Origin: an uncultured Limosilactobacillus sp.
GTDB lineage: Bacteria; Bacillota; Bacilli; Lactobacillales; Lactobacillaceae
Assembly (NCBI GenBank): GCA_944327195.1
Contig: CALVGV010000013.1
Span: forward strand, 1-56,104
DNA length: 56,104 nucleotides
Reading direction: 5' to 3'
Made by a program: the position numbers and the translations under genes. The notes beneath the pieces are model-generated. The model saw nothing but the letters and a program-made list of their open reading frames with translations, did no database searches and was not told the DNA's origin. Positions 1 through 56,104 of this stretch are shown here, piece by piece. The first letter of the stretch is position 1; every line of letters starts with the position of its first letter.

Positions 1-126
1 AACAAAAAGCTAGCCCAAGCAGCCAAGCCGCTTGAACTAGCTAAAATGATCTATCAGTACCGATTGACAAAGAGCCGGTTTTCCCCTGCTGGGGGCCAGG
101 CACGGCCGTTTTTTCTCGGTGCCTAA
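1..126 (+). other. Possible 3' end of an upstream gene, unrecognised
   Basis: Frame 1 is open from the window edge to a TAA at 124-126, and frame 3 is open to a TGA at 33-35. The frame-1 reading up to about position 72 looks like an ordinary amphipathic protein tail, but it then runs through a GC-rich hairpin and T-run (74-114), which suggests that transcription normally ends there. No family is recognisable and I cannot decide which frame, if either, is real. Confidence 0.25.
74..114 (+). terminator. Weak candidate terminator
   Basis: GCCG (74-77) pairs with CGGC (103-106) around a CCCC/GGGG inner hairpin (84-94), and a TTTTTT run follows. The stem is interrupted, so this is tentative; it would end whatever gene enters from the left. 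Confidence 0.35.
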
Positions 127-130
127 ATGC

Positions 131-176
131 GGTCGCCCCCGTGCTAGTTCAGGGGGCGACCCTTAAGCACTAGCAC
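131..176. repeat. Two interlocked inverted repeats
   Basis: A perfect 10-bp inverted repeat (GGTCGCCCCC at 131-140 and its complement at 152-161) has an 11-nt loop. The loop sequence GTGCTAGT (141-148) is itself the complement of ACTAGCAC at 169-176. The two pairings cannot form as simple nested hairpins. There is no T-run directly after the first stem. The rest of 177-290 shows only a possible -10 TATACT at 252-257 for the flavodoxin gene. Confidence 0.5.
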
Positions 177-290
177 AAACGCTTGAAGAGATACTCTCAC
201 CGTATCAATTCTCATTAACAATCGGTATTTTTCCTTTCTCCTCCTTCCACCTATACTAAGGGCAAGGACGAATTGAAAGGACGTGGCACA

Positions 291-764
291 ATGAACAATC
301 CCGAAATCTTAATTGCGGACTACTCCTGGTCCGGGAAAACCCGACGGGTGGCCGACCAGCTGATGGACTTGCTGCCCGGAGCGGGGCGCTATGAGCTGAC
401 GGTACCGGCGGGGACCTTCCCGACCGACATGTACGCCACCGACGCGGTTGCAACCAAGCAAATCACTGATCACGCTTACCCTTCCCTAACTACCCCTCTC
501 CCGGAGCTAACCAACTACCGGCTGATCCTTGTGGGAAGTCCAGTCTGGCACGGTCGCCCCGCCACCCCGGTCCATTCCTTTCTTCAAACCCTGACCGGCT
601 TCACCGGGATGGTCGCCTCTTTCTTTACCGATGCTGGCGACCAGGGTGACTATGACGCCGTTTTCCACCAATGGGCGCCGGCTGGGTTGACGATTGGACC
701 TAGTCATGAAAACGGCGCAAACCTCAGTGCTTGGCTAACTGAATTAACATCTAAGGAAGTTTAG
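291..764 (+). CDS. Flavodoxin-family protein
   Basis: A 157-residue protein with the flavodoxin-like fold. The N-terminus has a beta strand followed by a phosphate-binding-type loop (ADYSWSGKTRRVADQL), and a central strand ends in LVGSPVWHGRPATP, typical of the small flavodoxin group used as FMN electron carriers or quinone-type reductases. ATG 291 is preferred because GAAAGGACG lies at the right distance upstream; an in-frame TTG at 273 has no site. It stands alone, ending in a strong terminator and convergent with the TetR gene. The electron partner is unknown. The family assignment is firm; the function is inferred only at family level. Confidence 0.8.
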   Translation: MNNPEILIADYSWSGKTRRVADQLMDLLPGAGRYELTVPAGTFPTDMYATDAVATKQITDHAYPSLTTPLPELTNYRLILVGSPVWHGRPATPVHSFLQTLTGFTGMVASFFTDAGDQGDYDAVFHQWAPAGLTIGPSHENGANLSAWLTELTSKEV

Positions 765-791
765 CGGAACTAGCCGCTCTCAAAAGTAATT

Positions 792-839
792 AAAGCCGTC
801 TTGACCAGCCCGCGGTTGCGTCAGGATGGCTTTGCTTTT
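792..839. terminator. Bidirectional terminator between flavodoxin and TetR genes
   Basis: A 14-bp stem (792-805 with 820-833, including G-T wobbles) is followed by TTTGCTTTT. It serves the flavodoxin gene on the plus strand and probably the convergent TetR gene. Confidence 0.8.
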
Positions 840-871
840 CCCGCGGGCGTACTGCCTTTTGCCGGGGCGGT

Positions 872-1408
872 TTAGCTGACCGCCAGCAGGTGGCCGACGA
901 TCTCCTCGCTGACCCGGCGCATCTGGGCCGGCGTCTTGCGGGCGCCGTCCTGAAACCAGTAGTGCAGGAGGTTGCCCATCCCGCCGACAGCAAAGAAATA
1001 GACCGCTTTTTGGTTGGCGAAGGTCTCCTCGGCCAGCAGGCTCTGGTCGATCTGGGCCAGCAAGCGTTCCTGGACGAGGCCGAGGAGCTGGTTACTGGCC
1101 AGCCGGTCGAGCAGGGGCCGCCATTCCTGGCAGTGGGCGAAGAAGCACTCTACCAGGGCCGGGAAGGTGGTGATCGCTTGGCTGTGCAGGGAGTGGTAGA
1201 AGCTGGAGCAGAAGCGGTCGACCTCGTGGGTGAGCAGGTCCTGGGGGCTCTTGAAGTGGCGGTAGAAGGTCCGCCGGGCCAGCTGGGCATTGTTGGTGAT
1301 GGCGGTCACGCTGATCTTGGAAAGGGGCTGCTGGTCCATTAGCTCCAGCAGGCTGGCGGTCAACCAGGCCACCGACTGGTCGGTTTGTTTTTTACGGGTT
1401 CGGGTCAC
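872..1408 (-). CDS. TetR/AcrR-family transcriptional regulator
   Basis: A 178-residue TetR-type repressor. Residues about 25-55 form the helix-turn-helix, with the typical recognition segment ARRTFYRHFKSPQDLL; the remaining helical part is the ligand and dimerisation domain and resembles the Lactobacillus/Streptococcus C-terminal type. The start is GTG at 1408, preceded by GGGAGG; upstream in-frame residues lack a ribosome site. It is divergent from two HXXEE membrane-protein genes whose promoter lies in the 103-bp gap, so it most likely represses them and itself. A TTCGCGCGAA palindrome sits in that gap. The inducer is unknown. Confidence 0.85.
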   Translation of the reverse strand: MTRTRKKQTDQSVAWLTASLLELMDQQPLSKISVTAITNNAQLARRTFYRHFKSPQDLLTHEVDRFCSSFYHSLHSQAITTFPALVECFFAHCQEWRPLLDRLASNQLLGLVQERLLAQIDQSLLAEETFANQKAVYFFAVGGMGNLLHYWFQDGARKTPAQMRRVSEEIVGHLLAVS

Positions 1409-1430
1409 AGTTTGCCTCCCATTGTGCCAC

Positions 1431-1473
1431 TTCGCGCGAACGCTTGAAGGGGCGCTTTTCCTCCCAGTATAAT
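1431..1473 (+). promoter_or_regulatory. Promoter of the HXXEE pair with palindromic operator candidate
   Basis: A -35-like TTGAAG (1444-1449) and a perfect -10 TATAAT (1468-1473) are 18 bp apart. The 10-bp perfect palindrome TTCGCGCGAA (1431-1440) lies just upstream and is the best TetR operator candidate; a second TCAC-AA-GTGA repeat lies at 1489-1498 near the transcription start. Confidence 0.6.
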
Positions 1474-1511
1474 TTACGTGTTTAAAAGTCACAAGTGAGA
1501 CAGGTTGGGAG

Positions 1512-2186
1512 ATGATTAAGGTGAACTGGTTTCTAAAAAAGTGGCACCTGGTTGGTGGGGGCCTCGGTTTGGTCCTGCTGGCCACTTTGCTGAGCTGGCA
1601 GCCGACGCTTAGTGGCCTTCAGTTCTGGCTAATCGCCAACCTGCTGGCCCTCTTTGCCCACCAGGTGGAGGAGTACCAGTTGCCGGGCGGGGCTCCGCTG
1701 GTAATCAACCGGGTGGTCTACCGGGAGAAAGAGCAACCGGACCGTTACCCGGGCAACGCCTGCTCGATCATGGTGGTCAACGTCACCGCCTGGCTGGTTT
1801 ACGGCCTGGCAATCCTCCTTCCTCACTGCTACTGGCTGGGGGTGGGGGTGATTTTCTTTAGCCTCTTTCAAATCCTCGGCCACCTGTTCGAAATGAACCT
1901 GGTCCTGCGCGTCTGGTACAACCCTGGCCTGGCCACCACGATCACCCTTTTCCCGCTGGTCGGCTGGGGCTACCTGCACCGCTTGGCCCAGCAGCACTTG
2001 CTAACGGCGGCCACCCTCGCCGGCGGTGGGCTGGTCCTGCTGGCCTGCATCCTGGGGACGATCGTTCTGCCGGTGCAAGTGCTCAAGGACCGCGCCACCC
2101 GCTGGGTGATTGACCCGCGCCAGGTGGCGGCCTTCCGGCGGGTGATGGCCCACTGCCGGTTTGGTCAAAGGGGGGTGGCAAAATGA
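1512..2186 (+). CDS. HXXEE-motif multi-pass membrane protein (first of tandem pair)
   Basis: A 224-residue hydrophobic protein with about five to six membrane segments. The family signature is H50-x-x-E53-E54 followed by YQLPGG, at the end of the second segment. A PGNACS motif around residue 80 and a further histidine in LGHLFEMNL (about residue 120), then YNPGL, are shared in part with the two other paralogues here. No biochemical role of the family is known to me. It is followed by its paralogue with an ATGA overlap, so the two are co-transcribed. ATG 1512 sits almost on the Shine-Dalgarno site; GTG 1521 (nine bases after GGGAG) is an alternative start three residues in. Confidence 0.8.
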   Translation: MIKVNWFLKKWHLVGGGLGLVLLATLLSWQPTLSGLQFWLIANLLALFAHQVEEYQLPGGAPLVINRVVYREKEQPDRYPGNACSIMVVNVTAWLVYGLAILLPHCYWLGVGVIFFSLFQILGHLFEMNLVLRVWYNPGLATTITLFPLVGWGYLHRLAQQHLLTAATLAGGGLVLLACILGTIVLPVQVLKDRATRWVIDPRQVAAFRRVMAHCRFGQRGVAK

Positions 2187-2869
2187 GGAAGCTAATTCAA
2201 AACTGGTACCAGCTGGCGGTCTACCTGGCCGGTGGCTACGCCCTCCTGCTGGGGCTGGGCAGCTGGACGGTGCAGCAGCGGGCCCTCCTTATGGGGCTGA
2301 TTCTGCTCCACCTCCATTTCTTTGAGGAATTCGGTTTTCCCGGTGGTTTTGCCTGGCTGGGGATCCGGGTGGAGATGTGGGCGGTCCCGCCGGTGGTTGC
2401 CGACTGGCCGCTCAACCAGCTGAGCGCCTTCTTTGGTAACGAGTGGTTTGCCCTGGTCGTCTACCTCCTGCCGCTCCTTTGCCCGTGGTGGCACTGGTTA
2501 GTGCTGGCGGCGCTGGTCTTCGCCTTCGCCGAGCTGGTGATGCACGCCCTGGTCTTCAACCTGGCTATGCGGACGGCCTATAACCCGGGGCTGGTCACCG
2601 CCCTTGGGTTGACCCTGGTGACCAGCTGGTACCTGTGGGACCGCGGCGGGGTGGCCGCCTTCACTTGGCTCGACCTCGCCCTGGCCATCGGGTGGATCGG
2701 GTTGAATTACTGGCTGGCCTTCCGCTCGCCCCTCTTTGACTGGTTCAACTGCCAGCGGGCCTACACCTTCCGGCCGGCCGACCTCGCCAAGTCCGCCCCC
2801 TACCTGAAAAAGGAGGGACGGACCCTGGCCGACTACCGCTTCCCGGGCGACGAGCCGAAAGGTGATTAG
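2183..2869 (+). CDS. HXXEE-motif multi-pass membrane protein (second of tandem pair)
   Basis: A 228-residue membrane protein. H45-x-x-E48-E49 followed by FGFPGGF is the HXXEE signature. A second conserved block, AELVMHALVF and then YNPGL, matches the equivalent region of its neighbour. The start codon overlaps the previous stop (ATGA), implying translational coupling and perhaps a heteromeric complex. The C-terminal about 40 residues are hydrophilic. Sequence similarity to the first copy is concentrated around the motifs, so the duplication is old. The function is unknown; control by the divergent TetR protein is inferred from position. Confidence 0.8.
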   Translation: MRKLIQNWYQLAVYLAGGYALLLGLGSWTVQQRALLMGLILLHLHFFEEFGFPGGFAWLGIRVEMWAVPPVVADWPLNQLSAFFGNEWFALVVYLLPLLCPWWHWLVLAALVFAFAELVMHALVFNLAMRTAYNPGLVTALGLTLVTSWYLWDRGGVAAFTWLDLALAIGWIGLNYWLAFRSPLFDWFNCQRAYTFRPADLAKSAPYLKKEGRTLADYRFPGDEPKGD

Positions 2870-2890
2870 GGGCAAAAAAAGTTGCCAAAC

Positions 2891-2932
2891 TTGATTCTGG
2901 TCAAGAAAAAGCTTCGTCAATTGGGCTATCCT
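2891..2932 (+). promoter_or_regulatory. FNR-type box and class II promoter
   Basis: TTGAT-TCTG-GTCAA (2891-2904) differs from the FNR consensus TTGATNNNNATCAA at one base. A -10 TATCCT lies at 2927-2932 without a good -35. With transcription starting near 2939 the box centre (2897.5) falls at about -41.5, the position used by FNR/CRP activators at class II promoters. The operon it would drive encodes an FNR-like protein, so autoregulation is likely. Confidence 0.65.
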
Positions 2933-2972
2933 TAGAAGCGTCAAGAACGATGAAAGAGAAAGGATGGTTCAA

Positions 2973-3533
2973 ATGCCAACGTACAAAGCAGAACTCACGC
3001 CGCTCAACGCCGCCAAGATCGGGTGCGCGCCGCACGGGACGGTGACCTTCACCGAAACGGCCACCAGCCTGAAGATACGCCTCGAGATGTTTGATACCCC
3101 GGCCGAGATCCAGCACTGGGAACACTTCCACGGCTTCCCGGACGGCCGGGCGGCCACGGTGCCAACCGCGGCCCAGGACACCAATCACGACGGCTTCATC
3201 GACCTGCCGGAAACCGCCGTCGTCTCCGGGACGACGATGGTGCCGCTCGACGCCGCCCCGCACGAAATGTGCATTCCCAACGACCACTACCCGGTGGCCG
3301 ACGCTAATGGTCACTACGCCTACGAAAAGGAGGTCCCGCTGGCCAAGCTCAAGGCCAAGTTTGAGGAGACCTTCCACACGGCCGACCTGGCCCTCGACAA
3401 GCGGGTCGTCTACGTTCACGGGGTGCCGGCCGACCTGGAACTGCCGGAGACGGTCGGCGGCAAGATTAACGACGACTACGACCAGCACGTGACCCTGCCG
3501 ATCGCGGCCGGGCGGATTGAGCGGGTGGACTAA
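2973..3533 (+). CDS. CHRD-like protein with an EF-hand calcium loop
   Basis: A 186-residue protein with no signal peptide or membrane segment. A perfect 12-residue EF-hand loop is visible (D69, N71, D73, G74, D77, E80 in DTNHDGFIDLPE). The flanks (HWEHFHGFPDG at 49-59, and a final LPIAAGRIERV strand) recall CHRD-type beta domains, but I am unsure of that assignment. ATG 2973 is chosen since AGAAAGG lies nine bases upstream; ATG 2964 touches that site. The stop overlaps the start of the Crp/Fnr gene (TAATG), so the two are coupled. The function is unknown; calcium binding by a cytosolic protein is an inference from the loop. Confidence 0.7.
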   Translation: MPTYKAELTPLNAAKIGCAPHGTVTFTETATSLKIRLEMFDTPAEIQHWEHFHGFPDGRAATVPTAAQDTNHDGFIDLPETAVVSGTTMVPLDAAPHEMCIPNDHYPVADANGHYAYEKEVPLAKLKAKFEETFHTADLALDKRVVYVHGVPADLELPETVGGKINDDYDQHVTLPIAAGRIERVD

Positions 3534-4180
3534 TGCACGACGAACTCGCCTGCCTGAGCAAGGCCAAGCTCTTCTCCGGCCTACCGCAACCGGTGCTGGA
3601 AGCCGTCAACCAGGTGGCCACCCACCGCCAGTTCTTCAAGCGCGGCGCCCTGGTGGCCGGGCCGCTCGATGCCGGCCAGTTGCTGGTGATTGACGAGGGC
3701 CAGCTGCAGGTGACCACCAGCGACGCGGCCGGACAGCGCCGGGTGCTCGACCTCCTGCCGGCTGGGATGGTGGTCGGCCAGGAGCGGCTCTTTTCCGGGA
3801 GTCAGCTGGCCACCAGCCTCGAGGCGGCGACCGATGCCTGGGTCTGCTCGATTGCCGCCCCGAATTTCCAGCGCCTGCTCCGCGAGAACGGTCAGCTGGC
3901 CCTGGTGATCCTGAACGCCTTCGGCCAGCGGCTGGCCTCGCTGGAGAAGGCGACCGCCCGCCGCGAACTCTTGCCGGTGGCCGACCGGGTAGTGGCCTAC
4001 CTGACCGACTGGGCGGCCGCCGCCGGGAGCACTAGCTTTCGCCTGCCGATCAGCAAGCAGGACTTTGCCGGCCTGATCGGGGTGGCGCCGGCGACCCTCT
4101 CCCGCCAGCTGACCGCCCTCCAGGACCAGGGGGTGATCGCCATGCAGGGGCGGCAGATCACTTTATGTGAGCAAAAGTAA
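3533..4180 (+). CDS. Crp/Fnr-family regulator resembling Lactobacillus FLP
   Basis: A 215-residue protein: an N-terminal cyclic-nucleotide-binding-type beta-roll (about 10-120), a dimer helix, and a Crp-type winged helix-turn-helix (about 165-212) whose recognition helix has the FNR-like SR pair (APATLSRQLTAL). It lacks the cysteine cluster of iron-sulfur FNR but has C7 and C105, closely matching the two cysteines that form a redox disulfide in L. casei FLP. It is coupled to the preceding EF-hand gene and lies behind an FNR-like box, so it probably controls its own operon in response to oxidants. The family call is sure; the redox switch is inferred. Confidence 0.85.
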   Translation: MHDELACLSKAKLFSGLPQPVLEAVNQVATHRQFFKRGALVAGPLDAGQLLVIDEGQLQVTTSDAAGQRRVLDLLPAGMVVGQERLFSGSQLATSLEAATDAWVCSIAAPNFQRLLRENGQLALVILNAFGQRLASLEKATARRELLPVADRVVAYLTDWAAAAGSTSFRLPISKQDFAGLIGVAPATLSRQLTALQDQGVIAMQGRQITLCEQK

Positions 4181-4182
4181 CA

Positions 4183-4220
4183 AATCCCGGGCGGGGAAAT
4201 TCCCCGGCCGGGATTGTTTT
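4183..4220 (+). terminator. Terminator of the FLP-like operon
   Basis: A stem of 13 pairs with one mismatch (4183-4196 with 4202-4215) is followed by TTGTTTT. Confidence 0.85.
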
Positions 4221-4229
4221 AATGGCGGC

Positions 4230-4498
4230 TTAGTCCGCCGGAATGAGGTGCGAGATCGCCTGGATTTGCTGGCCCACCGAGTAGGTGAAGTAGTGCTTGT
4301 TGCGATCGAGAGCGTCGATTACTGCCATCTCGGCCGGGGTCAGGGCGAAGTTGAGGATGTTGATGTTACCTCGCGTGTGTTGCGGGTTGGTGGCCTTCGG
4401 GAAGATGATGTTGCCGTGCTGGAGGTGCCAGCGTAGGATCACCTGGACGCTGGTCTTGTGGTACCTCTCCTCCTTTTGGATTTGTTGTTGAATTGCTT
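4230..4498 (-). pseudogene. C-terminal remnant of an aldo/keto reductase
   Basis: About 89 codons read as the end of a 2,5-diketo-gluconate-reductase-type aldo/keto reductase: YHKTSVQVILRWHLQHGN, then PKATNP, then LTPAEMAVIDALDRN. The catalytic tetrad and most of the barrel (about 190 residues) are missing, and a stop codon lies in frame immediately upstream (about 4498-4500). The stop codon of the original gene is intact. It is an inert relic between the FLP-like operon and the osmolyte transporter. Confidence 0.85.
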
Positions 4499-4575
4499 TT
4501 TAGCATAGTGGTTAGTCACTCACCGACCGATCACCACTTGGACCGCCAGTGTCGAAAAGGGGGCGGCGCAAATCG

Positions 4576-4604
4576 TTGACAAGAGCCGCCGAAGCTCCAA
4601 TAAT
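4576..4604 (+). promoter_or_regulatory. Promoter of the OpuC-like operon
   Basis: TTGACA (4576-4581), a 17-bp spacer and AATAAT (4599-4604) precede the binding-protein gene by about 20 bases, leaving a very short leader. Confidence 0.65.
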
Positions 4605-4627
4605 TAACAAGCGTTAGGGGGATGGGG

Positions 4628-5518
4628 ATGAAGAAACGACTTACATTGATGGTGCTTTTGGCCCTGGTGACCTGCCTGCTGGCCATCCCGGCGCGGGCGG
4701 CGACGATCACCGTTGGCTCCAAGGCCTTCACCGAAAGCGAGCTGGTGAGCGAGCTCTACGCCGACGCCCTTTCCCGGGCTGGCTTCCACGTGGTCCGCAA
4801 GCAGGACCTCTCCAGCGCGGTCATCTACCGGGCAACCCAGACCGGCCAGGTGGACCTCTACCCCGAATACACCGGCACGATCGTCCTCGCCTACCTGAAA
4901 AAGGACGCCAGCGGCAAGCCAGCCGCCGCGGTGGCCCGGTTGGCCGCCCGCGGGGTCAAGAAGCTGGGCTTGGTGACCCTCACTCCGGCCCCGGCCGACG
5001 ACCGCCAGGGGATTGCTGTCCGCACCGTGGTGGCCAAGCGCTACCATCTGAAGACGATCAGCGACCTCCAGCGCCAGGCCAGCCACCTGCGCTTCGTCTC
5101 CCAGGGGGAGTTCGACAAGCGCTCCGACGGCCTGCCGGGGATGGAGCGGGTCTACGGCAAGTTTCGCTTCAAACGGGTGACCGACTACGCCGACGGCCTC
5201 AAGTACCGGGTGCTGGCCAGCGGCGCCGGCGACGTTGCCCCGGTTTCGACCACCGATGGCCAGCTGACCAGCAAGCAGTTCACCCTCTTAAAAGACGACC
5301 GCCACCTCTGGCCGGCCTACAACCTGGTCCCGCTGGCCAACCGGAAGGTGATTGAACAGCACCCAAAGGTGGCCCGGGTCCTCAACCAAGTCGACGCCAA
5401 GCTGACCACCGCCACCCTGATCCGGCTCAACCGCCAGGTGACCGTGGAGGGCAAGAACTACCGCCAGGTTGCCCGTGCCTGGGTGAAGAAGCACCTGAAG
5501 GGGGGTGACCTGCGATGA
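4628..5518 (+). CDS. Osmoprotectant (glycine betaine/carnitine/choline) ABC transporter substrate-binding protein
   Basis: A 296-residue OpuCC/YehZ-type periplasmic-binding fold. It begins with a Sec signal ending ARAA and then TITVGSKAFTES, the classical start of this family, with DLYPEYTGT further on. The lipobox is poor (LVTC, with threonine before the cysteine), so it may be cleaved at ARA and secreted, or retained by its signal, rather than lipid-anchored. ATG 4628 has AGGGGG seven bases upstream; ATG 4622 overlaps it. It is the first gene of a four-gene operon with ATGA-type overlaps. The substrate cannot be fixed from sequence. Confidence 0.9.
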   Translation: MKKRLTLMVLLALVTCLLAIPARAATITVGSKAFTESELVSELYADALSRAGFHVVRKQDLSSAVIYRATQTGQVDLYPEYTGTIVLAYLKKDASGKPAAAVARLAARGVKKLGLVTLTPAPADDRQGIAVRTVVAKRYHLKTISDLQRQASHLRFVSQGEFDKRSDGLPGMERVYGKFRFKRVTDYADGLKYRVLASGAGDVAPVSTTDGQLTSKQFTLLKDDRHLWPAYNLVPLANRKVIEQHPKVARVLNQVDAKLTTATLIRLNRQVTVEGKNYRQVARAWVKKHLKGGDLR

Positions 5519-6153
5519 ATGCCGTCGTTACTTACTTTCAGACCTACGGCGGGGAGTATTGGCAGGAGGTTGGCCAGCACCTCCTCTTGAGCGGGCTGGC
5601 GCTGGCGATCTCGCTGGTGATTGCCTTGCCGCTGGGCTACTGGGGGAGCAAGCAGCCGCGGGTGGCCGCGGTCTGCACCGCCTTCTCCCAGTTGCTGCGG
5701 ATCGTGCCCAGCCTGGCCCTCCTCTTCTTGCTGATCCCGCTCCTCGGCACCGGCCTGGTCCCGGCCCTGGTTGCCTTGGTGGCGCTGGCCCTGCCGCCCT
5801 TGCTGGTCAACACCGTCCTCGGCTTCACCCAGGTCGACCCAACCCTAAAGGAGGTGGGCGTCGCCCTCGGGATGGACGCCCGCCAGCTGCGCCGCCAGGT
5901 TGAGCTGCCGCTGGCCCTGCCCTACCTGCTGAACGGGGTCAAGCTGGCTCTGGTCGAGATCATCGCCAGCGCCAGCCTGGCCGCCTACATCGGCGCCGGC
6001 GGCCTGGGGGTGCTGATCTTCACCGGCCTCGGCCTCTACAACCTGACCTACGTCACCATCGGCGGCGGTAGCGTCGCCCTCCTCTCACTGGCCACGATGG
6101 TCGGCTTCGACTTACTGATTAAGAAGGTGAAAGCAAATGGCCCCGGCAATTGA
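5515..6153 (+). CDS. OpuC-like ABC transporter permease (first)
   Basis: A 212-residue inner-membrane subunit with five to six transmembrane segments. The coupling loop EVGVALGMDARQLRRQVELP is the EAA motif that contacts the ATPase. The ATG overlaps the binding-protein stop by four bases. Together with the second permease it would form a heterodimeric channel. Order in the operon: binding protein, permease, ATPase, permease. Confidence 0.9.
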   Translation: MNAVVTYFQTYGGEYWQEVGQHLLLSGLALAISLVIALPLGYWGSKQPRVAAVCTAFSQLLRIVPSLALLFLLIPLLGTGLVPALVALVALALPPLLVNTVLGFTQVDPTLKEVGVALGMDARQLRRQVELPLALPYLLNGVKLALVEIIASASLAAYIGAGGLGVLIFTGLGLYNLTYVTIGGGSVALLSLATMVGFDLLIKKVKANGPGN

Positions 6154-6901
6154 ATTTTCCCACGTCGCCAAGGACTTCGGCGGCCGGCGGGTGCTGGCCG
6201 ACCTCTCCTTTGCCGTTGCGCGCGGCGAACTGGTGACGATCCTCGGCTCCTCCGGCTCGGGGAAGACGACCACCCTCAAGCTGGTCAACGGTCTCCTGAC
6301 CCCCGACGGCGGGACGGTCCGGGTCGGCGGCAAGCCGTTGGCCGACCAGGACCTGGTGGAACTGCGCCGCCACATCGGCTACGTCGTTCAGCAGACCGGC
6401 CTCTTCCCCCACCTGACCGTCGGTGAAAACATCGCCGTCGTTCCCCGCCTGCTGGGCTGGCCGAAAGAGAAGATCCAGGCGCGGGTGGCCGACTTGCTGG
6501 CCCTGGTCCGCCTCGATCCCGCCTGTGCCGACCGCGCCCCGCGCCAGCTTTCTGGTGGTCAGCAGCAGCGGGTCGGCGTCGCCCGGGCGCTAGCGGCCAA
6601 CCCGCCCTACGTCCTCTTCGACGAGCCCTTCGGCGCCCTCGACGCCCTCACCCGCCAGGAACTGCAGGGGGAGGTTCGGCGCATCCACCGGTCGCTGGCC
6701 GGCAAGACCTTCCTCTTTGTTACCCACGACATCAACGAGGCCCTCTATCTCGGCCAGCGGGTGCTGGTGATGAAGGACGGCGCGATCGAGCAGTTCGCTG
6801 CCCCGGCGGAGCTGGTGGCCCACCCGGCGACCCCCTTCGTGGCCGACCTGCTGGCGACCGTCCAGCAGAACCGCGCCCTCTGGGGGTGGCAGGATGATTG
6901 A
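6137..6901 (+). CDS. OpuC-like ABC transporter ATP-binding protein, without CBS domains
   Basis: A 254-residue ATPase. Walker A GSSGSGKTT (about 35-43), Q-loop VVQQTGLFPHLTV, signature [15 protein letters not shown], Walker B VLFDEPFGALD and the switch histidine in FVTHD are all intact. OpuCA-type ATPases of Bacillus and Listeria carry about 130 further residues with two CBS domains that gate transport by ionic strength; here the protein stops after the nucleotide-binding domain. It overlaps the preceding gene by 17 bases and the next by eight. Confidence 0.9.
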   Translation: MAPAIEFSHVAKDFGGRRVLADLSFAVARGELVTILGSSGSGKTTTLKLVNGLLTPDGGTVRVGGKPLADQDLVELRRHIGYVVQQTGLFPHLTVGENIAVVPRLLGWPKEKIQARVADLLALVRLDPACADRAPRQLSGGQQQRVGVARALAANPPYVLFDEPFGALDALTRQELQGEVRRIHRSLAGKTFLFVTHDINEALYLGQRVLVMKDGAIEQFAAPAELVAHPATPFVADLLATVQQNRALWGWQDD

Positions 6902-7529
6902 CTACTGGCGGCAAAACTCGGCGGCCCTGCTGGCGGCGCTGGACCAACACGCGGTGATGGTCTTTTCGGCCCTCGGCCTGGCGGCGGGGCTGGCAATCAT
7001 TCTGGTGGCCTGGTTGCTCCGCCACCCCCGTTGGCAGGGGTGGACGGTCTACTTCTTCTCACTGCTCTACGCGGTGCCGAGCTTCGCCTTCTTCGTCCTG
7101 CTCCTGCCGCTGACCGGCCTGGGGATGAAGACGGCGGTGATCGTGCTGGCCACCTACAGTGAGTACGTCCTCCTGCGCTCCTGGTTGACCGGGCTGGCGA
7201 CGGTCGACCCGACCCTGGTGGAGGTGGCCCGCGGCCTGGGGATGACCCGTCGCCAGTGCTTCTTCAAGGTTCAGCTCCCCCTGGCCCTGCCGGCGATTTT
7301 CGCCGGCCTTCAGGTGGCGCTGGCCTCGCTGATGGGGATCGCCACGATCGCAGCGACGATCAACGCCGGCGGCCTCGGTACCTTCCTCTTCGCCGGCCTG
7401 GCCACCAGCCGGCCGACGCCGATCATCTGGGGGACCCTGCTGACGGTTGGCCTGACCCTGGTCAGCATGGCTGCCCTCAAGCTGATCGAGTGGCTCCTGG
7501 AGCGCCGTTGGCAACCGGAGAGAAAGTAA
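6894..7529 (+). CDS. OpuC-like ABC transporter permease (second)
   Basis: A 211-residue membrane subunit, a paralogue of the permease two genes upstream, with the EAA loop EVARGLGMTRRQCFFKVQLP and about five membrane segments. It starts inside the end of the ATPase gene. It is the last gene of the operon and is followed by a strong terminator. Confidence 0.9.
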   Translation: MIDYWRQNSAALLAALDQHAVMVFSALGLAAGLAIILVAWLLRHPRWQGWTVYFFSLLYAVPSFAFFVLLLPLTGLGMKTAVIVLATYSEYVLLRSWLTGLATVDPTLVEVARGLGMTRRQCFFKVQLPLALPAIFAGLQVALASLMGIATIAATINAGGLGTFLFAGLATSRPTPIIWGTLLTVGLTLVSMAALKLIEWLLERRWQPERK

Positions 7530-7566
7530 AAACACCGCTGATGATTGTCATCAACGGTGTTTTTTG
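7528..7566 (+). terminator. Terminator of the osmolyte transporter operon
   Basis: AACACCG and TGATGA pair with TCATCA and CGGTGTT around a TTG loop; TTTTTT follows. Confidence 0.9.
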
Positions 7567-7579
7567 ATAGTTAAAGTTA

Positions 7580-7652
7580 TGGACCATGCGAGATTCGAAC
7601 TCGCGACCCCCTGCATGCGAAGCAGATACTCTCCCAACTGAGCTAATGGCCC
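7580..7652 (-). tRNA. tRNA-Ala (anticodon CGC)
   Basis: A 73-nt cloverleaf on the minus strand. The acceptor stem is GGGCCAT with ATGGTCC and discriminator A; it includes the G3-U70 wobble pair, the alanine identity element. The anticodon loop TTCGCAT gives CGC, reading GCG. CCA is not encoded. Confidence 0.95.
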
Positions 7653-7704
7653 CTTACGGCCTTCATTATAGCAGAACTTGGGGAAGCCGGCGGGGGAAAT
7701 TTAT

Positions 7705-8250
7705 TTATTTATTTATCAGCCGGCGGACCTCCCGCTCGACCAGTGGGAATTGGCGGAAGCCGTCACTGGTCAGGAAGTGGCCGCCGTGGGCCTTGGTGAT
7801 CAGCTTGGCGTCGAGTTGCTGGGCGATGCGGCGACCCTGCTGCCAGGGAGCGATCGGGTCGTCCTTGGCAACGATCACCGTGGCCGCCGCCAGCTTGGCG
7901 CGGAGGGCCGGGTAGTCGGGGGCCGGGCTGAGGAAACTATTCAGCCCGGGGTAGAGCGGCAGGGGTTGGTCGAAGGGGGCCACCAGGATCAATCGGGCGC
8001 CGGTCACCTGGTGGCGACCCAGGTAGCGAAGGGCGGTGATCCCGCCGAGACTGTGGGTGATCAGGGTCAGCTTGTCTTCGGCCGGAATTTGCTGGTCGAG
8101 GGCGGCGTCCCAGGCCGCCGGGGTGGGCGAAAAGGGGTGGGGCAAGGAGAGGCGGTGGAGGGTGATGGTGGGCGCGAGGGCCTCCTCGAGCCAGGGAAAC
8201 CAGTCGTCCTCCTTGGTTGAGGTGCCGTGAATCAGGTAGGCGCTAGGCAT
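7705..8250 (-). CDS. Alpha/beta hydrolase of the RBBP9/YdeN serine-hydrolase family
   Basis: A 181-residue small serine hydrolase. The nucleophile is S67 in THSLGG; the acid is D130 or D131 in AKDDPI, and the base H158 in HGGHF; YLIHGTSTKED near the start forms the oxyanion region. The substrate is unknown. The start at 8250 puts GAAAGG nine bases away; the upstream ATG at 8259 touches that site. It is a single gene between two tRNAs and its terminator is not obvious. Confidence 0.85.
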   Translation of the reverse strand: MPSAYLIHGTSTKEDDWFPWLEEALAPTITLHRLSLPHPFSPTPAAWDAALDQQIPAEDKLTLITHSLGGITALRYLGRHQVTGARLILVAPFDQPLPLYPGLNSFLSPAPDYPALRAKLAAATVIVAKDDPIAPWQQGRRIAQQLDAKLITKAHGGHFLTSDGFRQFPLVEREVRRLINK

Positions 8251-8369
8251 GGCAGACATCCTTTCGTTTTTTCTCCACGATAGCGCGAATTGCGGCCGCC
8301 GGCAAGAAAATTTGAAAAAGGGCTAGCCAGGGGCACGAAGATCTGGTATATTATCTATGTTAAGAAGTT

Positions 8370-8442
8370 GCTGACTTAGCTCAGTTGGCAGAGCAACGCA
8401 TTAGTAATGCGTAGGTCGAAGGTTCGAATCCTTTAGTCAGCA
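8370..8442 (+). tRNA. tRNA-Thr (anticodon AGT)
   Basis: A 73-nt cloverleaf: acceptor GCTGACT with AGTCAGC, discriminator A, anticodon stem ACGCA with TGCGT, loop TTAGTAA. The anticodon is AGT, i.e. A34, which needs deamination to inosine to read ACU, ACC and ACA. Threonine A34 tRNAs are rare in bacteria. CCA is not encoded. Confidence 0.93.
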
Positions 8443-8455
8443 TAATAAACATTGC

Positions 8456-8503
8456 AAAAGCTATCAACAGTGCCTTTTATGAAGGTTGTTGATAGCTTTT
8501 TTC
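8456..8503 (+). terminator. Terminator downstream of tRNA-Thr
   Basis: AAAAGCTATCAACA pairs with TGTTGATAGCTTTT; the inner part holds ACCTTC/GAAGGT-like pairing, and a T-run follows. Confidence 0.9.
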
Positions 8504-8532
8504 GTTAGTTTCAGTTAGTTGGTTCTCAACAT

Positions 8533-8676
8533 TTACTCACGCATAAGAAAACACCGAATATTGAGAAAATTAGAGTATCGAGGGAGCCGGAAACCATTAG
8601 CAGATCAAGGTTTGAGGTGGCTAAACTGTGAGTAAGGATTAGTAAGGGTCAGAGATTTCCTCCGGCTCTTTTTTGC
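8533..8676 (+). other. Structured non-coding segment ending in a T-run
   Basis: No gene is seen between 8504 and 8779. TTACTCAC (8533-8540) is complementary to GTGAGTAA (8628-8635), while GAGCCGGA (8584-8591) is complementary to TCCGGCTC (8661-8668), which is followed by TTTTTT. The two pairings interlock, so they are alternatives or a pseudoknot. This could be a small RNA, an attenuator for the downstream reductase gene, or a relic of an integration next to the tRNA. No known family is recognised. Confidence 0.35.
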
Positions 8677-8691
8677 AATCGGAGAAACCGC

Positions 8692-8719
8692 TTGCATTCT
8701 CGTCGCAATGAACTATCAT
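8692..8719 (+). promoter_or_regulatory. Promoter of the diacetyl reductase gene
   Basis: TTGCAT (8692-8697) and TATCAT (8714-8719) are separated by 16 bp, downstream of the structured segment's T-run. Confidence 0.5.
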
Positions 8720-8779
8720 TGAATCACCGGGAAAACCGGCACGGAAAGCAGTTTTGATTTTAAGGAAGAGAGTGGTTTG

Positions 8780-9568
8780 ATGGCAGAACAACAACGGGTT
8801 GCAGTGATTACCGGGAGCAGTCGCGGGATTGGCCGCGGGATCGCTGAACAACTGGGCAAGGATGGTTACGCCCTGGTGATCAACGGTTACCACCAGGAAG
8901 AAACCGAGAAGGCCGCCGCGGAACTGACCGCGGCCGGTTTCAAGGCGGTGGCCCTGGCCGGCGACGTTTCCAAGAAGGAAACCCACGAGGCCCTGGTTAA
9001 GCTGGCGGTGGACACGTACGGCCGCCTCGACACCTACATCAACAACGCCGGGATCGCCCAGATCGGCAACCTGACCGACGAAACGGCCGAGGAATTCCAC
9101 AAGATCTACGCCACCAACGTCGACAGCGTCCTCTTCGGCATCCAGGCCGCCGCGGCCCAGTTCAAGAAGCAGGACGACGGCGACCAGATTCGCAAGATCA
9201 TCAACGCCTCCAGCATCGCTGGCCACATCGGCTTTGAGCAGCTGGGCGCCTACTCGTCAACCAAGTTTGCCATCCGCGGCCTGACCCAAGTGGCGGCCAA
9301 GGAACTGGCCAAGTACCACATCACCGTCAACGCCTACTGCCCGGGGATCGTCGGCACTGACATGTGGGATTACATCGACGAGCGGATGGTTGAAGAAAAC
9401 GGCGGGCAGAAGGGCCAGTACCTGAAGGCCGCCATCGACAGCATCGCCCTCGGCCGGGCCGAAACCCCGGCCGACGTGGCCAACTTCGTCTCCTACCTCG
9501 CCTCGACCAAGGCCGACTACATGACCGGTCAGGCGGTTCAGATCGACGGTGGGATCCAGTTCATTTAA
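8780..9568 (+). CDS. butA: Diacetyl/acetoin reductase (short-chain dehydrogenase)
   Basis: A 262-residue classical SDR. Nucleotide motif TGSSRGIGRG near residue 12, NNAG, catalytic serine in NASSIAG and the YSSTK tyrosine-lysine pair are all present, and the C-terminus ends GGIQ as in (S)-acetoin-forming diacetyl reductases / meso-butanediol dehydrogenases. It would reduce diacetyl to acetoin and acetoin to butanediol with NADH, recycling NAD. The ATG at 8780 has AAGGAAGAG upstream. Another SDR activity cannot be excluded, but the overall match to the ButA group is good. It is monocistronic. Confidence 0.8.
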   Translation: MAEQQRVAVITGSSRGIGRGIAEQLGKDGYALVINGYHQEETEKAAAELTAAGFKAVALAGDVSKKETHEALVKLAVDTYGRLDTYINNAGIAQIGNLTDETAEEFHKIYATNVDSVLFGIQAAAAQFKKQDDGDQIRKIINASSIAGHIGFEQLGAYSSTKFAIRGLTQVAAKELAKYHITVNAYCPGIVGTDMWDYIDERMVEENGGQKGQYLKAAIDSIALGRAETPADVANFVSYLASTKADYMTGQAVQIDGGIQFI

Positions 9569-9583
9569 ATCTAGCCAGAAGGG

Positions 9584-9634
9584 GAGTCGTGTTTGTCACC
9601 CAGCCGGGATGGCGAGCGCGGCTCTTTTGTTTTG
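9584..9634 (+). terminator. Terminator of butA
   Basis: GAGTCGTG (9584-9591) pairs with CGCGGCTC (9617-9624) using two U-G wobbles, with an inner CACCC/GGGATG hairpin; CTTTTGTTTT follows. Confidence 0.6.
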
Positions 9635-9737
9635 GCGAAATTGTGCGATTCTTCTCAATTTTGTGGGGTGGGAAAGGCCTGCCTTCTTTATCGTGAAATC
9701 GTGATTTTTTGACTTTTACAGCCGGGGTTAAGCCCAA

Positions 9738-9793
9738 CTGAACCCACCGTTCAGAATCCGCTAATTGGCAGGCACCGCTTACAATGTTACCTT
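9738..9793 (+). promoter_or_regulatory. Palindromic operator and promoter before the OYE gene
   Basis: CTGAAC-CCACC-GTTCAG (9738-9754) is a perfect 6-bp inverted repeat with a 5-bp spacer. A TTGGCA -35 (9765-9770) and weak -10 TACCTT (9788-9793), 17 bp apart, lie just downstream. No regulator gene is adjacent. The rest of 9635-9737 shows nothing else. Confidence 0.45.
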
Positions 9794-9823
9794 ATTCACA
9801 GATAGCGAATGGAGGTAATCATC

Positions 9824-11047
9824 ATGACCAAGCAACTCACCGATTCCGTCACCTTCCGCCACGGGGCAACCATTTCCAGCCGGATCGTTCAGCCGCCGAT
9901 GCTGACCAACTCCGGCAAGGACGGCTTCGTGACCGAGGACACCCTCGCCTACTACGGGGCCCGCTCCCAGTCGGCCGGGATGATCATCGTCGAATACACC
10001 GGCTCCAGCGAAAACGGCTGGCCGTCCCGCTCCTGGGCCGCCGACCGGGAACAACTGGCGATCTTTGACGACAAGTTCCTCCCGGGGATGACCAAGCTGG
10101 CAACGGCGATCAAGAAGGACGGCAACAAGGCCCTCCTCCAGATTTGTCACACCGGGCGTGAGGCCAACTACCGGGCAACGATGGGCAAGCCGGTCTACGC
10201 ACCGAGTGCGATGGACGTGCCCTTCCTCGACTACAAGCTGCACGAACTGAGTGACGAGCAAATCCGCCAGATCATCAAGGACTTCGGCACCGCCACCGAG
10301 CGGGCGATCAAGGCCGGCTTCGACGGGGTGGAAATCCACGGCGCCAACCACTACCTGCTGCAGGAATTCTTCTCCAAGTGGTCCAACCGGCGGACCGACC
10401 ACTGGGGTGGTAGCCTCGAAAAGCGGATGAACTTCGCCAAGGAGGTCTGCGCCGAGGTGATGCGGGTGGTCAAGCAGGAGGCGCCGAAGGACTTCATCGT
10501 CGGCTACCGGATCAGCCCGGAGGAAATCCACGATACGGTGGGCTACGACTGGCACGAGTCGACCCAGTTGATCAAGGCCCTGACTGACCAGTTCGACTTC
10601 GACTACGTCCACCTCTCCCTGCCGAAGTACGACACCAAGCCGAAGGACAGCGACCGGACCTTCGGTGAACTCTTCCAGCCGGTGCTCAACGGGGCCAAGG
10701 AAATCATCGTCGGCGACGTGATGAGCGAGGAGGCCGCCAAGGACGCCCTCAACTACACCGACCTGGTGGCAGTTGGCCGGGCAATCCTGATCGACCCCGA
10801 ATTCGGCCTCAAGATCAAGGAGGGCCGCGGTGACCAGATCGTCCACGAGATCTCGCCAGATCAAGTGAAGGCCGCCAAGCTGACGCCGGGGCTGATCAAC
10901 CTCTTCTCCGACATGAAGATGGAGCCGCACCTGCCGGGCCGCGAGTCGATTGCCCACCTCCACGAGGCCGGCAGCCTCAACGCCGCCGTGATCCACAACG
11001 GCACCAAGTCCGATATTTCGGACCTGGAGCAGGGGACACTGAAGTAG
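9824..11047 (+). CDS. Old Yellow Enzyme family NADH:flavin oxidoreductase
   Basis: A 407-residue TIM-barrel flavoenzyme. The proton-donor/substrate-binding pair is H172 and N175 in IHGANHYLL; the FMN-binding ends are IVGDVMS and VAVGRAIL. The length is near that of the short OYE class without the C-terminal iron-sulfur domain of 2,4-dienoyl-CoA reductases. It reduces activated alkenes such as enones or related electrophiles with NAD(P)H. ATG 9824 follows GGAGG by eight bases; ATG 9809 precedes that site. The lipoate ligase gene follows after a terminator; this pairing recalls SirTM-type operons (see findings). Confidence 0.9.
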   Translation: MTKQLTDSVTFRHGATISSRIVQPPMLTNSGKDGFVTEDTLAYYGARSQSAGMIIVEYTGSSENGWPSRSWAADREQLAIFDDKFLPGMTKLATAIKKDGNKALLQICHTGREANYRATMGKPVYAPSAMDVPFLDYKLHELSDEQIRQIIKDFGTATERAIKAGFDGVEIHGANHYLLQEFFSKWSNRRTDHWGGSLEKRMNFAKEVCAEVMRVVKQEAPKDFIVGYRISPEEIHDTVGYDWHESTQLIKALTDQFDFDYVHLSLPKYDTKPKDSDRTFGELFQPVLNGAKEIIVGDVMSEEAAKDALNYTDLVAVGRAILIDPEFGLKIKEGRGDQIVHEISPDQVKAAKLTPGLINLFSDMKMEPHLPGRESIAHLHEAGSLNAAVIHNGTKSDISDLEQGTLK

Positions 11048-11059
11048 AAGCACAGTTAC

Positions 11060-11102
11060 AAAATCGTCCCGCCACGATCCGTGGAGCGGGACGATTTTCT
11101 TT
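11060..11102 (+). terminator. Terminator of the OYE gene
   Basis: AAAATCGTCCCGC pairs with GCGGGACGATTTT around a CCACGATCCGTGG tip; TCTTTT follows. The tip motif recurs at three other terminators here. Confidence 0.95.
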
Positions 11103-11117
11103 TCGGCGGAAAAGGAC

Positions 11118-11151
11118 TATCATAATGAACAAGTAAGGGTTTTCTTGTTCA
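11118..11151 (+). promoter_or_regulatory. Putative -10 and inverted repeat before lplA
   Basis: TATCAT (11118-11123) or the overlapping CATAAT is followed directly by TGAACAAG (11126-11133), ten bases, and CTTGTTCA (11144-11151), a perfect 8-bp inverted repeat at the expected transcript start. It could be an operator or a leader hairpin. Confidence 0.45.
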
Positions 11152-11180
11152 AGATAAACACGCTGAAAGGAAGCGAGTGC

Positions 11181-12149
11181 ATGTTTCTAATCGATACCAG
11201 CCGCAACGGCAAGCCGGTCTACGACCCGCTAATCAACCAGTCGCTCGACGCCTACCTGATCAACGACCTGCGCCTGGAGGGGCACGGGCTGATCTGCTAC
11301 ATCAACGATCCGGCGGTGATCATCGGCCGCTACCAAAACGCCTACGCCGAGGTCAACCTGCCCTACCTCAAGGAGCACGGCATCAAACTGGTGCGGCGGA
11401 CCAGCGGCGGCGGGGCCGCCTACCACGACCGCGGCAACATCATCTTCGAAAACATCGTCGTCGGCGACACCTCCGGCTTTCGCAACTTCAAGCAGGTCGG
11501 CGCCCCGATCGTTGAGGCCCTCCACGACCTCGGCGTCAGCGGGGCCGAGGTCCGCGGCCGCAACGACATGGCCGTCGACGGCAAGAAGTTCTCGAGGATG
11601 GCGATGGTCAAGGTTGACGGGGCCTACGCCGCCGGCGGCACCATCCTCTACGACCTCAACCAGGAGGTCGCCCGCACCGTTTTGACCCCCGACATCGGCA
11701 AGCTCGAGTCGAAGGGGATCAAGTCGGTTGACGCCCGGATCACCAACCTCAAGCCCTACCTGCCGGAAAAGTACCAGCACTGGACCAGCGAGGACTTCAA
11801 GAACTACCTCCTCTGCCACATGTTCAAGGTTGACCGGGTCGAAGACATCCCCACCTACCACCTGACCGAGAAGGATTGGGAGGTCATCGACGCCCGCCAG
11901 GAGGCCAAGTTTGCCACCCACCACTGGAACTTCGGCCACAACCCGGGCTACGCCCACTACGTCTCCCACCACTTCCCGATCGGCACCGTTTCCTTCAACT
12001 TCAACATTAAGGACCGTCACATCAGTGAGATCAAGCTCTTCGGTGACTTCTTCACCACCGGCGATCCCCACCTGATCGAGCAGGCCCTGACCGGGGTCGA
12101 GTACAGCGACGAGGCCATCCAGGCCGCCCTGATCATGCAGGTGCTGTAA
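11181..12149 (+). CDS. Lipoate-protein ligase A family protein, variant active site
   Basis: A 322-residue LplA-type enzyme. RRTSGGGAAYHDRGN (72-86) is the canonical lipoyl-adenylate loop, and GRNDMAVDGKKFS (126-138) gives the catalytic lysine region. The next part departs from typical LplA: the usual KxSG(N/S)A reads KFSRMA, and the HHGT motif reads AGGT. The C-terminal accessory domain is present. It would attach lipoate, or octanoate, to an E2 or GcvH-like domain. ATG 11181 is used because GAAAGGAAG lies ahead of it. It is separate from the OYE gene by a terminator, with its own probable promoter. Confidence 0.85.
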   Translation: MFLIDTSRNGKPVYDPLINQSLDAYLINDLRLEGHGLICYINDPAVIIGRYQNAYAEVNLPYLKEHGIKLVRRTSGGGAAYHDRGNIIFENIVVGDTSGFRNFKQVGAPIVEALHDLGVSGAEVRGRNDMAVDGKKFSRMAMVKVDGAYAAGGTILYDLNQEVARTVLTPDIGKLESKGIKSVDARITNLKPYLPEKYQHWTSEDFKNYLLCHMFKVDRVEDIPTYHLTEKDWEVIDARQEAKFATHHWNFGHNPGYAHYVSHHFPIGTVSFNFNIKDRHISEIKLFGDFFTTGDPHLIEQALTGVEYSDEAIQAALIMQVL

Positions 12150-12154
12150 AAAAA

Positions 12155-12199
12155 TGCGGGCGCCCCGCCACTTTCCGTGGCCCGGGGCGCCCGCGTTTG
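12155..12199. terminator. Bidirectional terminator between lplA and TetR gene
   Basis: GCGGGCGCCCCG pairs with CGGGGCGCCCGC around CCACTTTCCGTGG; GTTTGTTTG on one side and A-rich sequence on the other let it serve both converging genes. Confidence 0.9.
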
Positions 12200-12203
12200 T
12201 TTG

Positions 12204-12728
12204 TCAGCGAATCAGCAGGGAATCAATCATCCGGAAGAGCTCCGCCCGCGGCAGGTCCTTCTTGCGCTTCAGCCAGAGCTGAAAGAGGCTCAGGATGGTC
12301 GAGATGTGGTACTCCACCAGGTAGGGGAAGAACTGGTCCTGCTTGGCGGCGAAGACCTTCGGGAAGGCGTTCACCAGCTCGGCCTTGAAGCGGGCCTTGA
12401 AGGCGGCCGAGCCATACTCGCCGAGCAGGGCGGTCAGCTCCTGCTCATGGGCGGCGTAGAGGGCGGTCGCCTGGGCGATGAACTGCGACTCGTTACTGGC
12501 CTCGTCGGCGGCCATGATCTGCCGGATCGCCGCCAGCACCGTGTCCTCAACCTCGGTCCGCAGCTCGGCCAGGTTGGTGTAGTAGAGGTAGAAGTTGGAC
12601 CGCGAGCAGCCGGCGGCCTTCACCACCTCGCGGACGGTGATCTTTTCAAAGGGCTTTTCGGCGTAGGCGGCGCAAAAAGCGGCCACCAGGCGCTGGCGGG
12701 TCTTTTCGGTGGTAGTTGACGGGGTCAT
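12204..12728 (-). CDS. TetR/AcrR-family regulator
   Basis: A 174-residue TetR repressor with an N-terminal helix-turn-helix (FEKITVREVVKAAGCSRSNF then YLYYTNLAEL). The start at 12728 has GGAGGAAG upstream. It is divergent from the third HXXEE membrane-protein gene, exactly as the TetR gene at 872-1408 is from the first two, yet the two regulators are clearly different in their C-terminal halves. It probably represses the HXXEE gene and itself through the GACAC/GTGTC repeat in the 100-bp gap. Confidence 0.85.
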   Translation of the reverse strand: MTPSTTTEKTRQRLVAAFCAAYAEKPFEKITVREVVKAAGCSRSNFYLYYTNLAELRTEVEDTVLAAIRQIMAADEASNESQFIAQATALYAAHEQELTALLGEYGSAAFKARFKAELVNAFPKVFAAKQDQFFPYLVEYHISTILSLFQLWLKRKKDLPRAELFRMIDSLLIR

Positions 12729-12742
12729 TTTCTTCCTCCATT

Positions 12743-12794
12743 GGACACATTTGGCCGGGGTGTCTACCGGCTTTTTGCAATTGGCAACTATAAT
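12743..12794 (+). promoter_or_regulatory. Operator candidate and promoter of the third HXXEE gene
   Basis: GGACAC (12743-12748) and GTGTCT (12760-12765) form an inverted repeat with an 11-bp spacer over the expected -35 region. A perfect TATAAT lies at 12789-12794. No good -35 is visible. Confidence 0.5.
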
Positions 12795-12828
12795 GGCGGC
12801 AACCAATCAATCGAAAGGGTGAATCCTC

Positions 12829-13488
12829 ATGAAAAAGTTCTTGAACCAGTTGCCGCACCTGCACCTCTATCTTAGCATTTCCTGCTTCATCATCACCGCC
12901 ACGATGCTGCTACTTCGCTTCGCCGACTTGACGGTGGTCGAGCGGCTGACCTACGCCTCCTTCTGCATCCTCTGCCTCCACATGCAAGAGGAGTACCGTC
13001 TCCCCGGCGGCTTCATCTACGGTCTGAACATGGTGATGGGCGCCAAGGACCCGCTAGCTGGGCCGGGCAACGGGGTTTCGGCCGCCACGGTTGACATGCT
13101 GACCCTAGTGATCTGGCTGCCGATGCTGCTGCTCGACTGCACGCCGGCCTTCTCCCTCTTCCTCTGCCTCTTCGGACTGATTGAGGCGGTGATGCACACC
13201 GGTTTCGGCCTGGTGGCCCACCACAAGCTGGCCGCCAAGGGGAAGGACACGATCTACTTCCCGGGCAACGCCACTGCCTGGTTCCTCTTTGCCCCGGTTG
13301 ACCTGGCCCTCTTGACCAAGTTGATCAGCGCCCACCTGCTGACCGCCGGCCAGTGGGGACTGATCGGTGCGATCATGGTGGTCTTCATCGTTGCCATCCT
13401 GGTGCTCGAACAGTTCCTGGCCAAGGTCGGCCAGGGGGTCGTCTACCGCACCCGGCCGGTCGAGGGCTACTTCAAGGCCTTCCGTTAA
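12829..13488 (+). CDS. HXXEE-motif multi-pass membrane protein (third copy)
   Basis: A 219-residue hydrophobic protein with about six membrane segments. H51-x-x-E54-E55 followed by YRLPGGF is the family signature, then GPGNGVSAATVDM (resembling PGNACS of the first copy) and a conserved histidine block IEAVMHTGFG. The YNPGL element of the tandem pair is absent; FPGNATAW occupies that region. It has its own TetR regulator. The function is unknown. Its TAA stop shares a TTAA palindrome with the stop of the convergent LysR gene. Confidence 0.8.
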   Translation: MKKFLNQLPHLHLYLSISCFIITATMLLLRFADLTVVERLTYASFCILCLHMQEEYRLPGGFIYGLNMVMGAKDPLAGPGNGVSAATVDMLTLVIWLPMLLLDCTPAFSLFLCLFGLIEAVMHTGFGLVAHHKLAAKGKDTIYFPGNATAWFLFAPVDLALLTKLISAHLLTAGQWGLIGAIMVVFIVAILVLEQFLAKVGQGVVYRTRPVEGYFKAFR

Positions 13489-14426
13489 TCCTGCCCCGGC
13501 AGCTGGGAATCTCCCGGCTGCCTTTTTCTTAGGGCGGCGGTAACTTGTTTCTGGTACTGGCGGGCCAGGGGCGAGAGCGGCCGGGCCGGGTTGGTTAGCC
13601 AGCCGAGGGTGAAGCGGTCGTCAACCAGGTTGCCGATCCGGCGGGCGACCAGCTGGCGGATCGCCCGCGCCGGGGCGTGGATGGCCTGCCAGTCGCGGCC
13701 CAGGATCACCGCTTGCATGCTGACGGCCGCCTGGTAGGCCGCCCAGGCGTCGTCGGTTTTGACCACCACCGGCAGCGGTCCGCAGAGGTACTGGAGGTGG
13801 GCGAAGACCTGGTCGTTGTAGGGGTCGTTGAAGAGGACGAAGGGCTGGCCGGCCAGGGCGGGGGCGGTGATCTGGTCCAGCTTGGCCAGCGGGTGGTCGG
13901 GCGCCATCATTAATGTCAGGTGGCCCTGGTGGACCGGGGTCAGGGCCAGGTCGCCGAGGGCGGCGCGGTTGCTATCGTTGATCGCCAAGAAGCCGAGGGT
14001 GACCTCCTGCTGGCGGACCCGGCTGATGATTTCCGGCGCCGGCAGCTGCTGGAGGCGGAGTTCCAGCGGGTGGTCGCTGGCGGCGCGGAGGCGCTCGAAG
14101 ACCGTCCAGAAGGGTTTGAGCAGGGTGTTGGGGTAGGCCATCGTCAGCCGCTCAACCCCCTTTTGCGGGCCGAGGGCGGCGGCGTGGTGGGCCAGGGCCA
14201 GCTGCTGGTCGAGCAGGCGGTGCATCCCCGGCAAAAGGGCCTGGCCGGCCGGGGTGAGGACCGACCCCTGGGGCGTGCGGTCAAAGAGGGTTACCCCGAG
14301 CTCGCCCTCCAGCTGGGAAATCGCCTGGGAGAGGCCGGACTTGGAGATGTGAAGCAGGGCGGCCGTCTTCTGCAGGGAGTGGTGGTTGGCCAGCTCGCTG
14401 GCGTAGAGCAGTTGTTCAAAGGTCAT
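13485..14426 (-). CDS. LysR-family transcriptional regulator
   Basis: A 313-residue LysR protein. The N-terminal winged helix (about 1-60) includes HHSLQKTAALLHISKSGLSQ and AISQLEGELGVTLFDRT; the rest is the effector-binding domain. It starts at 14426 with AAAGGAG upstream. No divergent target is present: the gene to the right runs the same way, so its regulon is probably elsewhere or is itself. Its 3' end carries the terminator of the convergent HXXEE gene. Confidence 0.85.
   Translation of the reverse strand: MTFEQLLYASELANHHSLQKTAALLHISKSGLSQAISQLEGELGVTLFDRTPQGSVLTPAGQALLPGMHRLLDQQLALAHHAAALGPQKGVERLTMAYPNTLLKPFWTVFERLRAASDHPLELRLQQLPAPEIISRVRQQEVTLGFLAINDSNRAALGDLALTPVHQGHLTLMMAPDHPLAKLDQITAPALAGQPFVLFNDPYNDQVFAHLQYLCGPLPVVVKTDDAWAAYQAAVSMQAVILGRDWQAIHAPARAIRQLVARRIGNLVDDRFTLGWLTNPARPLSPLARQYQKQVTAALRKRQPGDSQLPGQD
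13498..13530 (+). terminator. Terminator of the HXXEE gene lying inside the LysR gene
   Basis: GGCAGC-TGGGA pairs with TCCCG-GCTGCC around ATC, followed by TTTTTCTT. The whole element is within the last 15 codons of the opposite-strand LysR gene. Confidence 0.8.
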
Positions 14427-14467
14427 GGGAGGGCTCCTTTCGGCTGAAATTACCCCCATTATAAACT

Positions 14468-14497
14468 AAACCGGCACCCAGGCGCGGGTGCCGGTTT
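14468..14497. terminator. Terminator between MBL-fold and LysR genes
   Basis: AAACCGGCACCC pairs with GGGTGCCGGTTT over a six-base loop. Read leftward it ends the MBL-fold gene; the LysR promoter must lie in 14427-14467. Confidence 0.85.
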
Positions 14498-14500
14498 TTG

Positions 14501-15346
14501 CTATAGTTCGATGACGTGGGGCTTGATGTCCGGGTCGTGGGTAGCCAGCGATTCGAGGCAGTTTGGATCAAGGCTTTGCTCGCGGATCCATTCCAGCGAC
14601 TTCTTCTGGGCGGCGCGGTCGACCCCTACCCCGGGGACGATCATTTCCTGCCAGGACTTGGCGGCGTACCCGCCGTCGACGAAGAGGAGGACGAAGCGGC
14701 CGTCCGCGTTCTTGATCTTGACCGCGCAGAGGCCGAGGGTGTGGCCGGGGATGTTGATCAATTCGACGCTGCTGTCGCCGAAGAGGTCGTAGGAGTGGTG
14801 GGCCGGCCCCTGGTCGTCGTTCCAATCAAAGGTCTCCAGGCCGGTGCCCTCCCACCACATCGGGTTGAAGCGGGGGCGCGAGGTGGCGTTTTCCAGTTCG
14901 CGCTTGGAGGTCAATATCCGCTTGGGGTGGCCGGCGGCGATTTCGCGCAGGCCCACCGCGTGGTCGCAGTCGAGGTGGGAGAGGATCACGTAGTCGAGGT
15001 CGGCCGGGGTCAGCCCCAGTTCGGCCAGGTGCTCACTCGGCGCCTCCCCCTTGGGAACCACCCCCTGGTTGACCCGGTAGAGGAGGCGGGAGCCGAGCTC
15101 CTTGATCTGGGCGGCCTTGTCGAGCTCGCCCTTGGGGCTCATTGCCCGCGACCAGCCGGGGTCGACCATGATGCGGCCCTTGGGGTGCTCAATTACGTAG
15201 CAGGAAACCGGCACCCAGATCCGCTTGCTTTGGGGCAAGAAGAGCCCGCTAGCCTTGAGGGTCGAGCAGTGTTCGCCGCCGAAGGGCACCGCCGGGCTGA
15301 CGCAAACCGAACCGGTGTGAAAAACGTGAATCTTGATCTTGGACAT
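14501..15346 (-). CDS. Metallo-beta-lactamase-fold hydrolase, N-acyl-homoserine-lactonase-like
   Basis: A 281-residue MBL-fold enzyme. The metal-binding set is complete: H124-x-D126-x-D128-H129 (SHLDCDH), H202 in PGHTLG, D224 in FVDGG and H270 near the end (ATHDPD). The layout matches the AttM/AiiA lactonase group, so hydrolysis of a lactone or ester is likely; the true substrate in a lactobacillus is unknown. ATG 15346 is chosen, since GAAAGG precedes it at a workable distance while the ATG at 15355 touches that site. There is no signal peptide, so it is cytosolic. Confidence 0.8.
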   Translation of the reverse strand: MSKIKIHVFHTGSVCVSPAVPFGGEHCSTLKASGLFLPQSKRIWVPVSCYVIEHPKGRIMVDPGWSRAMSPKGELDKAAQIKELGSRLLYRVNQGVVPKGEAPSEHLAELGLTPADLDYVILSHLDCDHAVGLREIAAGHPKRILTSKRELENATSRPRFNPMWWEGTGLETFDWNDDQGPAHHSYDLFGDSSVELINIPGHTLGLCAVKIKNADGRFVLLFVDGGYAAKSWQEMIVPGVGVDRAAQKKSLEWIREQSLDPNCLESLATHDPDIKPHVIEL

Positions 15347-15443
15347 GAGAATCATCCTTTCGCTTGTGATCTTGATTCTAGGATAGCAAAGCAAAGGGCG
15401 GTGCGGGCGACAAGTTGGCCGCCGAGTGTCGCTCGGGGGCGGG

Positions 15444-15480
15444 AAAAACGAAAAACGGCACCGCCGAAGCGATGCCGTTT
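15444..15480 (-). terminator. Terminator downstream of tRNA-Gly
   Basis: On the minus strand AAACGGCA pairs with TGCCGTTT and is followed by TTCGTTTTT. Confidence 0.8.
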
Positions 15481-15484
15481 GAGA

Positions 15485-15555
15485 AGCGGGTAACGAGAAT
15501 CGAACTCGCGACTTAACCTTGGGAAGGTTATGTTTTACCACTGAACTATACCCGC
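15485..15555 (-). tRNA. tRNA-Gly (anticodon CCC)
   Basis: A 71-nt cloverleaf on the minus strand: acceptor GCGGGTA with TACCCGC, discriminator U, anticodon stem TAACC with GGTTA and loop TTCCCAA, giving CCC, which reads GGG. CCA is not encoded. Confidence 0.94.
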
Positions 15556-15632
15556 AAGTGGTGGTGTTGATCAATCAACTTTTATAGAATAGCATGCCTT
15601 GATCGATTTGTCACCACTTTTGGCCAAAAAAG

Positions 15633-16640
15633 TTAATTTTCTTCCGTTTCCTCCGGCAATGTCACCTCGCCGGCGACGTTGGTGGCGAAGAATTCCTTCA
15701 CCTGGGCGTGGTCCATTCCCTGGCCGAGGGCCCACATCAGCTTGGTGATTGCGCTCTCCGAGGTCATGTCGTGGGCGCTGATCGCCCCCTCGAGCAGGGC
15801 CTGGCGGCCGACCTCGTACTTTGTCAGGTCGCTGCGCTCGTAGAGGCACTGGCTAGCGGCGATCACCGGGATGTCCATCCGGCTGAGCTGGCCGATCACG
15901 GCGGCCACGTTGCGGCGGACGAAGGTCATCCCGCCCAAGCCGTAGCCCTCGATCACGAAGCCGTGACAGCCGCTCTCGGCCATCGCCAGCATGATCTGGG
16001 GGTCAAAGCCGGGGAAGAGCTTGATCAGGGAAACGTTGAGGTCGAGCTTGGTGTTGAGCACGCAGGGTTCGGTCGGCACCGCCCGCCGCGGGTGGCGCTC
16101 CAGCCCGTCGGAGGTGACGACGCCGACCGGCGGGAAGTTGACGCTCTCGAAGGCGTCAAAGGCAGTCGTCCGCACCTTGACCGCCCGGCAGCCGCGCATC
16201 ACCTTGCCATCGAAGGCCAGGTAGATGCCGGGGCGGCAGGCCGCCGCCGCGGCAAAGGCCAGGGTTAGGTTGCGCGGGGCGTCGCTCAAGAGGACGTTCA
16301 TCGGCACCTGGCTCCCGGTCAGGACCACTGGCAGGTTAATGTTTTGTAGCATGAAGGTCAGCATCGAGGCGGTGTAGGCCATCGTGTCGGTCCCGTGGGA
16401 GATCACGATCCCGTCGTAGTCGTTGCGGCGGGCGTAGACAGTTTCGGCCATCAGCCGCCATTCCTCCGGTTGGATGTTGGAGGAGTCCAGCGCCAGCAGG
16501 TCCTCGACGGTGATTTCGTAGGGGAGGGCCTGGAGGGTGTTCACCAGTTCCTCGCCGCTTTCGCCGGGTGTCAGGCCCGTGCTGGAGGCCACCGAGGCGA
16601 TCGTGCCCCCGGTGGAGAGTAAGAGTAGTTTCTTGGTCAC
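15633..16640 (-). CDS. ansA: L-asparaginase, type I cytosolic
   Basis: A 335-residue asparaginase. The first catalytic threonine is in LLLLSTGGTIAS (T13), the second triad block is SHGTDTMAYT (T84, D85). There is no signal peptide, consistent with the cytosolic type I enzyme that hydrolyses asparagine to aspartate and ammonia. I take GTG 16640 as the start because the protein then begins TKKLLLL as family members do; GTG 16655 would add five residues. It is transcribed alone, divergent from a Met T-box. No terminator was found before tRNA-Gly. Confidence 0.9.
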   Translation of the reverse strand: MTKKLLLLSTGGTIASVASSTGLTPGESGEELVNTLQALPYEITVEDLLALDSSNIQPEEWRLMAETVYARRNDYDGIVISHGTDTMAYTASMLTFMLQNINLPVVLTGSQVPMNVLLSDAPRNLTLAFAAAAACRPGIYLAFDGKVMRGCRAVKVRTTAFDAFESVNFPPVGVVTSDGLERHPRRAVPTEPCVLNTKLDLNVSLIKLFPGFDPQIMLAMAESGCHGFVIEGYGLGGMTFVRRNVAAVIGQLSRMDIPVIAASQCLYERSDLTKYEVGRQALLEGAISAHDMTSESAITKLMWALGQGMDHAQVKEFFATNVAGEVTLPEETEEN

Positions 16641-16719
16641 GGTAAAAATCCCCACTTTTCGCTAATTTCCTTAATTATAGGGACCTGGCGCAAGCCGTCA
16701 AGAAATTTCCGCCGGGGGC

Positions 16720-16747
16720 TTGACGGGCCGGCAAAAGGTGTTATCAT
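16720..16747 (+). promoter_or_regulatory. Promoter of the Met T-box transcript
   Basis: TTGACG (16720-16725) and TATCAT (16742-16747) are separated by 16 bp; transcription would start just before the T-box leader. Confidence 0.6.
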
Positions 16748-16759
16748 TATGGCAAATAA

Positions 16760-17030
16760 ATTAAAAATTGCTGAGAAAAGATGAGTAACGACCCAGTTCC
16801 CGACAGCGAGCCGGCGGTGGTGCAAGCCGGTGGGGAAGGGGGCCGCGAAGATGGTCTTGGAGCAAACCACCGGGTGAGCATGGCGAGCCCGGGGCGGGTG
16901 GCCCCCGATAGTTGGGCCGGGTATCAGAGGTACCTTTAAGGGTGCGGTCGCAAGGCCGGACCGAAGTCGGGTGGTAACCCGCCAGTTTGGCGGCCCGTGG
17001 ATTCAAGCAGAGTCCACGGGCCGTTTTTTT
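16760..17030 (+). promoter_or_regulatory. T-box riboswitch, methionine specifier
   Basis: The leader begins with the T-box hallmark GAGAAAAGATGAGTA, then a stem I with GAGCC and GTGGTGCAAGCCGG distal elements. The likely specifier is ATG (16851-16853, in GAAGATGG), i.e. tRNA-Met. The antiterminator T-box is GGGTGGTAACCCGC (around 16969-16982), followed by a terminator whose 11-bp stem (16991-17001 with 17013-17023) ends in seven Ts. Uncharged tRNA-Met would allow read-through into the binding-protein gene. Confidence 0.88.
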
Positions 17031-17055
17031 GTTCCTCAGCAGGGGAGGCATTCTT

Positions 17056-17919
17056 ATGAAAAAACGCGGACGCAAGAAGTGGGCCTGGCTGCTGGCCCTG
17101 GTAGTAATCATCTTGGTGGGGGTCGGCCTCAACTACGCGGCCAACGGCGGCCCAACCAGCAAGCAAACGATCACCGTCGGCTCGCTCGGCGCCGACGTTA
17201 AGGTTTGGCAACACATTGCCAAGAGCAAGGCCGCCAAACAGGCCGGCCTGACGATCAAGGTCAAGTCCTTCACCGACCCGGTCCAGCTCAACCGGGCCAC
17301 CGCCAGCGGCGAGGTCGACGTCAACGCCTTCCAGTCCTGGGCCTACCTGAAGGCCTACAACCAGGAAAACAAGAAGCACCAGCTGGCGGCCTTGGGGACG
17401 ACCTACCTGGAGCCGATGGGGATCTACTCCAAGAAGTACTCGAAGCTGAGTGACCTGCCGGACGGGGCGACGATCGCCCTGGCCAACAACCCGGCCAACA
17501 CCGCCCGCGGGCTCAAGCTGCTGGCCAGCGTCGGCCTGATCACCCTCAAGAAGGGCTTCACCGCCACCAGCGGGACCAACATGATCAAGTCTAACCCGCA
17601 CCACTTCAAGTTCAAGGAGATTGACGACACCACCGGCCCGCGGGTGCTCAACTCGGTTGACGCCGTTTTGATCGGCAACACGATCGCCCTCGAAGGCCAC
17701 CTCAACGTGCTGACCGACTCGCTGGCCCACGAGCAGGTCAACCAGTCGACCAAGGCCAACATCAACGTCCTGGCGACGGCCAAGAAGAACGCCAACAAGG
17801 CGGCCTACAAGAAGCTGGTGACCCTCTACCACCAAAAGAGCATCCAGCGCTGGATCAAGAAGAAGTACCAGGGGACCAAGGTCGAGGTCGACAAGCCGGT
17901 CTCCTATTTGAAAAAGTAA
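17056..17919 (+). CDS. NLPA/MetQ-family methionine-type substrate-binding protein, without lipobox
   Basis: A 287-residue MetQ-like binding protein (VGSLGADVKVWQHI start, then VDVNAFQSWAYLKAYN, typical of the family). It lies behind a Met T-box, which supports methionine as the ligand. No cysteine occurs in or after the N-terminal hydrophobic stretch (WAWLLALVVIILVGVGL), so the usual lipid anchor is impossible and the segment probably acts as an uncleaved membrane anchor. No MetN ATPase or MetI permease gene is adjacent, so it must work with subunits encoded elsewhere. ATG 17056 follows AGGGGAGG. Confidence 0.88.
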   Translation: MKKRGRKKWAWLLALVVIILVGVGLNYAANGGPTSKQTITVGSLGADVKVWQHIAKSKAAKQAGLTIKVKSFTDPVQLNRATASGEVDVNAFQSWAYLKAYNQENKKHQLAALGTTYLEPMGIYSKKYSKLSDLPDGATIALANNPANTARGLKLLASVGLITLKKGFTATSGTNMIKSNPHHFKFKEIDDTTGPRVLNSVDAVLIGNTIALEGHLNVLTDSLAHEQVNQSTKANINVLATAKKNANKAAYKKLVTLYHQKSIQRWIKKKYQGTKVEVDKPVSYLKK

Positions 17920-17928
17920 ATAGGCAAG

Positions 17929-18897
17929 CTAGCGGTCCGTTACCGGGTCCTCTCCGGCGGCGGGCCGCTTTTGTTTGCCTTCCGCCGCCAGCAGGAGGTG
18001 GGTGATCTCGTCGGCCAGGTCCTGGACGGCGGCCTCGGCGCTGGTCCGGGTCATCACGGCGATCTGCAGGCTGGCCATCTCGGGCGGGACCACCAGCAGG
18101 TTGACCGCCGGCCGCTTTTCCAGGAAGAAGCGGGCCGGGTGGACCATCGCCAGGGTCGTGCCGAGGCCGGCCGCAGCCAGCCACATCGCCTCCTCGTAGG
18201 TGGCCACCGTCAGCTGGCTGGCAAAATTGAGGTCGTTTAGCTCCATGAAGTGGGTGCTGACGCTGATGAAGGAGGATTCGGTCGACCAGCGGATGAAGGG
18301 CTCCGCTTGCAGGGAGGCCAAGTGGGTGGTGGTCAGCGTCCGCACCGGCTGGGCCGGCGAAAAGAGGGACGCCTGGTGGCCGAGAACGAAGCAGAGTTGC
18401 TCGCTAAAGAGGGGCCGGGTGGTGATCGCCGGGTCGGCGGCGGCCCGGCCGATGAAGAGCTGGCTCTGGCCGTTCTTGAGCTCGGCCAAGGCGGTGCTGG
18501 TGGTCTGGCTCTTGCAGGTCAGCTCGAGCTGGGGATGCTTGGCGCGCAGGGCGGGATAGAAGCGGGGGAGGAGCAGGGGGGCGTAGGTCGGGAAGAAGCC
18601 GAGGGTCACCGGCAGGCGGCGCTGGGGGGCGAACTGCTTGATCCCGCGGCTGGTCTCGGCGGCGTAGCTCAGCTGGCGTTCGAGCCGCTGCTTGAGGTAG
18701 CTGCCGGCCGGGGTGAGGCTGACCGGGGTCTGGTTGCGCTTGACCAGTTCGACGCCGTAGTCGCGCTCGGCGGCGGCGATCGTCTTGGAGACGTTGGGCT
18801 GGGTGGTGTAGAGGAGGCGGGCGACCGCGGTGAGGGTAGCGCAGGACTCGACCGCGTCGAGGATGTCCTTGAGGTTCTTTTGGCTGGTGAAGTTCAT
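17929..18897 (-). CDS. LysR-family transcriptional regulator
   Basis: A 322-residue LysR protein: winged helix in residues 1-60 (ARLLYTTQPNVSKTIAAAER), then the effector-binding fold. It starts at 18897 with AGAAAGG upstream and is divergent from the CaiB-type gene at 19007, which is its likely target. ATTC-N8-GAAT (18943-18958) in the gap is a plausible LysR box. Its 3' end contains the terminator of the MetQ-like gene. Confidence 0.85.
   Translation of the reverse strand: MNFTSQKNLKDILDAVESCATLTAVARLLYTTQPNVSKTIAAAERDYGVELVKRNQTPVSLTPAGSYLKQRLERQLSYAAETSRGIKQFAPQRRLPVTLGFFPTYAPLLLPRFYPALRAKHPQLELTCKSQTTSTALAELKNGQSQLFIGRAAADPAITTRPLFSEQLCFVLGHQASLFSPAQPVRTLTTTHLASLQAEPFIRWSTESSFISVSTHFMELNDLNFASQLTVATYEEAMWLAAAGLGTTLAMVHPARFFLEKRPAVNLLVVPPEMASLQIAVMTRTSAEAAVQDLADEITHLLLAAEGKQKRPAAGEDPVTDR
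17931..17976 (+). terminator. Terminator of the MetQ-like gene inside the LysR gene
   Basis: AGCGGTCCG (17931-17939) pairs with CGGGCCGCT (17961-17969), one G-U pair, followed by TTTTGTTT. It overlaps the last codons of the convergent LysR gene. Confidence 0.75.
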
Positions 18898-18942
18898 TGC
18901 GATAACCTTTCTGGCATGATTTCTTGAGATTATTCCCATTTT

Positions 18943-18958
18943 ATTCCAAACCATGAAT
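18943..18958. promoter_or_regulatory. Candidate LysR box
   Basis: ATTC-CAAACCAT-GAAT is a dyad symmetric about an 8-bp centre between the divergent LysR and CaiB-type genes. No confident -35/-10 pair was found here. Confidence 0.35.
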
Positions 18959-19006
18959 GTTGTAAATTATTGGTGAAAGCGGTTGACGGAAGAGGAGGAA
19001 TGCAGG

Positions 19007-20443
19007 ATGACTTATCACTTTGGCAATGCCTTTACCGAACTAATGCGGATCCGGAAGGGGAAGGAGGTCGACCCGCGCGAGGTGCGGGTGCTTGAAGACC
19101 CCTTCCCCCTCTACCGGTCGCCGATCAAGATCGCGGAGGTGATCACCGAGGCGCTGGCCGCCCGGGCGGTTGCCGCAAACGACCTCTGGGAGCTGAAAAC
19201 GGGCAGTCGCCAGCAGGTCATGATTGACGAGGAGGTGGCCGGGGCCCTCTGTGCCCTCGGAACGCCGATGACCCAGCGGCGGGAAGCAGACGGCCACTAC
19301 CACCCGATCGAAAACAGCCCGGCCCTGGCGGACATGATCGCCGTTACCCAACCCTGGGAGTGCAGGGACGGGCGCTGGTTCCTGCCCCACTTCAACCTGC
19401 CCAACCTCGAACGGCGGGTGCTCGGCGTCCTCAAGTGCGAGAAGACCCCGGCGGCGGTGGCGGCCGCGGTGAAGCAGTGGCCGGCCGCTGCCCTCGACCG
19501 TGAGATTGCCGCCGTCAAGGCCTGCGGGGGAATCGTGTACTCGCCGGAGGAGTGGCTGGCCACGGACCAGGGAAAGTACCTGGCCCAGCGGCCGGTCGTC
19601 GAGATCGAGCGGATCGGCGACTCGGCTCCGGAACCGCTGCCGAGCGATGAGGGAGGACCGTTGGCCGGGATTAAGCTCCTCGACCTGACACGGATCATTG
19701 CCGGGCCAACCTGCGGCGAGGCGCTGACCGAGCACGGGGCCAAGGACCTGATGATCACCGCGTCCCACCTGCCACAAGTGCCGGCCTTCGTCCGCGACTC
19801 CAGCAGCGGCAAGCGGTCGGCCTTCCTCGACTACACCAAGCCGGCCGAGCGGGACCAGCTCACGGCACTAGCCCGCGAGGCCGATATCTTCCTCGAGGGC
19901 TACCGGCCCGGGGCGCTGGCCCGCCACGGTTTTTCTAGTGCGGACCTGGCCAGGCTGCGGCCGGGGATCATCTACGTCAGCGTCAACTGTCACGGTTCCG
20001 GGGGTCCCTACGGTCAGCGGGCCGGCTGGGACCAGGTAGCCCAGGCCAACACCGGGATTGCCTACCTCCAGGGGAAGGCCTTTGGTACCGGCCCCCAGCT
20101 GGTGCCGGTCTTCATGTCCGACTTCTTGACCGGCTACCTGGGGGCCTTCGGGGCAATGGTCGCCCTGCGGCTGCGCGCCACGGTGGGTGGTTCCTACAAG
20201 GTGGCGGTCTCGCTAGACCAGAGTTGCATGCTGGCCCTCCGCCAGGGCCTGCGGGAAGACGACTTCCGTCACGCCCCGACGGCGATTTCGCCAACCAAGT
20301 TTGCCCAGTACGCCCGCGAAGAAGAGGGGACCAGTTACGGTGACCTGAAAATCCTCGGGCCGGCCATCCGGATGAGCGCGACCCCGCTAAGCTGGGCCAA
20401 CCCGACCCCGGCCCTCGGCTCGTCCCCGGCGCGCTGGTGGTAG
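19007..20443 (+). CDS. CaiB/BaiF-family CoA-transferase
   Basis: A 478-residue class III CoA-transferase-like protein. The core begins at LLDLTRIIAGPTCGEAL and includes an SSSGKRSAFLDY segment, an ADIFLEGYRPGALARHG block, and MSDFLTG with D372 where the acyl-accepting aspartate is expected. About 220 residues before the core form a family-like N-terminal half unlike the short CaiB proteins. It moves CoA between carboxylic acids; the substrate is unknown. ATG 19007 has GAGGAGGA upstream; a TTG at 18983 is not needed. It is monocistronic with a divergent LysR regulator. Confidence 0.8.
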   Translation: MTYHFGNAFTELMRIRKGKEVDPREVRVLEDPFPLYRSPIKIAEVITEALAARAVAANDLWELKTGSRQQVMIDEEVAGALCALGTPMTQRREADGHYHPIENSPALADMIAVTQPWECRDGRWFLPHFNLPNLERRVLGVLKCEKTPAAVAAAVKQWPAAALDREIAAVKACGGIVYSPEEWLATDQGKYLAQRPVVEIERIGDSAPEPLPSDEGGPLAGIKLLDLTRIIAGPTCGEALTEHGAKDLMITASHLPQVPAFVRDSSSGKRSAFLDYTKPAERDQLTALAREADIFLEGYRPGALARHGFSSADLARLRPGIIYVSVNCHGSGGPYGQRAGWDQVAQANTGIAYLQGKAFGTGPQLVPVFMSDFLTGYLGAFGAMVALRLRATVGGSYKVAVSLDQSCMLALRQGLREDDFRHAPTAISPTKFAQYAREEEGTSYGDLKILGPAIRMSATPLSWANPTPALGSSPARWW

Positions 20444-20694
20444 TTTGTGAAATTGGCTGGGGAAGGCGGCCCACTTCCCTTGATCAGCGCTTACCAAGCG
20501 AACGCTTTCTCTTTTCATATAAAGATCCCTTGATGCTGTGATTACAACTATTTATAGGGGTTCGATCGGGGATGAGAAGGGCGCTTTTCGCCAGTTAGGG
20601 TTTATTCCAATTTTAGGTTAAACAGTTGCAAACCAGTTCACAATGTTAGAAAATAAGGATTGGTTATAGCTTAGTTCTGAAAGGAAGAAAAAAC
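20444..20694 (+). other. Intergenic region, AT-richer than its surroundings
   Basis: No gene is seen. A short hairpin GGGAAG/CTTCCC (20460-20479) and a small AAGCG/CGCTT repeat followed by TTCTCTTTT may end the CaiB-type transcript. A TTGCAA hexamer at 20626-20631 has no convincing -10. The Shine-Dalgarno site of the next gene is GAAAGGAAG. Confidence 0.4.
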
Positions 20695-21309
20695 ATGAAA
20701 AAGTACATTGCGATTCCGGGGACCAACCGGGCTGGTTCCACCAACCGGCGCCTCTTGCAATTCATCAAGCACCACTTTGCTGACAAGGCTGAGATCGAAC
20801 TGATGGAAATCGGCGGCCTGCCGGTCTTCTACAAGACGCCCGACCACTCCCTGCCGGCCGGGGTTGACGAAATGGTGGCCAAGATTGACGCCGCCGACGG
20901 GGTCATCATCTCGACGCCGGAATACGACCATGGGGTACCGGCGGTGCTGATGAACGCCCTCTCCTGGCTGTCCTACGGGGTGCACCCCTTCGCCGACAAG
21001 CCGGTGATGATCACCGGGGCCTCCTACGGGATGCTCGGGACGTCGCGGGCCCAGGCAATGCTGCGGCAGATGCTCGACTCCCCGGAGCTGAGCGCCCGGA
21101 TCATGCCGAGCTCGGAATACATGGTTGGCCACTCCCTGCAGGCCTTTGACGACGAGGGCAACCTGAAGGAAGAAAACCTGGTTGACCGCCTCGACGGCCT
21201 CTTTGCCGACTTTGAAACCTTCGTCGACGTCAACAAGAACCTGGTTTACAACCGCGAGCACGCGATGAACGACATCCGCAAGCTCGACATGAAGAACGAG
21301 AACAAGTAG
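20695..21309 (+). CDS. NADPH-dependent FMN reductase-family protein
   Basis: A 204-residue flavodoxin-like reductase: AIPGTNRAGSTNRRLLQF forms the phosphate loop, STPEYDHGVPAVLMNALSWL is the FMN-binding family signature, and ITGASYGMLGTSRAQ follows. It likely transfers electrons from NAD(P)H to FMN or to quinone-like acceptors. It lies ten bases before a larger paralogue and the two form an operon. It is cytosolic. Confidence 0.88.
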   Translation: MKKYIAIPGTNRAGSTNRRLLQFIKHHFADKAEIELMEIGGLPVFYKTPDHSLPAGVDEMVAKIDAADGVIISTPEYDHGVPAVLMNALSWLSYGVHPFADKPVMITGASYGMLGTSRAQAMLRQMLDSPELSARIMPSSEYMVGHSLQAFDDEGNLKEENLVDRLDGLFADFETFVDVNKNLVYNREHAMNDIRKLDMKNENK

Positions 21310-21319
21310 GAGGAAGACA

Positions 21320-22762
21320 ATGAAGTTAGTTGGGATTGTCGGCTCAATTGCCGAAGACTCATACAACCGCAAGTTAATGATGTACATCGCCAACCGGTTC
21401 AACAACCTGGCGGACATCGAAGTGCTGAGCATCAAGGACGTGCCAATGTTCAGCGAGGACGACGACCAAACCAACAGCATGGCCGTTCAGTACCTCAAGC
21501 ACCGGATCGAGGCCGCCGACGGGGTGATCATGGCCACGCCGGAACACAACCACACCACCACCGCCGCCCTGAAGAGCACGATCGAATGGCTCTCCTACAA
21601 GATCCACCCGCTCCAGGACAAGCCGGTGCTGGTAATCGGCGCTTCCTACTTCACCCAGGGGTCGTCCCGGGCCCAGCTGGACCTGCGTGAAATCCTCGAG
21701 GCCCCGGGGGTCAACGCCCTGGTAATGCCGGGGAACGAGTTCCTGCTCGGCAACGTCCGCGATGCCTTTGACGAAAACGACAACCTCAAGGACGGCGGCA
21801 CCGTCAAGCGCCTCGGCGACCTGCTGGCCCAGTTCACCAAGTGGGTGACCGTCCTCAAGGCCCTCAAGGGGCCGGAAGCCCCGGACGCCTGGAAGAGCGA
21901 GGACCTGACCGCCTCCGGCAAGACCGACACCACGATCGAGGGCGTCGAGATGGAGGACCCGAAGTGGGTCGACAAGGCGGCCGAAAAGACCCAGGCCGCG
22001 TCCGGCAAGGACTACGTCAAGCTCGACTCCGGGGTGCTGACGGTTGACCAGATCAACTGGTTCCTCAAGTCGATCCCGGCCGAATTGACCTTCGTTGACG
22101 ACAACAACCAGTTCATCTACTACAACCACAAGAACCCGGACACCAAGATGTGGGCCAAGCGGCGGCCGGACCAAACCGGGAACCCGATGAGCGCCGTTCA
22201 CCCGGACGTCCGCAACGTTCACGACCACGTCAAGCAGGTCATCCACAACCTGCGGACCGGCAAGATGGACCTCTTCCAACTGGCCGAACCGGTCGACAAG
22301 AAGAACGTCAAGTGGGTGGTCAACAACTACCAGGCAATGCACGACGAGGACGGCAACTTCCGCGGGGTCAACGAAATCGTGCTCGACTTCTGGCCAATCG
22401 TGAAGAAGTACCTGGAAATGACCGGCCAAAAGCTGGTTGACGACCCGAACAACAAGGTCGACGCCAATGCCAGTGCCTCGGTCAAGGACGACCAGGGGAG
22501 TGCCCCGGCCGCTCCAGCCGCCGACACCGGCGCCAGCGCTTCGGTGAGCGAAGACAGCGCCCCGGCGCCGGAACCGGCCCCGAGCGTCGACACCGGTGCC
22601 TCGGCCTCGACCAAGGACGAGGAAACGCCGGCCCCGGCAACGCCAAGCCCGGCCCCGGTGGTAAACACCCCGACCGACACCGGCGCCAGCGCCTCGGTGG
22701 ACGCCGACGACGCCCCGATGCCGGAAGTTGACACCAACGCCAGCGTGAGCGTCAACGACTAG
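21320..22762 (+). CDS. FMN reductase fused to a PAS-like domain and acidic Ala-Ser repeat tail
   Basis: A 480-residue protein. Residues 1-180 are a flavin reductase paralogous to the previous gene (ATPEHNHTTTAALKSTIEWL, IGASYFTQGSSRAQ). A linker precedes a domain at about 240-375 (FLKSIPAELTFVDDNNQFIY then HPDVRNVHDHVKQVIHNL) of the PAS type seen in DUF438/PAS_10 proteins, with histidines that could hold haem or an iron ligand. Residues 381-480 carry five copies of D(T/A)(G/N)ASxS at 381, 402, 424, 453 and 471, separated by Pro-Ala-Glu-rich spacers. There is no signal peptide. It may be a flavin- or redox-linked electron carrier; the function of the tail is unknown. Confidence 0.8.
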   Translation: MKLVGIVGSIAEDSYNRKLMMYIANRFNNLADIEVLSIKDVPMFSEDDDQTNSMAVQYLKHRIEAADGVIMATPEHNHTTTAALKSTIEWLSYKIHPLQDKPVLVIGASYFTQGSSRAQLDLREILEAPGVNALVMPGNEFLLGNVRDAFDENDNLKDGGTVKRLGDLLAQFTKWVTVLKALKGPEAPDAWKSEDLTASGKTDTTIEGVEMEDPKWVDKAAEKTQAASGKDYVKLDSGVLTVDQINWFLKSIPAELTFVDDNNQFIYYNHKNPDTKMWAKRRPDQTGNPMSAVHPDVRNVHDHVKQVIHNLRTGKMDLFQLAEPVDKKNVKWVVNNYQAMHDEDGNFRGVNEIVLDFWPIVKKYLEMTGQKLVDDPNNKVDANASASVKDDQGSAPAAPAADTGASASVSEDSAPAPEPAPSVDTGASASTKDEETPAPATPSPAPVVNTPTDTGASASVDADDAPMPEVDTNASVSVND

Positions 22763-22779
22763 CCAAACCCTACAATGCT

Positions 22780-22817
22780 AAAAACACCGCACCACAATTC
22801 GTGGCGCGGTGTTTTTT
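22780..22817 (+). terminator. Terminator of the flavin reductase operon
   Basis: AAAACACCGC pairs with GCGGTGTTTT around ACCACAATTCGTGGC, and the T-run follows. It also helps end the convergent lipoprotein transcript. Confidence 0.92.
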
Positions 22818-22844
22818 GGATGGAGTGAATCTGAAGCCGGGCGG

Positions 22845-23582
22845 CTAGTCGTCATCACTGTCGCCGGTGTAGAGTGCCTCCTGCAGCTGACCCATCAGGT
22901 CGCTGCTTGGCGTCTGCACCCGCACGGTCTGCGGATGGCCCATGTAGTCGGCGGCCGTCTGCTTGGCCCAGGCTGCGTCGCTGGCCCAGCGGTCGTCCTG
23001 GAAGTGGGACGGCACGTCGAAGACCCGGATCGTGTTGTCGTTGATGACCTGGTAGGTGATCATCCCGTCAGCCAGCGGGGTGGCAAAGACCTGGTAGGTG
23101 TTTGCCGGGAAGGTCGTGGTGACCCCCTTGCCGTAGTCGCTGGTCACGTTTTGGCCACTCACGTCGGTGATGCTGATGTTGGTGATGTCGCCACTGTCGA
23201 GATCGGCGCTGATCTGGTCGGCGGTCCAGCCGTTTTTCAGCAGGTGGGTGTAGTAGGCGGTCAGCCCCAGCTGGGTGGCGTCGCTCGGGGCCTGGGTGGT
23301 GGCGCTCTTCAGGGTCGTCTCCAGGTCGGATTCGCTAGCCTTGCTGCTGGTGCTGCTACTTGTACTGCTCGTCGAACCGCTGGCCTTGCCCTGACTGGCT
23401 TGCGAGCCGGTCGTGCTGCTCTGCTTTTTGCTGCTGGTTTGTTTGTCGCTGGCAAAGAGCTTGCTCTTGGCGCTCGTCTGGCTGCTGGAACTGGAACTGC
23501 TTGCGCTGCTGCTGTGGCTGCCGCAGCCGGCAAAAAGGAGCGGGCTGGCCAGGACGACCAGGGCTGGAATAATCTTCTTCAT
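22845..23582 (-). CDS. Lipoprotein with Ser-rich linker (second of a tandem pair)
   Basis: A 245-residue exported lipoprotein: a signal peptide ending in the lipobox LFAGC (C20), a Ser/Thr/Lys-rich linker of about 70 residues, then a folded domain with TTTFPANTYQVFATP, TYQVINDNTIRVFDVP and a tryptophan-rich end. The last part is shared almost motif for motif with the next gene upstream, so the two are a duplication. It would sit on the outer face of the membrane with the domain in or beyond the cell wall. The domain is not recognised; a small lactobacillar DUF is likely. Confidence 0.8.
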   Translation of the reverse strand: MKKIIPALVVLASPLLFAGCGSHSSSASSSSSSSQTSAKSKLFASDKQTSSKKQSSTTGSQASQGKASGSTSSTSSSTSSKASESDLETTLKSATTQAPSDATQLGLTAYYTHLLKNGWTADQISADLDSGDITNISITDVSGQNVTSDYGKGVTTTFPANTYQVFATPLADGMITYQVINDNTIRVFDVPSHFQDDRWASDAAWAKQTAADYMGHPQTVRVQTPSSDLMGQLQEALYTGDSDDD

Positions 23583-23598
23583 CTCATAATCCTCCCAA

Positions 23599-24279
23599 TT
23601 AGTAATCGGAACTCTGCGGCCCGAAGATTTCGGCCCGCATCTCGTCCAGAATGTCGTTGCTTGGCGTCTCGACCCGCATGGTGTGCGGGTGGGTCAGGTA
23701 AGAGTGGGCAGTCTGCTTGGCCCAGCTGGGGTCGCTCTGCCAACGCGAGTCGGTGAAGTCATCCGGCACGTCAAAGACGCGGACCGTGTTGTCGTCGATG
23801 ACCTGGTAGGTGAGGGTGGCGTAGTTGGGGGCGCCGATCTGGTAGGTGTTGGCCGGAAAGGTCTCGGTCACCGCCTTGCTAGCGCCGTTGGTGATGTCCA
23901 TCCCCGACACGTCGTCGATCACCAGGTCGCCGAAGTCGAAGTCGGTCCGCCCCTGCTGGTGGTAGTAGGTGTAGTAGACCTTCAGGGCCAGGGTCTTGCC
24001 GTCGGCCGGCTTCTGGGTCGGCGCCATCGCCGGGTTGGCGTTGGTAGTGCTGGAACTGCTGGTTGAAGATGTGCTGCTGGAGTTGCTACTGGTCTTACTG
24101 GTGCTACTGGTTGCCCGGCTGCCCGAGTGCTTCCCCGCGGCAAAGAGCTTGGCTGAGCTGGCGTGCGAACTGGCGCTGGAATGACTACTGCTGGAACCGC
24201 TAGCGCTGTGGCTGCCGCAGCCGGCCAGAAGCAGCGGGCTGGCGACGACCACCAGCCCGGCGAACAGGTGCTTATTCAT
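23599..24279 (-). CDS. Lipoprotein with Ser-rich linker (first of a tandem pair)
   Basis: A 226-residue paralogue of the downstream lipoprotein, 16 bases away and co-transcribed. Lipobox LLAGC (C21), a low-complexity Ser/Thr linker, then a C-terminal domain with TETFPANTYQIGAPN, TYQVIDDNTVRVFDVP and PSWAKQTAHSYLTHPHTMRV. The conserved VFDVP...W...AKQTA core suggests a common ligand or partner. GGAGG precedes the start. No promoter was assigned with confidence in 24280-24357. Confidence 0.8.
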   Translation of the reverse strand: MNKHLFAGLVVVASPLLLAGCGSHSASGSSSSHSSASSHASSAKLFAAGKHSGSRATSSTSKTSSNSSSTSSTSSSSTTNANPAMAPTQKPADGKTLALKVYYTYYHQQGRTDFDFGDLVIDDVSGMDITNGASKAVTETFPANTYQIGAPNYATLTYQVIDDNTVRVFDVPDDFTDSRWQSDPSWAKQTAHSYLTHPHTMRVETPSNDILDEMRAEIFGPQSSDY

Positions 24280-24357
24280 CGTTATCCTCCCAAATCACGA
24301 TTAAGAATTATCCAAGAAGATTTTACCACCCTTTTGTGACCGGGAGGGCCGGCGGCA

Positions 24358-24388
24358 GAAAAAAACCGCCCCGGGATGGGACGGGCAG
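24358..24388 (-). terminator. Terminator of the MFS-MarR operon
   Basis: On the minus strand CTGCCC pairs with GGGCGG (one wobble) and is followed by TTTTTTT (plus-strand A-run at 24359-24365). Confidence 0.65.
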
Positions 24389-24391
24389 ATT

Positions 24392-24808
24392 CTATTCGGC
24401 AAGCCCCCGGTAGGAGCGGTCCAGCAACTGGAGAAGGGTCGCTCGCTCGGCGGCGGACAGGCCACTCAGGGCGGCGGCGTTGACCTCCTCGGTTAGCTGC
24501 CAGAGCTGGGGGAGGAGTTGCTCGGCCTTGGGGGTCAAGAAGAGGGCCGACTGGCGGGCGTCGGTGGCCGACCGTTCCTTTTTCAGCCAGCCCTGGCGGG
24601 TCAGGCGGTCGACCTGGCGGGTGACGCTCGACTGGTCGCGGGCCACCCGGTCGATCAGGGCCGCCTGGTTGATCCCCGGCTGCTCGCTGATCACCAGTAG
24701 GTAGTAGTAGTTGACCTCCGACAGCCCCAACGGCCGCAAGCGGCGGTCGAGGGCGTGGCGGAGGCGGGTGTTGAGGACGGCAATTGCCCGGATGAGGTCT
24801 TCTTCCAT
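24392..24808 (-). CDS. MarR-family regulator
   Basis: A 138-residue MarR protein: winged helix about residues 48-95 (NQAALIDRVARDQSSVTRQVDRL and the DARQSALFLT wing) between dimerisation helices. It starts at 24808, four bases after the exporter stop, with AAAGGAGGG overlapping that stop, so it is translated from the same mRNA. It is the natural repressor of its own operon through the double ATGCA-NN-TGCAT operator at 26180-26230. Confidence 0.9.
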   Translation of the reverse strand: MEEDLIRAIAVLNTRLRHALDRRLRPLGLSEVNYYYLLVISEQPGINQAALIDRVARDQSSVTRQVDRLTRQGWLKKERSATDARQSALFLTPKAEQLLPQLWQLTEEVNAAALSGLSAAERATLLQLLDRSYRGLAE

Positions 24809-24812
24809 GGTG

Positions 24813-26165
24813 TTAGCCCTCCTTTGCCAGGTAGGCCCAGAAGAGCAGGCCGGCGGCCACCACCAGGCCGAGGGTGAAGGCCATTGCCCAGCGCATCCCG
24901 CTGATTGCCGAGCTCGGCAGCGAGGAGATGACGACCGTCACCGTGACCGCCAGCGCCCCCAGCGACTGGCGGAGGGCGTTGTTCATCGCCGTCGCCTGGC
25001 TAATCGCCGCGTGGGGCAGGCCGCGGTAGGATTCCGACATCACCGGCGAGAAGGCGATCCCGATCCCGAGGAAGCGGCCGGCGTAGAGCAGGGTCAGGGT
25101 CAAGGCGCTGGTGTGGGCGGTCCAGAAGAGCGGCGGTACCGAGCAGGCGATCGCGATCACCAGGCCAACGGTCGTTACCCCCTTGACGCCGTGCTGGTCG
25201 TAGATCCGACCAATGAAGGCCCCGGCCAGGGCGTTGAAGAGTGCCCCGGGAAGGAGGACCAGCCCGGTCAGCGAACTGGAGAGGTGGAGGCTATTCTGGG
25301 CAAAGATCGAAAACATCTGCTCGGTCGCCAGCAGGGCCATGAAGATCAGGGTGGCCACCGCCAGCATCAGGCGAAAGGCGCGGTAGGAAAAGACGCCGAA
25401 GTCGAGCAAGGGGGCCTTCAGCTGGCGTTGCCGGCGGTAGAAGACCAGCGATACCAGGCTGCCGACCACCAGCAGGGCTAGGCCGACTGCCAAGTGGGTG
25501 GTCATCACCGACAGGCTGGCCAGGGCCATCCCCGGGCCGACCAGCAGGGTGATCACCGAGAGCGGGTCAAGCCTGCTTTCCGGCTTGGGGGTGGTGTAGT
25601 TTGGCAGGGCGAAGTAGCCAAAGAGCCAGCAGACCAGCATGAAGGGCAGAACGCTCCAGAAGATCGACCGCCAGCCCCAGGACTTGATGATCACCCCGGC
25701 CAGGGTCGGGCCGATCGCCGGGCCGAAGGAAACCACCAGCGAGGAGAGGCCCATGATCATCCCCCGCTGCTCGGGAGGGTAGATCGAGACGACGGTCGTC
25801 ATCTGAAAGGCAACCAGCAGCCCCCCGGCGGCGGCCTGGATCAGCCGGGCCAGCAGGAGGGTCCAGAAGCTATTGGCGAAGGTCCCCACCAGGGTACCGA
25901 CCAGAAAGAGGGTGATGATCGCCAGGTAGAACTGGCGGTTGGGGTACTTCTCGTAGAGGTTGGCCGACAGGGGGGTGATCACCCCGATCAGCAGGGTGTA
26001 GCCGGTGGTCAGCCACTGAACGACGGCCAGCGACTGGTGAAGCTCCTCCTGGATGACCGGCAGGGCGGTGACCATCATCGTCTGGCTCATTAAACTAATG
26101 AAGGAAGCCACCAGCAGGATCGTGGCGATCCGGGCCCGCTGGCGCTTGCCGAGGGTTTGTGTCAT
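24813..26165 (-). CDS. MFS multidrug exporter, DHA2-like
   Basis: A 450-residue transporter with the drug:proton antiporter pattern: ALPVIQEELH in the first periplasmic loop, TTGYTLLIGVITPLSANLYEKYPNR (motif A region) and ARLIQAAAGGLL, GLSSLVVSFGPAIGPTLAGVI (motif C). About 12-14 membrane segments. The start at 26165 has GGAG seven bases away; ATGs at 26171 and 26183 are closer to or before that site. It is co-transcribed with its MarR repressor. Export of a toxic compound is inferred from family and context. Confidence 0.88.
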   Translation of the reverse strand: MTQTLGKRQRARIATILLVASFISLMSQTMMVTALPVIQEELHQSLAVVQWLTTGYTLLIGVITPLSANLYEKYPNRQFYLAIITLFLVGTLVGTFANSFWTLLLARLIQAAAGGLLVAFQMTTVVSIYPPEQRGMIMGLSSLVVSFGPAIGPTLAGVIIKSWGWRSIFWSVLPFMLVCWLFGYFALPNYTTPKPESRLDPLSVITLLVGPGMALASLSVMTTHLAVGLALLVVGSLVSLVFYRRQRQLKAPLLDFGVFSYRAFRLMLAVATLIFMALLATEQMFSIFAQNSLHLSSSLTGLVLLPGALFNALAGAFIGRIYDQHGVKGVTTVGLVIAIACSVPPLFWTAHTSALTLTLLYAGRFLGIGIAFSPVMSESYRGLPHAAISQATAMNNALRQSLGALAVTVTVVISSLPSSAISGMRWAMAFTLGLVVAAGLLFWAYLAKEG

Positions 26166-26179
26166 GTTCATTCTCCATT

Positions 26180-26239
26180 CCATGCATCTGCATTTAAATC
26201 ACGGAGCTTATTTTAAATGCAGATGCATGGATCTGTCAA
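26180..26239 (-). promoter_or_regulatory. MarR double operator within the MFS-MarR promoter
   Basis: Two 19-bp arms (26180-26198 and 26212-26230) are perfect inverted copies separated by 13 bp, and each arm contains its own palindrome ATGCA-(TC/GA)-TGCAT. On the minus strand the promoter is TTGACA (26239-26234), 18 bp, TAAAAT (26215-26210): one site fills the spacer, the other lies just past the transcription start and reaches the ribosome site. Confidence 0.85.
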
Positions 26240-26285
26240 GGGGGGCTTAAAATTAGAATGAATTAGAGAATTTTAATCAAACTGG

Positions 26286-26314
26286 TTGACAGATGAGAGA
26301 TTGCTCATTATGAT
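26286..26314 (+). promoter_or_regulatory. Promoter of ilvE with a dyad in the spacer
   Basis: TTGACA (26286-26291), 17 bp and TATGAT (26309-26314). The dyad ATGAG-AGATTG-CTCAT (26293-26308) lies inside the spacer, the place of a repressor site. Confidence 0.75.
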
Positions 26315-26367
26315 GGTGACAACCAATTTGCAATACATAGCAACCTTCACCAGAAAGGATGATCATT

Positions 26368-27396
26368 ATGGCAAAAGCAAAGGCAGCAGATTTAGACTGG
26401 CAACATCTCGGCTTTGGTTATCGCGACCTCCCCTATAGTTGGCACGCCGAATACGCCGACGGCAAGTGGGTCAACGGCGGCCTGACCACCGAATCGAACC
26501 TGGTCTTCAACGAGGCCGCCCAGGTTCTCCACTACGGCCAGGAAGTCTTCGAAGGGCTCAAGGCCTACCGCACCAAGGACGGCAAGGTGCAACTCTTCCG
26601 CCCGTTGGAAAACGCCAAGCGGCTCAATAACTCGGCTGACCGCCTCCTGATGCCCCACTACCCGGAAGAAAAGTTCCTCGAGGCGGTCAAGGCGGTCGTT
26701 AAGGCCAACGAGGACTTCGTGCCACCGTATGGTTCCGGCGGCACCCTCTACATCCGCCCCTTCATGGTCGGCACCCAGCCGTTGGTCGGCGTGACCCCGG
26801 CCGAGAACTTCGTCTTCCACGTCTACGCCACCCCGGTTGGCGCCTACGTCAAGGGGCTGACCCCGATGCCGTACGTCCTTTCCAAGTACGACCGCGCCGC
26901 CCCGGCCGGGACCGGCCAGGCCAAGACCGCCGGCAACTACGCCGCCAGCCTCCTGCCGGAAATGGCCGCCAAGAAGGCCGGCTATGCCGACGCCCTCTAC
27001 CTCGACCCGAAGGAGCACAAGTACGTTGACGAGTTCTCCGGCGCCAACTTCTTTGGGGTCACCAAGGACGGCCAGTTCGTCACCCCGAAGTCGAACTCGA
27101 TCCTGCCGTCGATCACCAAGCGCTCCCTCCTTCAGGTGGCCGAAGACCTCGGTTTGAACCCGGTGGAAAAGAAGCTCACCTTAGAAGACCTCGACGACCT
27201 GGCCGAGGCCGGGGCAATGGGGACGGCGGCCGTCATCTCCCCGGTTGGCTCCCTGACCGACCTCGAGGGCAAGAAGCACGTCTTCTACTCCGAAACCGAG
27301 GTTGGCCCGGTGACGACCAAGCTCTACGAGGCCCTCTTCAATGTTCAAGTCGGCGACGCCGAAGACAAGCACGGCTGGGTCGAACCGGTCGACTAG
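26368..27396 (+). CDS. ilvE: Branched-chain amino acid aminotransferase
   Basis: A 342-residue class IV PLP aminotransferase. The family features are visible: YGQEVFEGLKAYR, RPLENAKRLNNSADRLLMP, GTLYIRPFM, the PLP-lysine region AKTAGNYAASL and EFSGANFFGV. It exchanges amino groups between leucine, isoleucine, valine and 2-oxoglutarate. ATG 26368 is preferred since AGAAAGG is nine bases ahead; ATG 26359 touches that site. It is a single gene with a strong promoter and a possible operator. Confidence 0.95.
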   Translation: MAKAKAADLDWQHLGFGYRDLPYSWHAEYADGKWVNGGLTTESNLVFNEAAQVLHYGQEVFEGLKAYRTKDGKVQLFRPLENAKRLNNSADRLLMPHYPEEKFLEAVKAVVKANEDFVPPYGSGGTLYIRPFMVGTQPLVGVTPAENFVFHVYATPVGAYVKGLTPMPYVLSKYDRAAPAGTGQAKTAGNYAASLLPEMAAKKAGYADALYLDPKEHKYVDEFSGANFFGVTKDGQFVTPKSNSILPSITKRSLLQVAEDLGLNPVEKKLTLEDLDDLAEAGAMGTAAVISPVGSLTDLEGKKHVFYSETEVGPVTTKLYEALFNVQVGDAEDKHGWVEPVD

Positions 27397-27515
27397 TCGC
27401 CAGAAATGAATTGAGCTAATTGCATTCGCCCCGTCCGGAACCGTGTCCCTCCAATCTCCCTTTTTCGCCCGGGCGGGGGATGATCAACCAACTGACATTT
27501 AATATCCCTCCTTTT

Positions 27516-27547
27516 ACCGGGTGGCCGCGCTGGCCGTCCGGTTTTTT
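27516..27547 (+). terminator. Terminator in the ilvE-GNAT gap
   Basis: ACCGG-GT-GGCC pairs with GGCC-GT-CCGGT around GCGCT; TTTTTT follows. Between 27397 and 27515 nothing else is recognised. Confidence 0.75.
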
Positions 27548-27599
27548 GTTCCCCGGGGCGTGGTAAAATGAGAGAAAATTAATTCTAGGAGGCAGTATC

Positions 27600-28124
27600 A
27601 TGAGCCTTATTTATCTCCGTCAAGCCCGCCCGGCAGACGCCGCCGCTAGCTTGGAGATTTTACTGGCGGCCAAGCGCTTTTTGAAGGCGAGTGGCTCCAC
27701 CCAGTGGCAGACCCCGGGCTACCCCAGTCAGGAAATAGTGGCTGCTGACATCGCCACCGGCGCGGGAATGGTCCTGATGGTGGACGACCAGGTCGCCGGC
27801 TATGCCGCCCTGGTCGTTGGCGATGAGCCAACCTACCAGGTGATTAAAGGCGGCAGCTGGCAGGATAACGACCACCCCTACGCCACCATCCACCGCCTTT
27901 CGGTGAGCGACGCGTTCCGCGGCCAGCACCTGGCCAAGTTCCTCTTTTCCAACCTAATCTCGGTGGGGCTCGCCAAGGGGGTACGCAACTTCCGGATTGA
28001 CACTGGGCGCAAGAACCAGATCGTCCAGCACCTGGCCGAGAGCAACGGCTTTAGCCACCGGGGGACGATCTTCGTCGACGATCCAGCCGACCGCAGCCGG
28101 CTGGCCTACGAATTGAACCTGTAA
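27600..28124 (+). CDS. GNAT-family N-acetyltransferase
   Basis: A 174-residue acetyl-CoA-dependent acetyltransferase. IHRLSVSDAFRGQHLAKFLFS is the beta4-alpha3 acetyl-CoA loop (RGQHLA for R/Q-x-x-G/A) and NFRIDTGRKNQIVQHLAESNGF is the C-terminal GNAT motif. The target amine is unknown. It starts at ATG 27600 with AGGAGG upstream and a TAAAAT -10 in the gap. Confidence 0.85.
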   Translation: MSLIYLRQARPADAAASLEILLAAKRFLKASGSTQWQTPGYPSQEIVAADIATGAGMVLMVDDQVAGYAALVVGDEPTYQVIKGGSWQDNDHPYATIHRLSVSDAFRGQHLAKFLFSNLISVGLAKGVRNFRIDTGRKNQIVQHLAESNGFSHRGTIFVDDPADRSRLAYELNL

Positions 28125-28143
28125 TTGGGAGTACTAGATGAGC

Positions 28144-28185
28144 AAACGGGGCCGCCCCACGATTCGTGGAGCGGCCCCGTTGCCG
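28144..28185. terminator. Terminator between GNAT and MerR-like genes
   Basis: ACGGGGCCGC pairs with GCGGCCCCGT around CCCACGATTCGTGGA. T-tracts on either side are weak but the genes converge here. Confidence 0.8.
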
Positions 28186-28199
28186 TTAAAAAGGTAAAA

Positions 28200-28643
28200 T
28201 TACTCTGGTTTGTTCAGGGTATAGCTGAGCTTACCGGCGCGTTCGAGGCAGTACACGTGGTGGGTCGGGTCGTCGGCAAGCGGGCCGAGGTCAAAGACGG
28301 TGGTCTCCCCCTGGTGACTGACCCCCTGGATGCCGTCAATGAAGAGCTGCCGCAGGGAATTGGCCAAGGCCTTTTCTTCCCCGGCCTTCTTGGTGGCCAC
28401 CGCCAGGGTGAAGCCTTCGTCGAGGTAGTGCTTGATCATCCGGATGTCAATCAGCTGGTCGTAGGGGAGCTTGGGGGTGCCGTTTTCGGCGGCCACGGTG
28501 TGGAGGTAGCCGCTCTTTACCCAGTAACGCAGCTGGGCGGTGGTAACCTTGCCGGCCCGGGCGGCGTCGCGGAAGCTGAGCATGACGTTATCGGCAGTCA
28601 TGAACTCGCGCAGTAGGTCAGTAATGCTTGTATCGGTGGTCAT
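28200..28643 (-). CDS. MerR-like helix-turn-helix regulator
   Basis: A 147-residue protein. Residues about 25-90 look like a MerR-type winged helix (VTTAQLRYWVKSGYLHTV then KLPYDQLIDIRMIKHYLDEG); the C-terminal part (FDLGPLADDPTHHVYCLERA) is short and not a known effector domain. It starts at 28643 after GGAGGAAGG and is divergent from the unknown gene at 28820, its likely target. Confidence 0.75.
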   Translation of the reverse strand: MTTDTSITDLLREFMTADNVMLSFRDAARAGKVTTAQLRYWVKSGYLHTVAAENGTPKLPYDQLIDIRMIKHYLDEGFTLAVATKKAGEEKALANSLRQLFIDGIQGVSHQGETTVFDLGPLADDPTHHVYCLERAGKLSYTLNKPE

Positions 28644-28747
28644 GGGTTCCTTCCTCCAGGAAATAATTGGTGCCTTCATTATAGCGACTTTTATTCTTCT
28701 CAACAATCGGCCACTAATATCGATTATTGGATTCTTTTATCAAATAA

Positions 28748-28776
28748 TTGACAAAAGAAACGGTGGCGGGTAGGAT
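28748..28776 (+). promoter_or_regulatory. Promoter of the 28820 gene
   Basis: TTGACA (28748-28753), 17 bp, TAGGAT (28771-28776). A TATCGAT-type dyad near 28716-28727 lies upstream and may bind the MerR-like protein. Confidence 0.65.
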
Positions 28777-28819
28777 TGGATTAGTTTCAGTAACCAAGAC
28801 CCGAAAAGGAGGATTCACG

Positions 28820-29227
28820 ATGAAGCTAATCGAAACCGCCACCTGGCGGATCAAGCAAAAGGACCACGACCGCTTTGCCGCAATTGCCATTCACGGACCG
28901 CTGGGGGACGATTCAACCGGCCTGGCCTGGCAAGCCGCCCACCCGGAGGCGATCTACTACTCGCGGACGCGCAACTTCTTCCGCAAGATTGAGGGAACCG
29001 ATGAAGAGGAATGGATCTTCATCGACGAATACGATAGCGAGAAAGCCTACCAAAAGAGCCACCAAACCCTCTACAGTGCCCCGGAATATGCCGAGATGAA
29101 GAAGATTGGTTACCAAAAGACCAAGGAATTGATGGTGCCGGGTTCGGACCCAACCCACGCCGTTTGGCAGGAGGTGCCGGGGACCTTCATGGAATTCAAG
29201 GATCACCAGCTGACCCACCTATCATAG
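28820..29227 (+). CDS. Small cytosolic protein of unknown function
   Basis: A 135-residue soluble protein rich in charged and aromatic residues (ETATWRIKQKDHDRFAAIA, EWIFIDEYDSEKAYQKSH, EYAEMKKIGYQKTKELM). The alternation of strand and helix suggests a ferredoxin-like or dimeric alpha-beta barrel, as in ABM-type monooxygenases, but I cannot confirm this. ATG 28820 follows AAGGAGG. It is divergent from a MerR-like regulator and ends before a strong terminator, so it is the single target of that pair. Confidence 0.65.
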   Translation: MKLIETATWRIKQKDHDRFAAIAIHGPLGDDSTGLAWQAAHPEAIYYSRTRNFFRKIEGTDEEEWIFIDEYDSEKAYQKSHQTLYSAPEYAEMKKIGYQKTKELMVPGSDPTHAVWQEVPGTFMEFKDHQLTHLS

Positions 29228-29283
29228 CCGGGCGGCAAGCAGGGGAAGAAGTCGGCCCTACTCGCCCTTCCAAATCTCGGCCA

Positions 29284-29317
29284 TTAAAAAAGCCATCCCG
29301 CGGGATGGCTTTTTTTG
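29284..29317. terminator. Bidirectional terminator
   Basis: AAAAAGCCATCCCG pairs with CGGGATGGCTTTTT with almost no loop beyond the GC centre; A- and T-runs on both sides serve the 28820 gene and the convergent TetR gene. Confidence 0.9.
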
Positions 29318-29331
29318 GTGCACTCGGGCCG

Positions 29332-29922
29332 TCAGCGTTTCTTGTCCGGGTAGTGGGTGGCAAGGTAGCCGATCGGGCCGTCGTGGATCATGCCGAGGAT
29401 CAGCTCGATCATCTGGTCGGGGGTGATTTCCGTCGGGTGGAAGAGCTGGTAGCGAAAGGCCTGCATCGACATCGCCAACATCATTTCCTGGATCAGCCGC
29501 AGCTCGGGGGTGGTGTCGGGGAAGCGCTGGCGAAAGTTGCGCTTGAACTCGTTGGCCAGCCGCTCTTCAAAGCTGTGGTCGCCGTTGGGCCCCAGCAGGG
29601 CGTGGAGCAGTTGGGTTCGCTCCTGGTAGAGAGCGAGCGATTCGGTGACGAAGGCGCGCACCTGGTCGAGGCTGTTATAGGGATCAAACATCTCCCAGGG
29701 CTGGAAGTTACGCTCGTTGAGCTCCTTGATCAGGTTGCGCTCGATCTCGTCGATCAACTGGTACTTATCGTCGTAGTAGCGGTAGAAGGTGCTGCGGTTG
29801 AGGTGGATCGGGGTGACGATGTCGTTGACGGTGATCTTTTCGAAGGGCTTCTCCTCGATCCGGGCGAGCAGCGACTCCTGGAGCTGCTGGCGGGTGTAGT
29901 TGGTCTTGCGTTCGTAGGCCAT
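29332..29922 (-). CDS. TetR/AcrR-family regulator of the divergent exporter
   Basis: A 196-residue TetR protein: EKPFEKITVNDIVTPIHLNR and STFYRYYDDKYQLIDEIE form the helix-turn-helix, with a TetR_C-type helical remainder. It starts at 29922 behind AAAGGAGG. It is divergent from the DHA2 exporter operon at 30087, whose repressor it should be. ACGAT/ATCGT half-sites in the gap are the operator candidate. Confidence 0.88.
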   Translation of the reverse strand: MAYERKTNYTRQQLQESLLARIEEKPFEKITVNDIVTPIHLNRSTFYRYYDDKYQLIDEIERNLIKELNERNFQPWEMFDPYNSLDQVRAFVTESLALYQERTQLLHALLGPNGDHSFEERLANEFKRNFRQRFPDTTPELRLIQEMMLAMSMQAFRYQLFHPTEITPDQMIELILGMIHDGPIGYLATHYPDKKR

Positions 29923-29982
29923 TTGATTTCCTCCTTTGGGTCCTTTCCTCCATTGTAAGCGAATAATAAAAAGCAATTTAAG

Positions 29983-30008
29983 ACGATTTGTTGAATTTTC
30001 GACATCGT
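29983..30008. promoter_or_regulatory. Candidate TetR operator in the exporter gap
   Basis: ACGAT (29983-29987) and ATCGT (30004-30008) form an inverted repeat with a 16-bp spacer, flanked by ATTTA and TAAAT. The promoter hexamers are not clear. Confidence 0.35.
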
Positions 30009-30086
30009 GAACTAAATTGTGCTTCGGTTCGCCGGCCGCCCGCGGTAAGCTAGGCGACAGTTAATTTATGAACAGGAGGAAATCGG

Positions 30087-31592
30087 ATGATTACTGAACA
30101 ACCAACTGATGTTCACGGCCGCCCCTACGCGCGCTGGCCGCTCTTCATCACCCTACTGCTTGCCACTTTGGCCGGCTCCTTGATGCAGTCCACTCTGGGG
30201 ACCGCCCTGCCGACCTTGATGGACAAGTTTGACATCAACTTAAACACCGCCCAGCAGGCGACCACCTGGTTCCTGCTGGCAATGGCGGTCGTGATCCCTG
30301 TCTCGGCCTTCTTGATCAAGCGGATCCCGACCAAGCGGCTGACAATCGGCATCTTCACCGTGCTGGCGGTCGGGATTGCCATCTCGGCCTTCACCCCGGA
30401 AAAGCACAGCATGTGGTGGCTCTTCCTGGTCGGCCGGGTGGTCGCCGCCCTGGCCGCCGGCCTGATGATGGCCCTCTTGCAGATCATCATCCTCAACATC
30501 TTTAGCTCCAAGGAACGGAGCGTGGCGATGGGCCTCTTCGGCCTGGTCGTTGGGATGTCACCGGCGATCGGGCCAACTTTGACCGGATGGATCCTCGACA
30601 AGAAGCACCACCTGCTCGGCCTGACGATTCCGGCCCACTGGCAGGTGATCTTCTACATCCCGCTGATCGTTGTCGTGGCCTGCCTGGTGATCATGCCCTT
30701 CGTGATGCGCGACGTGATTGAAACCGAGGACGACCTCAAGCTCGACTGGTGGTCCTTCATCCTTTCCTGCTTTGGCTTCGGGACCTTCCTACTCGGCTTC
30801 ACCAACTTCGCCACCGACGGCTGGGACGACTTCACCAACGTCGACCTGCCGATTCTGATCGGGGTCGTCTTGATCACGATCTTCGTTCGCCGCCAGCTCA
30901 AGCTGGAGAAGCCCTTCCTCGACGTCCGCGTCTTCAAAAACTGGGACTTCTCCGTCGCCACGGTGGGGATGATCATGGCCACGATGGCGATGATGGGGGT
31001 CGAAATGATGTTGCCGACCTACCTGCAAAACGTCCACGGGATGTCGACCCTGGATTCCGGGCTGACCCTCCTGCCGGGGGCCCTCTTGATGGGGGTGCTC
31101 TCGCCGATCGCCGGGGCCCTCTACGCCAAGGCCGGCGCCAAGCGGCTGGCCCTCGGGGGCTTCACCGTTCTGGCCGCCGGGACCCTGCCCTTTGCCTTCC
31201 TTAGTGCCACCACGCCGGCGGTGATCATCACCACCATGTACGGCCTGCGGATGGCCGGGATCGCGATGGTTCTGATGCCGCTGGTCACCGCCGCGATGGA
31301 CTCCCTGCCGACCAAGTACGCCACCGACGGGACCGCCGTCAGCAACACCACCCGCCAACTGGCTTCCTCGGTTGGGGTGGCGCTGTTGACCTCGATTACC
31401 CAAAACGTGATTACCAACAACAAGCCGGGTCACGCCCTGAAGACGCAAAACCCGCTCCTCTACGCCGACAAGGTGATCAACGCCTCGATGGATGGCTTCA
31501 AGACCGCCTTTGCCGTCGGCCTGGCCTTCGCCGTGATCGGCCTGGTGGTAATGCTGTTCTTCAAGTCCAAGGCAAAGAAGGAGGTGGCCTAG
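30087..31592 (+). CDS. MFS multidrug exporter, DHA2 (14-TMS) family
   Basis: A 501-residue exporter: STLGTALPTLMDKFDINL after helix 1, GRVVAALAAGLMMALLQ, GLFGLVVGMSPAIGPTLTGWI (motif C), and about 14 membrane segments. It is the first gene of an operon with the DUF4811 gene, whose start follows its stop directly. The divergent TetR repressor suggests induction by a substrate drug. ATG 30087 follows AGGAGGAAA. Confidence 0.9.
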   Translation: MITEQPTDVHGRPYARWPLFITLLLATLAGSLMQSTLGTALPTLMDKFDINLNTAQQATTWFLLAMAVVIPVSAFLIKRIPTKRLTIGIFTVLAVGIAISAFTPEKHSMWWLFLVGRVVAALAAGLMMALLQIIILNIFSSKERSVAMGLFGLVVGMSPAIGPTLTGWILDKKHHLLGLTIPAHWQVIFYIPLIVVVACLVIMPFVMRDVIETEDDLKLDWWSFILSCFGFGTFLLGFTNFATDGWDDFTNVDLPILIGVVLITIFVRRQLKLEKPFLDVRVFKNWDFSVATVGMIMATMAMMGVEMMLPTYLQNVHGMSTLDSGLTLLPGALLMGVLSPIAGALYAKAGAKRLALGGFTVLAAGTLPFAFLSATTPAVIITTMYGLRMAGIAMVLMPLVTAAMDSLPTKYATDGTAVSNTTRQLASSVGVALLTSITQNVITNNKPGHALKTQNPLLYADKVINASMDGFKTAFAVGLAFAVIGLVVMLFFKSKAKKEVA

Positions 31593-32291
31593 ATGATTAT
31601 TTACCTGATCTTTATCCTCGCGGTGCTGGTGATCCTTTCCTGGACCATGATCAAGAACCGCGCCCTCCGCTGGACCGTTGGGATCATCACCAGCCTGTGC
31701 CTCCTCGGCGCTTCCGGAATCCTGACTTTAACCTTTACCGACACCCACCTCGGGATGCACAAGGTAACGACCACGACCACCAGCAAGGTCTACTCGGCCA
31801 CCGGCAATCAGTCGCCGGCCAACATCCTGATCGCCAAGCGCCTCGGCACCAAGGCCGACCGCTACGTCCTGGTCTACCGTGATTCGGCCGCCGTCAAGAA
31901 GGCCACCACCCACGGGGTGCCGAACCAGGACCACATCGCCAGCACGGTCAAGAAGAAGACGACCTACAAGCTAACCAACGGGACGAGCGCCACCGCCACC
32001 ACCAAGACCACCCGCTGGGAGTGGAAGAACAAGACGACCAAGTTCTGGCTCAACGTCGGCCAGGGGGGCACCCTGGTTTCCAAGAAGACGGTCGTCAAGG
32101 TGCCAAAGACGACCTGGCTGGTGCTGTCGCCGAGCCAGGTTAAGCAGCTCCGGGCCAAGCTGAAGGCCGCCGCAGCCAGCGGGCAAACCAGCACCACGAC
32201 CGCGGCCGCTGCCGCCAGCGGGATGAGCAAGGACCAGTTGGCCGCCGCCGCGGTCACCCAGATCAAGACCCTCCTGGCACAATCAAAGTAG
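31593..32291 (+). CDS. DUF4811-type membrane-anchored protein
   Basis: A 232-residue protein with two N-terminal membrane segments (about 2-20 and 27-48) followed by a Thr/Lys-rich extracytoplasmic part and an Ala/Thr tail. The short hydrophobic start, the KVTTTTTSKVYS junction and its place after an MFS drug exporter match the DUF4811 proteins that accompany such exporters in lactobacilli. Its role is unknown; an accessory to the exporter is inferred. It has AAGAAGGAGG inside the exporter end, and the genes abut without overlap. Confidence 0.75.
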   Translation: MIIYLIFILAVLVILSWTMIKNRALRWTVGIITSLCLLGASGILTLTFTDTHLGMHKVTTTTTSKVYSATGNQSPANILIAKRLGTKADRYVLVYRDSAAVKKATTHGVPNQDHIASTVKKKTTYKLTNGTSATATTKTTRWEWKNKTTKFWLNVGQGGTLVSKKTVVKVPKTTWLVLSPSQVKQLRAKLKAAAASGQTSTTTAAAAASGMSKDQLAAAAVTQIKTLLAQSK

Positions 32292-32299
32292 ATTTGGCA

Positions 32300-32328
32300 T
32301 TGCAATTCTGCTGGGGATGGTGTATGCT
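32300..32328 (+). promoter_or_regulatory. Promoter of the second Met T-box transcript
   Basis: TTGCAA (32300-32305), 17 bp, TATGCT (32323-32328) with a TG just upstream. Confidence 0.65.
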
Positions 32329-32339
32329 AGTCCCAACTA

Positions 32340-32628
32340 AAATTAAAAAATGCTGAGAAAGATGAGTAATCGCTGAAAGCAAGGCAGAGAAGTGGGGAAG
32401 GTGCGAGCCACGTTTGCTGCCAGCGGTGAAGATGGTCTTTAAATTGGTTCACTGGCGAGCGTTGGCAAGCTGGTGACGGGATGAGCCCGTTACTGCTCTC
32501 CGGTATCGCGGGAAACCGCTGTACCGATTGAGTTCCTTTCCGCACCGGAAGGGAAAAGAAGGGTGGTAACGTGCCAAGCGGCGCCCCTTGATTTCGGCAA
32601 TCGGCCGGGGTCAGGGGGCGCTTTTTTT
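32340..32628 (+). promoter_or_regulatory. T-box riboswitch, methionine specifier
   Basis: GAGAAAGATGAGTAA opens stem I. The specifier is ATG (32432-32434) in the same GAAGATGGTCTT context as the T-box at 16760. The T-box antiterminator GAAGGGTGGTAACGTGCC lies at 32558-32575, and the terminator stem GCGCCCCTTGA (32581-32591) with TCAGGGGGCGC (32611-32621) ends in seven Ts. It controls the MetE-like gene. Confidence 0.9.
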
Positions 32629-32669
32629 GATCATCGCCCATCGGCCACTAATGAAAGGGGTAACTACTA

Positions 32670-33782
32670 ATGACTAAGCCAGCACCATTCAAAAATGACA
32701 TTGTCGGTTCCTTTTTACGTCCAGCAGAATTAAAAGCCGCCCGGGCTAAGTTCGTAGCCGGGGAGCTTGATCAGGCAGCCCTGACGGCGGTCGAAAATCA
32801 CTGGATCGCCGACCTGATTGAAAAGGAACGGGCCGCGGGCCTCCACGCCGTTACCGACGGGGAATTTCGCCGGAGCTGGTGGCACCTGGACTTTCTCTGG
32901 GGGCTAACCGGGGTTGGCAAGTACAATTATCAGCAAAGCTACAAGTTCCAGGGAGCCACGACCCGGACTGATAATGCTGAACTAGTGGGGAAAGTCGCCT
33001 ATAATCCTCATCACCCCTTCTTTGATCACTTCCAGGCGACCCAGGCCCTCGCGGGAACAACCCCGGTTAAGCAGACCATTCCTTCCCCAACGATGCTTTT
33101 TCGGGACAACCGGTCGGATCACTGGCACCAGTTCTACGCGACCTGGGATGAGTACCTCGCTGATCTTGCCAAGGCCTACCGGCAGACGATCCGCCGCTTT
33201 TACGACTTAGGCTGTCGCTACCTGCAAATTGACGACACCACCTGGGCCTTTTTGATTAGCAAACTCAACGAAAGCGCGGCCGACCCGGCGGCCCACGCCA
33301 AGTACGTCCGCCTATGCCAAGACGCGGTAACCGTGATTAATGGCGCCCTGGCCGACCGGCCGGCCGACCTGACGATCACCACCCACATTTGCCGGGGGAA
33401 CTTCAAGTCGACCTTTCTCTTTTCCGGCGGCTACGAGGCAGTTGCCGAATACCTCGGCCAGTTGAACTACGACGGCTTCTTCCTCGAGTACGATGATGCA
33501 AAGCGGGATGGCGGCTTTGAACCGCTCGCCACCATTTGGCACCACCGCGAACCGGTGACGATTGTCCTGGGGCTGATTACCAGCAAGGCGGGGGAATTGG
33601 AAGATCCAGCCCAGGTGATTGATCGGATTCAGCAAGCGAGCGAGTACGTGCCCCTGGCGAACCTCGCTTTAAGCCCGCAGTGCGGCTTTGCCTCCACTGA
33701 GGAGGGCAACGTTCTCACCGCCGACCAACAGTGGGCCAAGCTCCGGCTGATTAAGGAGATTAGTGCGCGGGTCTGGGGTTAG
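32670..33782 (+). CDS. MetE C-terminal-type methionine synthase (YxjG/YxjH-like)
   Basis: A 370-residue single-barrel cobalamin-independent methionine synthase homologue, matching the short YxjG/YxjH group rather than full MetE (about 760). The zinc ligands are visible: H-x-C in THICRGNF and the distal cysteine in LSPQCGFAS; LQIDDTTWAF is the conserved barrel strand. It would methylate homocysteine, the methyl donor being uncertain for this group. Control by a Met T-box fits. Codon use is less GC-biased than in its neighbours. The Shine-Dalgarno site is GAAAGGGG. Confidence 0.88.
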   Translation: MTKPAPFKNDIVGSFLRPAELKAARAKFVAGELDQAALTAVENHWIADLIEKERAAGLHAVTDGEFRRSWWHLDFLWGLTGVGKYNYQQSYKFQGATTRTDNAELVGKVAYNPHHPFFDHFQATQALAGTTPVKQTIPSPTMLFRDNRSDHWHQFYATWDEYLADLAKAYRQTIRRFYDLGCRYLQIDDTTWAFLISKLNESAADPAAHAKYVRLCQDAVTVINGALADRPADLTITTHICRGNFKSTFLFSGGYEAVAEYLGQLNYDGFFLEYDDAKRDGGFEPLATIWHHREPVTIVLGLITSKAGELEDPAQVIDRIQQASEYVPLANLALSPQCGFASTEEGNVLTADQQWAKLRLIKEISARVWG

Positions 33783-33888
33783 GCTGGTCCACTCGACCAA
33801 GGGAAGTGCCAACTTCGCAAAGCGGCTTTGCGCTTACCCCTTGCATTCCCCGCGCAAATTGAGTAGAGTAGAAGCATTGAAAAACTGC

Positions 33889-33926
33889 AAAGAGGCTGTG
33901 ACGGAGCGATCGTCAGGGCCTCTTTT
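33889..33926 (+). terminator. Terminator upstream of the second DHA2 gene
   Basis: AAAGAGGC pairs with GCCTCTTT, with an inner TGACG/CGTCA hairpin, and a T-run. It probably ends the MetE-like transcript, though it lies only 22 bases before the next start, leaving attenuation of that gene possible. Confidence 0.75.
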
Positions 33927-33947
33927 TGCGTGAAAGGTGACTTGTGA

Positions 33948-35351
33948 ATGGAAAAAAAGATTCAAGCCGGTGACTACCTGGCCCTCCTCGGGGTGGCCCT
34001 CCTGACCTTCGTCGGCATCCTGGGGGAAACGGCGCTGAACGTGACCTACCCGGCCCTGGCCAAGCAGTTTGCCATCTCGCTGGATACCACCCAGTGGCTG
34101 ACCGCCGGCTACCTGCTGACGGTGACGATCATGATGGGGGCGACCGCCTACCTGCTCAAGCGCTTCCCGGCGCGGGTACTGCAGCTGGTGGCGGTGATCG
34201 CCTTCATCGTCGGTGACCTGGCGGCGGCCCTGGCCCCGACCTTCGCGGTTCTGATGATCGCCCGGCTGGTTCAGGCGGTGGCGACTGGGCTGGCCACGCC
34301 GATGTTCTTCAACCTGATTTTTACCCTGGTGCCGCGCGAGAAGCTGGGGATGATGACCGGGATCGCCGGGATGGTGATCTCCTTTGCCCCGGCCCTCGGG
34401 CCAACCTACGGGGGCTGGGTGGAAACGGCCCTCAACTGGCGGTGGATCTTCTGGTTCATCCTGCCGGTGGCCCTGATTAGCCTGGTCCTCGGCCAACTCT
34501 TCATCCGCCACCAGCCGGCCCAGCACCCGGCCGGCTTCAACCTGGCGGCCTTCCTCACCCTCGCCCTGGCGATGATCTCCTGGATCTACGGCCTCTCCCT
34601 GATCGGTAGCGGCGGCAGCCCGCTGGCCCGCCGGGGCTTCCTCGCCTTGGCGGTGGCCCTCTTCTGCCTCTTTGGCTGGTTGAACTTCCGCGGAAAGACC
34701 CACCTGATGGACCTGCGGATCTTCAAACAGGCGGCGGTGAGCCTGGACGGGCTGACCTACTTCTGCCTCCAGTTCATCAACATCGGCCTCTCGCTGGTGA
34801 TCCCGATCTACGCCCAGTACACCCTTCATTCCAGCTCCTTCGTTGCCGGCCTGATCCTCTTGCCGGGGACGGTCCTCGGGGCGATCACCTCGCCGCTGGC
34901 CGGTACTTTGGCCGACCGCTTCGGCTTTGCCCTGCCGGTGCTTTCCGGGAGCTGTTTCCTGACGATCGGGGCGGCGATCTTCTACTTTACCCAGGCGCAA
35001 CTGAGCGTGGTGGGGATCATGGTGACCTTCATCCTCCTGCGGGTCGGCTTCAACCTGGCCTTCTCCAACACCATCTCCAACGCCTCGACCCAAGTTGCGG
35101 TGCAAAACGCGGCCGACGTCAGCGCCATCTTCAACATGCTCCAGCAGTTCGCCGGCGCCACCGGGGTGGTCTTCTTGGCCTCGCTGATGGCGGTGTACGA
35201 AAACCAGACCTGGGGCACGATGGCCTCCCGGACCGCCGCCGGAGGCCGGGTCGACTTTGCCCTGACCTTCGCCCTGGCCCTGGTGGTCCTTTGCGCCAAC
35301 CTGGTTAACTACCACTTCCAGGCCCACCGAAAGCAGGCTTCGGCGGCCTAA
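33948..35351 (+). CDS. MFS exporter, DHA2 family
   Basis: A 467-residue exporter with about 14 membrane segments: ALNVTYPALAKQFAISLD after helix 1, TAGYLLTVTIMMGATAYLLK, ARLVQAVATGLATPMFFN and GMVISFAPALGPTYGGWV (motif C). The substrate is unknown. It has no adjacent regulator. An in-gap GAGTAGAGTAG region may hold its promoter, upstream of the hairpin at 33889. The ATG follows GAAAGGTGA. Confidence 0.85.
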   Translation: MEKKIQAGDYLALLGVALLTFVGILGETALNVTYPALAKQFAISLDTTQWLTAGYLLTVTIMMGATAYLLKRFPARVLQLVAVIAFIVGDLAAALAPTFAVLMIARLVQAVATGLATPMFFNLIFTLVPREKLGMMTGIAGMVISFAPALGPTYGGWVETALNWRWIFWFILPVALISLVLGQLFIRHQPAQHPAGFNLAAFLTLALAMISWIYGLSLIGSGGSPLARRGFLALAVALFCLFGWLNFRGKTHLMDLRIFKQAAVSLDGLTYFCLQFINIGLSLVIPIYAQYTLHSSSFVAGLILLPGTVLGAITSPLAGTLADRFGFALPVLSGSCFLTIGAAIFYFTQAQLSVVGIMVTFILLRVGFNLAFSNTISNASTQVAVQNAADVSAIFNMLQQFAGATGVVFLASLMAVYENQTWGTMASRTAAGGRVDFALTFALALVVLCANLVNYHFQAHRKQASAA

Positions 35352-35372
35352 TTACCTCAAGCAGAACCAACC

Positions 35373-35409
35373 CAAAAAGGAGTCAGGAAGAGTTTCCTGG
35401 CTCCTTTTT
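35373..35409 (+). terminator. Terminator of the second DHA2 gene
   Basis: AAAAAGGAGTCAGGAA pairs with TTTCCTGGCTCCTTTTT around GAG. Confidence 0.95.
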
Positions 35410-35418
35410 GAATATAAT

Positions 35419-35448
35419 TTGACTTTCTTCTTACTTTTTTGGTATTCT
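35419..35448 (+). promoter_or_regulatory. Promoter of the MacAB-like operon
   Basis: TTGACT (35419-35424) and TATTCT (35443-35448), 18 bp apart; a second TTGACG lies at 35450-35455 and a TTACA/TGACA tandem repeat at about 35460-35477 could bind an activator. Confidence 0.4.
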
Positions 35449-35532
35449 TTTGACGGATTGTTACAAAGAAATGACAAACGTAAACCCGCTGATACATTTC
35501 TTCAGGATTTGGGCGGCGGGGAAAGGAGTACC

Positions 35533-36630
35533 ATGAAGTTTTTATCCGCAACGGGGGCGCTGATCAAGCGGCGCAAGAAGACCAGCCTGGCAGTGGCGAT
35601 CGCCGTGCTCGCCTTGGCGGCCTTCTTCGTCATCCGGGCCACTAACCAGCAGGAGGATCCCTCCTACGATACCTACACGGTCAAGGCCGCCCCGGCCCTG
35701 GTTCTGCAAGGGAAGGTCAATGCCGCCAGCCAGGTGCCGGTGACGGTTCAGGCCAGCGGCCAGTTCCAGTCGCTATCGGTCAGCGACGGCCAGACCGTTA
35801 GTCAGGGCCAGGAGCTGATGCGCTACGCCGACGATTCCAAGCAGAGCGAAATCGACGAACAGGCCAACGAGAACACCGCCAGCCAAAGCAAACTGACCAA
35901 CCTCAACAACCTGTTGACCAGCCTCAACCAGCAGCTGGCCAGTGCCAAGGCGGCCGGCGACAGCGAGACGGTCACCAGCCTCCAGTCCCAGGTCACCGAC
36001 ACCCAGAACAGCATCGCCGACGCCAAGGCAACCCTCCAGTCCGGCCAAAGCAAGCTGACCGCTCTGCAAAAGGAGGCCAACCAAACCGTCACCGCCCCGG
36101 TGAGCGGGATCGTTCACGTGGTCGAAAGCGAGGGGAGCGCGCCCAAGCTGACCATCCTCAGCGACCAGCGGGTGATCAAGGCCAAGGTATCCGAGTACGA
36201 CCGCAGCAAGGTCAAGGCTAACCAGGAGGTGACGGTCACCTCCGACGTCACCGGCAAGAAGGCCAGCGGCGAGGTGCTTTCGGTGGCCTCCCTGCCGGCC
36301 GGCAATAACCTGACCAACGACACCAGCCAGACGGTGGCCTACTACCCGGTCCAGGTCGAAAACGCCCTCCACGAGCGGGTCGGCACCGACGTCCACGTCA
36401 AGGTCAGCCAGCACAAGCTCGAAGTGCCGAGCACGGCCGTCTTCCACCATGCCGGCCAGCAGGTGGTGCTTGAGTACCGCCAGGGGAAGGTCTACCGGAC
36501 CGCGGTGGCCACCAAGAAGGTCAACGGGGTGACCTACGTCAAGTCCGGCCTGACCGCCGGCGACCGGGTGATTAGCGACCCGAGCGCCAGCCTGAAGAAG
36601 AAGAACGGGGTGGCGGTCGATGTTAATTAA
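35533..36630 (+). CDS. Periplasmic-adaptor (membrane fusion) subunit of a MacAB-like ABC system
   Basis: A 365-residue RND/MacA-type adaptor. One N-terminal membrane anchor (about 14-32), the first half of a biotinyl-lipoyl domain (ASGQFQSLSVSDGQTVSQGQ), a coiled coil rich in Gln/Ser (about 105-190), the second half (NQTVTAPVSGIVHVVESEG), then beta-barrel domains. It would sit outside the membrane and couple to the permease two genes on. ATG 35533 follows GAAAGGAG. It overlaps the ATPase gene by 11 bases. Confidence 0.88.
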   Translation: MKFLSATGALIKRRKKTSLAVAIAVLALAAFFVIRATNQQEDPSYDTYTVKAAPALVLQGKVNAASQVPVTVQASGQFQSLSVSDGQTVSQGQELMRYADDSKQSEIDEQANENTASQSKLTNLNNLLTSLNQQLASAKAAGDSETVTSLQSQVTDTQNSIADAKATLQSGQSKLTALQKEANQTVTAPVSGIVHVVESEGSAPKLTILSDQRVIKAKVSEYDRSKVKANQEVTVTSDVTGKKASGEVLSVASLPAGNNLTNDTSQTVAYYPVQVENALHERVGTDVHVKVSQHKLEVPSTAVFHHAGQQVVLEYRQGKVYRTAVATKKVNGVTYVKSGLTAGDRVISDPSASLKKKNGVAVDVN

Positions 36631-37300
36631 CCTCCAGCACATCAACAAGGTCTACCAGCAGGGGGACCGCCAATTTCACGTCCTAAAGGATATTAACCTC
36701 CAGATCGCTCAGGGCGAGTACGTCTCGATCATGGGCTCGTCGGGGGCCGGCAAGACAACCCTGATCGACGTGATTGGCTTTTTGGACCGCGATTTTGCGG
36801 GGAGCTACGAGTTCAACGGCCAGCCGGTCCGCCAGATGGGGGAGAACCAGGCGGCCGCCCTGCGCAACCGCCACGTCGGCTTCGTCTTCCAGAACTTCAA
36901 GCTGATCCCGACCCTTTCGATCGGCGAAAACATCGAGCTGCCCCTCCTCTACGCTGGCAAGCGCCGCAAGGCCTGCCGGCCGCTGGTCGAGGAGGCGCTG
37001 GCGGCGGTCGGCCTGGCCGGCAGCTTCAGGAAGTTTCCCAACCAGCTCTCCGGGGGGCAGCAGCAGCGGGTGGCGATTGCGCGGGCGATCGTTAACCAAC
37101 CGGACTTCATCATCGCCGACGAGCCCACCGGGGCACTCGATTCGGCGACCACCAAGGAAATCATGGCGATCTTCACCCGCCTCCACCAGCAGGGCAAGAC
37201 CCTCTTGATCGTCACCCACGACCCGAAAGTCGGTGCCCAGGCCGAGCGGATGGTCCGGGTGGCCGACGGGCGGGTGGTTGACGAGGGGAGGGAAGGCTAA
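36620..37300 (+). CDS. MacB/LolD-type ABC ATPase
   Basis: A 226-residue ATPase. Walker [12 protein letters not shown]-loop [21 protein letters not shown], signature [15 protein letters not shown], Walker [13 protein letters not shown] and switch histidine in IVTHD are intact. The short type with GALDS is typical of export ABC systems of the MacB class. Its end overlaps the permease start by one base, so the three genes form one operon. Confidence 0.92.
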
Positions 37301-38490
37301 TGCGGACCAGTGAACTATTTAGGAGCGCCTTCGAGTCGCTGATGCGCAACCGGCGGCGGAGCCTGCTCTCGATGCTCGGGATCGTGATCGGGATCGCCGC
37401 GGTGGTGATGATCCTCTCGATCAGCGCCGGCTTCCAGCAAAACCTCAACCAGACCCTGACCCGCGGCGGCAGCGGCAAGCAGACCGGGACGATCTACTTC
37501 AACGCCAAGGACACCTCCAGCAAGCTGCCCTCCTTCACCGAGGCCGACGTCAGCCTCGCCAAGGCGGTGCCCGGGGTGGCCAAGGCTAAGATCCAAAGCT
37601 GGGCCGGCAACCAGCAGGACGTCAAGGTGGCGATGGGGGGCACCAGCAAGCGCCAGAGCTGGGTCCTCGAAACGGTGACCCACTACAATAAGCGGATCAC
37701 CCGCGGCCGGGGGCTCACCGCGGCCGACAACGACCTCCGCCACCGCTATGCCGTGGTGTCGACCGGCTTTGCGACCCGGTGGGCCAAGCACCACAACCAG
37801 GTGGTCGGTAGCACGGTCAACCTGGCCGGCTTCAACTACCAGATCGTCGGCGTCTTCCGCCCGGCCGGCGGGGTCAACCTCTTCACCAACGAGGCCGCCA
37901 TTTACGTGCCCAAGAACGCCTACGCGATCGGGACGGCGGCCACCAGCGGCAACGCCCTCAACCTCACCCTGACCAGTTCGGCCAACAGCAAGCGGGTCCT
38001 CAACCAGGTGGCCAAGGCCCTCCGCAAGCAGGGGAGCGCCAAGAACCGTGGCTCCTACGAGGTCCAGGACAACGCCAAGGCGCTGGCCGCCGTCGGCAAG
38101 ATCCTCAAGGGGATCACCACCTTCATCGGGGCGATCGCCGGGATCTCGCTCTTCATTGCCGGGATCGGCGTGATGAACATGACCTACATCTCGGTCGCCG
38201 AGCGGATGCCGGAGATCGGGATCCGGCGGGCCCTGGGGGCCAAGCCGCGCGACATCACCAACCAGTTCCTGCTGGAGGGGACGATGCTGACGGCCTTTGG
38301 TGGCCTGATCGGCTACCTGGTCGGCTCGCTCTTGGCGGTGGTCGTCGGCCACTTCCTGCCCTTCCCGGTTCACTTCGAGGGGAGCGCCTTCTGGCTGGCC
38401 TTCCTGGTCTCGACGGCGATCGGCCTGCTTTTCAGCGTCGGCCCGGCCCGCTCGGCCACCAAGAAGAACCTGCTGGAACTGCTGCGCTAG
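37300..38490 (+). CDS. MacB/FtsX-type ABC permease
   Basis: A 396-residue permease: one N-terminal membrane helix (about 20-42, MLGIVIGIAAVVMILSIS), a large extracytoplasmic MacB-PCD domain, then three C-terminal helices with the FtsX sequence MTYISVAERMPEIGIRRALG. The ATPase is a separate protein. Likely substrates are peptides, bacteriocins or other antimicrobials, or an exported signal. The stop lies 60 bases before yaaA. Confidence 0.9.
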   Translation: MRTSELFRSAFESLMRNRRRSLLSMLGIVIGIAAVVMILSISAGFQQNLNQTLTRGGSGKQTGTIYFNAKDTSSKLPSFTEADVSLAKAVPGVAKAKIQSWAGNQQDVKVAMGGTSKRQSWVLETVTHYNKRITRGRGLTAADNDLRHRYAVVSTGFATRWAKHHNQVVGSTVNLAGFNYQIVGVFRPAGGVNLFTNEAAIYVPKNAYAIGTAATSGNALNLTLTSSANSKRVLNQVAKALRKQGSAKNRGSYEVQDNAKALAAVGKILKGITTFIGAIAGISLFIAGIGVMNMTYISVAERMPEIGIRRALGAKPRDITNQFLLEGTMLTAFGGLIGYLVGSLLAVVVGHFLPFPVHFEGSAFWLAFLVSTAIGLLFSVGPARSATKKNLLELLR

Positions 38491-38552
38491 CGCCGGTCGA
38501 GCGTGGAGCTGGGCTGAGCGGGGTATAATGGAGGAAAAAAGGACGTGAGCAA

Positions 38553-39299
38553 ATGCAAATCATCATCTCCCCGGCCCGCAAGATGACCGTCGACCCCGAC
38601 GGCCTGCCCTACCGCGACCTGCCGAAATTCTTGCCCCAGGCCCAGGAAATCCTGGACTACCTGAAGGAGCGCAGCCTGGCCGAGCTGCAGGCGATCTGGC
38701 AGTGCAGCGACCGCCTGGTGCGGACCAACGCCGCTAACCTGCAGGCCTTCGACCTCGAACGCAACCTGACCCCGGCCCTGTTGGCCTTCACCGGGCCCCA
38801 GTACCTGGCGATGGGCCCGGGGGTCTTCACCGACGCCGAGTGGGCCTACGTCCAGGCCCACCTGCGGATCCTCTCCGGCTTCTACGGGGTCCTGCGGCCG
38901 CTGGACGGGATCGTCAACTACCGCCTCGGCCTCAGCGACCGTGCCCAAGTGGCGGGAACGACCGACCTCTACCAGTACTGGGGCGACCGGATTGCCCAGG
39001 CCGTCTTTGGCGAGGGCAACCTGATCTTGAACCTGGCCTCGCAGGAGTACGCCAAGGCAATCCGCCCCTACCTGACCCCGCAGCAGACCCTGGTCACCTG
39101 TACCTTCGGCCGCCTGGTTGCCGGCAAGGTCAAGCAGCAGTCGACCCGCGCCAAGCAGGCCCGCGGCAACATGGTCCGCTTCCTGGCCACCAACCAGGTA
39201 GATGACCTCGCCCAGGTCAAGAATTTCACTACCGGCGGCTACGCCTTCCAGCCGGCGTGGTCGACGCCGACCAACCTGGTCTTTGTCCAGGAGGGGTAG
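38553..39299 (+). CDS. yaaA: Peroxide stress protein YaaA
   Basis: A 248-residue UPF0246 (DUF328) protein. The start MQIIISPARKM, the LTPALLAFTGPQY block and the HLRILSGFYGVLRPLDGI, YRL and YQYWG motifs match YaaA, which in E. coli limits intracellular iron and DNA damage during peroxide stress. A TATAAT lies at 38524-38529. It is the last intact gene before the remnant pair. Confidence 0.92.
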   Translation: MQIIISPARKMTVDPDGLPYRDLPKFLPQAQEILDYLKERSLAELQAIWQCSDRLVRTNAANLQAFDLERNLTPALLAFTGPQYLAMGPGVFTDAEWAYVQAHLRILSGFYGVLRPLDGIVNYRLGLSDRAQVAGTTDLYQYWGDRIAQAVFGEGNLILNLASQEYAKAIRPYLTPQQTLVTCTFGRLVAGKVKQQSTRAKQARGNMVRFLATNQVDDLAQVKNFTTGGYAFQPAWSTPTNLVFVQEG

Positions 39300-39302
39300 C
39301 GA

Positions 39303-39490
39303 CTACTCTTCGATCAGCTTGATCACCCGGGCCGGCACCCCGGCTGCCAGGGCGTGGGCCGGGACGTCCTTGGTGACCACGGTGCCGGCGGCGATCACCG
39401 CCCCGTCACCAATCGTCACCCCCGGGCAGATCGTGCAGTGGCTGCCGACCCAGACGTCGTTGCCGATCCCGAGGTGCTGGCGGCGGCCGG
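39303..39490 (-). pseudogene. C-terminal remnant of a maltose/galactoside-type O-acetyltransferase
   Basis: About 60 codons of the left-handed beta-helix end of a Maa/LacA-type acetyltransferase: [19 protein letters not shown], then [20 protein letters not shown] and [10 protein letters not shown] with a normal stop. The N-terminal two thirds, including the active-site histidine, are missing. It runs head to head into the MerR remnant; both lack their 5' ends. Confidence 0.88.
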
Positions 39491-39880
39491 CGCTCCTTCA
39501 AGGATAACGACCTCAACTTTCTCGAGGTGATCGGCTGCATGAAAAAGTGCGGGATGACGATCAAGGAAATCCGCCACTTCATCGACCTCAGCATGGCCGG
39601 CGACACCACTTTGAAGACCCGCTACGACCTGCTGGCCCAGGAGGAAGCGGCGGTTACCCGCCAGATCAAGGACCTCCAGGAGCAGCTGGCCTTTTTGCAC
39701 TACAAGATGTGGTACTTCAAGACCGCCCTCGAGGCCGGCAGCGAGGAGGTCCACCTGGTTGAGACGACCGAGGGGAAGCGGGTGGCGTCCGACATCCAGC
39801 GGCAGTACCAGGCGGCCCTAGCCCAGTGCCACGACCTGGCGGAACTGATCTCCTACCGGGAGACCGAAAGCGACCACTAA
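39485..39880 (+). pseudogene. MerR-family regulator lacking its N-terminal helix-turn-helix
   Basis: The frame reads [35 protein letters not shown], a long coiled coil with LLAQEEAAVTRQIKDLQEQL, and stops at 39880. This is a MerR protein from the wing onward; about 35 residues including the start and the DNA-reading helix are gone. In-frame GTG (39527) and ATG (39539) exist but would give a protein unable to bind DNA. It is joined directly to the truncated acetyltransferase. Confidence 0.85.
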
Positions 39881-39883
39881 CCC

Positions 39884-39917
39884 AAAAAAGGCGACCCGCC
39901 GTGCGAGTCGCCTTTTT
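39884..39917. terminator. Terminator between MerR remnant and APC permease
   Basis: AAAAAAGGCGAC pairs with GTCGCCTTTTT over CCGCCGTGCGA; usable in both directions. Confidence 0.9.
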
Positions 39918-39930
39918 GAATTGGCTGAAC

Positions 39931-41364
39931 TTATTTTTGTTGCTTCTTGGCCAGGGCCGAGTGGCGCATCCCGTAGGTCAGGTAGATGACCACCCCGAGG
40001 ATGAACCAGACGCCGGCGTAGAGCTTGGCCTGGACGTCGAGCCCCCAGAAAACCACCAGCGAGGCGATGAAGCCCAGCGCCGGCAGGACCGGGTAGAGCG
40101 GCATCTTGAAGGCCGGGTCTGGGATGTCCTTGCCTTCCCGCTTGCGCAGGGCGTAGATGCCGAGCGAAACGAACATGAAGGCAATCAGCGTCCCGGCTGA
40201 GATCAACTGCGACAAGAAGGAGAAGGGGCAGAAGGCGCCGATCAAGATCGCGATCATTGCCAGTACCCACAGGGCGTGGTTGGGCCGGTTTTGCTTGTCG
40301 AGCTTGCCGAGGAACTTCGGCAGCATCCCGTCGCGCCCGAAGGAGTAGATCAGCCGTGAGCCGGCCATCGTCATCCCGATCAGGGCGGTGAACATCCCGA
40401 AGACGGCGATCGTTTGCACGACCGCGGCCACGATCGGGTGGCCGGCGGTCCGCAAGGCGAGGCCCACCGGTTCGGCCGAGTTGGCGTACTTGGAGTATGG
40501 CATCATCCCGATCAGGACCAGGGCAACGGCAACGAAGAGGACCACGGCAATCAGCAGCGAACCGAGGATCCCGCGCGGCATCGTCTTTTGCGGGTTCTTG
40601 GCCTCGGCCGAGTTGGCGGCGATCGAGTCAAAGCCGATGTAGGACAGGAAGATCATCGACACCCCGGCGTAGATCCCTTGCCAGCCCCCGAAGGCTCCGT
40701 TGGAAGTTTCCCGGTAGGCGGGGATGAAGGGGGTGAAGTTGGCCTTCTTGACGGCGAAGACGCCGACCACCAGGAAGAGCAGGATCGCGCCGACCTTGAG
40801 GATCACCAGCAGGTTTTCCACCCGGGCCGCCTGGGAGACCCCGCGGGAAATCAGGTAGGCCACTAAGGCGATCACGATTAGGGAGATCAGGTCAACGACC
40901 CCGCCGTCGGTGCCGAAGGCGTTGGAGAGGCTGACCGGCAGCTTGAAGCCGAGCGGCTCGAGCAGGGCCCGCAGGTTGGCCGAGAGCCCCGAACCAACGA
41001 AGGCCAGGGCGATGAAGTACTCGGCGAGCAGGGCCCAGCCGGCCACCCAGCCGAAGAACTCGCCGAAGACGACGTTGATCCAGGAGTAGGCCGAACCGGC
41101 AAAGGGCATCGCCGCCGCCATTTCAGCGTAGGCGAAGGCCACCAGGCCGGCAACGATCGCGGCGAGCAGGAAGGAGATCGCCACCGCCGGCCCGGTATGC
41201 ATGGCGGCTACTTCCCCGGGAAGGGTGAAGATCGAGGTGGAAACGATCGTCCCGACCCCGAGGGCAAGGAAGTCGCGAACCCGGAGCGTGCGGACCAGGT
41301 GGCTATCCTTGTCCTGGTATACGTTGGGATCCTCCTTGCAGGTAATGGTTTTCCAAAAACTCAT
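39931..41364 (-). CDS. APC-family amino acid permease (cationic-transporter-like)
   Basis: A 477-residue secondary transporter with 12-13 membrane helices. VGTIVSTSIFTLPGEVAA is the helix-1 unwound G-rich region that binds the substrate amino and carboxyl groups; FAYAEMAAAMPFAGSAYSWI and EYFIALAFVGSGLS follow. It is close to the YfnA/CAT group. The substrate cannot be assigned. ATG 41364 follows GGAGG; an upstream TTG at 41370 is unlikely. Transcribed alone from a promoter that contains two overlapping palindromes. Confidence 0.9.
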   Translation of the reverse strand: MSFWKTITCKEDPNVYQDKDSHLVRTLRVRDFLALGVGTIVSTSIFTLPGEVAAMHTGPAVAISFLLAAIVAGLVAFAYAEMAAAMPFAGSAYSWINVVFGEFFGWVAGWALLAEYFIALAFVGSGLSANLRALLEPLGFKLPVSLSNAFGTDGGVVDLISLIVIALVAYLISRGVSQAARVENLLVILKVGAILLFLVVGVFAVKKANFTPFIPAYRETSNGAFGGWQGIYAGVSMIFLSYIGFDSIAANSAEAKNPQKTMPRGILGSLLIAVVLFVAVALVLIGMMPYSKYANSAEPVGLALRTAGHPIVAAVVQTIAVFGMFTALIGMTMAGSRLIYSFGRDGMLPKFLGKLDKQNRPNHALWVLAMIAILIGAFCPFSFLSQLISAGTLIAFMFVSLGIYALRKREGKDIPDPAFKMPLYPVLPALGFIASLVVFWGLDVQAKLYAGVWFILGVVIYLTYGMRHSALAKKQQK

Positions 41365-41397
41365 AGGCAATATCCTCCACTGAAAGTTAGTAACAGA

Positions 41398-41427
41398 ATC
41401 TTATGCAATTCTGAGAATTCTCATCAA
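41398..41427 (-). promoter_or_regulatory. Promoter of the APC permease with overlapping palindromes
   Basis: On the minus strand TTGATG (41427-41422), 18 bp, TAAGAT (41403-41398). The spacer holds AATTCT-G-AGAATT (41407-41419) and TGAGAATTCTCA (41412-41423), both perfect and sharing a half-site. The first is similar to CodY-type boxes. Confidence 0.6.
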
Positions 41428-41599
41428 TCGTTAATTTATTTTAGCAAGTGGAACGCACCACGTCAATTCACAAGGCCGAATTGGAACCGGCTCCACCAAA
41501 AAGTTGGTCCAAAATTACGGCCGCTCCCCATTATCGGGCTGGGGGTGGGCTTTGCAAAGCACCAATTGAAGGGAAAATTGGGGAACCAGTTGCAGAGAA
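41428..41599. other. Intergenic region with nothing recognised
   Basis: Between the APC promoter and the PTS terminator no gene or conserved element is seen. The stretch contains short dyads (GCCGAATTGG, TTTGCAAAG) but no promoter that would serve a neighbour. Confidence 0.5.
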
Positions 41600-41628
41600 C
41601 AAAAAAGAGGCGGGGAAATCCCCACCTC
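41600..41628 (-). terminator. Terminator of the trehalose PTS gene
   Basis: On the minus strand GAGG-T-GGGG pairs with CCCC-G-CCTC around ATTT, followed by TTTTTTG. Confidence 0.85.
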
Positions 41629-41648
41629 GCGAGAAAGGCTAAGTTTGC

Positions 41649-44478
<2,830 letters not shown>

Positions 44479-44529
44479 ATCGCCCCGAGTCCACCTTGTT
44501 AACCAAAGTCACCCAGAAAGGAATGTCCC

Positions 44530-46191
44530 ATGTCCACCCTCGGCCAAAAAGTAATCTACCAAGTCTACCCCAAGTCCTTCTACGACAGTAACCACGACGG
44601 CGTTGGCGACCTGCGCGGGATCATCGAAAAGATCGACTACCTCAAGCGGCTTAACGTCGACCTGATCTGGTTCAACCCCTTCTTTGTGTCGCCGCAAAAC
44701 GATAACGGCTACGACGTTGCCGACTACCGCAGGATCGACCCCCGCTTCGGCACGATGGCCGACTTCGAGGAGCTGGTGGCCAAGCTCAAGGAGGCCGGCA
44801 TCGGCGTGATGCTCGACATGGTCTTCAACCACTGCTCAACCAAGCACGAGTGGTTCCAAAAGGCCCTGGCCGGCGATCCCTACTACCAGGACTTTTTCTA
44901 CCTCCGCGATCCCAAGCCCGACGGCAGCCTGCCGACCAACTGGCAGTCCAAGTTTGGTGGGCCGGCCTGGGCCAAGTTTGGCCAGACCGGTAAGTACTAC
45001 CTCCACCTCTACGACCCCACCCAGGCCGACCTCGACTGGCACAACCCCAACGTTCGCCGCGAGGTGGCGGCCGTGGTCAACTTCTGGCGACAAAAGGGGG
45101 TCCGCGGCTTCCGCTTCGACGTTTTAAACGTGATTGGCAAGGCCACCCAGCTGGTTGATTCCCCCGACCCGGCTCACGAAAAGCCGCTCTACACCGACAC
45201 CCCGGTCGTCCACCAGTACATCCAGGAGCTCAACCGGGCGACCTTCGGCCAGGACGCCGCTATCGTCACCGTCGGCGAGATGTCCTCGACCTCGATCGAA
45301 AACTCGATTGAATACACCAAGCCGGGCAACGACGAACTGTCGATGGTCTTCTCATTCCACCACCTCAAGGTTGACTACGACCACGGCGAAAAGTGGAGCA
45401 AGACCCCCTTTGACTTCAAGCGGCTCAAGGGCCTCTTCAACGAGTGGCAAACCAAGCTCGACCAGGGGGGCGGCTGGCAGGCCGTCTTCTGGAACAACCA
45501 CGACCAGCCCTGGGCCCTCAACCGCTTTGGCGACCCGGTCCGCTACCGGGAGAAGTCGGCCGAGATGCTGGCGACGACCACCCACCTCCTGCGCGGCACC
45601 CCCTACATCTACATGGGCGAGGAGCTGGGGATGATCGATCCCGACTACCACTCGATGAATGATTACGTCGACGTCGAGGCCAAGAACGCCTACCGGGAAC
45701 TCCTGGCCCAGGGGAAGTCACCGAAAGCGGCCTTCGCCATCGTTCACGCCAAGGCCCGCGACAACTCGCGGACGCCGATGCACTGGGACGATAGCAAGTA
45801 CGCCGGCTTCAGCACCGTCAAGCCCTGGCTGATGCCGACCGACCAGAAGGCGATCAACGTGAAAGCCGAACTGGCCCACGGCGAGATCTTCGCCTACTAC
45901 CAGCAGCTGATCGCCCTCCGCAAGCGAGAAGCGCTGATCAGTGACGGCCACTTCAGCCCCTGCCTGGAAGCCGACCCGCAGGTCTTTGCCTACGAGCGCT
46001 GGCTGGACCAGAAGGGCGAAAAGCTCCTGGTTTTGAACAACTTCTACGGCCGGACCACCACGGTCACCCTGCCCGCAGGTTGGCAGGGGAAGGCGGTGGA
46101 AACCATGATCAGCAACTACGGCGAGCAACTGGACTGCCTCGGTGAGAAACTGCTCCTGCGGCCGTACGAAAGCATTGCCCTTAAGGGCTAA
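44530..46191 (+). CDS. treC: Trehalose-6-phosphate hydrolase
   Basis: A 553-residue GH13 enzyme of the phospho-alpha-glucosidase type. The nucleophile is D197 in GFRFDVLN, the acid/base E250 in TVGEMSS, and the stabilising aspartate D325 in NNHDQPW; IYQVYPKSF and HDGVGDLRGI at the start are the family entry. The NWQSKFGG region and tre context point to trehalose-6-phosphate, cut to glucose and glucose-6-phosphate in the cytosol. It is transcribed after treR. Confidence 0.93.
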   Translation: MSTLGQKVIYQVYPKSFYDSNHDGVGDLRGIIEKIDYLKRLNVDLIWFNPFFVSPQNDNGYDVADYRRIDPRFGTMADFEELVAKLKEAGIGVMLDMVFNHCSTKHEWFQKALAGDPYYQDFFYLRDPKPDGSLPTNWQSKFGGPAWAKFGQTGKYYLHLYDPTQADLDWHNPNVRREVAAVVNFWRQKGVRGFRFDVLNVIGKATQLVDSPDPAHEKPLYTDTPVVHQYIQELNRATFGQDAAIVTVGEMSSTSIENSIEYTKPGNDELSMVFSFHHLKVDYDHGEKWSKTPFDFKRLKGLFNEWQTKLDQGGGWQAVFWNNHDQPWALNRFGDPVRYREKSAEMLATTTHLLRGTPYIYMGEELGMIDPDYHSMNDYVDVEAKNAYRELLAQGKSPKAAFAIVHAKARDNSRTPMHWDDSKYAGFSTVKPWLMPTDQKAINVKAELAHGEIFAYYQQLIALRKREALISDGHFSPCLEADPQVFAYERWLDQKGEKLLVLNNFYGRTTTVTLPAGWQGKAVETMISNYGEQLDCLGEKLLLRPYESIALKG

Positions 46192-46194
46192 AAG

Positions 46195-46236
46195 AACCGC
46201 CCCCGCACGAGAATGACGCGTGCGGGGGCGGTTTTG
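46195..46236. terminator. Terminator between treC and the Rrf2 gene
   Basis: AACCGCCCCCGCACG pairs with CGTGCGGGGGCGGTT around AGAATGACG. Both converging genes can use it. Confidence 0.92.
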
Positions 46237-46246
46237 ATTATTATTT

Positions 46247-46699
46247 TTATTGAACTTGCTGGGTCCAGTCAACGCTGGCCCCGGGCTTGACCAGCTGGTC
46301 GAGGGTGAAGGCGGCCAGCCGGTCGTAGAAGGCGGCCAGCGCCTGGTCGAGGACCGCCGTCACCTTGGCCTCGCTTTCCTGCTGGTGAACCGGGTCGGGG
46401 AAGACCGCCCCGGCCAGGTGGTTGAGCTCGTAGGGCTGCTCGTTGAGCTCGAGGGCAAAGAAGAGGTCTTTTAGGCTGATCTCCTTGAGCGGGGTGGCCA
46501 GCTGGTAGCCGCCGCGCTTGCTGGCGCTGGCGTCGATCAGGCCGGCGTGCTTGAGCTTTTGCAGGATCTTTTTCAAGTAGGAGTCCGACACCTGGAGGAT
46601 CTGGCTCAGCTGGCGGCTCTTCAGCGGTTGCTGGTCCCTTTGGAGGGCGAGAATTACCAGCACGTAGGTGGCCTGTTCGAGGCTCTGGTTAATTTTCAT
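46247..46699 (-). CDS. Rrf2-family transcriptional regulator
   Basis: A 150-residue Rrf2 protein: winged helix in residues 1-75 (LKSRQLSQILQVSDSYLKKI and LQKLKHAGLIDASASKRGGY) and a dimer helix at the C-terminus. The three cysteines that bind iron-sulfur clusters in IscR/NsrR are absent, so it belongs with the cluster-free YwnA-like group. It overlaps the end of the NAD-binding gene by 11 bases and is co-transcribed with it; the palindrome TATCCTAGGATA in the promoter is its likely site. Confidence 0.88.
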   Translation of the reverse strand: MKINQSLEQATYVLVILALQRDQQPLKSRQLSQILQVSDSYLKKILQKLKHAGLIDASASKRGGYQLATPLKEISLKDLFFALELNEQPYELNHLAGAVFPDPVHQQESEAKVTAVLDQALAAFYDRLAAFTLDQLVKPGASVDWTQQVQ

Positions 46700-47273
46700 T
46701 GGCCGCCGCCTCCAGCTTGGAAATCAGCTCCGTGGCCACCGCGTTGACGTCGACCGGCTTGAACTTGGCCGAGAAGAAGCCGAGAAACTTGAGCAACGGG
46801 GCCAGCTTGGTCAGCGAGTCCTGGCGGCCGTTGCCGATCACCAGGGTCGGGTTGGTGACCGCCAGTGGGACCGAAGAGCTGGCCAGGTCCGCGGCGATCG
46901 CCGCCTTGCCCTGGACGAAGGCCTTGTCGCCGAGTTGCCCCTGAACGAAGCCCATCGCCCTGGCGCCGTGTTTCTCGGCCGCCGCCTTCATCACCGTCGC
47001 CGGCTGCTTGTTCAGCCGGTCAAAGGCCGCCGGGTCCTTTTCCGGGGCGCCCACGAAGTCGATGATGTAGTCAAACCTTTCCGGCAGGACCGCCTCGACG
47101 GCCGTTGCGTCGGTCACGTCGACCGCCCGGTTGTCGATCTGCGGGCTGGTCAGCTGGTTCTTGCCCGAGCGGGAGAGGACCAGGAATTCGGCACTTGGCT
47201 CCTTTTCCAACCAGTGCGCGGTCACCGCCCGCCCAATGTAGCCGTTGCCGCCCAACATTACAATCTTCGTCAT
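46689..47273 (-). CDS. NAD(P)-binding Rossmann protein, NmrA/extended-SDR-like
   Basis: A 194-residue single Rossmann domain. MTKIVMLGGNGYIGRAVTAH is the glycine-rich nucleotide loop; VVDVTDATAVEAVLPERFDYIIDFVG type strands follow. It lacks the YxxxK pair of active SDRs, so it may be a redox sensor or a weak reductase. It is the first gene of a two-gene operon with the Rrf2 regulator, a common pairing in lactobacilli. Confidence 0.8.
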   Translation of the reverse strand: MTKIVMLGGNGYIGRAVTAHWLEKEPSAEFLVLSRSGKNQLTSPQIDNRAVDVTDATAVEAVLPERFDYIIDFVGAPEKDPAAFDRLNKQPATVMKAAAEKHGARAMGFVQGQLGDKAFVQGKAAIAADLASSSVPLAVTNPTLVIGNGRQDSLTKLAPLLKFLGFFSAKFKPVDVNAVATELISKLEAAANEN

Positions 47274-47308
47274 CTTGCCACTTCCTTTTTCTCAATTTGT
47301 TGTAGGTC

Positions 47309-47337
47309 ATTTTATATCCTAGGATAATTAAAGTCAA
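47309..47337 (-). promoter_or_regulatory. Promoter with Rrf2 operator candidate
   Basis: On the minus strand TTGACT (47337-47332), exactly 17 bp, TAAAAT (47314-47309). The spacer carries the perfect 12-bp palindrome TATCCTAGGATA (47315-47326). Confidence 0.8.
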
Positions 47338-47432
47338 CGAAAAACTTTGGTCCGCGGACGGTGAATTGCCCCGCCAAGTGTGGTTTAATGGTTTGAGTGG
47401 TAAATTTGCGACAATTGATTTGGGGGGATTTG

Positions 47433-48605
47433 ATGCCAAAAGAACGGCTACGGGCGATCATCTTCGTGCTGGTCGCCTTCATGTTGGGTTGCAACGAGTA
47501 CGTAATCGTCGGCGTCTTGCCGGACGTCGCCCACGAATTCCACGTGTCCCTGTCCTCGCTAGGCTACGTGGTGACGATCTTTGCCCTGGTCTACGCGGTG
47601 GCGACGCCGGTGATCACCGCGGTTGCCGGCCGCTGGCCCCGCCACCGGGTTCTGCTCACCCTGATCGGCGTCTTCTTGGTTGGTAACACCTGGACCGCCC
47701 TGGCCCACTCCTACTGGTCGCTGGTCCTTTCGCGGGTGCTGACGGCGACCGTTGCCGGGGCAATCATCTCCCTGGTGCTGGTGATCGCCGCCTTCGTGGC
47801 CAGCCCCAAGAAGCGGGCCAGCCTGGTTTCCTGGATCTTCGCCGGCTTCTCGATCGCCAGCGTCATCGGCGTGCCGATCGGAACCCTGGTTAGCCAACAC
47901 CTCACCTGGCACGATAGCTTCTGGATGATCACCTGGCTGACGGTGCTCGTGCTGGCCCTCTTGGCCTGGGTGGTGCCCCACGACACCCCGCAGGTCAAGA
48001 GCCACCTCAAGGACCAGCTGACCCTCTTTGGCGACCGGCGGGTCCTGGTCGGGGTGAGCTTCATCGTGGCGGTCTGCGCGGCCGATTATACCTTCTACAC
48101 CTACATCCGGCCGCTTTTGACCACCGTCCTGGGTTTCAACGACACCTGGCTGAACTGGCTGCTGTTGATGATGGGGGTCTTCTTCATCATCGGTAACAAG
48201 TTCGGTGGTTTTTTGGCCGACCGCGGTGGGGTCAAGCGCCTACCGGGGATGTACGTCTTGATGACGGTGATGCTGCTTTTGCTGGCGCCGTCCTTTCGCT
48301 GGCCCTTCGTCACCGTCGGCCTGATCGCCCTGGTCTGCGTGACCCTGGCTGGCTACGGGGCCTCGACCCAGCTGATGTTCTTGAACATCGCCGAGGAGGA
48401 CTACCCGCAGTCGCTGGACCTCGCCTCGTCTCTGAACTCGATCTTTGCCAACATCGGGATCTCGCTCGGTTCGCTGACGGCGGCCGAGACCGTTCACTAC
48501 CTCGGCCTGACCAAGGTCGGGTACGTGGCCGCCATCTATGGTGTCCTGGCCACCCTGCTGGTGGTGCTGGCGGCCAAGTGGCGTGACGCCAAACGGGTCC
48601 GCTAA
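47433..48605 (+). CDS. MFS transporter, DHA1 family (AraJ-like efflux)
   Basis: A 390-residue, 12-helix exporter: FVLVAFMLGCNEYVIVGVLP in helix 1 (the GxxEY pattern of the AraJ/YdhP sugar- or drug-efflux group), TIFALVYAVATPVITAVAGR and FAGFSIASVIGVPIGTLVS (motif C). The substrate is unknown. ATG 47433 follows GGGGGGA; longer in-frame readings upstream have no ribosome site. It is divergent from the Rrf2 operon but separated by about 95 bases from that operator. Confidence 0.87.
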   Translation: MPKERLRAIIFVLVAFMLGCNEYVIVGVLPDVAHEFHVSLSSLGYVVTIFALVYAVATPVITAVAGRWPRHRVLLTLIGVFLVGNTWTALAHSYWSLVLSRVLTATVAGAIISLVLVIAAFVASPKKRASLVSWIFAGFSIASVIGVPIGTLVSQHLTWHDSFWMITWLTVLVLALLAWVVPHDTPQVKSHLKDQLTLFGDRRVLVGVSFIVAVCAADYTFYTYIRPLLTTVLGFNDTWLNWLLLMMGVFFIIGNKFGGFLADRGGVKRLPGMYVLMTVMLLLLAPSFRWPFVTVGLIALVCVTLAGYGASTQLMFLNIAEEDYPQSLDLASSLNSIFANIGISLGSLTAAETVHYLGLTKVGYVAAIYGVLATLLVVLAAKWRDAKRVR

Positions 48606-48610
48606 ACTGA

Positions 48611-48643
48611 AAAAACGGAAGGCCAGACCGGCCTTCCGTTTTT
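48611..48643. terminator. Bidirectional terminator
   Basis: AAAAACGGAAGGCC pairs with GGCCTTCCGTTTTT around AGACC; it ends the MFS gene and the convergent glucosaminidase gene. Confidence 0.95.
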
Positions 48644-48645
48644 CG

Positions 48646-49260
48646 CTACTTGTAGTTAAAGTTGTCGTATTTGTAGAGCTTGAACTCCTTGATCGCGTAA
48701 ATCAGCTTGCTGGCGTAGTTTTCGTCGGTCGCGTAGCCGCCGGTTTGCAGGGCCTGGGCCGCCGCCTGGTAGCTCTTGGCGGTGTAGACCCCCTTGAAGA
48801 GGTGCTCGCCGCTGCTGCTCTTGGCGTTTAAGATGAACTTGGCGTGGGCCTTGATCGAGGCCGACCAGGAATTGTAGACGGCGAAGTACTGCTTGACCGT
48901 CTTGGTCTTGCCGTTGATCGTCTCCTTGGTGTAGAGGCGAACCTTCTTTTGCTTCTTGCTGGTGGCTTTCATGCCGAAGAGGTTGTTGTACTTGTAGGCG
49001 AGCTTGGCGCGGCCCCAGTCGGACTCAATCCCGGCCTGGGCGATGATGATGCTGGCGGGGATGTGGTACTTCTTTTGCTCCGCCTTGGCCGCCGGGGCGA
49101 TTTGCTTGATGAACTGCTTGACCGTCATGTCCGACGGGTGGCTTTCCATGGTTGCTTTCTTTTGCTGGGGGTGCTTGGCAACCAGGCTGACGGTGAGCAG
49201 CGCCAGCAGGAAGACCGTGACCGCTCCGAGCACGATTGCAAGGATGGTTTTCTTTTTCAT
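48646..49260 (-). CDS. GH73 endo-beta-N-acetylglucosaminidase (cell-wall hydrolase)
   Basis: A 204-residue enzyme: a membrane anchor or signal at 4-28, then a GH73 domain. The catalytic glutamate is E79 in IIAQAGIESDWGRAKL; NNLFGMKA and the late YATDENYASKLIYAIKEF block are typical. It cleaves peptidoglycan glycan strands. No cell-wall-binding repeats are present, so it is a minimal, probably membrane-tethered form. ATG 49260 follows GGAAAGGAAG. Confidence 0.88.
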   Translation of the reverse strand: MKKKTILAIVLGAVTVFLLALLTVSLVAKHPQQKKATMESHPSDMTVKQFIKQIAPAAKAEQKKYHIPASIIIAQAGIESDWGRAKLAYKYNNLFGMKATSKKQKKVRLYTKETINGKTKTVKQYFAVYNSWSASIKAHAKFILNAKSSSGEHLFKGVYTAKSYQAAAQALQTGGYATDENYASKLIYAIKEFKLYKYDNFNYK

Positions 49261-49393
49261 GCTAACTTCCTTTCCGGTTCCTTTAACTGGAACGAACAAA
49301 ATTATTATACGGGAAGGTGGCCGCCACGGGTGGCTTTTTGCCGAATCGTAACCGGAATGTTAGCTCTTCCCCAAAGAAAAATCAAAAAGGGGC

Positions 49394-49421
49394 TTGCAAT
49401 TTTGGGGAGGTTGATTAGAAT
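49394..49421 (+). promoter_or_regulatory. Promoter of the asnA T-box transcript
   Basis: TTGCAA (49394-49399), 16 bp, TAGAAT (49416-49421). Confidence 0.55.
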
Positions 49422-49434
49422 ATAAGCAACAAGT

Positions 49435-49717
49435 TTAAAAAACGATGAGAAAGACGAGTAACCAGGTGACATTCGCCCAGTGATTCGGGGATGGTGCGAA
49501 CCCGAACGACCCTGCGCCCGGTGAAAAACCCTTTCGACGGTTGCGCCCCCAAATGCCAAGCAGAGTAGGCGGCGCCGTCACCGGAACGTTACCCCCGGCC
49601 GAGGATGATTGTCCTCGATTAGAGTGGCCCATTGTAACGGTGGGCAACTAGGGTGGTACCGCGGAAAGAAGCCTTTCGTCCCTTCAAGTGCTAGGGACGA
49701 AAGGCTTCTTTTCTTTC
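49435..49717 (+). promoter_or_regulatory. T-box riboswitch, asparagine specifier
   Basis: GATGAGAAAGACGAGTAACC opens stem I; GGGGATGGTGCGAACCC is the distal part. The specifier is AAC (49505-49507), followed at once by GAC (49508-49510), an Asp codon. The canonical TAGGGTGGTACCGCGG lies at 49649-49664, and the terminator stem pairs AGAAGCCTTTCGTCCC with GGGACGAAAGGCTTCT before TTTCTTT. It controls asnA. Confidence 0.93.
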
Positions 49718-49744
49718 CCGCCACGAAAAAAGGAGAAATGTACC

Positions 49745-50755
49745 ATGACCCTAATTATCCCAACCGATTACCACGCCACCCTGTCGATCCGCCAAACCGA
49801 GGCCGCCATCCGCGAAATTCGCGAGCGGTTCCAGGACGAACTGGCGGCCGCATTGCACCTCCAACGGATGTCGGCGCCGATGTTCGTCACCAAGGAGAGT
49901 GGCCTCAACGACAACCTCAACGGGGTTGAAACGCCGGTCCACTTCACCGCCGCCTCCCTGCCGGGGGAGGAGCTGGAAGTGGTTCACTCGCTGGCCAAGT
50001 GGAAGCGGATGGCCCTCAAGAAGTACGGCTTTGACCTCCACGAGGGCCTCTACACCAACATGAACGCCATCCGCAAGGACGAGGAGCTCGACAACTTCCA
50101 CTCCCTCTACGTTGACCAGTGGGACTGGGAAAAGGTGATCGCCAAGGAGGAGCGGACCGAGGAAACCCTCAAGGCCACCGTTAAGCAGATCTTCGGCGCG
50201 GTAAAGCGGCTCGAGGCGCTGGTGGCCAAGCACTACCCGGAGGCGGGCTACCACCTGGCCGACGAGGTCCACTTCGTTACCACCCAGGAGCTGGAGGACC
50301 GCTGGCCGGACCTGACGCCGATGGAGCGCGAGGACAAGATCGCCAAGGAGTGGGGGGCGGTCTTCGTGATGAAGATCGGCGACAAGCTGCAGCGGTCGGG
50401 CAAGCGCCACGACGGCCGCGCCCCCGACTACGACGACTGGGCGCTCAACGGTGATTTGATCTTCTGGTACCAACCGCTCGACTGCAAGCTCGAACTGTCG
50501 AGCATGGGGATCCGGGTGTCGGAGGAATCACTGGCCGCCCAACTGAAGAAGGCCGGCGCCGAGGACCGGGCGGAATTGCCATTCCACAAGGCCCTGCTAG
50601 CCGGGGAGCTGCCGTACACGATCGGCGGCGGGATCGGCCAATCGCGGCTCTGCATGCTCCTGCTCGGCAAGGCCCACCTCGGTGAGGTCCAGGCCAGCCT
50701 CTGGCCGGCGGAAATGCGAAAGCAGTGCGCCGCGGCCGGGATTCAGCTGCTCTAA
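49745..50755 (+). CDS. asnA: Aspartate-ammonia ligase (asparagine synthetase A)
   Basis: A 336-residue AsnA, the normal length. [72 protein letters not shown] and [20 protein letters not shown] are all class II synthetase-fold signatures of this enzyme. It makes asparagine from aspartate, ammonia and ATP. ATG 49745 follows AAAAGGAGAAATG. Regulation by the Asn T-box upstream closes the loop on asparagine supply. Confidence 0.97.
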
Positions 50756-50758
50756 AAG

Positions 50759-50872
50759 ATGACGGGCCCCGGCGCCGGGTGGGCAAACAAGGCCGGCGCG
50801 GGGCCCATTGGTGAAGTGCTCACCACGGAGAAAAGAAAGGAGCGGGTTGCCAGCGGCGCCCCGTTCCTTTTT
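50759..50872 (+). terminator. Two hairpins downstream of asnA
   Basis: A long GC stem (GGGCCCCGGCGCCGG with CCGGCGCGGGGCCC, one bulge) at about 50764-50808 lacks a T-run. The second hairpin, AAAGGAGCGGG (50836-50846) with CCCGTTCCTTT (about 50860-50870) and a T-run, is the likely terminator. Confidence 0.75.
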
Positions 50873-50942
50873 ACTACATCTATACTACAAAGCTACTTGA
50901 ATTGGTGGTCGGGATAACGGGGGAAGGTTGAAGGGTGAAACG

Positions 50943-51965
50943 CTAAGCGGGCCAGCCGGCGACCACCACCTTGCCGCGCATGTGGCCTTCTTCCACCAGC
51001 TGGTGGGCCTGGCGGAGGGTCGCAGCCGTTAGTGGGCTGAGCTGCTTGGTCAGGGTTGACTGCAGTTTGCCGGCATCTAGCAGGGCGGCCACTCGGTCGA
51101 GGATCTCGTGCTGGCTGACCATGTCCGCCGTGTGGTAGTAGCTCTTGGAAAACATCCACTCCCAGGAGAAGTGGCCCCGCTTCTGGGTGAGGAGGCGGAG
51201 GTTGATCGGTCGGCGGTTTTCGGTAATCGAGACCAGCCGGCCGCCGGGGCAAATCAGCTCACACATTTCTTGCCAGTGGCCGTCGAGGTCGTTGAGTTCC
51301 AGCAGGTAGTCAACGTAGCGGTAACCCAGGGCGCGGACCTGCTTGACGAGGTCCTGGTGATGGCTAACCACCAGGTCGGCCCCGTGGGCCCGGACCCACT
51401 CTTCGCCCGCCGGGTTGCCGGCAGTGGAGATCACCCGGAGGCCGGCTAGGTGGGCCAGCTGGGTGGCGACCGAGCCGACGCCGCCGGTGCCGTTGATGAT
51501 CAGGATCGTCTTGCCCTGGTTTGCGCTGGGACTTTGGGGGAGGGCGAGTTGCTCAAAGAGGGCCTCATAGGCGGTCAGGCTGGTGAGCGGCATGGCCGCC
51601 GCCTGGGTTAGGCTAAGGCTTTGCGGGGCATGACCGACGATTCGCTCGTCGACGGCCTGGTACTCACTGTTACTACCGGGCCGGCGGATGGAGCCGGCGT
51701 AGTAGACCCGGTCGCCGGGGCGAAAGAGGGTAACGGCGGGGCCAACCTGGTCAACCACGCCGGCGGCATCGTAGCCGATGACCTTGGGCTGGGCTAGTTT
51801 GCCGCGGCCTCCCTTGCGGACGTAGGTGTCGACCGGGTTAACGGAAACGGCGCTGACCTTCACGAGCAAGTCGTGCTCCCCGAGGATCGGCAGGGGGGCG
51901 GTGAAATCGAAGAGACTCCGCGGGTTGCTGATTGGCAGGTGTTCGTCAAAACCAATTGCTTTCAT
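50943..51965 (-). CDS. Zinc-less quinone-oxidoreductase-type alcohol dehydrogenase
   Basis: A 340-residue MDR-superfamily protein: GroES-like start (VSAVSVNPVDTYVRKG), the hinge AMPLTSLTAYEALFEQL, and the Rossmann loop INGTGGVGSVATQLAHLAG. Catalytic and structural zinc cysteines are absent. Members reduce quinones or enones with NADPH. It is divergent from an HxlR regulator with two N-terminal cysteines, the classic arrangement for a quinone- or aldehyde-induced gene. The stop is TAG at 50943-50945. Confidence 0.88.
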   Translation of the reverse strand: MKAIGFDEHLPISNPRSLFDFTAPLPILGEHDLLVKVSAVSVNPVDTYVRKGGRGKLAQPKVIGYDAAGVVDQVGPAVTLFRPGDRVYYAGSIRRPGSNSEYQAVDERIVGHAPQSLSLTQAAAMPLTSLTAYEALFEQLALPQSPSANQGKTILIINGTGGVGSVATQLAHLAGLRVISTAGNPAGEEWVRAHGADLVVSHHQDLVKQVRALGYRYVDYLLELNDLDGHWQEMCELICPGGRLVSITENRRPINLRLLTQKRGHFSWEWMFSKSYYHTADMVSQHEILDRVAALLDAGKLQSTLTKQLSPLTAATLRQAHQLVEEGHMRGKVVVAGWPA

Positions 51966-52116
51966 GACTGATTCCTCCTTGTGAAACTACCCCTATCCTA
52001 GGCGGGTAGCGGCAGAAAACAAGACGGGAATTTGATGTGCCCTAGTTACAAATCCTTCCCCTTGGCCCGCCGAATCGCTATACTAGGAACGAATCCACGA
52101 GAAAGAAAGTGAGCAT
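51966..52116. promoter_or_regulatory. Divergent HxlR/dehydrogenase control region
   Basis: The gap holds a TATACT -10 (52079-52084) for the HxlR gene without a good -35, and a CTATCCTAGG-like stretch (about 51992-52001) near the dehydrogenase start. A clear HxlR dyad was not found by eye. Confidence 0.35.
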
Positions 52117-52461
52117 ATGCCCCGGCACATTTACGACTGCGCCCCCGGCTGCCCGGTTGAGAGCACCCTTCAGGTGATCGCCGGCAAGTGGAAGAGCGTG
52201 ATTTTGTACCATTTAATGAAGAGTGGGGTCTGCCGTTTCAGTGAGCTTCAGCGGCGCTTGCCGGACTGCTCGCGGCGGATGCTGGCCCGTCAGTTGCGGG
52301 AGCTGGAGGCGGACCGGGTGATTGCCAAGAAGATTTACCCGGTGGTTCCGCCCAAGACGGAGTATCGCTTGACCCCCTTTGGCCAGACCCTGACCCCGGT
52401 CATCACCGCGATGGAGGAGTGGGGGCGCCACTACAATCGGGTGACGGCAGATAAGAAGTAG
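52117..52461 (+). CDS. HxlR-family regulator with two N-terminal cysteines
   Basis: A 114-residue HxlR winged helix (GKWKSVILYHLMKSGVCRFS, then LPDCSRRMLARQLRELEADR and the wing PPKTEYRLTPFG). Cysteines C8 and C12 precede the DNA-binding core; a lone N-terminal cysteine near this place is the thiol sensor of YodB/CatR/QsrR proteins. It is divergent from a quinone-type oxidoreductase. Control of that gene by quinones or disulfide stress is inferred. ATG 52117 follows GAAAGAAAGTGAG. Confidence 0.88.
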   Translation: MPRHIYDCAPGCPVESTLQVIAGKWKSVILYHLMKSGVCRFSELQRRLPDCSRRMLARQLRELEADRVIAKKIYPVVPPKTEYRLTPFGQTLTPVITAMEEWGRHYNRVTADKK

Positions 52462-52512
52462 GCGGAACCAGTGCGGGGCCGCTTTTTCTTTGCCCCCGGC
52501 GTCCCTTATAAT
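52460..52512 (+). promoter_or_regulatory. Weak HxlR terminator and helicase promoter -10
   Basis: GGCGG pairs with CCGC(T) over 15 bases followed by TTTTTCTTT (about 52461-52491). A perfect TATAAT (52507-52512) without a clear -35 precedes the helicase gene. Confidence 0.4.
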
Positions 52513-52545
52513 AGGAAAATAGCAAATTTAGGGAGGAAAAGCACA

Positions 52546-55461
52546 ATGACCGATTGGCAAGGAGACGAATTAACCGGGGCCCTGCTCCACGGCCTGGTGG
52601 ACCGCCAGGCGGGGCAGGCCAGCCTCAACTTCGGCCCGGCCCTGCTCGACAACCAGGACGCCCCCCTCTGGGTGACCCTCCGTCAGGAACTGCTGACCTG
52701 CCGCTCCTTCACGATCAGCGTGGCCTTCATCACCGAGGCGATGGTCTCCAACCTCAAGCCAATCCTGCGTGAGTTGGCGGCCCGCGGGGTGAAAGGCCGG
52801 CTCTTGACGGCGACCTACCTCTCCTTCAACTCACCCAAGGTCTTTGCCGAGCTGCTGAAGGTACCCAACCTGACCGTCCGCCTGGCGAGCGGGGACGGCT
52901 TTCACCAGAAGGGCTACTGGTTTGACCACGGTGATTACGCCACCTTCCTGGTCGGCAGCGCCAATTTAACCAGCGGGGCCTTCCTCGGTCACAACCAGGA
53001 GTGGGTCCTGCGGCTCGACTCCCGCCAGCAGGGCGCCTTTACCGCCCAGTTTGCGGCCAGCTTTGCCCGCCAGTGGGACCAGGCCCGGTCGCTGACCCCG
53101 GCCTGGCTGGCTGACTACCGGCGCTCCTACCAGGCGCCGACTCCCGCCCCAGCCGCCGCTAGCAAGGCCGCCGGGCCGATCACCCCCAACGCCATGCAGG
53201 CGGCCGCCCTGAAGCAGATTGCCGCCTGCCAGACCGGCGGGGCGCGGCGGGCGCTGGTGATCTCCGCCACCGGGACCGGCAAGACCTACCTGGCCGCCCT
53301 GGCGGTCCGTCAGGCGGCCCCCAAGCGGCTGCTCTTCCTTGCCCACCGGGCCGAGATCCTGGTCAAGGCCAGGGAAAGTTTCCGGCGCGTGTTGGGCGGG
53401 CCGGCCAGCGACTACGGCCTCTTCACCGGGGACCGGCAGGAGGCGGGGGCCCGCTACCTCTTCGCCACCGTCCAGTCGCTTCGCCGTCACCGGGCGGCCT
53501 TTACCGCCGGCGAGTTCGACTATTTGATCATCGACGAGGTCCACCACGCCGGCGCCGCCAGCTACCGCGACCTGTTGGACTACTTTTCCCCGGCCTTTTG
53601 CCTCGGGATGACTGCCACCCCGGAGCGGACCGACGACTTCGACCTCTTTGCTCTCTTCGACCACCAGGTGGCCTACGAGATCCGCCTCCCGGATGCCCTG
53701 GCGGCGGGGATGCTGGTGCCCTTCCACTACGTTGGCGTGGCCGACTACCGCTTCCAAAGCGCCGGCGCCAACCAGCAGGTCGACCGCTACCAGGAGGACC
53801 TGGCGGCCGGGCGGCGGCCCCGCAACCTGCGCGAAACCGTTGCCATGCTGACCACCGACGAGCGGGTTGACTACCTCTTGGAGCAGACCGCCTACTACGG
53901 TCACTCCGGCCCCGTCCTCCACGGGCTGATCTTCTGCGCCAGCGTGGCCGAGGCCGAGGCGCTGGCGGCGGCCCTGGCCCGCCACGGTCAGCCGGCCGCC
54001 GCCCTCAGCGGCAAGGATCCGGTGGCCAAGCGTCAGCGGCTAATCAAGCAGCTCGAGGCCGGCCAGCTGACCTACCTGGTGACGGTCGACCTCTTCAACG
54101 AGGGAATCGACATCCCCTGCGTCAACCAGGTGGTCTTCCTGCGCAACACCAACTCGCCGATCGTCTTCCAGCAGCAGCTCGGCCGCGGCCTCCGTAAGGC
54201 GCCGGGCAAGGACTTCCTGGTGGTGCTCGACTTCATCGGCAACTTCAAGCACAACTACCTCCTGCCGCTGGCCCTGACCGGCCGGGAAGTTGACGCCGAC
54301 GAGGCCCGGGCGACCGTCAGCCGCGGGAGCCTGGTCGGCGAGGCGACAATTTACTTCGCCCCGGTGGCCCGCCAGCGGGTGCTGGCCGCCCTCGACGCCG
54401 TCCGCCAGAGCAGCCTGGCCTACTTCCGCCCCAAGTACCGGGCACTCAAGCAGCGGCTGGGGCGGGTGCCGAGCCTGCTGGACTTTCACCGCCTGGCGGT
54501 GGCCGACCCGCTGGTGGTGGCGACCGCCGGGACCGCCAAAAACTACGGCCAGTTCCTGGCCAAGATGGGGGAGGAGCTGACGCTGGCCGACTACCAGCAA
54601 CGGGTGCTCACCTTCCTGACCGCCGAGCTGCTCAACGGCAAGCGCCGCCAGGAACTGCTCCTCCTTTCGGCCCTGCTTAACGAAGGCGAGCTGGGCCAAA
54701 CCGCCTACCGCCAGCAACTGGCCGCGGCCGGCTGCCTGGCGGATGAAGCGACGCTGACCTCGGTGGCGCGGGTTCTTTCGCTCGATTACTTCGCCGAGCG
54801 GGCCCGGCCGACCCGCCACGACTACGGCGACCAGCCAATCGTGGTGGCCACGCCCCGTGGCTATCGCTGGGGACCGGCGATGGCAAAGGCCTTAACTACG
54901 CCGGCCTTTATCCGCCTGGTGGCCGACGCGGTGGCGACCGGCCTGGCCCTGGCCGAGCAGTACCGGCCCGATCAGCCCTTCACGATTGGCAAGAAGTACA
55001 CCCGCAAGGACGCCGTCCGCCTGATCAATAACCCCAAGAACCTCAACGCCCAGATCATCAGCGGCTACTACTTCACCAACCTGGCGACCGGCCTGCGCGA
55101 GGGGCTCTTCTTCGTCTCCTACCACAAGCGGCCCGGGATCAAGCGGAGCAAGGACTACCAAAACGACTTCCTCGGCGATTCCGCCCTCCGCTTCTTCCTG
55201 AACGCCCGCGACCTTAAGCCGGCCGCCAAGAACGTCCGCCGGCTGACCGGGGGCGGCGACCGCCTCCACCTCTTCGTCCAGCACTCGAACAGCCGCGACC
55301 AGCAGTCCTACTACTACCTGGGGACCTGCCACTACCAACCGGGTAGCCTGGTGGAGTTGCCGGTGAGCGGTCAGCCCCGCCTGGCGGTCACCCTGGCTCT
55401 CGACACCCCGCTGGCGGCGGAACTGCGCGAGCGGGTGACGGGAGGTGGCGCCGATGACTAG
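52546..55461 (+). CDS. PLD-nuclease-like / superfamily 2 helicase / DUF3427 fusion protein
   Basis: A 971-residue protein. Residues 40-165 are a phospholipase D-type domain with one HxK (H120, K122) and GSANLTSG (N140). Helicase domain 1 has Walker A ATGTGKT (241-247), DEVH (330-333) and MTATPER; domain 2 has the QQLGRGLR arginine finger (543-550). The C-terminal region (about 700-960) is the DUF3427 type, with IGKKYTRKDAVRLINNPKNL near residue 830. It is an ATP-driven nucleic-acid remodeller with a possible nuclease; a role in defence or DNA repair is conceivable but unproven. ATG 52546 follows GGGAGGAA. Confidence 0.85.
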   Translation: MTDWQGDELTGALLHGLVDRQAGQASLNFGPALLDNQDAPLWVTLRQELLTCRSFTISVAFITEAMVSNLKPILRELAARGVKGRLLTATYLSFNSPKVFAELLKVPNLTVRLASGDGFHQKGYWFDHGDYATFLVGSANLTSGAFLGHNQEWVLRLDSRQQGAFTAQFAASFARQWDQARSLTPAWLADYRRSYQAPTPAPAAASKAAGPITPNAMQAAALKQIAACQTGGARRALVISATGTGKTYLAALAVRQAAPKRLLFLAHRAEILVKARESFRRVLGGPASDYGLFTGDRQEAGARYLFATVQSLRRHRAAFTAGEFDYLIIDEVHHAGAASYRDLLDYFSPAFCLGMTATPERTDDFDLFALFDHQVAYEIRLPDALAAGMLVPFHYVGVADYRFQSAGANQQVDRYQEDLAAGRRPRNLRETVAMLTTDERVDYLLEQTAYYGHSGPVLHGLIFCASVAEAEALAAALARHGQPAAALSGKDPVAKRQRLIKQLEAGQLTYLVTVDLFNEGIDIPCVNQVVFLRNTNSPIVFQQQLGRGLRKAPGKDFLVVLDFIGNFKHNYLLPLALTGREVDADEARATVSRGSLVGEATIYFAPVARQRVLAALDAVRQSSLAYFRPKYRALKQRLGRVPSLLDFHRLAVADPLVVATAGTAKNYGQFLAKMGEELTLADYQQRVLTFLTAELLNGKRRQELLLLSALLNEGELGQTAYRQQLAAAGCLADEATLTSVARVLSLDYFAERARPTRHDYGDQPIVVATPRGYRWGPAMAKALTTPAFIRLVADAVATGLALAEQYRPDQPFTIGKKYTRKDAVRLINNPKNLNAQIISGYYFTNLATGLREGLFFVSYHKRPGIKRSKDYQNDFLGDSALRFFLNARDLKPAAKNVRRLTGGGDRLHLFVQHSNSRDQQSYYYLGTCHYQPGSLVELPVSGQPRLAVTLALDTPLAAELRERVTGGGADD

Positions 55462-56026
55462 CCTGCTACTTACCTTCTTGGCGGCCACCCTCGCCCTGGT
55501 GGTCCTGACGGCGGCGGTGGCCGCAAGCTCCCGCTTCCGGGCGGCCGACGCGGCCCTCCACGCCCGCCTGGTCCGGCCCCACCCGGCCCGGCTCTGGCAC
55601 TGGTTGGCCTTTGTCTTCCAGCCTAAGCTGATGGTGGCCTGGTGCTTTGCCCTCGCCGCTACCCAGCTGCCGGACTGGTCGCGGGTCTGCTGGACCCTGG
55701 CCGGCCTGGCCGGGGCCGATTTGGTGGGGATCTTCATCAAGCACACCCTCCGCCGTTCCCGCCCGGCCGGCCACCTGGACCACGACGACGGCTACAGCTA
55801 CCCCAGCGGCCACGTTCTCAGTGCCAGCGTGCTGGCGCTGATGATTTGCCAACTTTTCGGCGGCGGCCCCTGGCTGACCGCCGGCCTCCTGGTCTGGTGG
55901 ACCCTGATGGTCGGCTCGCGGCTGGTGCTGCGGGCCCACTACCCGAGCGACGCCCTGGCGGCGACCCTCCTGGCGGTGGCCTGGTTGGCCCTACAAAACC
56001 TGGTCTGGCTGATGCTCGGCTGGTAA
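55454..56026 (+). CDS. PAP2-family membrane phosphatase
   Basis: A 190-residue lipid phosphatase with about six membrane helices. The three motifs are complete: KHTLRRSRP (K96-R103-P104), PSGH (117-120) and SRLVLRAHYPSD (R156, H162, D166). It would dephosphorylate phosphatidate, undecaprenyl pyrophosphate or a similar lipid outside the membrane. ATG 55454 follows GGGAGG and overlaps the helicase end by eight bases, so the two are transcribed and probably translated together. Confidence 0.88.
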   Translation: MTSLLLTFLAATLALVVLTAAVAASSRFRAADAALHARLVRPHPARLWHWLAFVFQPKLMVAWCFALAATQLPDWSRVCWTLAGLAGADLVGIFIKHTLRRSRPAGHLDHDDGYSYPSGHVLSASVLALMICQLFGGGPWLTAGLLVWWTLMVGSRLVLRAHYPSDALAATLLAVAWLALQNLVWLMLGW

Positions 56027-56104
56027 GATTAGACTTCCGCGGAAATTAAAATCCTAGTTTTCAAATTTCACCTTTGGTATGATCTTGTCAAAAAAGGTGA
56101 TTTT
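56027..56104 (+). promoter_or_regulatory. Promoter-like end of the window
   Basis: TGGTATGAT gives an extended -10 (56078-56083) and AAAGGTGA near the end looks like a Shine-Dalgarno site for a gene starting beyond the window. Confidence 0.5.

Follow-up and report, generated by a model that had tools for sequence, protein, structure and literature searches.

Divergent TetR-HXXEE cassettes in an uncultured Limosilactobacillus and a conserved pair of HXXEE paralogues

Results

Two cassettes of HXXEE and TetR genes

The window, by which we mean the whole 56,104-nucleotide stretch of DNA that was analyzed, contains three HXXEE (PF13787) genes forming two units, and a divergent TetR gene accompanies each unit (Table 1). 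All three HXXEE proteins exceeded the PF13787 gathering score of 25 bits, while the two regulators passed the TetR_N cut-off of 24 bits narrowly, with 24.9 and 26.3 bits. The cassettes described in the initial annotation are therefore real, and their HXXEE genes fall in different clades. However, that annotation had placed a TetR gene ahead of every HXXEE gene. This holds for the two units, but the gene at 2183 comes second in the first unit, so that there are three HXXEE genes to two TetR genes. The tandem pair had been described as coupled by ATGA, and in this sequence the stop codon of A does overlap the start codon of B.

Table 1. Positions of the genes and sites of the two cassettes in the window
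Feature	Position	Strand	Remarks
TetR regulator of the A-B cassette	872..1411	-	179 aa from GTG 1411; TetR_N above cut-off
TTCGCGCGAA, dyad of the initial annotation	1431..1440		one occurrence in the window
Likely A-B operon promoter, TTGAAG-N18-TATAAT	1444..1473	+	from sequence
Probable operator AAGTCACAAGTGAGACAG, 18-mer, imperfect palindrome	1486..1503	+	immediately 3′ of the -10 box; conserved
HXXEE protein A	1512..2186	+	PF13787 E 1.1e-14, 55.5 bits; likely start GTG 1521
HXXEE protein B	2183..2869	+	PF13787 E 2.2e-10, 41.7 bits
TetR regulator of the second cassette	12204..12728	-	from ATG 12728; TetR_N above cut-off
GACAC-N11-GTGTC, second dyad of the initial annotation	12744..12764		one occurrence in the window
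HXXEE protein of the second cassette (W3 type)	12829..13488	+	PF13787 E 3.5e-06, 28.2 bits

Judged from the nucleotide sequence, the translation starts probably lie inside the open reading frames. The frame 872-1585 runs over into the HXXEE gene, and its likely TetR start has a GGAGG-like site upstream; the likely start in the frame 12204-12806 also stands behind a GGAGG-like site, and that of protein A has GGGAG 9 nt ahead. The window HXXEE proteins are of a long form (219-228 aa), and hydropathy gave about six hydrophobic segments each for A and B. The H-x-x-E-E motif is invariant in 36 aligned sequences, which include all three window proteins, as are H50, E53, E54, P58, G59, G60, H124, Y136 and G139 in the numbering of window protein 1512. 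The same residues and one Pro are invariant in 17 sequences that represent each of the six clades of this genome. No relative up to E 10 came out of a profile search against solved structures, and the window proteins had no HXXEE match in NCBIfam.

The genome carries six HXXEE genes, more matches than any other genome scanned, and a third TetR cassette lies outside the window. HXXEE genes above the cut-off occurred in 3 of the 50 genomes of the genus, this one included, and in 58 of the 397 genomes of the family.

TetR genes beside HXXEE genes

Among 76 HXXEE units from Lactobacillaceae, 45 have a divergent TetR gene within 300 bp and five more have an adjacent one, leaving 26 that lack TetR inside 300 bp. 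These units include the broken or partial genes of L105-L108 and L117. All loci of the family search were fetched, and L052, L109, L110 and L111, which gave no HXXEE frame by profile, stand outside the 76. Many of the family loci and the named-scan loci L147-L164 come from the same genomes, so that the two sets are not additive. A divergent TetR gene was the upstream neighbor of 44/90 HXXEE genes, compared with 18/682 other genes of the same loci. The adjacent TetR calls matched PF00440 at E 0.01 in 47 of 50 cases; three lacked such a match, L112:8551-9132 had none at 0.001, and one seed of the TetR profile (L008) represents a type without PF00440 confirmation. The link was also seen in 21/29 loci of the order among the matches listed, but in only 2/20 units of a phylum sample (18/20 without). 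The enrichment that the initial annotation suggested checking is strong in Lactobacillaceae and was not seen in the phylum sample. In the source genome, where 25 TetR_N matches are spread over 1.79 Mb, three of five HXXEE units have a divergent TetR gene, so the linkage exceeds chance. TetR control of the HXXEE genes is well supported, and we regard it as very probable that each TetR protein controls the HXXEE gene adjacent to it.

Some other HXXEE genes follow a MarR gene (L004) or have DUF3021 and LytTR genes nearby. SDR-type genes, named by eye, are present in 11 loci, a raw count without background from which we claim no partnership.

An A-B module with a conserved site at its promoter

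Quick trees, the HXXEE one drawn without L105-L108 and L117, placed window proteins 1512 and 2183 in two deep clades: A (22 entries, support 100) and B (23 entries, support 99). Seventeen clade-A entries adjoin a B gene, two have one within 6 kb and three have none. Such pairs, in both A→B and B→A orders, were seen in Lactobacillaceae, in Streptococcus and in an actinobacterial MAG. There are 12 true tandem pairs; in 11 of them the TetR gene is divergent, and in L068 it lies downstream. L105 and L106 were not counted as pairs because their broken frames only mimic a tandem. The window pair, adjacent members of the two clades behind one divergent TetR gene, is on this phylogenetic evidence an old A-B module. 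B-like genes also occur without A, namely in L180, L182 and L183 with their own TetR, in L102 with TetR, and in L168 beside another HXXEE gene. A single 449-aa frame encodes both B and A in S. agalactiae; since a Shine-Dalgarno-like site and an ATG are retained ahead of A, this need not be a functional fusion. An apparent long HXXEE fusion in L205 was rejected, as its front part is antisense to another long frame.

The candidate operator of the A-B cassette is a conserved imperfect palindrome beside the likely promoter, and a TATAAT-like box is found by eye at the corresponding position in most A-B loci. With a matrix built from 11 other loci, the window excluded, the 18-mer scored 24.0 bits, while the next nonoverlapping site on both strands of the 56 kb reached 8.23 bits. 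The exact GTCWCAARTGWGAC site occurs once in the genome, at the probable operator. The matrix sites were chosen by eye, and only leave-one-out ranks and loci outside the matrix provide a test. Where A and B lie apart (L112), a site precedes the likely start of each (20.7 and 16.0 bits); L158 and L166 gave no clear site with the matrix. In contrast, TTCGCGCGAA, which the initial annotation took for the operator dyad, was found in no other fetched locus outside this region, and is probably not the conserved operator. A count of TGTGAC/GTCACA (16/22 loci) was discarded in favor of the matrix test because it was inflated by the GTG-ACA starts of TetR genes. A plain palindrome scan was uninformative: nine of 45 gaps reached p ≤0.05, both window gaps were outside these nine, and their best palindromes were no better than shuffled (p 0.425 and 0.85).

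A probable regulator exchange in the second cassette

HXXEE 12829 forms a clade with the HXXEE proteins of L099 and L101 (support 98; 94 in another tree), to which it is 47-48% identical, yet the TetR proteins of those loci are 15% identical to TetR 12204. The latter groups instead with the TetR proteins beside C24-type HXXEE genes, L085 and L087 (support 96), at a low 27% identity to the nearest. No C24-type motif turned up around 12.8 kb of the window, an argument against a common site for TetR 12204. The GACAC-N11-GTGTC dyad of the initial annotation is present, but the gaps of this TetR type have only a half-site in common: GACAC[TA]T occurs in 4/7 of them, the window included, against a shuffled mean of 0.09. 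Taken from the trees and identities, one regulator exchange at 12204 is likely.

Could exchange of this kind be the rule? The initial annotation read the two cassettes as the outcome of repeated capture, in which different TetR genes acquired HXXEE genes independently. Three observations agree with this: the foreign type of TetR 12204 relative to those beside the nearest relatives of HXXEE 12829, the HXXEE genes that stand behind MarR or near DUF3021/LytTR genes, and the C2 cassette of this genome (L114), whose TetR lies outside the group typical of its clade. By eye, L114, the third cassette of the genome, lacks the site present in its clade relatives L093 and L094. However, TetR and HXXEE distances correlate in a Mantel test without L105-L108 (r 0.59, 46 pairs), as well as in 13 A-B pairs (r 0.81), a thinned set of 30 (r 0.46) and 23 long-form pairs (r 0.39), and the TetR proteins of A-B pairs, TetR 872 among them, group in a single clade (support 92). 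The distance correlation and the single clade indicate that co-inheritance dominates and that the two genes appear mostly to travel together. Repeated capture is therefore improbable as the main history, although it probably holds for single events such as 12204.

Discussion

HXXEE proteins are still labeled as of "unknown function" in Pfam, and the initial annotation knew of no function for the family. A function has nevertheless been published: the Streptococcus mutans protein MucF, a membrane deacylase of the HXXEE family, detoxifies reutericyclin (PMC9112991, PMC10161427). MucF35, MucF140 and 16 further homologues are described as active on reutericyclin, and deacylation by MucF35 was observed in E. 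coli lysate (PMC10161427). Like the window proteins, MucF is a membrane protein with an HxxEE motif and an HXXEE annotation (PMC9112991), and TetR genes adjoin it; in the muc cluster, the two TetR genes mucG and mucH come after mucF (PMC9112991). The ligand-induced role toward a hydrophobic compound that had been proposed for the window cassettes fits this one HXXEE branch with known chemistry (PMC9112991, PMC10161427).

The resemblance is a distant one. MucF is encoded by a 0.5-kb gene, a short form (PMC10161427), inside a biosynthetic cluster, whereas the window proteins are long forms, one cassette having two paralogues. Three S. mutans short forms, any of which may be the tested MucF homologue, stood in for MucF35; their genome was recognized as S. 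mutans by a published primer pair. They gave no BLASTP match to the long forms at E 0.01, so membership of the window proteins in the MucF type is unlikely, and a comparison of short-form and long-form profiles gave E 0.001 with a probability of only 21%. The window genes do not lie in a muc-like biosynthetic cluster (type I). No NRPS condensation domain was found in the genome, which makes a self-made product of the reutericyclin type unlikely. Stand-alone MucF homologues of "smart" bacteria also lack a muc cluster and are proposed to detoxify the acylated tetramates of neighbors (PMC10161427). As cluster-free homologues are also active there, the missing cluster is no argument on activity. 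Those homologues were selected at >50% identity and 90% coverage to MucF35 (PMC10161427), whereas the similarity between the window proteins and the S. mutans short forms compared here is far lower.

Overall, we propose that the cassettes are inducible units of membrane detoxification, each with HXXEE acyl-hydrolase activity under a TetR repressor, and we put the probability of this reading at roughly 0.5. The TetR repressor would sit on an operator just 3′ of the promoter of its HXXEE gene or genes and would be released upon arrival of a hydrophobic ligand. H-x-x-E-E, the second His and a Y-x-P-G motif would most likely form a metal-type active site. The HXXEE proteins may then act as amidohydrolases that cleave a fatty acyl group from an amphiphile, in the manner of MucF on reutericyclin; the odds of acyl-hydrolase activity seem to us about even, and for the long-form window proteins the analogy is to the distant MucF. 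The old paralogues A and B would be produced jointly and probably function as a hetero-oligomer, with the chances of a physical complex evenly balanced in our estimate. TetR-controlled divergent efflux and detoxification cassettes are a known arrangement. Like these, the window cassettes have a divergent regulator, and they would share a palindrome between promoter and gene and probably a hydrophobic inducer, but the effector here is an HXXEE protein or pair in place of a pump.

Efflux genes are typically under TetR control, and this general pattern, together with the roughly six hydrophobic segments of A and B, would also suit nonenzymatic transporters or binding proteins for hydrophobic compounds. 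We consider this unlikely, since the invariant H, E, E, H, Y and G set looks catalytic and the tested HXXEE members deacylate reutericyclin (PMC10161427). The same His/Glu set in membrane proteins could instead serve membrane remodeling, with endogenous lipids or fatty-acid intermediates as the targets of the HXXEE proteins and fatty acids or acyl-CoA as the signals read by the TetR proteins. FabR is one of many proteins to which the window regulators show weak similarity (E 1e-4 and 1.6e-8). However, this similarity is at the DNA-binding end and far under the curated cut-offs, regulators such as DhaS score equal to or above FabR for TetR 872, and the patchy occurrence of HXXEE genes suits an accessory function better than a housekeeping one. 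Remodeling of own lipids thus also appears unlikely.

Returning to detoxification, we speculate, with considerable doubt, that A and B are obligate partners in a hetero-oligomeric intramembrane metallo-amidase, whose substrate induces it by way of a dedicated TetR. This would be a widely shared two-subunit HXXEE branch with which gut and food bacteria disarm acylated amphiphiles of competitors or host, a single genome using differently regulated cassettes for different substrates.

The known chemistry of the family so far is that of one short-form HXXEE branch, which disarms an antimicrobial. The long-form branch offers direct handles in the form of dedicated regulators, a clear conserved site and a conserved two-protein module, and its regulators and their sites could be used to trace inducers and hence probably substrates. 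With six HXXEE genes in a genus that is mostly free of them, the source genome would make a good model.

HXXEE genes and their TetR neighbors

Two divergent TetR-HXXEE cassettes are indeed present in the window, as the initial annotation had proposed: three genes match the Pfam family PF13787 (HXXEE membrane proteins) and two TetR genes lie divergent to them. The first two HXXEE genes, A and B, overlap by ATGA. The genome (1.79 Mb; the window lies on contig C13) contains six HXXEE matches, three of them inside the window, and 25 matches to TetR_N (PF00440). The MarR gene at one outlying HXXEE gene is another type of regulator for this family than TetR. The window also encodes a 189-aa protein (2964-3533) whose end meets the start of a Crp/Fnr-type regulator gene (3533-4180); neither Pfam (E 0.001) nor NCBIfam (E 1) gave a match to this protein.

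HXXEE genes, TetR genes and a related motif in the window and its genome
Feature	Location	Match	Remarks
HXXEE gene A	1512-2186	PF13787	first cassette
HXXEE gene B	2183-2869	PF13787	first cassette
TetR gene, first cassette	872-1411		divergent; start judged from sequence
HXXEE gene, second cassette	12829-13488	PF13787	
TetR gene, second cassette	12204-12728		divergent; start judged from sequence
HXXEE gene outside window	L003		divergent TetR beside it
HXXEE gene outside window	L004:1324-2526, contig C11		preceded by MarR gene on same strand
HXXEE gene outside window	L002		no regulator beside it
Motif ATTGTTGATTGATGA	L116:5551-5566, contig C24		at the HXXEE gene that lacks a TetR; also seen in the TetR-linked cassettes of that gene's clade; sole exact match in genome

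HXXEE matches over the cut-off were found in 3/50 genomes of the genus, 58/397 of the family, 44/395 of the order and 15/398 of the phylum, in samples that overlap and each count the genome itself. The surroundings of every family match and of the genus matches gave 76 HXXEE units, the window among them, in which TetR was divergent within 300 bp in 45, co-directional upstream in 4, downstream in 1 and lacking in 26; 47 of the 50 adjacent TetR calls matched PF00440 at E 0.01. A TetR link was present in 12/31 short units (about 160 aa or fragments) compared with 38/45 remaining units. With the other genes of the same loci as background, a divergent TetR was the upstream neighbor of 44/90 HXXEE genes and of 18/682 others. 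Within the order outside the family, 21 of the 29 loci among the matches listed, many with near-identical Streptococcus genes, had a TetR link (9 divergent, 12 co-directional). The expected enrichment of HXXEE genes next to TetR genes therefore holds in Lactobacillales but not across the sampled phylum: there, short forms predominate and 2/20 units were linked (two further loci without an HXXEE frame stand outside the 20). In S. mutans, one of three HXXEE genes was linked. In four loci (L078, L079, L081 and L084), short HXXEE genes that share a clade have DUF3021 or LytTR genes nearby rather than TetR, these neighbors being assigned from gene clusters, with one DUF3021 and one LytTR confirmed by Pfam. 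Partial or interrupted HXXEE genes occur in five loci of other Lactobacillaceae (L105, L106, L107, L108 and L117), and four of the five still adjoin TetR.

The A-B tandem pair

A quick tree built from 112 HXXEE proteins placed the six from this genome in six different cross-genus clades; thus none is a recent duplicate. The first genes of 12 tandem pairs formed one clade and the second genes another (12 rows each; supports 99 and 100). A wider tree recovered clade A with support 100 (22 rows) and clade B with support 99 (23 rows). Seventeen clade A rows adjoin B, two (L112 and L113) have B within 6 kb and three (L073, L161 and L165) have neither; 16 clade B rows adjoin A, two are L112 and L113, and five (L102, L168, L180, L182 and L183) have no A beside them. 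L165 (3216-6213; Necropsobacter rosorum, Pasteurellaceae) carries a clade A HXXEE gene with a divergent TetR and another HXXEE gene 1 kb on.

A named-genome scan of 25 loci, many from genomes already in the family set, also found the pair in Streptococcus loxodontisalivarius, S. agalactiae, Levilactobacillus acidifarinae, Lactobacillus nasalidis and an actinobacterial MAG, in which the B frame is broken; both A-B and B-A orders were seen. In S. agalactiae, a single 449-aa frame with two PF13787 stretches spans B and A; because a Shine-Dalgarno-like site and an ATG still precede A within it, we did not base our case on this frame. The H, E, E, second H, Y and G are retained in A as well as in B, so that neither protein gives the impression of an inactive partner.

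The TetRs beside A-B pairs fall in one clade (15 rows, support 92) that includes the TetR at 872; it also takes in three TetRs next to a solitary B and one next to a solitary A. Paired TetR and HXXEE distances were correlated across 46 pairs (r 0.59, p 0.0002), 30 pairs after thinning (r 0.46, p 0.0002), 23 long-form pairs, that is, of the window type (r 0.39, p 0.003), and 13 A-B pairs (r 0.81, p 0.0002).

Candidate operators

A-B loci share an imperfect palindrome, roughly TGTCACAAnTGAGACA, directly downstream of the -10 box. We built a matrix from sites chosen by eye in 12 loci and scored the window with the other 11: the site at 1486-1503 reached 24.0 bits, and the best non-overlapping site on both strands of the 56 kb reached 8.23. 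In leave-one-out scoring, 12/12 sites ranked first in their own locus. Among 11 loci outside the matrix, the best match lay at a cassette in seven (L060, L063, L102, L112, L113, L099 and L101), a weaker cassette match was found in L148 and L162, and L158 and L166 had no clear site. The window site is the only exact GTCWCAARTGWGAC in the genome; allowing up to two mismatches gives 15, compared with 14 for the reversed control. The dyad originally assigned to this cassette, TTCGCGCGAA, was absent from every other fetched locus outside this region. Inspection by eye showed that most A-B loci also have a short TGTGC element (TGTGCCAC in the window, 1424-1431) close to where TetR starts; it is possibly a second operator.

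The second cassette is an exception to the correlated history of TetR and HXXEE. Its HXXEE protein shares 47-48% identity with its counterparts in L099 and L101; between the TetRs of those two loci and the TetR at 12204, identity is 15%. The TetR at 12204 groups with TetRs beside C24-type HXXEE genes (support 96), though at low identity: 27% to the nearest of them, and 30% to the short TetR of another type in L089. The proposed dyad GACAC-N11-GTGTC gained some support because its half, GACAC[TA]T, recurs in 4/7 gaps of this TetR type, the window counted (2000 shuffles: mean 0.09, largest 2). A search for the C24-type motif found none at the second cassette. In this genome the C24-type HXXEE gene has no adjacent TetR yet retains the motif; our guess is that the TetR at 12204 is a relocated regulator that may still control this gene.

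Putative function

The view that the HXXEE family has no known function is out of date, because MucF of S. mutans and tested homologues are reported to convert reutericyclin to mutanocyclin. In published work, MucF is described as an acylase and an HXXEE protein (PMC9112991, PMC8757879), the conversion is carried out by MucF35, MucF140 and 16 further homologues, and detoxification by bacteria without the cluster is proposed (PMC10161427). HXXEE is also named within gene lists in PMC7513527 and PMC6098607, and the term occurs in PMC9603813. Unlike the long-form window proteins, MucF is encoded by a 0.5-kb gene. Three short HXXEE proteins from one S. mutans genome, recognized by a published primer pair, had no BLASTP match to the long forms, and a profile comparison of the two forms gave 21% probability. 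From the shared Pfam family, motif, TetR company and membrane location, we infer that the window proteins may work like MucF; A and B have about six hydrophobic segments each.

One branch of the family is already known to hold this kind of system, a detoxifying HXXEE enzyme with TetR genes nearby. A literature search, with most subscription journals outside its reach, returned no TetR-HXXEE cassettes beyond the muc cluster and no A-B pair, which is weak evidence that they are new. What appears to be new is a paired long-form HXXEE branch with its conserved site, for which TetR repression, enzyme activity, ligand and complex are all putative. The genome contains no condensation domain; therefore, a role of these proteins against external compounds is more likely than one in self-protection.
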